Of a stretch of 23,269 nucleotides of DNA, positions 1 through 23,269 are shown in pieces. How positions within the stretch are numbered: the first letter of the stretch is position 1; each line of letters begins with the position of its first letter. The notes below the pieces were generated by a model. That model saw nothing but the letters and a program-made list of their open reading frames with translations, was not told where the DNA came from and ran no database searches. A program made the position numbers and the translations under genes. Source of the DNA: a virus. Location: positions 1 to 23,269 of the IMG/VR virus record IMGVR_UViG_3300006805_000169; one strand, 5' to 3'.

Positions 1-535
1 GATCACGTTCATACGGCACGACGGTTACGCGCAGCTCGCGATTGATGTGATCAACCTGGTGGAGTGATTTGCTTTCGTAGCCAATCAAGTCTTCTGGCGT
101 AGAGACCAGGCAATACGCAATGTCTGCCCGTGGCTTGTCCCACAGCATCATGTAGGCTCGCAGCTGCCATTCGTAGCCCTTATCCTCACCCTGGTCAGCC
201 AGCACCGGGAAGGTGGTCAGACACCAGCTTGATTTGATATCAATGATCCTGTCCTCCGCCACAATGTCAGCCTCGCCAGTTATCCAGGCGTTGTTCTTGC
301 GCTCAGTGTTTTTGCTGTGGCTTGTCAGATGGACAGCGTTGTACAAATCAATGGATTCGTCTTCAACCTGGATGCCTTTCTCCATGTACTTGCTGCTGAC
401 CCGATCGTCGTAGCCGTAAATAAACTCTTTGGCCAGCTTGGTCACGTAAGTCTTAGCCCCAACAGACAATTCATCTTTGCCTTTGCCGTCGGTCATGATT
501 GCGCTCAATGCGCTGGCGCGAAATAGGATGCTCAT
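1..535 (-). CDS. PD-(D/E)XK exonuclease (YqaJ/RecB-like), partial at window edge
   Basis: Reading leftward from an ATG at 535, the frame stays open to base 1, so 178 codons are visible and the C-terminus is missing. Residues fit a PD-(D/E)XK nuclease: KGIQVEDESI at 53-62 (candidate helix Glu), GEAD with Asp90, DIK at 99-101, and a QLRAY motif at 124-128 as in RecB/YqaJ-type exonucleases. Such enzymes digest one strand of linear duplex DNA to expose single strands for annealing. The start overlaps the stop of the upstream Rad52-like gene as ATGA, so the two are probably translationally coupled and act as an exonuclease-annealase pair. The catalytic motifs are seen; the substrate and polarity are inferred. 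It could also be a Cas4-like nuclease, but no Cys cluster is visible. Confidence 0.8.
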   Translation of the reverse strand, partial: MSILFRASALSAIMTDGKGKDELSVGAKTYVTKLAKEFIYGYDDRVSSKYMEKGIQVEDESIDLYNAVHLTSHSKNTERKNNAWITGEADIVAEDRIIDIKSSWCLTTFPVLADQGEDKGYEWQLRAYMMLWDKPRADIAYCLVSTPEDLIGYESKSLHQVDHINRELRVTVVPYERD

Positions 536-1086
536 AGTGTTGCCTTTCTTGCGTCTTTGGCCTTGGTGATCTGATCACGGGCGATCTGGTCATCACCCAC
601 TGTTTTGATTCCCCTAAAGAATGCTTCTTTCAGTTGGTCAGGCGTTGTGCAGGCTTCAATGTCTGCCAGAAGTGCTTTAACTGTGGAGTCCGTCACTTTG
701 GATTTGCTGCCAGCATCGTCATCTAGGTGTAAGTCACCCTTGTGCCACAAGTCCAAGGCTGCGCCAAAGCGCATTGCAGCATTACGCAGGGCATCACCAA
801 TTACTTCCTTGATTGCATCGCCACCTGTTTTGCTGCCTGCGTGACCGTAGCCCAGCCGGGTAACACCGCAGACTGTCAAGCGGATCCACATACCCCCCAT
901 GTCATCCATCACTGGCAGACCGTGAGGGCTGATGGCAAGCGGCTCCCAGTTCCATGCCGGGTCAGTGTCCAGCAAACGATCAGTCAATGCTGCGTGTCCA
1001 ACGTAGGCTAACTTTACCCCGCCTTTCGGCAGGTAGCTGATCTGGTGATCTGGGAATGGTTTCCGCAGTTCTTGCAATTTATCCAT
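532..1086 (-). CDS. Rad52-like single-strand annealing protein
   Basis: 184 residues. The centre (about 65-115) has a beta-rich stretch followed by GDALRNAAMRFGAALDLW, which resembles the DALK/R..A..FG..LYLW signature of the Rad52/Sak/DdrA superfamily of phage annealases. The N-terminal region YVGHAALTDRLLDTDPAW is, from memory, shared with hypothetical recombination proteins of many phages. The C-terminus is charged and helical, probably a protein-interaction tail. The role is to coat and anneal single-stranded DNA made by the exonuclease encoded immediately downstream (ATGA overlap at 532-535). A strong Shine-Dalgarno AAGGAG (complement of 1094-1099) fixes the ATG at 1086. The superfamily assignment is by motif only; a plain hypothetical protein remains possible. 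Confidence 0.72.
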   Translation of the reverse strand: MDKLQELRKPFPDHQISYLPKGGVKLAYVGHAALTDRLLDTDPAWNWEPLAISPHGLPVMDDMGGMWIRLTVCGVTRLGYGHAGSKTGGDAIKEVIGDALRNAAMRFGAALDLWHKGDLHLDDDAGSKSKVTDSTVKALLADIEACTTPDQLKEAFFRGIKTVGDDQIARDQITKAKDARKATL

Positions 1087-1267
1087 AAAAAGTCTCCTTG
1101 ATTTCTAATGGTTCTTCGCTTTCAGCAAAAAGAGTGATTTCCGTTTTGTTGCCGTTTTCGTCAGTTATTGACAACTTGCGCCGCCAGTACAAACCAACTT
1201 TACTTGTCAATTCATTTGTCTCAGTCAGTTCAATTAATTTAACTCGGTGAAGCATGATGGTTGTCAT
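1079..1267 (-). CDS. Small hypothetical protein, 62 aa
   Basis: I do not recognise this protein. It begins MTTIMLHRVKLIEL and has a Tyr-Trp-Arg-Arg strand followed by charged beta-like segments (KLSITDENGNKTEITLF), suggesting a small beta-rich fold. The ATG at 1267 is preferred over a longer same-frame start at 1426, because AAGGAA (complement of 1273-1278) lies 7 nt upstream and the longer form would overlap the well-formed upstream gene. Its TAA at 1079-1081 overlaps the first codons of the Rad52-like gene. It lies in the leftward early operon, so a role in recombination or host takeover is possible but unsupported. Confidence 0.6.
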   Translation of the reverse strand: MTTIMLHRVKLIELTETNELTSKVGLYWRRKLSITDENGNKTEITLFAESEEPLEIKETFYG

Positions 1268-1268
1268 T

Positions 1269-1463
1269 TCATTTCCTTTCGTATGCAAGTTCAATTTCAA
1301 GTTCTTTAACGTGTTCCGTAGCGTTAGCCAGCAGGTACGACATTTCCCGCAGCTTGCTGTGCAGCATCCCAACCTCAAATGCCAGCCGGTCAGCCGGGTC
1401 AGCGCCTTCGTAAGCACGGTTGGCAATGTCTGTAATTCCAGACAAGATATCTTCGATCTTCAC
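1269..1463 (-). CDS. Small helical hypothetical protein, 64 aa
   Basis: GTG start at 1463; the GTGA overlap with the stop of the upstream membrane-protein gene supports this choice. The sequence is almost entirely predicted helical, and residues 30-64 (VGMLHSKLRE...HVKELEIELAYERK) have a heptad-like spacing of hydrophobic residues, so it may form a coiled-coil dimer. There are no catalytic motifs and no cysteines. One nucleotide separates its TGA from the ATG of the next gene, and its last codons provide the Shine-Dalgarno for that gene. The function is unknown. Confidence 0.58.
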   Translation of the reverse strand: MKIEDILSGITDIANRAYEGADPADRLAFEVGMLHSKLREMSYLLANATEHVKELEIELAYERK

Positions 1464-1729
1464 AATTGCACTTTCTGGGTCTTGTGACCCCGTTTAGTAA
1501 AACATTGGACACTGCCGTTTTCCAGCTTTGTCCAGCCTGCGTTATCGCCACACATCTGTTGTGCAGCCTTCTCAAACCTCGCCAGAGCCGCCTGCTCACG
1601 CTGAGTAGCCTTGGCATCACTTGCCGCATCAATCGCAGCCTGGTGATCGCTAGGCCCGTCTAGCAGGTATGCCGTAGACAGCACCGCCGCCACCGCTACA
1701 GCCAGCGTCCAGTTAATTGCGTGATTCAT
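1460..1729 (-). CDS. Small membrane-anchored or secreted hypothetical protein, 89 aa
   Basis: Residues 7-22 form a hydrophobic helix (WTLAVAVAAVLSTAYLL) with few charges before it, followed by a polar, Ala/Gln-rich helical region and a C-terminal part with two cysteines (C60, C76) and a basic end. This is consistent with a single-pass inner-membrane protein with a periplasmic domain, possibly disulfide-bonded. The ATG at 1729 overlaps the upstream stop as ATGA, and its own TGA overlaps the next GTG. An Rz-like spanin is an alternative because of the topology, but its place in an early leftward recombination operon and the lack of a nested partner gene argue against it. The function is unknown. 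Confidence 0.62.
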   Translation of the reverse strand: MNHAINWTLAVAVAAVLSTAYLLDGPSDHQAAIDAASDAKATQREQAALARFEKAAQQMCGDNAGWTKLENGSVQCFTKRGHKTQKVQL

Positions 1730-2055
1730 TCTGCGTTCCTATCTTCGTAGCGTTCCTGGCCCTTGTCGTACTGATCATGTTCAGCCTGGACCGCCATGTC
1801 CTCAAGCGCTTCTTCTTCAATCGTGCCGGCCAGATCGCCAATCACTTCGCTGATATCAACGCCTTCAACCAATGCCCAGATAAGTTCGATGGCGGCTGCA
1901 CTGCCAGGGTGATCGTAGGTGGCACGTTCTTCTTCCTCGAAAGTTAGATAGCAATCCAGCACCAGGCCGCCGCTTGTCTCGAAACGATGGTTGTACAGAC
2001 CGTACAGATCTGTCTTCGTTGGCTTGTAGCCAGTTGTCCAGATGGGAGTTTTCAT
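1726..2055 (-). CDS. Acidic hypothetical protein, 109 aa
   Basis: I do not recognise this protein. The N-terminal half (about 1-50) is beta-like with many Tyr residues (GYKPTKTDLYGLYNHRF), and the C-terminal half is a strongly acidic helix (TIEEEALEDMAVQAEHDQYD). Overall acidity would suit a DNA mimic or an inhibitor of a host DNA-binding protein, but this is only an inference from charge. The ATG at 2055 follows a weak purine-rich site (AAAGAA). The TGA at 1726-1728 overlaps the next gene as ATGA. An intercistronic hairpin lies between this gene and the first gene of the operon. Confidence 0.6.
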   Translation of the reverse strand: MKTPIWTTGYKPTKTDLYGLYNHRFETSGGLVLDCYLTFEEEERATYDHPGSAAAIELIWALVEGVDISEVIGDLAGTIEEEALEDMAVQAEHDQYDKGQERYEDRNAE

Positions 2056-2067
2056 GATGTTCTTTCA

Positions 2068-2081
2068 GGGGCCGTAGCCCC
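2068..2081 (-). other. Intercistronic hairpin with UACG tetraloop
   Basis: On the leftward transcript the sequence reads GGGGC-TACG-GCCCC, a perfect 5-bp GC stem closed by a C(UACG)G loop of the stable UNCG class. It sits between the first and second genes of the leftward operon, with no U-tract after it in that direction. It may be an RNA stability or processing element, or a weak terminator for rightward readthrough, where GTTTGGTTT follows it. Confidence 0.5.
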
Positions 2082-2088
2082 GTTTGGT

Positions 2089-2286
2089 TTAGGTTGAACG
2101 AACACACCCATCGCAATTGCATGGAATTACGCTGTCTTTGGCGTATTGCCGCAACTCCTTCATTGAGTCAAAACCCATCGTGTGGCAAAGGTCTTGTTCA
2201 TCAAGGCGAAAACCATCAGGCAGATTTAAGATGTAAACGCCATCGTCAGTGTCTACGTCACGGGAAACATTGAGTTTGTATTTCAT
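2089..2286 (-). CDS. Hypothetical protein with CxCxxC end, 65 aa
   Basis: First gene of the leftward operon. The N-terminal half is beta-like and acidic (NVSRDVDTDDGVYILNLPDG). A helix SMKELRQYAKDS follows, and the C-terminus has cysteines at 56, 58 and 61 (CNCDGC), with C34 as a possible fourth ligand, so a small metal-binding site is plausible. The ATG at 2286 is about 40 nt downstream of the predicted transcription start of the divergent leftward promoter. The Shine-Dalgarno is weak (AAGAAAAT). The function is not recognised. Confidence 0.6.
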   Translation of the reverse strand: MKYKLNVSRDVDTDDGVYILNLPDGFRLDEQDLCHTMGFDSMKELRQYAKDSVIPCNCDGCVRST

Positions 2287-2326
2287 AAATTTTCTTAAAA
2301 AGACCCCTGCGGAATTGCGTTGGGGA

Positions 2327-2362
2327 TTGACGCTATTGTATAGCTAGCTAAACCAGCGTCAA
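2327..2362. promoter_or_regulatory. Inverted-repeat operator bracketing the leftward promoter
   Basis: TTGACGCT at 2327-2334 and AGCGTCAA at 2355-2362 are perfect 8-bp inverted arms with 20 bp between them. The right arm contains the -35 of the leftward promoter and the left arm covers its predicted start site. Inside lies a 10-bp palindrome, TAGCTAGCTA (2341-2350). A dimeric repressor such as the neighbouring Cro-like protein could bind either palindrome and block initiation. The geometry is seen; binding is inferred. Confidence 0.55.
2335..2362 (-). promoter_or_regulatory. Leftward early sigma70-like promoter
   Basis: On the minus strand, TTGACG (2362-2357) is followed by a 16-bp spacer and TACAAT (2340-2335), each matching 5 of 6 consensus bases. 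Immediately upstream of the -35 lie three T-tracts on the plus strand (2366-2371, 2378-2382, 2386-2392), about one helical turn apart, which read as A-tracts upstream of the promoter and resemble an UP element or bend. It faces the seven-gene leftward operon beginning at 2286. Confidence 0.75.
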
Positions 2363-2425
2363 GCCTTTTTTCAACTATTTTTATCTTTTTTTCTAGGTAC
2401 TTTCCCTATGTTCATGTGTTAAGCC

Positions 2426-2436
2426 TGCTATACAAT
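2426..2436 (+). promoter_or_regulatory. Rightward early promoter -10 (extended)
   Basis: TGCTATACAAT includes TACAAT at 2431-2436. The ten bases GCTATACAAT are identical to the -10 region of the leftward promoter. I see no good -35 at 16-18 bp, but the TG upstream is extended-10-like. The usual start site, about 7 nt downstream, would fall on or next to the ATG at 2443, implying a leaderless or nearly leaderless mRNA for the Cro-like gene. Confidence 0.5.
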
Positions 2437-2442
2437 CCTGCG

Positions 2443-2601
2443 ATGCAACCTGACCTAGACACCATCATTGCGAAAGCTGGTAACAAGACTCAACTGGCGA
2501 AGCTGCTAGGCGTGACCAAGGCCGCGATCAGTCACTGGAAGGTCATCCCTGAGAAGCGCATCTGGCAGCTGAAAGTCTTGCGACCAGGGTGGTTTGCATA
2601 G
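2443..2601 (+). CDS. Cro/YdaS-like HTH repressor, 52 aa
   Basis: The protein is a single helix-turn-helix unit: KTQLAKLLGVTKAAISHWK at about residues 14-32, with the Q-L-A...GV...ISHWK pattern of Cro/YdaS-family regulators, followed by the family-typical IPEKRIWQL helix. The length (52 aa) is close to small Cro-type proteins. The ATG at 2443 is chosen over the in-frame GTG at 2416, because the longer form would read through the -10 element and would add an unrelated hydrophobic segment. It lies at the divergent control region and probably binds the operator at 2327-2362, shutting down leftward and perhaps its own transcription. No CI-like partner is visible in the window, so its role in a lysis/lysogeny choice cannot be judged. 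Confidence 0.78.
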   Translation: MQPDLDTIIAKAGNKTQLAKLLGVTKAAISHWKVIPEKRIWQLKVLRPGWFA

Positions 2602-2703
2602 TAAAATTTGGGCACGGCTAGTCTTAGCGGACGAAAAGAGGATTCTTCACCCTCCTGCCGATGTTCTTTCTCAGTGAAGCAGGCCAACGAAGTAAGGTCA
2701 AAA
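2602..2703 (+). other. Untranslated leader before the replication gene
   Basis: About 100 nt between the Cro-like stop and the next well-supported ATG. It is open in the downstream frame from a TTG at 2608, but the encoded extension is Ser/Cys-rich and outside the known domain. It contains CTTCAC (2645-2650) and GTGAAG (2674-2679), a perfect 6-bp inverted pair around a 23-nt loop, plus a CCTCC pyrimidine run. It could be an attenuator, an antitermination site or an RNA target; none is proven. Confidence 0.3.
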
Positions 2704-3471
2704 ATGCACTATTACCGTCACCACATTGGTGACTTTCTCAAAGACACCGGACACCTAAGTAACGACCAGATGGGCGTTTATCTCAGGATGCTCTGGCGAT
2801 ACTACTTAGACGAAAAGCCGCTGAAAGACGAATGCGAAAGCATTGCGTTTGCTATGCGTTCGGATGAAAAAACAGTCAATCTGATCCTGCGTCATTTCTT
2901 TGTTTTACAAGATGGTGGCTGGCGTCATAACCGCTGCGACAAAGAGATTGCCGACTATCACGAAAAGAAAGGAAAGGCGGCAAACAGTGCGAACGCACGA
3001 TGGAGCAATGCGAATGCAGTGCGAACGCATACCGAACGCAATGCGAACGAACTTGTTTTTGATGCTAACCAAGAACCAAGAACCAATAACCAAGAACCAT
3101 TATTAATACCAGTAGCTAAAGCTACTTTGTCCACAGCAAAGCTGATGAACTGTCCGCAAGATGAGATTTTGAAACTTTGGGCAAAGCACTTACCGCACCT
3201 GGCGCAGCCGAGAAGCTGGGAAGGAACGCGCAGAGCAACCACCAAGCAGCGATGGAATCAGGCCAGCAGGCCAAGCGCATACAGCCCCGATGGGTACGAG
3301 ACCGAGGCCGCAGGCATCAAGTGGTGGGACAGTTTTTTCAACTACATTGCCAGAAACACCAGCTTGGCAAACGGTTTTGAGTCTGAGGGCAGAACGTGGC
3401 GACCAGACTTGGAATGGGTTTTGAACGCCCGAAATTTTCAACGCATCATTGATGGAAAGTACACAAAATGA
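2704..3471 (+). CDS. DUF1376-type phage replication initiation protein
   Basis: From the ATG at 2704 the protein is 255 aa. The N-terminal 75 residues (MHYYRHHIGDFLKDT, LSNDQMGVYLRMLWRYYL, then a winged-helix-like segment) match the DUF1376/YdaU domain of phage replication proteins, which resembles the DnaT/DnaD-type winged helices that load host replication factors at the origin. The linker at about 100-160 is Asn/Ala-rich and of low complexity (ANSANARWSNANAV). The C-terminal domain (about 160-255) is Trp-rich and ends ARNFQRIIDGKYTK, as in many phage replication proteins. An AAGG site at 2694-2697 supports this start over the TTG at 2608. No helicase or primase gene is visible, so it may recruit the host DnaB. 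The origin was not located. Confidence 0.75.
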   Translation: MHYYRHHIGDFLKDTGHLSNDQMGVYLRMLWRYYLDEKPLKDECESIAFAMRSDEKTVNLILRHFFVLQDGGWRHNRCDKEIADYHEKKGKAANSANARWSNANAVRTHTERNANELVFDANQEPRTNNQEPLLIPVAKATLSTAKLMNCPQDEILKLWAKHLPHLAQPRSWEGTRRATTKQRWNQASRPSAYSPDGYETEAAGIKWWDSFFNYIARNTSLANGFESEGRTWRPDLEWVLNARNFQRIIDGKYTK

Positions 3472-3710
3472 GTTTTGCACCACCAGAATCAAAGAACCGT
3501 GATGACGGCCCAAGCCTGCTATGCAGCGTCAATGGCTGCGGCAACCTGTGGTCGGTAAGGATGGAAGGATCGCCACCAAAGTGTTCGCATCACCAGTGGG
3601 GCGCAAAGCCTGTCAATCAATCAACATCGACTTACAAGCAATGGGCTGACCGCCAGCCGCTGAGTAAGCCTGTTGCTGATTGGTACAAACAACCCGATGA
3701 AAAGTGGTGA
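3468..3710 (+). CDS. Zinc-ribbon-like hypothetical protein, 80 aa
   Basis: Starts inside the previous stop (ATGA at 3468-3471). Candidate metal ligands are C19, C24, C39 and H41/H42 in the region LCSVNGCGNLWSV...PKCSHHQW, a small zinc-finger-like arrangement. The C-terminal half is polar and Trp-containing (YKQWADRQPLSKPVADWYKQ). Coupling to the replication gene suggests a role near replication or DNA binding. The exact family is not recognised. Confidence 0.65.
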   Translation: MSFAPPESKNRDDGPSLLCSVNGCGNLWSVRMEGSPPKCSHHQWGAKPVNQSTSTYKQWADRQPLSKPVADWYKQPDEKW

Positions 3711-3713
3711 AAT

Positions 3714-3767
3714 ATGCCTCTAACCCGCATGGATATTGACGTTATAGCTACAAAAGGAATAGCATGA
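3714..3767 (+). CDS. Possible 17-codon leader peptide
   Basis: The interval before the methyltransferase contains ATG-CCT-CTA to TGA, encoding MPLTRMDIDVIATKGIA. Its TGA overlaps the methyltransferase ATG as ATGA, the junction used by most genes here. A GGTGA sequence lies 5-9 nt upstream of its ATG. It could couple translation of the methyltransferase to the upstream gene or act as a leader peptide. The overlap may also be a coincidence, since the methyltransferase has its own AAAGGAA site inside this ORF. Confidence 0.3.
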   Translation: MPLTRMDIDVIATKGIA

Positions 3768-4702
3768 ACAAGATTGAATTTGGTGACTGCCGTGAAACCA
3801 TGCGCCGATGGAAAGAGTTGGGAGTGAAAGTGCAGACTTGCGTGACCAGCCCACCCTACTACGGTTTGCGCGACTACGGGCATGAGGGACAGATTGGCCT
3901 TGAAGAAACGCCAGATCAGTACATAAAAGCAATGGTCGAGGTGTTTCGATGCGTCTGGGATGTGCTGGAGGACGATGGGACGTTGTGGCTGAATATTGGG
4001 GATAGTTACTACAACTATCGGCCTGGCCAAGGTCAACGCCAAGGCAAACAATCAATTGCAAGTCAGAAATTTTCAGAGGTTGAGATTTGCCATAAGCGAG
4101 GGTTAAAACTTGACGGGCTAAAAGAAAAAGACCTGATCGGCATCCCGTGGATGATGGCGTTTGCACTCCGCGCTGATGGTTGGTATTTGCGTCAGGACAT
4201 TATTTGGCACAAGCCAAACCCGATGCCTGAGTCGGTGCAAGACCGATGCACGAAAGCGCATGAGTACATTTTTTTGATGAGCAAGTCCCAAAAGTATTAT
4301 TACGATATTGATGCAATTAAAGAGCCGCTAAAAGGTGAACCAGAAACACGCAACAAAAACGGTGAAGGCTATCAGGCTGACTACGCGCATGGAGACAGGT
4401 TTAGTAAAGGAGAAAGAGTGTTTGGTGCTGACGGAATGGCTAACAAGCGCAGCGTTTGGACAGTAGCCACTAAGCCTTACAGCGGCGCTCACTTTGCCGT
4501 TTTTCCGTCAGACTTGATTGAACCTTGCATCCTTGCTGGCGCACCGGTTGGCGGTATTGTGCTTGACCCGTTTATGGGCAGCGGGACTACAGCGCAGGTA
4601 GCGCAAAACCTTGGACGTAAATATTTGGGGTGCGAATTAAACCCTGATTATTGCCAACTGCAAAACATTCGAACTGCACAACAATCATTGGAACTTGCAT
4701 GA
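3764..4702 (+). CDS. Orphan DNA methyltransferase (beta-class, N4-cytosine or N6-adenine)
   Basis: 312 residues. The catalytic motif IV, TSPPY, is at 28-32, and the S-adenosylmethionine-binding motif I, DPFMGSGTT, is at 268-276, followed by ELNPDY at 291-296. The order IV then I defines the beta class. TSPPY/SPPY is more typical of N4-cytosine enzymes, whereas DPPY is typical of N6-adenine enzymes, so the target base is unsettled. The middle (about 90-250) holds the DGTLWLNIGDSYY strand and the target-recognition region. No restriction endonuclease is nearby, so it probably protects phage DNA from host restriction or modulates gene expression. The Shine-Dalgarno AAAGGAA precedes the ATG. The stop overlaps the next ATG as ATGA. 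Confidence 0.9.
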   Translation: MNKIEFGDCRETMRRWKELGVKVQTCVTSPPYYGLRDYGHEGQIGLEETPDQYIKAMVEVFRCVWDVLEDDGTLWLNIGDSYYNYRPGQGQRQGKQSIASQKFSEVEICHKRGLKLDGLKEKDLIGIPWMMAFALRADGWYLRQDIIWHKPNPMPESVQDRCTKAHEYIFLMSKSQKYYYDIDAIKEPLKGEPETRNKNGEGYQADYAHGDRFSKGERVFGADGMANKRSVWTVATKPYSGAHFAVFPSDLIEPCILAGAPVGGIVLDPFMGSGTTAQVAQNLGRKYLGCELNPDYCQLQNIRTAQQSLELA

Positions 4703-4954
4703 ACTACTACCAAGCCCATAAGCTGCTAGACGAAACCCGCAATGGTCACAACCACACCGAAGCCGACATCACCGCAGCCCTGGAACTCACTGGAGACATT
4801 GATCCAGACGTATGCACTGATGGCGTTAGCTGGTGGGGATCAAGCCTTGAAGGATGGACGCCGCGAGTACCTACTGCAACGCTTCAAGGAATTGGAACAA
4901 GATTTTCCGGGATTGCGATCAATGATCATCGAGCGAATTAAGGCGCTGAAATGA
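4699..4954 (+). pseudogene. Small hypothetical gene split by an apparent +1 frameshift
   Basis: The ATG at 4699 overlaps the methyltransferase stop (ATGA), and frame 1 gives MNYYQAHKLLDETRNG, HTEADITAALELTGDI, a plausible helical protein that then degenerates (VCTDGVSWWGSSLEGW). Just where it degenerates, the next frame gives YALMALAGGDQALKDG, REYLLQRFKELEQDF and ends at 4954 with a TGA that overlaps the rusA ATG, again as ATGA. The span is 256 nt, one more than a multiple of three. The simplest reading is one gene of about 84 aa with one extra base between about 4795 and 4815, from a real mutation, a sequencing error, or programmed +1 frameshifting. The unbroken frame-1 ORF ends at 4941. The function is unknown. 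Confidence 0.6.
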
Positions 4955-5373
4955 TGCAAATTATGTTCACAGTGCCTGGACAGCCGCACGGCAAAGGGCG
5001 ACCGCGGTTTGCTCGACGAGGAAACTTTGTCAAAACTTACACCGATGCCAAGACAGCCAGTTACGAAGACCAGATCAGGTTTTATGCACTTCAAGCGATG
5101 GGAAGCAGTGAACCGCTTAAAACGGCGCTAGAGGCTTTTATTTACATTAGGCTAGCAGTGCCTAAGTCATACCCTAAAAAGCGAGTGGAGGCCTGTTTAA
5201 GTGGCTCTGAGTGGCCTTGCAAGAAGCCAGATCTAGACAATGTTGTGAAATCTTTCATGGATGGCATGAACGGCATTGTTTACATGGATGACTCGCAAGT
5301 GGTGGAGATCCACACAACAAAGGTGTACGCAGAGACTGCTGGCGTGGATGTACTGATTAAGGAAAAAGAATGA
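4951..5373 (+). CDS. rusA: RusA-like Holliday junction resolvase
   Basis: 140 residues, close to the usual size for RusA. The N-terminus, FTVPGQPHGKGRPRF, is the typical basic opening of the family, and KKPDLDN (D94, D96) followed by MDGMNGIVYMDD (D104, D113, D114) supplies the acidic metal-binding residues expected in the dimeric active site. It would cleave four-way junctions made during recombination-dependent replication and so debranch DNA before packaging. The start is one of two tandem ATGs (4951 or 4954), and its stop overlaps ninB as ATGA. It fits with the exonuclease and annealase of the leftward arm. Confidence 0.93.
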   Translation: MMQIMFTVPGQPHGKGRPRFARRGNFVKTYTDAKTASYEDQIRFYALQAMGSSEPLKTALEAFIYIRLAVPKSYPKKRVEACLSGSEWPCKKPDLDNVVKSFMDGMNGIVYMDDSQVVEIHTTKVYAETAGVDVLIKEKE

Positions 5374-5774
5374 AAGTCACAGTATGGGAACCCGTCCAGG
5401 CACACAAAGAGATGCTGACCGTGATCTGGCCGATGCTTAAGTCAATGCTGATGGCAGGCCACCGGATGACAATTGAGATCAAGCAGAGCAAACGCAGTGT
5501 GGAACAAAACTCAATGTTTCACAGCATGATTGACAAAATAGCCAAACAAATGGCCACGGCTGGCAGCACCTGGACAAGTGACGATTGGAAACGGCTCTTG
5601 ATCGACCAGTGGGCGCACGACACAAACAGGAAAATCGGCAAGGTCTGTCCGAGCCTAGATGGGGAGCGAATCGTCCAGCTGGGCCTGCAAAGCCACAAAT
5701 TCACGACAACGGAGAGCAGCGAGTTTATTGAATTCTTGTACGCTTGGGCAACAAACAAAGGATTGACGTTGTAA
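5370..5774 (+). CDS. ninB: NinB/Orf-family recombination mediator
   Basis: 134 residues. The sequence RMTIEIKQSKRSVEQNSMFH and the following HSMIDKIAKQM, TWTSDDWKRLLIDQW and FIEFLYAWATNKGL stretches match the NinB (lambda Orf) family in order and length. In lambda, Orf binds single-stranded DNA and SSB and substitutes for host RecFOR in loading recombinases. It directly follows RusA with an ATGA overlap, an arrangement that is common in lambdoid nin-type regions. It is the last gene before a hairpin terminator. Confidence 0.88.
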   Translation: MKVTVWEPVQAHKEMLTVIWPMLKSMLMAGHRMTIEIKQSKRSVEQNSMFHSMIDKIAKQMATAGSTWTSDDWKRLLIDQWAHDTNRKIGKVCPSLDGERIVQLGLQSHKFTTTESSEFIEFLYAWATNKGLTL

Positions 5775-5805
5775 TGTGCTACATTTGCAAAGCAGTTGCC
5801 CTTTT

Positions 5806-5826
5806 GGGGGTTCGCCCCCGCTTTTT
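5806..5826 (+). terminator. Rho-independent terminator after the early genes
   Basis: GGGGG-TTCG-CCCCC (5806-5819) is followed by GC and five T residues (5822-5826). It sits 31 nt after the ninB stop and 9 nt before the next ATG, so downstream expression needs readthrough, antitermination or a promoter I cannot see. The loop is TTCG, but closed by G-C rather than the extra-stable C-G. Confidence 0.7.
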
Positions 5827-5834
5827 GGACAGAT

Positions 5835-6200
5835 ATGCCAAACATTGATGACATTGCTGAATTCATTGCCCAGCTGTTCCACAGCAGCACGGTGACGCAT
5901 CTACTCCACCTGAGTACCGACAGCTACAGCAAGCACAAGGCGCTGGGCAAGTATTACCCGCAGATCGTTGAACTGACCGACAAGTTTGCTGAAAACTTCC
6001 AGGGCAAGTACGAGAAGATTAAAAAATACCCTGAAGAATTCCACAGCGCAACTGACCCAATTGCTTATCTGCAAGGCATCCAGGCGTTTGTAACCGAGGC
6101 ACGAGTGTCATTGCCTGAAGACACAGAATTGCAAAACATTGTTGATGAAATCGCAGAACTCATCAACTCTACTCTGTACCGACTGCGCTTTTTGGAGTAA
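5835..6200 (+). CDS. DUF5856-like (ferritin/Dps-fold candidate) protein
   Basis: From the ATG at 5835 the protein is 121 aa and almost entirely helical. It has LFHSSTVTHLLHLSTDSYSK and HKALGKYYPQIVELTDKF, which resemble helix 1 and helix 2 of Dps/ferritin-like four-helix bundles, and ends INSTLYRLRFLE. This pattern matches what I remember of the phage DUF5856 family. Candidate metal ligands (H26, H29, H38) are present, but a ferroxidase site is not proven. The upstream ATG at 5796 is rejected because its extra codons are made by the terminator hairpin. It starts the middle gene block. The role is unknown; DNA protection or iron handling is only an idea from fold resemblance. Confidence 0.65.
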   Translation: MPNIDDIAEFIAQLFHSSTVTHLLHLSTDSYSKHKALGKYYPQIVELTDKFAENFQGKYEKIKKYPEEFHSATDPIAYLQGIQAFVTEARVSLPEDTELQNIVDEIAELINSTLYRLRFLE

Positions 6201-6202
6201 AC

Positions 6203-6367
6203 ATGGATAGCAAAATGGAAAAGATGGAGCCAAAAGCTGAAAAAGCACCAATGCAGCCAATGGCCCAGCCCATGATGAAGGCCAAAGCGCCAGCGCCAAT
6301 GAACTTCAGCGGCGGCAAATCCAACGGCGGCAGCTGCTACGACCACGGACGCAAGAGCAGCCAATGA
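6203..6367 (+). CDS. Small Met/Lys/Pro-rich hypothetical protein, 54 aa
   Basis: Short gene with a good Shine-Dalgarno (GGAG at 6194-6197) and an ATGA overlap with the following gene. Composition is unusual: nine Met among 54 residues, Lys/Ala/Pro repeats (KAKAPAPMNF) and a Gly/Ser-rich end SGGKSNGGSCYDHGRKSS. It is basic and likely disordered. Small basic proteins at this spot of aquatic phage genomes recur, but their function is not known to me. Confidence 0.6.
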   Translation: MDSKMEKMEPKAEKAPMQPMAQPMMKAKAPAPMNFSGGKSNGGSCYDHGRKSSQ

Positions 6368-6600
6368 ATTGTGGATCTTGCAGGATGTTCCAAGACCAGC
6401 CTATCATGGGCGTCTGCCGGTTATATCCACAAACGCAAAACAAGCAACGCACCGATTGGTGTGGTCAATTTGCTGCAATTGAAAACAGAAAAGTTGCAGA
6501 AGTACCTGTTTACGACATAATGACTGACACAATCAAACCGCAAGTTGTTGCCCGAATCAAACGAAAGTACGAGCGTAAAAATGTTCAAACCTCTGCGTGA
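6364..6600 (+). CDS. Cys4 metal-binding hypothetical protein, 78 aa
   Basis: Four N-terminal cysteines, C3 and C6 (CGSC), C18 (GVCRLYP) and C33 (DWCGQF), form the CxxC...C.R.P...DWCG pattern that recurs in short phage and bacterial proteins and probably binds zinc or an iron-sulfur cluster. The C-terminal half is basic and could contact nucleic acid (VVARIKRKYERK). It starts in the ATGA overlap with the previous gene and overlaps the GroES-like start by 20 nt. The function is unknown. Confidence 0.65.
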   Translation: MNCGSCRMFQDQPIMGVCRLYPQTQNKQRTDWCGQFAAIENRKVAEVPVYDIMTDTIKPQVVARIKRKYERKNVQTSA

Positions 6601-6850
6601 CCGTGTTGTTGTTAAACCCCAGGTAAGGCTATTGAGCGATCTAATTTATGTGGACAACAAGGAACCCTTTAACGAGGGCACTATTGTGGCTATAGGCCCA
6701 CTGGTGACGGATGTGGCGGTTGGTGACTTCATCAAGTACGGCAACGGCGACTATCTCAACTGGCCCACTCAAACGGAAGATGGTCAGGATTATCAAATCA
6801 TTCAAGAAGCTGACATTTGTGCAGTAGTGGAGTTTGAAAATGGCAAATAA
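6581..6850 (+). CDS. GroES-like co-chaperonin
   Basis: 89 residues, slightly shorter than bacterial GroES (about 95). The opening MFKPLRDRVVVKP is the classic GroES N-terminus. LIYVDNKEPFNEGTIVAIGP matches the mobile-loop-end and EG.V.AVGPG region, VAVGDFIKYGNGDY matches the VK.GD.V.Y strand, and DICAVVE matches the ILAVVE end. It would cap host GroEL, as T4 gp31 does, possibly to help fold the coat protein. No GroEL partner is visible. The internal ATG at 6581 is chosen because the same-frame upstream start at 6545 would add residues outside the fold. Confidence 0.82.
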   Translation: MFKPLRDRVVVKPQVRLLSDLIYVDNKEPFNEGTIVAIGPLVTDVAVGDFIKYGNGDYLNWPTQTEDGQDYQIIQEADICAVVEFENGK

Positions 6851-7004
6851 ACCCGGATTGTATGCAAATATTCACGCTAAACAAGAGCGCATCGAGCGTC
6901 AAAAAGATGCTGGCAAGACACCAGAGCGCATGAGGTCACCAGGCGCCAAGGGCGCACCTACTGCCGCGGCGTTTAAGGCCAGTGCCAAAACCGCTAAGAA
7001 ATAA
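6840..7004 (+). CDS. Conserved basic small protein, 54 aa
   Basis: Begins within the end of the GroES-like gene (GGAG upstream in that gene) and ends with a TAATG junction to the next. It reads MANKPGLYANIHAKQERIER, then RSPGAKGAPTAAAFKASAKT, a pattern I recall from many aquatic phages, usually beside the protein that follows here. Very Lys/Ala-rich and without acidic clusters, it may bind nucleic acid or be packaged in the virion. No enzymatic motif. Confidence 0.72.
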   Translation: MANKPGLYANIHAKQERIERQKDAGKTPERMRSPGAKGAPTAAAFKASAKTAKK

Positions 7005-7276
7005 TGGCAAAGCACGACAAACCCATTGCCCATACCACCACAGGGAAGGGTAAGAACTACAACGCCACTGAGAAGGGCGCTGGAATGACAGCCGCAGGAC
7101 GCGCAGCGTACAACTCTGCGAACAGCGCAAATCTCAAGCCGCCAGCCCCAAATCCAAAGACCAAAGCAGATGCAGGCCGCAAAGCCAGCTTTTGTGCGCG
7201 AATGGAAGGGGTGGTTCAAAACGCCAAAGGCCCAGCAGAACGGGCAAAGGCATCCCTGAAAAATTGGAACTGTTAA
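7004..7276 (+). CDS. DUF6321-like basic protein, 90 aa
   Basis: Contains GKGKNYNATEKGAGMTAAGR in the first half and ASFCARMEGVV, GPAERAKASLKNWNC at the end. These are the two conserved blocks of the DUF6321-type family, known from many marine and freshwater phages and their bacteria. The protein is basic, with two cysteines (one at the very C-terminus), and probably nucleic-acid or virion associated. It starts directly on the previous stop (TAATG). The biochemical role is unknown. Confidence 0.75.
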   Translation: MAKHDKPIAHTTTGKGKNYNATEKGAGMTAAGRAAYNSANSANLKPPAPNPKTKADAGRKASFCARMEGVVQNAKGPAERAKASLKNWNC

Positions 7277-7288
7277 AAAGGAAACATT

Positions 7289-7705
7289 ATGTCAAACTCA
7301 GTCGCAATCGGCGTTGCTTACTCCGACCCCGAATTCACTACTTGCTACGCAAGCCAAGAATTTGGCTACAGCACAGCTGCACAAGGCGCAGTTACTCAAA
7401 TAACTAGCAAAGCTACAGGCGTGACTTTGAACAAGTCTGCTGGCCGTATCACGATGCACGATGCAGCATTGGCAGGAGCTACCGCTGTGTCGTTTATCTT
7501 GACCAACAGTTCAATTTCCATCAATGACACCATCATTGTGAATGTCTCAAGCAATACTACTGGTAGTGCTGCCGGTGCGTATACCACTTACGTTTCGTAC
7601 ATGGCTGCTGGTTCTTGTTTAATTACGTTACGGAATCTGACTGCTGCGACTTCTTATTCTGAAGCTGTCATCATTAACTTTTCAATCATCCACGGCGCTA
7701 GTTAA
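7289..7705 (+). CDS. Beta-rich virion-like protein with a domain repeated at 21622-21918
   Basis: 138 residues rich in Thr/Ser/Ala/Ile without charged helices, typical of virion surface proteins. Residues 33-138 begin GAVTQITSKATGVTLNK and end in a hydrophobic NFSIIHG strand. The same domain occupies residues 101-199 of the fibre-like protein at 21322-21921, so the two are paralogous. A strong AAGGAAA precedes the ATG. Its place upstream of the packaging genes and apart from the other structural genes is odd. It could be a small decoration or fibre-tip protein. Confidence 0.7.
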   Translation: MSNSVAIGVAYSDPEFTTCYASQEFGYSTAAQGAVTQITSKATGVTLNKSAGRITMHDAALAGATAVSFILTNSSISINDTIIVNVSSNTTGSAAGAYTTYVSYMAAGSCLITLRNLTAATSYSEAVIINFSIIHGAS

Positions 7706-8436
7706 TGTTTCCTGGCCAAAACCTAATTAGCCAGATGCTCCCTGCCAGCAGGGACATTCGTGCTTTTCAGCAGCAGATGGGTGGCGGCGGTTATTCAGGC
7801 GTTAGTTCAAATCCTGGTTGGGATGCGTTGTCCAATGAGGAAAAAGCTGATTTTTATGGGCAAAATCCAACAATGGCAGGCATTACCCAGCTTGGTCAAA
7901 AAGCCTTTGGGTTAAGCAGCTACGGGATGTTGCAGAACGCTTTACAGCCTGCTTTTGTAAGCGAACAGAGAGCAGTTGCTCAAGGCCCGATGGCGTTGTC
8001 TGGGTTTACCAACTTTGGCAAAGAAAGCGCTATCCCCGGCGGCGGCATGGTCAGCCCGGGTGTGACAGCACAAGATTACGGAAAATCAGCTTTTGGCAAA
8101 ACTGGCATCGAAAGTCAAGATATTGGGACAGGCGGGTTTGGTGATGCTGCTGTTGGCGCAGGTGGCGGTTTTGGCGGTAACGTTGGCACTGGCGAGAGTG
8201 GCGGCAGCCCTGCTGATGCTGCTAATATGGGTTATTCCCACGGTGGCAAGGTAAAGCTAAAAGACCTGATCCAACCAGGCCCAGGCAAAGATGATGGCTA
8301 CGGTGGCCTGCAAGATGGCGAGTACGTCATTAAGAAAGATGCTGTAAAGAAGTACGGCATCAAGATGCTGGAAAACATCAACCAGCGCAAAGTATCAAAG
8401 AAACAAGTAAACAACTTCTTCAAGAATCATGGCTGA
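7705..8436 (+). CDS. Glycine-rich putative virion protein
   Basis: 243 residues. The start sits on the previous stop (TAATG). The middle (about 140-175) is Gly-rich and low in complexity (GGFGDAAVGAGGGFGGNVG). The C-terminal 45 residues, including PGPGKDDGYGGLQDGEYVI and DAVKKYGIKMLENINQ, resemble the C-terminal module of many phage internal or tail-associated proteins (a DGE-[YF]-V-hydrophobic core before a conserved helix). It probably acts as a virion or ejection protein. It overlaps the next gene by 8 nt, suggesting joint function. Confidence 0.6.
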   Translation: MFPGQNLISQMLPASRDIRAFQQQMGGGGYSGVSSNPGWDALSNEEKADFYGQNPTMAGITQLGQKAFGLSSYGMLQNALQPAFVSEQRAVAQGPMALSGFTNFGKESAIPGGGMVSPGVTAQDYGKSAFGKTGIESQDIGTGGFGDAAVGAGGGFGGNVGTGESGGSPADAANMGYSHGGKVKLKDLIQPGPGKDDGYGGLQDGEYVIKKDAVKKYGIKMLENINQRKVSKKQVNNFFKNHG

Positions 8437-10051
8437 CAACCGCCTGAGTACGTTTTTGCCCAACCGCAGCGTTATGGGCGCAAAAATGTTGCAGCGTCCA
8501 GCACAGCCATCCTTGCGCGAACACTTGCGCGAACAATACCCCGAGGTCTATGGTGGTCTGGGTGGGCTGATGGGCATGGCACCAGACGAGATGGGCGGCA
8601 GCGTGTTAGACCCAAACACCGCCCGAGTCAGGCAAGGCGCTGAGATAGGGTTTCCGCTTGGTACAGCACTGCAAATGCTGCCTTTTGCCAAACCAGCAAC
8701 CGCAGGCGTCAAAGCACTAGGCCCCACAGCTGGTCGCATGGCAGAAGGCTACTTGCAGCGCCAGGGTCTGATGCCCAACATCGTTCCAAATTTCCCAACT
8801 TTTATTACAAACAGAAGCGAAGTAAAAAATATAGCTAACGATTTTGCTGATCAATTTAAGCAAATGGGCTTTGATGTAACCCTTGACCATTCTGGCAGTA
8901 AAGCTGGGGCATCAAGTTATCTTAGAGTGTCAGACCCACAAACAGGTAGATTTTTAAATAAACCGATTCGTATCTCTGACCACAGTAAAGGCGCTAAAGA
9001 ATTAAATGCCAACATAAATGTTTTAAATCCTCAAGAAGATTTTGCAAAAATAATATCTTCTTTAAATGACATGAGGGCAAAGGGAGATACATTGGTTTTT
9101 AAGCAAGATAAATACGCTCAAGAACTTATTGCTAGTGGCGTTAAGCCAAAAACAGCTTATCAAAGAGCCAGAACTGAAATAACAGAAAATCAACCATCAC
9201 CCTACCCCCAACAATCCTCCCTTGACTTAGCCCAGCAACGCGCAGCACTGCCAATTGAGCAAGGAGGTCTGGGGTTACCAGCCAACAATACTGCAATGGA
9301 CAGGGCTAAGGCTATGAAATTTGAAGAACGAGGCTTTCATGAGACGGAAGGCGCAAATATTGAGAGTGGCCTAACCAATTTTGACGTTAGACGCGCAGGC
9401 GCTGCTGCTTCTGATGAACAAACTCCTTATGCCATGTTTATTAAACCTCATGGTCAATCCATAGGAATCGCAAAAAAGAACCCTGCACAGATGCCATTAA
9501 TGGTCAAAAGTAATTTGACTGATGAGAACATTATGCAAGCGTTTGGCAATAGAGAAGAATTGCAACAATATTTAAATCAATATCCTGACATTCAAAAAGC
9601 AACTCAAGCAGTGAGTGATTTGGATAAAAAGATGGCTAATTACATGGGCGAGATACAAAAAAAAGCTGATGATTTTTATGCTCAAGGAAAAACAGAACAA
9701 GGCGATAAACTACTTGATTCTTTAAATGTTGACAGTAATTTAATGAAAGAATTTGATTTGCGAATGAATGAACTTTCAGCAATTTCAAAAGAAAAGATTA
9801 CGGATTTATTTAAATCCAAAGGAATTGGAACTCTTGGGTTGACCAATGATGCTGGCGCTTTTGGTCGCAAAACAATTACAGAAGCGGTTTTAAATCCTGC
9901 TGAAAATGTGCGTTCACGTTTTGCAGCCTTTGACCCTTTTCGTAAGACTGCCGCTACCGCTATTGCATTTGGAGTGGCTGCACCGGATCTATTGGCTGCA
10001 CAACCAAAACAGCAACCAAGTCGGAACAGTCTTAACTCATTTATTCAGTGA
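8429..10051 (+). CDS. Large mosaic protein with polyvalent-protein-like and ART-like domains
   Basis: 540 residues. Residues 1-115 are Pro/Gly-rich with an amphipathic segment (GFPLGTALQMLPFAKPA). Residues 125-255 form a compact domain with a PIRISDH motif at 179-185. Residues 290-505 contain FHETEG (H304) and end ENVRSRFAAFDPFR at 492-505. That last motif is commonly found at the end of ADP-ribosyltransferase-like domains of phage polyvalent proteins. A hydrophobic segment near 508-524 follows. Known polyvalent proteins are co-injected or ejected and act on host targets, so an ejected effector role is possible. The ART assignment is tentative because the full H-Y-E triad is not clear. Domains 2 and 3 are visibly A+T-richer than the N-terminal part. 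Confidence 0.5.
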   Translation: MADNRLSTFLPNRSVMGAKMLQRPAQPSLREHLREQYPEVYGGLGGLMGMAPDEMGGSVLDPNTARVRQGAEIGFPLGTALQMLPFAKPATAGVKALGPTAGRMAEGYLQRQGLMPNIVPNFPTFITNRSEVKNIANDFADQFKQMGFDVTLDHSGSKAGASSYLRVSDPQTGRFLNKPIRISDHSKGAKELNANINVLNPQEDFAKIISSLNDMRAKGDTLVFKQDKYAQELIASGVKPKTAYQRARTEITENQPSPYPQQSSLDLAQQRAALPIEQGGLGLPANNTAMDRAKAMKFEERGFHETEGANIESGLTNFDVRRAGAAASDEQTPYAMFIKPHGQSIGIAKKNPAQMPLMVKSNLTDENIMQAFGNREELQQYLNQYPDIQKATQAVSDLDKKMANYMGEIQKKADDFYAQGKTEQGDKLLDSLNVDSNLMKEFDLRMNELSAISKEKITDLFKSKGIGTLGLTNDAGAFGRKTITEAVLNPAENVRSRFAAFDPFRKTAATAIAFGVAAPDLLAAQPKQQPSRNSLNSFIQ

Positions 10052-10073
10052 TAACCGAGTTCCCCTTTAAAAA

Positions 10074-10424
10074 ATGCCAATCTACCCACAAGAGGCCCAC
10101 GAGCCAACAGATGAAATGAAAAGGCTGGTTGAAAGCACCAGCGGGTTAGGCTTGCCGCATGAGCAGATAGCTATTCTGGTTGGGATAGACGATAAGACGC
10201 TCCGCAAGCACTACCGCACTGAGTTAGACCTAGGCAAAGCCAAAGCAAATGGGCAGATAGCCAGGACACTGTTTGCCAAGGCCACAGGCGGCGACACCAC
10301 GGCACTGATCTGGTGGACAAAGACCCAGCTGCGATGGGCTGAGACTGTCAAGCAAGAGATCACGGGCAAGGACGGGGAAGCGCTCCAGGGCATTCAGGTA
10401 ACCTTTGTAAAGCCTAATGACTGA
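10074..10424 (+). CDS. terS: Terminase small subunit
   Basis: 116 residues. The N-terminal helix-turn-helix (LPHEQIAILVGIDDKTLRKH, then YRTELDLGKAKANGQI) and the following ARTLFAKATGGDTTALIWW, KTQLRW segment match a small-terminase family that recognises the packaging start. It directly precedes and overlaps the large subunit by 8 nt. The subunits form the packaging motor with the portal. The 22-nt gap upstream holds no clear Shine-Dalgarno. Confidence 0.88.
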   Translation: MPIYPQEAHEPTDEMKRLVESTSGLGLPHEQIAILVGIDDKTLRKHYRTELDLGKAKANGQIARTLFAKATGGDTTALIWWTKTQLRWAETVKQEITGKDGEALQGIQVTFVKPND

Positions 10425-11676
10425 CGTCAAAGCTGAATTCCCTCTCAAGCTGCAAAGCCTGTTCCAGCGCAGCCGCTACAAGGTTTGCTACGGCGGCAGG
10501 GGCGGTGCTAAGTCTTGGGGGATAGCCAGGGCACTGCTAATCAAAGGGGCCAAGGAACCAATCCGCATACTTTGTGCCCGTGAATTCCAGACCAGCATTA
10601 GGGACAGCGTACACAAGCTGTTATGCGACCAGATTGAGGCATTGGGCCTACATTCGTTCTACGAGATCACTCAGGCCAGTATCCGAGGCTCAAACGGCAC
10701 TGAGTTTGCCTTTGCTGGTCTCAAGAACAACATCAGCAACATCAAGTCATTTGAAGGCGTGGACATCTGCTGGGTGGAGGAAGCCCAGACCGTCAGCCGC
10801 TTGTCCTGGAATGTGTTGATACCAACCATCCGCAAAGAGGCCAGCGAGATATGGGTCAGCTTTAACCCTGAGTTGGAGACAGACGAGACTTACCAGCGCT
10901 TTGTGGTTAAGCCGCCTGATGACTGCATCCAGATTAAGGTGAACTGGTCAGACAACCCCTGGTTTCCTGAAACGCTACGGTTGGAGAAGGATGCGCTCAA
11001 GCAAAGGGATGAAGAATCGTATAACCAAGTCTGGGAAGGTTTGTGCCGCCAGACAGTAGACGGGGCCATCTTTGCCAAGGAAATGCAGCAGGCCGAGAAG
11101 GATGGACGCATCTGCCGGGTTCCATTTGACGCCACAAAGCCTGTCCACGCTGTTTTTGACCTTGGTTGGTCTGATAGCACTGCCATCTGGTTTTTGCAGT
11201 TCGTGGGCATGGAAACAAGGCTTATCCGCTACATTGAGGACAGCCAAAAGACCATCAGCTATTACTTGGCAACCATGCAGACGTATGGATACCACTACGA
11301 CAAGGTATGGTTACCGCACGATGCCGAGAATAAGACGCTGGCAGCATCTGGGCGCAGCATTGACGATATTGTCCGGGCGGCAGGGTACAAAACAGAGATA
11401 TTGCCAAGGGTTCCCGTAGTGGACAGCATTAACGCAGCCAGAACAATATTTCCCAATTGCTACTTTGACCGTGAACACGCAGCTGATGGATTAGCCTGTT
11501 TGCGGCACTATCGCTACGAGGTAGATCCCGACACCGGGCAGTTCAGCAGAAACCCACTGCACGACCATTACAGCCACGGTGCTGATGCCTTTAGATACAT
11601 TGGCCTTATGATTCGGGAACCGCACAAACGCAAACCCAAACTTGTTGCTGAGGCCGCAGGCAGCTGGATGAATTGA
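10417..11676 (+). CDS. terL: Terminase large subunit
   Basis: 419 residues. ATPase: Walker A GGRGGAKS at 26-33, Walker B with VDICWVEEA at 116-124, and coupling motif SFNPE at 149-153. Nuclease: FDLGWSD with D249, PHDAENKT with D303 and HGADAFRY with D391, the three acidic positions of the RNase H-like headful nuclease. It cuts concatemers and drives DNA into the prohead through the portal. Size and motif order fit the phage terminase_3/terminase_6 families. The gene order TerS-TerL-portal is P22-like. Confidence 0.95.
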   Translation: MTDVKAEFPLKLQSLFQRSRYKVCYGGRGGAKSWGIARALLIKGAKEPIRILCAREFQTSIRDSVHKLLCDQIEALGLHSFYEITQASIRGSNGTEFAFAGLKNNISNIKSFEGVDICWVEEAQTVSRLSWNVLIPTIRKEASEIWVSFNPELETDETYQRFVVKPPDDCIQIKVNWSDNPWFPETLRLEKDALKQRDEESYNQVWEGLCRQTVDGAIFAKEMQQAEKDGRICRVPFDATKPVHAVFDLGWSDSTAIWFLQFVGMETRLIRYIEDSQKTISYYLATMQTYGYHYDKVWLPHDAENKTLAASGRSIDDIVRAAGYKTEILPRVPVVDSINAARTIFPNCYFDREHAADGLACLRHYRYEVDPDTGQFSRNPLHDHYSHGADAFRYIGLMIREPHKRKPKLVAEAAGSWMN

Positions 11677-11685
11677 GGAATAACC

Positions 11686-13788
11686 ATGAATGATCCCCGC
11701 ATTGACGATGCCATCAAGTTTTGGCAGCTGGTGAACGACAGCGACAGCACCAACCGCAGCGAAGCACTGCAAGACATACGGTTTGCCGCGGGTGATCAAT
11801 GGCCGGTGGAGATCCAAAATAGCAGGAACCTTGAAGCAAGGCCGTGCCTGACCATCAACAAGATTGATGCTTATGTGCGCCAGGTGACCAACCAGCAGCG
11901 CCAGCAACGTCCCCGCATCAAGGTGCATCCGGTAAACAACCTGGCTGATTACAAGATTGCCCAGGTGCTAGAAGGTATTACCCGTCACATTGAGGTTAAC
12001 TCCAACGCCGACACCGCTTATGACACCGCTTTTGACTATGCTGTCCGAATGGGTTGGGGCTATTGGCGCGTTAATACCAAATACGTTAGCGAGGATTCTT
12101 TTGACCAAGAAATCTACATTGACGCTATAGACAATCCTTTTACAGTCTACTTTGACCCCAACAGCGTAAGACCAGACGGTTCAGATGCAGAGCGTTGCCT
12201 TGTCACCACACTGTTGAGCAAGACCATTTTCAAGGAAATGTACCCAGACGCTGACGATGGGGCTAACTTTACGCACCGCAGCACTGGTGACAATGCAGCG
12301 AGCTGGGTGACCAAAGAGGATATTCGGATTGCTGAATTCTTTTACGTTACCCGCGAGAAAGCCAAGCTTTACCTGCTGAGTGACGGTTCCAGCGGGTTTG
12401 CAGACTCTGACCGATTCCTTGAGCGAGTGACAGCTGCTGGATTGACTGTGGTGGATACCCGTGAGAGTTTCCGCAGGGCAGTGAAGTGGTGCAAGATGAC
12501 CGCACTTGAGATTCTGGAAGAAAAGACATGGGACGGTAAATATATCCCCATCGTGCCGTGCTACGGCGCTCAAGTGATCGTTGATGACAAGCGCAAGAAG
12601 TATGGCCTGGTGCGGTTTGCTAAAGACCCACAGCGTATGTACAACTTCTGGCGTACCAGCATGACCGAAAGCATTGCCCTGGCGCCTAAAGCCAAATGGC
12701 TGCTTGCTGAAGGCCAAGACGAAGGCCACGAGAACGAATGGGCATTGGCAAACATCAAAAGCAGCCCTGTGCTGCGCTACAAGCAGAAAGACATAGAAGG
12801 ACAGCCTGCACCAGTTCCAGTGCGCCTACAGCCCGAATCACCGCCTGCTGGCATCATGGACGCAGCCAATGCAATCAACACTGATTTACAGATGGTGTTG
12901 GGTATCCTAGACCCTAACCAGCTGCCCAGCGGCAACATCAGCGGCAAAGCGCTCCAGGGCCAACAGAACCAGACGGATCTGAGCAATTTTCATTTCTACG
13001 ACAACCTGACGCGCAGCATCAAACATACGGGCAAGATTCTGCTGGATTTGATTCCCAAGATTTACGATACCCAGCGGGTGATGCGGATTATCGGCAGCGA
13101 TGGACAGCCAGATATGACTACCATCAATGAGCAAACCGCGGTGGGCGAAGTGCTGAACGATGTGACGGTTGGCGAGTATGACGTTGTGATGGACACTGGG
13201 CCAGGCTTCCAATCCAAGCGCCAGCAGGCCGTGGAAGCCATGATGCCCCTACTGACTGGCAACAAGGAACTGTTTGACCTGGCTGGCGATCTGGTGTTTA
13301 GGAACATGGACTTCCCTGGTGCTGACGTTATTGCTGATCGGCTGGCCGCTAGAAACCCAATGGCGCAGATTGACGAGAAGTCAGACATACCGCCCCAGGT
13401 TCAGATGCAGCTTGCACAACAGCAGAAACAACTGGAGCAAATGCAGCAGCAATTGCAAGCCGCCCAGCTGGAGATCAATAACCGTATGCAAGTGGCGCAG
13501 CTTAAAGACGAAGGCGAAACCAAGCGCAAGTTGATGGACGTTACCGCACGGGCGCACAACACCGAAACGATGGCAGAAGTTCGCGTCAATGACCAGAATA
13601 CCCGTGCTGTGACTAGCCAGAACAAGACTGAAATTGACGCGATTGTTCAATTGTTGTTACACCGAATGGATACAAGTCGATTGACAGAGGAAATTGAGCG
13701 CAGGAACTTAGAACAAGGCCAATATGCTCAATTTGCTGCCCAAGATATTAGCGAAGGAGCAAATCCGCTGATCCAACCCATGCAATAG
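11686..13788 (+). CDS. P22-like portal protein
   Basis: 700 residues, about the P22 portal size (725). Typical family segments include FAAGDQWP near 33-40, RPCLTINKI and YVRQVTNQQRQQRPRIKVHP in the N-terminal part, and FDYAVRMGWGYWRV. The last ~130 residues are Gln-rich coiled coil (QMQLAQQQKQLEQMQQQLQ), equivalent to the P22 barrel that extends into the capsid. It forms the dodecameric vertex for DNA entry and exit and binds TerL. A GAGGAA site precedes the ATG. Confidence 0.93.
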   Translation: MNDPRIDDAIKFWQLVNDSDSTNRSEALQDIRFAAGDQWPVEIQNSRNLEARPCLTINKIDAYVRQVTNQQRQQRPRIKVHPVNNLADYKIAQVLEGITRHIEVNSNADTAYDTAFDYAVRMGWGYWRVNTKYVSEDSFDQEIYIDAIDNPFTVYFDPNSVRPDGSDAERCLVTTLLSKTIFKEMYPDADDGANFTHRSTGDNAASWVTKEDIRIAEFFYVTREKAKLYLLSDGSSGFADSDRFLERVTAAGLTVVDTRESFRRAVKWCKMTALEILEEKTWDGKYIPIVPCYGAQVIVDDKRKKYGLVRFAKDPQRMYNFWRTSMTESIALAPKAKWLLAEGQDEGHENEWALANIKSSPVLRYKQKDIEGQPAPVPVRLQPESPPAGIMDAANAINTDLQMVLGILDPNQLPSGNISGKALQGQQNQTDLSNFHFYDNLTRSIKHTGKILLDLIPKIYDTQRVMRIIGSDGQPDMTTINEQTAVGEVLNDVTVGEYDVVMDTGPGFQSKRQQAVEAMMPLLTGNKELFDLAGDLVFRNMDFPGADVIADRLAARNPMAQIDEKSDIPPQVQMQLAQQQKQLEQMQQQLQAAQLEINNRMQVAQLKDEGETKRKLMDVTARAHNTETMAEVRVNDQNTRAVTSQNKTEIDAIVQLLLHRMDTSRLTEEIERRNLEQGQYAQFAAQDISEGANPLIQPMQ

Positions 13789-13818
13789 TTGCATAACCTT
13801 TTGTTTTTGGGTAATAAT
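13789..13818 (+). promoter_or_regulatory. Possible late promoter ahead of the scaffold gene
   Basis: TTGCAT at 13789-13794, then an AT-rich spacer and TAATAAT at 13812-13818 (AATAAT matches 5 of 6 -10 bases, 18-bp spacer), in the only long gap of the head module. The -35 is weak. The predicted start near 13825 would leave the hairpin of the next feature at the 5' end of the mRNA. Confidence 0.35.
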
Positions 13819-13850
13819 GCCCCAACCCGACCCGTGGGTAGTAACGGGGC
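13819..13850 (+). other. Intergenic hairpin upstream of scaffold and coat genes
   Basis: GCCCC (13819-13823) pairs with GGGGC (13846-13850), with an inner ACCC-GT-GGGT (13830-13839). An alternative outer stem is CCCG (13826-13829) with CGGG (13845-13848). No U-tract follows, so it is not a typical terminator. It may stabilise or process the abundant scaffold-coat transcript. Confidence 0.45.
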
Positions 13851-13868
13851 AAATCCTTGGAGTAATCC

Positions 13869-14756
13869 ATGTCTGAAGAAGTAAGTGCAGTACAGAAAAG
13901 ACTAGAAGCCAGTACGGTGACTAGCGAAAATTTAGCTGAATTCCAAGCTGAAAAGCTAGGTTTAGCTGACAAACCGCCACGCGAGGCTATTGAAACAATA
14001 GAGCCGCTGGACGATGACAGTCAGAGTGAACCAGCCAGTGACGAGCAGCAAACAACAGAGGAAAAAAGGCGACCTAAGATTGAGCGACGGTTTGAGGCAG
14101 TAACCAAGGCGCGTGATGAAGCAAAGCAAGAAGCGATGCGGGAGCGCGAAGCCAGGGTAAGCCTAGAACAGCGGTTAGCGGAAATGGAACGGAAACAAGC
14201 GCCAAAGGGCGAAGCCGAACCAGACCCAAGCCAGTTCACCGATATGTTTGAATATGCCAAGGCATTGACAGACTACAAGGTTGACCAGCGATTAGGGGAA
14301 GAACGGCAGAAGGCAGTACAGGCCAAGGTGCAAGCCGAGAAAGAGCAGGTATTAAACACCTGGTCAGAACGGGTTAACCAGGCCAAAGCAACGATGCCAA
14401 ACTTTGAGCAAGTTGTGAAAAGCGCAGATATGACAGTGATCAATGAAGTGCGCGATTCCATCTTTGAGTCAGATGTTGGGCCACAGTTGTTGTATCACCT
14501 TGCTGACAATCCTGAATTCGTTGAAAAGCTGCAAGGGATGACGCCAGCCGCACAGTTGCGACAGATTGGGAAACTAGAGGCTATGTTTGAGAAACAAGAC
14601 TCAAAGCCTGTTGTGCAGAGAAGTAGAGCAAGCGCACCGATTACCCCTATTCGGTCAGCCGCCAACGGGCGTGATGTTGCATTGACTGCTGATGGGCAGT
14701 TTCATGGCAGCTACCAAGCCTGGAAAGCAGGTAGACTTAATGGGCAAATTCGATAA
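13869..14756 (+). CDS. Scaffolding protein
   Basis: 295 residues, close to P22 gp8 (303). Strongly charged and helical: an acidic N-terminal region (EPLDDDSQSEPASDEQQTTE), a long coiled-coil segment at about 70-175 (ARDEAKQEAMREREAR) and a basic C-terminus ending YQAWKAGRLNGQIR, where P22 scaffold has its coat-binding helix-turn-helix. It lies between portal and coat, as expected. It guides coat assembly and then leaves the prohead. GGAG at 13859-13862 fixes the start. Confidence 0.85.
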   Translation: MSEEVSAVQKRLEASTVTSENLAEFQAEKLGLADKPPREAIETIEPLDDDSQSEPASDEQQTTEEKRRPKIERRFEAVTKARDEAKQEAMREREARVSLEQRLAEMERKQAPKGEAEPDPSQFTDMFEYAKALTDYKVDQRLGEERQKAVQAKVQAEKEQVLNTWSERVNQAKATMPNFEQVVKSADMTVINEVRDSIFESDVGPQLLYHLADNPEFVEKLQGMTPAAQLRQIGKLEAMFEKQDSKPVVQRSRASAPITPIRSAANGRDVALTADGQFHGSYQAWKAGRLNGQIR

Positions 14757-14776
14757 CCATTTTTTTAGGATTTATC

Positions 14777-16024
14777 ATGGCAAATAATTTGCTTACCATC
14801 AGCATGATCACCAACGAAGCGTTGATGGTCTTGGAAAACGAGTTGACTTTCACGAGCCAAGTCGAACGTAACTATGACGATCAATTCGCTGTAACCGGCG
14901 CAAAGATTGGCGCAACACTGAACGTCCGTCGCCCTGGCCGCTTTGTCGGAACCACGGGGCCAGCGCTTTCGGTCGAAGACTTCAACGAGACGTCTGTACC
15001 AGTAACTTTGTCAACGCAGTTCCACGTTGATACCCAGTTCACCACGCAGGATCTGGCGCTGTCTCTTGACCGCTTCAGTGATCGAGTGCTAAAACCCGCG
15101 GTTGCTGCTATTGCCAATAAGATTGACCGTGATGGTCTGGTGATGGCTAAAAACGCCACTGCCAACATTGTTGGTACTGCTGGCACTGTCCCCACCAGCT
15201 TACTCACCTACCTCACGGCAGGCGCATACCTGGACTCCGAGGGCGCACCCCGTGATGGACGCCGAGCCTGCATCGTTGAGCCATTTACTGGTGCAACCAT
15301 CGTGGACAGCTTGAAAGGTCTGTTTGTGCCATCCAACACCATTGCCAAGCAATACGAGCGTGGCATGATGGGCAAGGACTCGGCAGGCATGATGTGGAAG
15401 ATGGATCAGAACGTTGTTAGCCAAACCTTTGGCAGCTACGCTACCGCTACCCTGGCTTGCGCTACCACCACGGCAACGGGCTTTCTGACCAGCGGCTGGG
15501 CATCAACGTCCACCATTGCTCTGACTGCTACCACTGCTACGGCTGGCCTCAAGCAAGGCGACACCATCACCATTGCAAACATCTTTGCAGCCAACCCACA
15601 GAATCGCGCAGCTTACGGCTCCAACCGTCTGCGTAGCTTTGTTGTCCAGGCTGATGTGACTGTTGCAACGTCTGGTACGACTTCTGTGATTGTGTCTCCT
15701 GCTGTGATCACTGCTGGTCAATTCCAGAATGTGGTTGTCAACAGCACCAGCGCTACAGCAGTTGTAACCCCGTTCAACAACACTGGCACTGTTTCTCCAC
15801 AGAACATTGTTATGCACAAAAATGCATTTTGCATGGCATGTGCTGACCTCGAGCTACCCGACGGGGTTCACTTTGCTGGCCGTGCAGCTGACAAGGAACT
15901 GGGCCTGTCCATGCGTGTTGTTCGTCAGTACACTATCAACAACGATTCAATCCCAACTCGCGTAGACGTTCTCTACGGTTGGGCGCCGCTGTACCCCGAA
16001 CTCGCTTGCCGAGTTGCAGCTTAA
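14777..16024 (+). CDS. P22-like major coat protein
   Basis: 415 residues, near P22 gp5 (430). The N-terminal MANNLLTISMITNEALMVLE opening, the following NVRRPGRF region and the TLSTQFHVDTQFTTQDLAL segment are typical of the P22 coat family (HK97 fold). A Thr/Ala-rich beta section at about 225-335 corresponds to the inserted I-domain. The end, RVDVLYGWAPLYPELACRV, also matches the family. It forms the icosahedral shell. An AGGA site precedes the ATG. Confidence 0.95.
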   Translation: MANNLLTISMITNEALMVLENELTFTSQVERNYDDQFAVTGAKIGATLNVRRPGRFVGTTGPALSVEDFNETSVPVTLSTQFHVDTQFTTQDLALSLDRFSDRVLKPAVAAIANKIDRDGLVMAKNATANIVGTAGTVPTSLLTYLTAGAYLDSEGAPRDGRRACIVEPFTGATIVDSLKGLFVPSNTIAKQYERGMMGKDSAGMMWKMDQNVVSQTFGSYATATLACATTTATGFLTSGWASTSTIALTATTATAGLKQGDTITIANIFAANPQNRAAYGSNRLRSFVVQADVTVATSGTTSVIVSPAVITAGQFQNVVVNSTSATAVVTPFNNTGTVSPQNIVMHKNAFCMACADLELPDGVHFAGRAADKELGLSMRVVRQYTINNDSIPTRVDVLYGWAPLYPELACRVAA

Positions 16025-16049
16025 CACCTACCACTAAGGAGTAACTATC

Positions 16050-16481
16050 ATGGCAAATCCAGGCGCAGCAACAACCACTACCGTCCATCCGCAAGTTCTG
16101 TCGAGCAACCAGGCCATTCGTTTGCTTGCTTACGCAACCAGCGTTTCGCTTAATGCAACAGGCGATGCAACAGTAACCTTGCCGGTTATTAACACCAGCA
16201 GCTATAACATCACCAATGTTGTCATCACAAATGCTAACAAAGATGTGTCTGCTGGTTATCTGGCAATCTGGACGCAACCAGCTGGTGCGGGTACTGAAAT
16301 TGTCACCAACGCAGCACTGACCAGCAATACCAGTTCAGCCTACGTTACCAAATCCACGGTGGTAGCAGCTACTGGCACAGCAAACCTTTCTGCTCAGACG
16401 TTCTACGTTAAAGTGGGAACTGCTGTCGCTGGCGGCACGGTTGACATTTTTGTGTACGGTACTGATTTCACAGCGTTTTAA
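16050..16481 (+). CDS. Putative virion-associated beta protein
   Basis: 143 residues, Thr/Ala/Val-rich and nearly free of charged helices. It begins MANPGAATTTTVHPQVLSSN and ends GGTVDIFVYGTDFTAF. The strand-loop pattern NTSSYNITNVVITNANKD, AIWTQPAGAGTEIV suggests a jelly-roll or Ig-like surface protein. Placed directly after coat with a strong AAGGAG site, it could be a capsid decoration protein. I do not recognise a specific family. It is followed by a terminator, closing the head operon. Confidence 0.6.
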   Translation: MANPGAATTTTVHPQVLSSNQAIRLLAYATSVSLNATGDATVTLPVINTSSYNITNVVITNANKDVSAGYLAIWTQPAGAGTEIVTNAALTSNTSSAYVTKSTVVAATGTANLSAQTFYVKVGTAVAGGTVDIFVYGTDFTAF

Positions 16482-16502
16482 ACTGTCGGTTTTCAGTAAA
16501 AT

Positions 16503-16537
16503 AAAAGGGGACTGTTCGCAAGGGCGGTTCCCTTTTT
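16503..16537 (+). terminator. Rho-independent terminator after the head genes
   Basis: AAAAGGGGAC (16503-16512) pairs with GTTCCCTTTT (16527-16536) with one G-U pair; the stem extends by T-G and G-C pairs into the loop, and the 3' arm runs into a T-tract ending at 16537. It separates the coat region from the fibre cassette. Confidence 0.85.
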
Positions 16538-16549
16538 CACTAAAAAATC

Positions 16550-17008
16550 ATGGCTACAACATCCCTATCCCCCACGCCCAAGCTGCAATTCTTTGATCTG
16601 AACGGCGCTCCATTGTCGGGAGGGTTGTTGTACACCTACGCTGCTGGCACAACCACGCCATTGGCTTCCTACACCGACAGCACCGGCAACATTGCCAACA
16701 CCAATCCCATCATCTTAGACAGCCGTGGCGAGGCCAATGTGTGGCTTAGTGGGGCCATCTACAAATTTGCCCTGTACACCAGTGTCGGTGTGTTGATCTG
16801 GACGGTTGACAACATCAACGGCAGCACCTTTGCCTCTAATGCAACGGGTGACGGAACAACAACTGCTTTCTCGGTGGTCAATGGTTTTACTGCCATTTAC
16901 ATCAACGGCGTCTACCAGAACCGCAACACATATACCGTAACCAGCGGCACGGTAACTTTTACTGAAGCACCGCCCTACACATCCATTATTGAAGTTGTTT
17001 ACAACTAG
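16550..17008 (+). CDS. Tail fibre/appendage N-terminal domain protein
   Basis: 152 residues. LQFFDLNGAPLSGGLLYTYA and AGTTTPLASYTDSTGN followed by ILDSRGEANVWL and YKFALYTSVGVLIWTVDNI are a widely shared N-terminal domain of phage tail fibres and tailspikes, used to attach to the virion. The C-terminal 50 residues form a second small beta domain (FSVVNGFTAIYINGVYQNRN). As a stand-alone protein it may be an adaptor on which the next two proteins mount. It begins 13 nt after the terminator with no obvious Shine-Dalgarno, so its promoter or readthrough source is unclear. Confidence 0.78.
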   Translation: MATTSLSPTPKLQFFDLNGAPLSGGLLYTYAAGTTTPLASYTDSTGNIANTNPIILDSRGEANVWLSGAIYKFALYTSVGVLIWTVDNINGSTFASNATGDGTTTAFSVVNGFTAIYINGVYQNRNTYTVTSGTVTFTEAPPYTSIIEVVYN

Positions 17009-17016
17009 GAATCGCC

Positions 17017-17592
17017 ATGTTAAAAGTAGCAAATTCAGTCATTAACGCCAGCCAGATCAAAACGCCCATTACGTTTGTTGGCGACGTCACTCTGTCCACT
17101 GGCAACCTAGTTATTGGTACAGCAGGCAAAGGCATTGACTTTTCTATTACATCATCAGGCACTGGCACGATGACCAGCGAGTTGCTGGCTGATTATGAAG
17201 AAGGTACGTTCACTCCCACTTATACCTCAACAGGAACACCGCCGACAGTTACCTATTCGCATCAATATGGCAAATACACTCGCATTGGTCGTCAAGTGTT
17301 CTTTACGGTGGAGCTTGGTACAAATTCTGCGGCAGCTGGGACTGGCGTTTTGGCTATCGGTGGACTGCCATTTACTTCAGTAAACGACAGATATTCTGGA
17401 ACATTGAGTATTGGTTACGCAGACGGCTTTACAATCGCCTCCCCGTCTGGTGCTTACATCGGCGCAAATTCAACAATTGCACAATTAACCTATCAAGCCA
17501 GCGCAACATCTAGGACAGACATGTTGACTTCGTTCTTAACCCTTACTGCTGGACAAAACTATCTGATCATCTCCGGCTTTTACATGGTTTAA
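17017..17592 (+). CDS. Tail fibre protein
   Basis: 191 residues. It opens MLKVANSVINASQIK and contains GKGIDFSITSSGTGTMTSEL, then LLADYEEGTFTPTYTS, a motif set common in short phage tail fibres. The middle YGKYTRIGRQVFFTVEL resembles a receptor-binding beta-sandwich. An AGGA overlapping the previous stop supports the start. It likely works with the flanking fibre and tailspike proteins in host attachment. The receptor cannot be predicted. Confidence 0.72.
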   Translation: MLKVANSVINASQIKTPITFVGDVTLSTGNLVIGTAGKGIDFSITSSGTGTMTSELLADYEEGTFTPTYTSTGTPPTVTYSHQYGKYTRIGRQVFFTVELGTNSAAAGTGVLAIGGLPFTSVNDRYSGTLSIGYADGFTIASPSGAYIGANSTIAQLTYQASATSRTDMLTSFLTLTAGQNYLIISGFYMV

Positions 17593-17602
17593 GGAATAAA
17601 TT

Positions 17603-19141
17603 ATGGCGCTGACAAAAGTAACCTACTCGTTAATTCAAAACGCATCTGTCAACGTCAAAGATTTTGGCGCTGTTGGAGATGGCGTGGCAGACGATACGCA
17701 GGCAATTAAAGATGCCATTGCAGCTTGCTATTTACCCACCACAGGAAGCTCTGGGAGACAGTACGCAAAAGATTTGTATTTTCCCGTTGGCGATTATCGC
17801 ATTACAAGTTCAATTCAATTTGCGCCTGCTAATGGGTTAATTGGGTTTACTGTCTATGGCGACTCATCGGGATCGTCCAACATTTTTTACGAAGGTTTTG
17901 AAACTAATTTTCAATGCCAGTACAGCGCAGCTATTTTATTTAAAGACATTGCGTTTTGGTCATCTGGTGTTGACGATGACCAAGTGGCGTTTCGTGTTAA
18001 CTACCAGTCAGGAAATGTTCCGCTAAGAAATTGGAAATTTGAACGTTGCGCGTTTTGGTATTTTTACGAATGTTTTGATGTTACAGGCGACGCGCTGTGC
18101 AGCGAGTTTAATTTTCACGGCTGTTATTTCACGGACTGTTACTATTTGATGGGTAACTCCAACGATCAGGCAGTTAACTGGAACTTTGTCGATTGCAATT
18201 GGGAAAACGTAGACCTTTCTACAGTTAGAGCACTTGACGGCTCGGCAATTTTCTTTTTGTCCAAAGGTACTTCCGTAATTTGGACTGGTGGTTCTTTGAT
18301 TTTCCACGGTCGGATGGTATTTTTTAACCTGACCTCATCAGCATCGTTTGCTGACACATCTCACCGACTCACATTTCAAGGTGTTCGGCTAGAGCTTCCA
18401 CCAAACGGTTCTAACACCCACTCAACATTGTTGGACAAAACAGGCACAGGTTATGTGTCTGGCTCAAACTCCCCAACAGTGTCAATTGTTAATTCAACAA
18501 TATTTAACCGATCACCGATTGGTTTTGCGTTAAATTATTTTAATATATGGAATAACTGCAATTTTGTATTTGAAAACGTAGAGGTAAGCGGCGGTTATGT
18601 AACGGCAATTTACGATGCCAACACTGGCAGTCAAAACCCAAATTTGCGGATCATAAGTTGCAAGGGGCTGTTGTACGAAGAAAACACATCGGGCCGCGTT
18701 ACCAGTCATATTTCACCTAACGCAACGATTGTTCCAAATGATATGCAGAATCAATCGCTGCCTTTGATTGAAGTTCGCAATAATAATCTTTCTGTCACCC
18801 CAAGCAGTTCAGTAAAACGCATTTGGGTTCGTGGGCCAACAGGCTCATTGCCTCTTGGCGGCACTACGGTGAATCTTCCTGAACTGCAAGACCACTTCAC
18901 GCTAATCAATATTTTCTGTTATCGGTTTACGGTGGCGGCTTTTAATTTGACAGTTGAATTAAAAGACCAAGCAGACACCATTGTTTACGGAACCGTAACT
19001 GTCAATGCTGGTGTGACCAACGGACAAGGTTACATTGGCAAGGAAATGGGGTTTGAGATTCCAAGCGGAACCCCGTTGATGTTCAAGTTTACCGGCACAC
19101 CTGAGATTGTTAAAGGTGTAGCAGGATTAGAATATCTTTAA
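17603..19141 (+). CDS. Tailspike-like protein with parallel beta-helix
   Basis: 512 residues. The region at 16-40, VNVKDFGAVGDGVADDTQAI, is the standard opening of pectate-lyase-3/tailspike beta-helix domains. Residues about 75-380 have the regular short-strand pattern with many Asn/Phe/Trp rungs (FERCAFWYFYECFDV, FNFHGCYFTDC). The last ~110 residues form a beta-sandwich trimerisation or receptor-binding tip (LPLGGTTVNLPELQDHF). Such proteins bind and often hydrolyse surface polysaccharide. Catalytic acids cannot be fixed from sequence alone. The gene is visibly A+T-richer than the head genes, consistent with transfer of host-range DNA. Confidence 0.82.
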   Translation: MALTKVTYSLIQNASVNVKDFGAVGDGVADDTQAIKDAIAACYLPTTGSSGRQYAKDLYFPVGDYRITSSIQFAPANGLIGFTVYGDSSGSSNIFYEGFETNFQCQYSAAILFKDIAFWSSGVDDDQVAFRVNYQSGNVPLRNWKFERCAFWYFYECFDVTGDALCSEFNFHGCYFTDCYYLMGNSNDQAVNWNFVDCNWENVDLSTVRALDGSAIFFLSKGTSVIWTGGSLIFHGRMVFFNLTSSASFADTSHRLTFQGVRLELPPNGSNTHSTLLDKTGTGYVSGSNSPTVSIVNSTIFNRSPIGFALNYFNIWNNCNFVFENVEVSGGYVTAIYDANTGSQNPNLRIISCKGLLYEENTSGRVTSHISPNATIVPNDMQNQSLPLIEVRNNNLSVTPSSSVKRIWVRGPTGSLPLGGTTVNLPELQDHFTLINIFCYRFTVAAFNLTVELKDQADTIVYGTVTVNAGVTNGQGYIGKEMGFEIPSGTPLMFKFTGTPEIVKGVAGLEYL

Positions 19142-19183
19142 CAGAATAATCAAAAAATGTTTTAAACAATCAAAGAAAAGAAA

Positions 19184-19477
19184 ATGGCGCTCTCAAAAAC
19201 TTTTGAACTTGATGGAAAAGTCTTTATTGAAACTGATGCTGGTAGAATTTTTAAACATCAAGAAAAAATTTCTATCGCCGCGTATATTAAAGTTGTTTCC
19301 ATTTCCGGAAATAAAACTTCAATAAATGCAGTTGTTTCTTTTTCTGAACAAGATGTGCTTTTTGAAAAAAATTACTGCCTCCCTGTAAAGTCCAACCAAG
19401 AAGCCAAAAATTTTATCGCTCAAGTGTATGAACACTTAAAAACACTGCCAGAATTTGCTGGCGCGACCGATTGTTAA
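19184..19477 (+). CDS. Small hypothetical protein downstream of the tailspike
   Basis: 97 residues, mixed alpha/beta: an N-terminal beta region (MALSKTFELDGKVFIETDAG), a core strand set IKVVSISGNKTSINAVVSF and a C-terminal helix NFIAQVYEHLKTLPEF. Small proteins of this type often follow tail fibre genes in phages and may be fibre chaperones or minor virion proteins. It shares the A+T-rich composition of the tailspike gene, suggesting the two moved together. A purine-rich AAAGAAAAG precedes the ATG. Confidence 0.65.
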   Translation: MALSKTFELDGKVFIETDAGRIFKHQEKISIAAYIKVVSISGNKTSINAVVSFSEQDVLFEKNYCLPVKSNQEAKNFIAQVYEHLKTLPEFAGATDC

Positions 19478-19483
19478 ACCAAA

Positions 19484-19503
19484 GCCCAAGTGGATTCTTG
19501 GGT
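19484..19503 (+). other. Intergenic hairpin
   Basis: GCCCAAG (19484-19490) pairs with CTTGGGT (19497-19503, one G-U) around a TGGATT loop, 6 nt after the previous stop. No U-tract follows, so it is more likely an RNA stability or processing hairpin than a terminator. Confidence 0.4.
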
Positions 19504-19520
19504 CATATTAGGAAAGCATC

Positions 19521-19757
19521 ATGTTAGAAAAAATTATCTCTGTTGATTTGATTGAAGTCATTGAAAATGGTGCTGTCCAAGTACGCACCAAAACTGCCAT
19601 CATGGAGGACGGCAAGCAGATCAGCGGCTCATTCCACCGTCACGTTGTTGCCCCAGGCGATGACTACAGCAAGCAGGACGCCCGTGTGAAGGCCATCTGC
19701 GCTGCAACGCATACGGCGGCTGTGGTGGCTGCTTACAAGGCTGCTGCCGAAAAATGA
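19521..19757 (+). CDS. Conserved hypothetical phage protein, 78 aa
   Basis: Contains ISVDLIEVIENGAVQVRTKT and SGSFHRHVVAPGDDYSKQDA, followed by an Ala-rich helix. The HRHV.APGDD block recurs, as I recall it, in small proteins near structural genes of aquatic phages. No known function. AGGAAA precedes the ATG, and the stop overlaps the HEXXH gene as ATGA. Confidence 0.7.
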   Translation: MLEKIISVDLIEVIENGAVQVRTKTAIMEDGKQISGSFHRHVVAPGDDYSKQDARVKAICAATHTAAVVAAYKAAAEK

Positions 19758-20017
19758 TCCGCACCGCCTCTGGCCCAATCTTGCGATACATGAAAGCCTG
19801 TGGCTTCCAGGGCTGGACATCGTTCTGGAATGTCATCTACATGGCTCCAGGCTATGAGTTGAACAATGCCTTAATCAGGCATGAAATGACGCACTTGGAG
19901 CAGATGCGGCGGGATGGCAAAGTGCTGTATGCCATCAAGTACACATGGTGGATGCTGCGCTATGGTTATAAAATGAATCCGTATGAAGTTGAGGCACGAG
20001 CCGCTGAACAACCTTGA
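19754..20017 (+). CDS. Minimal HEXXH putative metallopeptidase, 87 aa
   Basis: Contains HEMTH at 43-47 (zinc-binding His43 and His47, catalytic Glu44) and, 30 residues later, NPYEVEARAAE, where Glu78 or Glu80 could be the third ligand, as in gluzincin-type HEXXH+E peptidases. At 87 residues it is near the minimum for such a fold. An aromatic segment (YAIKYTWWMLRYGY) lies between. It sits in the structural region and might process a virion protein or act on the envelope during entry. Activity is inferred from motif only; a degenerate or non-peptidase role is possible. ATGA overlap with the previous gene. Confidence 0.65.
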   Translation: MIRTASGPILRYMKACGFQGWTSFWNVIYMAPGYELNNALIRHEMTHLEQMRRDGKVLYAIKYTWWMLRYGYKMNPYEVEARAAEQP

Positions 20018-20026
20018 AAGACAAAC

Positions 20027-20344
20027 ATGACACAAGAAGCATTCCAACCAATTGGTGCAACAGTTAACTTTACCGGCGCAACCAGTGCGCCAACGGCAGT
20101 GCAGCCCAACCCATCAAATGTGGTCAACACTAATTTTAGGTTTGTCAATACTGGTGCTGTGACCGTGTTTTTGGGAACTGGTACAACGTCAGCAATTGCT
20201 GTGACAGCTGCATCTGTAACCACCGGCATTCCATTAGTAGCTGGCGCTGTTGAAGTAATGAGTTTTCCTCAAGGAACATTCTTTACAGGCATCACTGCAA
20301 GCAGCACCGCGGTGGTCTACGTTACGCAAGGGCAAGGGCTGTGA
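20027..20344 (+). CDS. Putative small virion protein
   Basis: 105 residues, Thr/Ala/Val-rich and largely beta ([38 protein letters not shown]). It has no enzymatic motif. It lies immediately before the gp4-like gene, sharing its stop with that gene's GTG start (GTGA at 20341-20344). A head-tail or surface structural role is likely but unspecific. Confidence 0.62.
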
Positions 20345-21309
20345 CAACCCCCCAAGACATCATTAATCGGGCGCTGAAGGACGTTGGCGCTTTAGCTGCG
20401 GGGGAAACTCCTGCGGCAGCAGATTCGGCAGATGCGTTTGATATGCTGAACGATATGTGCGCTCAGTGGTCAAACGAAAACATGATGGTCTTCTATAAGA
20501 CTGAAATCATTTTTCCAACAACGCCCAACCAGGTGCAGTACACCATTGGCCCAGGTGGTCAGGTAGGCGCATCGTTTACAGGATCTATTGCTGGTACAAC
20601 CCTGACGGTCACTGCCATCACATCAGGCGCTATAGCGATTGGTCAAACCCTGTCAGGCACTGGCATTACCGCAGGAACCACCATTGTGGGCTTCACAACG
20701 GGCGCAGGCGGCAACGTTAACGAGGCAGGCACATACACTGTCAGCACCAACCAAACAACGACCAGCGGCACGATAGCAGCTTACTACGAGCGCCCCCTAA
20801 CCATTGAGAGTGCCTTTGTGCGGATTGCTACGATGCAGGGTGGCAGTTCTGTTGCTGGCGGTTACCTTGACTATCCTGTGGCCATTCTTGGTGCAGAGGA
20901 ATACCAGAGCATTGGTATTAAGCAGCTAAGTGGGCCGTGGGCTAAGGCCGTTTACTACCAGCCAAGCGAAGTTCTGGGGACATTGTTTGTCTATCCAAAC
21001 CCCAGCCAGGGCGAGTTGCATTTGTTTACTCAGACCATTTTTCGGCAGTTCAACGGCTATGCTGACTCTATCCAGCTGCCCCAAGGTTACAACAATGCGT
21101 TGCGGTGGTGTTTGGCGGAAAGGTTGATGCCTATGTACGGCAAGACCAATGCGACTACCATCGCAATGATTAACGCATTTGCTGCCCAAGCCAAGGCCAC
21201 GATCAAACGCACCAATATGCGTCCCCCCCAAGTTTCGCGTTATCCTGATGCACTGATGGTTGGCAAAGCCAAAGATGCCGGTTTTATCATGGATGGCGGT
21301 TTCCGTTAA
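20341..21309 (+). CDS. P22 gp4-like tail accessory factor with an inserted beta domain
   Basis: 322 residues, much longer than P22 gp4 (166). The N-terminus, [20 protein letters not shown], the [20 protein letters not shown] segment and the C-terminal [18 protein letters not shown] helix match the gp4 family, which binds the portal from below and begins the tail. Residues about 77-147 form a Thr/Gly-rich beta module ([32 protein letters not shown]), which appears inserted between the end of one family strand and [18 protein letters not shown] start in a GTGA overlap. Confidence 0.85.
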
Positions 21310-21321
21310 ACAAGGATTATT

Positions 21322-21921
21322 ATGACTACTGTTGCCATTTCTGCTCTGCCCGTTGCTACCGTCATCAACGCTGCCGACATTGTTCCGTTTGTCCAGGCTG
21401 GCACAACCAAAAGCATCAGCAAGACCTTGCTGTTCACCAGCCCCACATTGGTGACGCCTGCGTTGGGTACGGTTGCCAGTGGCGTCATTTCAGCCTGCAC
21501 ATCGACCAGCATGGTTATGGTTACACCTGTAATCGGCGCAGCCACCGGAACTAGCTTGGCAGTAACGGGTGCACTCACATCCTCTGGCACAGCTGGCGTA
21601 GGCTACGCAACTGGCGCTGGCGGTGCTGTGACGCAATTGACCAGCCGCACCACAGGCGTGACGCTCAACAAAACAACTGGTGCAATCACCATGTTCAGCG
21701 CAGCAGGCACAACCACTGCGGCAACTTTTACTGTGACCAACAGCACCGTGGCGGCAACCGATGTGATCATCCTCAATCAAAAGTCAGGAACGGATCTGTA
21801 CGACCTGATGGTTACGGCAGTGGCGGCAGGAAGTTTTAACCTGACATTCCGCACAACTGGCGGCACTACTACTGAAACTCCGGTCTTCAACTTTGCAGTG
21901 ATTAAAGCAGTAGCCGCTTGA
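21322..21921 (+). CDS. Fibre-like virion protein with a repeated C-terminal domain
   Basis: 199 residues. The N-terminal part (ISALPVATVINAADIVPFVQ, then GTTKSISKTLLFTSPTL) is a common collar of phage tail-associated proteins. The C-terminal 99 residues begin GAVTQLTSRTTGVTLNK and are homologous to the protein at 7289-7705. The middle is Thr/Ala/Gly-rich and without helices. It lies between gp4-like and gp10-like genes, so it may be a tail or fibre accessory. An AAGGA site precedes the ATG. Confidence 0.7.
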   Translation: MTTVAISALPVATVINAADIVPFVQAGTTKSISKTLLFTSPTLVTPALGTVASGVISACTSTSMVMVTPVIGAATGTSLAVTGALTSSGTAGVGYATGAGGAVTQLTSRTTGVTLNKTTGAITMFSAAGTTTAATFTVTNSTVAATDVIILNQKSGTDLYDLMVTAVAAGSFNLTFRTTGGTTTETPVFNFAVIKAVAA

Positions 21922-21922
21922 T

Positions 21923-23269
21923 ATGCCAGATTTTGGTTTTGTTGGGACTTCATACGAAGCCCCTTCTATCTATCAAGATGCTCAAGAGTGCATCAATTTC
22001 TATGCGGAGATTGACCCTCAAAAGCAGCCCGGAGAGCGTGGCGTTGTAGCGCTGTACCCAACCCCTGGCCTGACCCTGCAAACGCAGCTGGCAGTGGCAG
22101 AAGTGCGTGGGCTGCATACTCTGTCAGGCGAGACAATCCTGATTGCAGTGTCAGGTGCAAGTGTTTACTCGGTCAATACCAGCATGGTGGCAACCTTGAT
22201 TGGTACGCTGTTAAGCAGCACTGGCCCCGTGTCCATCAGTGACAACATCACTACCAACAACGGGTTGACTGCCTACATCGTGGATGGCGGTAACCGCTAC
22301 ACCTGGATTGCAGCCACAAATACCTTTGCAGTTCTGTCTAGCGCTGATGGCCCGTGGCAGGGCGCAAACGTCACAGACCAAGTTGACAACTATTTCCTCT
22401 ACAACGAGCCAGGAACGCAAAACTGGGCGTGTAGCGACCTTGGCCTTGCTAGTTCATCTTTAGCGCTTTACGGCACGGTTGATGGATCTAGTGACCTGTT
22501 GGTGAGCTTTATTGTTGACCGCAGGCAGGTTTACCTGTTGGGTGAACGCACAACAGAGGTTTGGACTGACATTGGCAACGTAATAACTGGCATCACCACC
22601 TTCCCGTTTCAACGGGTGCAAGGCACCAGCAGTCAGAGTGGTATTGCTGCAAGGTTTTCTTTGGCCCGGTTTGGCAACAGCTTTGTGTGTGTGGCCCGAG
22701 ACACTCGCGGTGATGGCACCATTGAAATGATGGAAGGCTACACCTGGGTACGAATTTCTACCCACGCAGTTGAGCAGACGCTCATCAATCAATACATTGC
22801 GGATGCAATTGCCTACACCTATCAGATTGAAGGCCATGAGATGTACGTTGTTACATTTCCAAGCATCAATTTAACCTGGGTTTATGACCTGTCCACCAAA
22901 AGCTGGCACAAATGGCTGGCGTTTGCAAATGGCGTATACAGCCGCCACAGGTCAAATTGCGGTGCGTTTTTTAACAGTATGTACATTGTTGGGGACTACC
23001 AAAACGGCAAGCTCTACAGCATTGAGAATGATGTCTACACTGAAGATGGTGCCACTATTCGCAGACTGCGCCGAGCGCCACACCTGGTAGCAGATTTCCA
23101 GCGCCAATACTTTGATGAACTGCAAATTCAATTCCAACCAGGCGTAGGGCTTGGCGTCACACCAGAGCAAACTGCTGATGGCATTGTCACCGAATTGGCA
23201 AACGTTCCACCAGCTGGCCCAAGCTACCAACTGATTGCAGAGTTTGATTGGCAGTACCTAGCAACAGAA
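21923..23269 (+). CDS. P22 gp10-like packaged-DNA stabilisation protein, partial at window edge
   Basis: From the ATG at 21923, 449 codons are open to the end of the window, so the C-terminus is missing; P22 gp10 has 472 residues. ECINFYAEIDPQKQPGERG and VALYPTPGL are typical of the family's N-terminus, and later segments (LLVSFIVDRRQVYLLGERT, TEVWTDIG, SLARFGNSFVCVAR) fit its beta-propeller-like body. It binds gp4 and closes the head, acting as the tail hub. The ATG is 1 nt after the previous stop. A gp26-type needle gene probably follows outside the window. Confidence 0.9.
   Translation, partial: MPDFGFVGTSYEAPSIYQDAQECINFYAEIDPQKQPGERGVVALYPTPGLTLQTQLAVAEVRGLHTLSGETILIAVSGASVYSVNTSMVATLIGTLLSSTGPVSISDNITTNNGLTAYIVDGGNRYTWIAATNTFAVLSSADGPWQGANVTDQVDNYFLYNEPGTQNWACSDLGLASSSLALYGTVDGSSDLLVSFIVDRRQVYLLGERTTEVWTDIGNVITGITTFPFQRVQGTSSQSGIAARFSLARFGNSFVCVARDTRGDGTIEMMEGYTWVRISTHAVEQTLINQYIADAIAYTYQIEGHEMYVVTFPSINLTWVYDLSTKSWHKWLAFANGVYSRHRSNCGAFFNSMYIVGDYQNGKLYSIENDVYTEDGATIRRLRRAPHLVADFQRQYFDELQIQFQPGVGLGVTPEQTADGIVTELANVPPAGPSYQLIAEFDWQYLATE

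Follow-up and report, generated by a model that had tools for sequence, protein, structure and literature searches.

Zhang et al. (2012; PMC3482391) described the HExxHxxQ-E signature and proposed an autoproteolytic release. This signature characterises the eCIS core, also termed DUF4157 or PVC-metallopeptidase (PF13699), which forms the N-terminal domain of contractile-injection effectors. Loading, maturation or chaperone roles have been proposed for DUF4157 by eCIS authors (PMC8213781, PMC11297309). Furthermore, one eCIS effector has been reported to act independently of its metalloprotease motif (cited in PMC11297309).

In the published zincin-like layout, a three-stranded sheet is combined with three helices, one at the N terminus, one bearing HExxH and one bearing the Glu (PMC5512222; PMC3482391). 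The superfamily fold description has been applied to phage zincin-like metallopeptidases (MPTases), among them SprT-like, ArdC-like and polyvalent-protein MPTases (PMC5512222, PMC7824862). Small, single-domain HExxH proteins are represented by the mini-Glu-zincins proabylysin (4jiu; MEROPS M95) and selecase (4qhi), with chain lengths of 105 and 106 residues, and by the mini-zincin Acel_2062, which ends at Tyr113 (PMC3890501).

A conserved 87-aa phage gene and its relatives

The window, a stretch of 23,269 nucleotides from a freshwater-type phage, carries just after its tail-spike genes a plus-strand open reading frame (19754–20017) that begins with ATG at 19754, ends with the stop codon TGA at 20015–20017 and encodes 87 residues. 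The original prediction had singled out an HEMTH motif and an NPYEVEA pattern in this product. Both are present, at residues 43–47 (19880–19894, plus strand) and 75–81 (19976–19996, plus strand), respectively, and its numbering of E44 is correct. In HEMTH, H43 and H47 are putative zinc ligands and E44 is the putative catalytic base; in NPYEVEA, E78 (codon 19985–19987) is a putative third zinc ligand and E80 is a second invariant acid.

The ATG overlaps the TGA of a 78-aa open reading frame (19521–19757) in the arrangement ATGA, and no clear Shine–Dalgarno sequence was found ahead of the start of the 87-aa gene. From these features together, translation of the 87-aa gene is probably coupled to that of the 78-aa gene. 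In 64 of 80 close relatives, the start likewise overlaps an upstream frame that stays open for 60 codons or more; the open frame is the informative part of this count, as ATGA is partly dictated by the second codon.

Conservation was assessed in a close set of 81 colinear sequences (61 distinct at the DNA level, 60 at the protein level), retrieved by peptide patterns of which one sufficed per match and some contained parts of the motif, a source of selection bias. In all 61 distinct sequences, residues H43, E44, H47, Q50, Y63, G71, Y72, N75, P76, Y77, E78, E80, A81 and R82 are invariant. Silent codon changes are present at the putative ligand positions, and between these positions residue 45 takes seven different identities and residue 46 takes three. 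A median dN/dS of 0.119 over 841 pairs in the close set supports purifying selection on the gene. H43, E44, H47, Q50, Y63, G71, Y72, P76, E78, E80 and A81 are also invariant in a wider alignment of 47 rows, and the same residues are kept in distant relatives. On this comparative evidence the 87-aa reading frame is a real gene, in agreement with the original observation.

A bare HExxH motif is weak evidence by itself. It arises in 29 of 20000 shuffles of the 87-aa protein, and when each of 151 open reading frames in the window was shuffled, about 0.34 frames with HExxH were expected, against two seen. For the 87-aa gene, a chance origin of the motif is excluded by its conservation across relatives. 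The second HExxH in the window, in a minus-strand frame (1865–2122) that overlaps other open reading frames, is probably a chance occurrence.

A search of viral contigs returned 102 relatives, of which 80, with 75–98% identity, were kept, and an alignment-based pattern search of viral contigs found at least 208, with 80 kept. Members of the close family are 85–92 aa long. Distant relatives occur in a Pseudoalteromonas phage (47% identity) and in cyanophage-like contigs (125 aa). Pseudoalteromonas phage J2-1, a culturable relative, encodes a homologue of 98 aa. Phage C48C1 carries such a 125-aa relative beside a peroxiredoxin gene, away from tail genes. Distant relatives at L174 (5423–6001) and L083 (6213–6806) lie beside a 2OG-Fe(II) oxygenase-like gene (PHROG 81) or a peroxiredoxin gene.

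A further 17 relatives were detected in bacterial genomes. On a contig of Amnimonas aquatica (L193, 224–478), HExxH is gone and AAKMKRIEQ stands in its place, but GYRNHPYEVEAR is kept; this may be a dead or repurposed copy. A long RHS-type protein in a Fibrobacter MAG (L209) bears a C-terminal HExxH...NPYEIEA domain that is related to the 87-aa family.

PHROG 37302, which has no assigned function, matches all 47 members of the wider alignment (E 5.6e-25 for the window protein). No curated Pfam or NCBIfam family reached its cut-off for the window protein, and NCBIfam gave nothing. Searches of the literature on phage metallopeptidases, zincins and DUF4157 brought up work on eCIS, toxins, jumbo phages and polyvalent proteins, besides unrelated papers, and found no paper on the 87-aa family; none was found under the name PHROG 37302. 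The family is an uncharacterised member of a known superfamily and is not categorically new.

Probable relationship to the eCIS core and predicted fold

The closest named relative of the 87-aa family is probably the eCIS core, at a considerable distance. This assignment rests on bacterial bridging proteins and on the common HExxHxxQ...E signature, the residues of which (H43, E44, H47, Q50 and E78) are invariant in the family. PF13699 is the only Pfam row for the window protein, which at 13.9 bits does not reach the gathering cut-off of 22; 13 of the 47 members match PF13699 at E values up to 1 (best E 0.011). Among ten bacterial relatives scanned, one from Methylotenera (L205) scores 38.2 bits, over the eCIS_core cut-off, three fall just under it (20.8–21.4 bits) and six have no eCIS_core match. 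Genome searches also revealed several bacterial places that are matched by models of both the 87-aa family and the eCIS core.

An eCIS profile was assembled from the 14 of 29 fetched loci in which HE..H..Q lies in a plus-strand open reading frame, the other 15 being dropped. Comparison of the family with these 14 segments by hhalign gave a probability of 41% and an E value of 2.8e-4 for one pair, in a register that aligns a strand 'IY' before the active helix as well as HExxHxxQ itself. In three eCIS-core proteins, the sequence ETEAD or EKEAD lies 31–32 residues after the start of HExxH. Its E-x-E-A register corresponds to E78-V-E80-A81 of the window protein, where the offset is 35, and it is from this register that E78 is put forward as the putative third zinc ligand.

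In addition to the signature, the window protein and the eCIS core share predicted strands and two helices, which bear HExxH and the Glu, respectively. They differ in that the eCIS core is part of a larger effector, whereas the window protein is a lone 87-aa open reading frame in a phage spike cassette. Furthermore, a helix spanning residues 56–70, between the HExxH and Glu helices, and a GYxxNPYExEA block are found only in the window protein.

Structure prediction had been put forward as a check on the original proposal. An AlphaFold2 model of the 87-aa protein was generated from the 47-row alignment, which draws on 24 of 80 close loci and on 5 of 23 and 17 of 21 loci from two further sets of relatives, with near-duplicates left out. 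The model is confident (mean pLDDT 93.1, pTM 0.80) and zincin-like, with a fitting order of elements: strand 2–4, helix 7–16, strands 20–22 and 28–30, helix 38–54 (HExxH), helix 56–70 and helix 76–83 (E78). H43 and H47 are placed one turn apart on predicted helix 38–54. The layout is that of published zincin-like proteins with one extra helix, and the modelled protein very probably adopts a zincin fold.

A second-look structure alignment listed 33 entries with Z of at least 2, the best Z being only 5.0. Judged by their titles, 32 of the 33 are zinc metallopeptidases or share their fold, with 6cyj unsure; they include PprI, Spartan, PPEP, proabylysin, BlaR1, BepA, Zmp1, LTA4H, collagenase, Wss1, selecase and anthrax lethal factor. 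The aligned zinc metallopeptidases (PprI, Spartan, PPEP and so on) presumably hold HExxH. A plain Foldseek search of the PDB returned nothing at E ≤ 0.001, with DtxR in its top rows (TM about 0.22), and no PDB sequence match to the family was found with phmmer or a profile. In BFVD there were two strong matches, one of them (TM 0.80) an uncultured-phage entry named 'DUF4157 domain-containing protein', and SprT-like phage proteins appeared among the lower-ranked matches. The SprT-like family PF10263 was absent from the Pfam rows of the window protein (E values up to 1) and was matched by one of the 47 members (E 0.083).

Like proabylysin, selecase and Acel_2062, the window protein is small and single-domain and carries HExxH. 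Structural agreement with the first two is weak (proabylysin, 60 residues aligned at 3.3 Å, Z 3.1; selecase, Z 2.3). The close family is about 20 residues shorter than these aligned solved mini-gluzincins, and the suggestion of a very small protein is upheld, its length lying near the bottom of the known range. The fold description of phage zincin-like MPTases also fits the model of the window protein, although the polyvalent-protein MPTases are domains within multidomain proteins, unlike the stand-alone 87-aa protein.

A tail-spike neighbourhood with an optional gene

The nearest large gene upstream of the 87-aa gene (17603–19141, plus strand) encodes a tail spike of 512 aa that includes a pectate-lyase-like domain (PF12708, E 5.9e-13; PHROG tail spike, E 1.2e-8). 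It is followed by a 97-aa gene (19184–19477, plus strand; PHROG 18037, function not assigned, E 2.7e-7), which lies between the tail spike and the plus-strand 78-aa gene (PHROG 6228, function not assigned, E 1e-19). Directly downstream of the 87-aa gene is a 105-aa gene (20027–20344, plus strand; cluster 2), whose product, folded from a single sequence, has a pLDDT of 41.5 and gives no functional clue.

Neighbourhoods were compared across 101 loci, one of which, L139, was set aside as its gene is not closed in its stretch. A PHROG 6228 gene is directly upstream in 44 of the 101 loci having a gene there, and the cluster of the 105-aa gene occupies the next downstream position in 67 of 99. The spike is itself a steady feature of these neighbourhoods: in 90 of 100 loci, one of the nearest four upstream genes encodes at least 250 aa. 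Scans of 64 of these 90 proteins gave matches to PF12708 in 40 and to tail-spike PHROG 2234 in 34, and for one the match was to a head-tail connecting protein. The 64 upstream proteins are very diverse, with a mean column identity of 10%, and on this ground the 87-aa protein is not supported as the partner of any specific spike.

Further downstream come genes for scaffold and capsid, for a head-tail adaptor (the case in the window), or for holin-like proteins and endolysins. This variety indicates that the spike cassette is a block found at different genome positions. The head-tail adaptor-like protein of the window (20341–21309, plus strand) matches PHROG 637 at residues 1–53. Its residues ~77–148 match tail-fibre PHROG 38233 and PHROG 21413, which resembles the insertion of a fibre-type domain, and the cluster median is about 70 aa shorter. 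Elsewhere in the window, an open reading frame at 6545–6850 (plus strand) resembles, by eye, a phage GroES co-chaperonin. An annotated co-chaperonin GroES adjoins the portal gene in Phage DSL-LC05, a named relative.

Among 64 loci with both flanking genes in order, 22 carry the HExxH gene and 42 do not. In 24 of these 42, the flanking genes are 13 bases apart. A scar consisting of the last ~25 bases of the gene is kept at the junction in 13 of the 42; the 64 loci are public-sample contigs, several of them near-identical and not independent events, and the number of independent losses is below 13. The scar test compared 36 bases, comprising the end of the HExxH gene and the spacer, and gave scores of 18–34 out of 36 in the 13 loci versus no more than 8 in the remaining 29. 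In a control test on seven scar loci, shuffled sequences scored at most 15, against 20–36 observed. Loss by deletion is the simplest reading, since the scar codes for the EARAAEQP end that is conserved in relatives elsewhere. In Phage DSL-LC05, the order is tailspike, 97-aa gene, PHROG 6228 relative and scaffold, with no room for an HExxH gene. The 87-aa gene is thus very likely to be accessory and dispensable.

In 4 of 59 loci that were initially counted as having no HExxH gene (e.g. L284), a 77-aa membrane-like protein takes its position. This protein starts MIPLDKQAHFWSG, lies directly after the PHROG 6228 relative and overlaps its neighbour.

Candidate functions of the 87-aa protein

On balance, we favour the reading that the gene encodes a single-domain metallopeptidase that is optional and made late, related to the eCIS core in a minimal, stand-alone form and with the host as its most likely target. 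Of the zinc peptidase proposed originally, a zincin-type domain with HExxH, a downstream Glu and a history of purifying selection is upheld, and enzyme activity stands as a prediction, albeit a likely one. H43 and H47, from a single helix, would hold zinc together with E78 from a later one, and E44 would activate a water molecule to cut the peptide bond. Coupling to the 78-aa gene would place production late, together with that of the tail-spike genes. The substrate may, at a guess, be a host protein, such as one of the envelope or of a defence system, cleaved late in infection or on release.

The choice of a host substrate is tentative, and we place it a little short of an even chance. A host target is preferred to an essential virion cleavage because the gene can be lost from lineages that live on, and because the adjacent spikes are so diverse. 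Similarly, presence and loss amid a retained spike cassette are more in keeping with a tool of use in particular hosts or conditions than with a step that assembly cannot do without. Given these patterns of absence and scarring, there is also no support for the idea that virion maturation or entry, the settings suggested at the outset, requires the protein. For a defence protein in particular, the late operon counts against the proposal, being an unusual site for an anti-defence gene.

A role in the virion or spike module would fit the steady spike neighbourhood, that is, the large upstream gene in 90 of 100 loci and the PF12708 and PHROG 2234 matches among the scanned proteins. The 87-aa protein might process the tail-spike module or help to assemble it, as a maturation peptidase or a chaperone-like adaptor in trans, analogous to the loading, maturation and chaperone roles proposed for DUF4157 in eCIS. 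Such a role is unlikely, however, given that the HExxH gene is missing from 42 of 64 loci that keep both flanks, that the adjacent spikes are extremely diverse and that the cyanophage relatives are located away from tail genes.

An accessory function in lysis, cutting envelope proteins or aiding release, seems quite unlikely. Of the 18 long relatives in which an endolysin was detected, 5 do have the HExxH gene less than 2 kb upstream of it, and in some loci the HExxH gene is followed by membrane-anchored, holin-like small genes (named by eye), but in 11 of the 18 more than 11 kb separate the HExxH gene from the endolysin, and in 2 the endolysin lies 5.4 kb upstream. Furthermore, an ordinary endolysin is already present in 18 of 20 long relatives (M15_3 in 11, GH24 in 7), neither type being found in G005 and G014; substitution for an endolysin is rejected on the same count.

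It is very unlikely that the protein is a structural or binding protein that keeps a zincin fold or metal binding and is not a protease. The Amnimonas aquatica copy, which lacks HExxH in an otherwise retained open frame, and the eCIS effector reported to have no need of its metalloprotease motif lend this some precedent, but every one of the 61 distinct close sequences has the putative catalytic residue E44, with variation at the neighbouring positions 45 and 46. Given the invariance of the putative ligand residues in the same sequences, the earlier suggestion of a structural relic is likewise not supported.

It is highly improbable that the protein is the phage counterpart of the eCIS core in free-standing form, encoded alongside tail spikes as a minimal peptidase or adaptor and acting in trans on whichever spike or cargo the phage has at the time; if true, this would show the job of DUF4157 before its incorporation into contractile injection effectors.

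For the favoured optional, host-directed metallopeptidase, as for the alternatives, function is directly testable in natural pairs of similar loci that have the gene, lack it or retain its scar. The family is common in viral contigs, with no curated function assigned to it, and the 87-aa protein offers a one-domain model for what DUF4157-type domains do.
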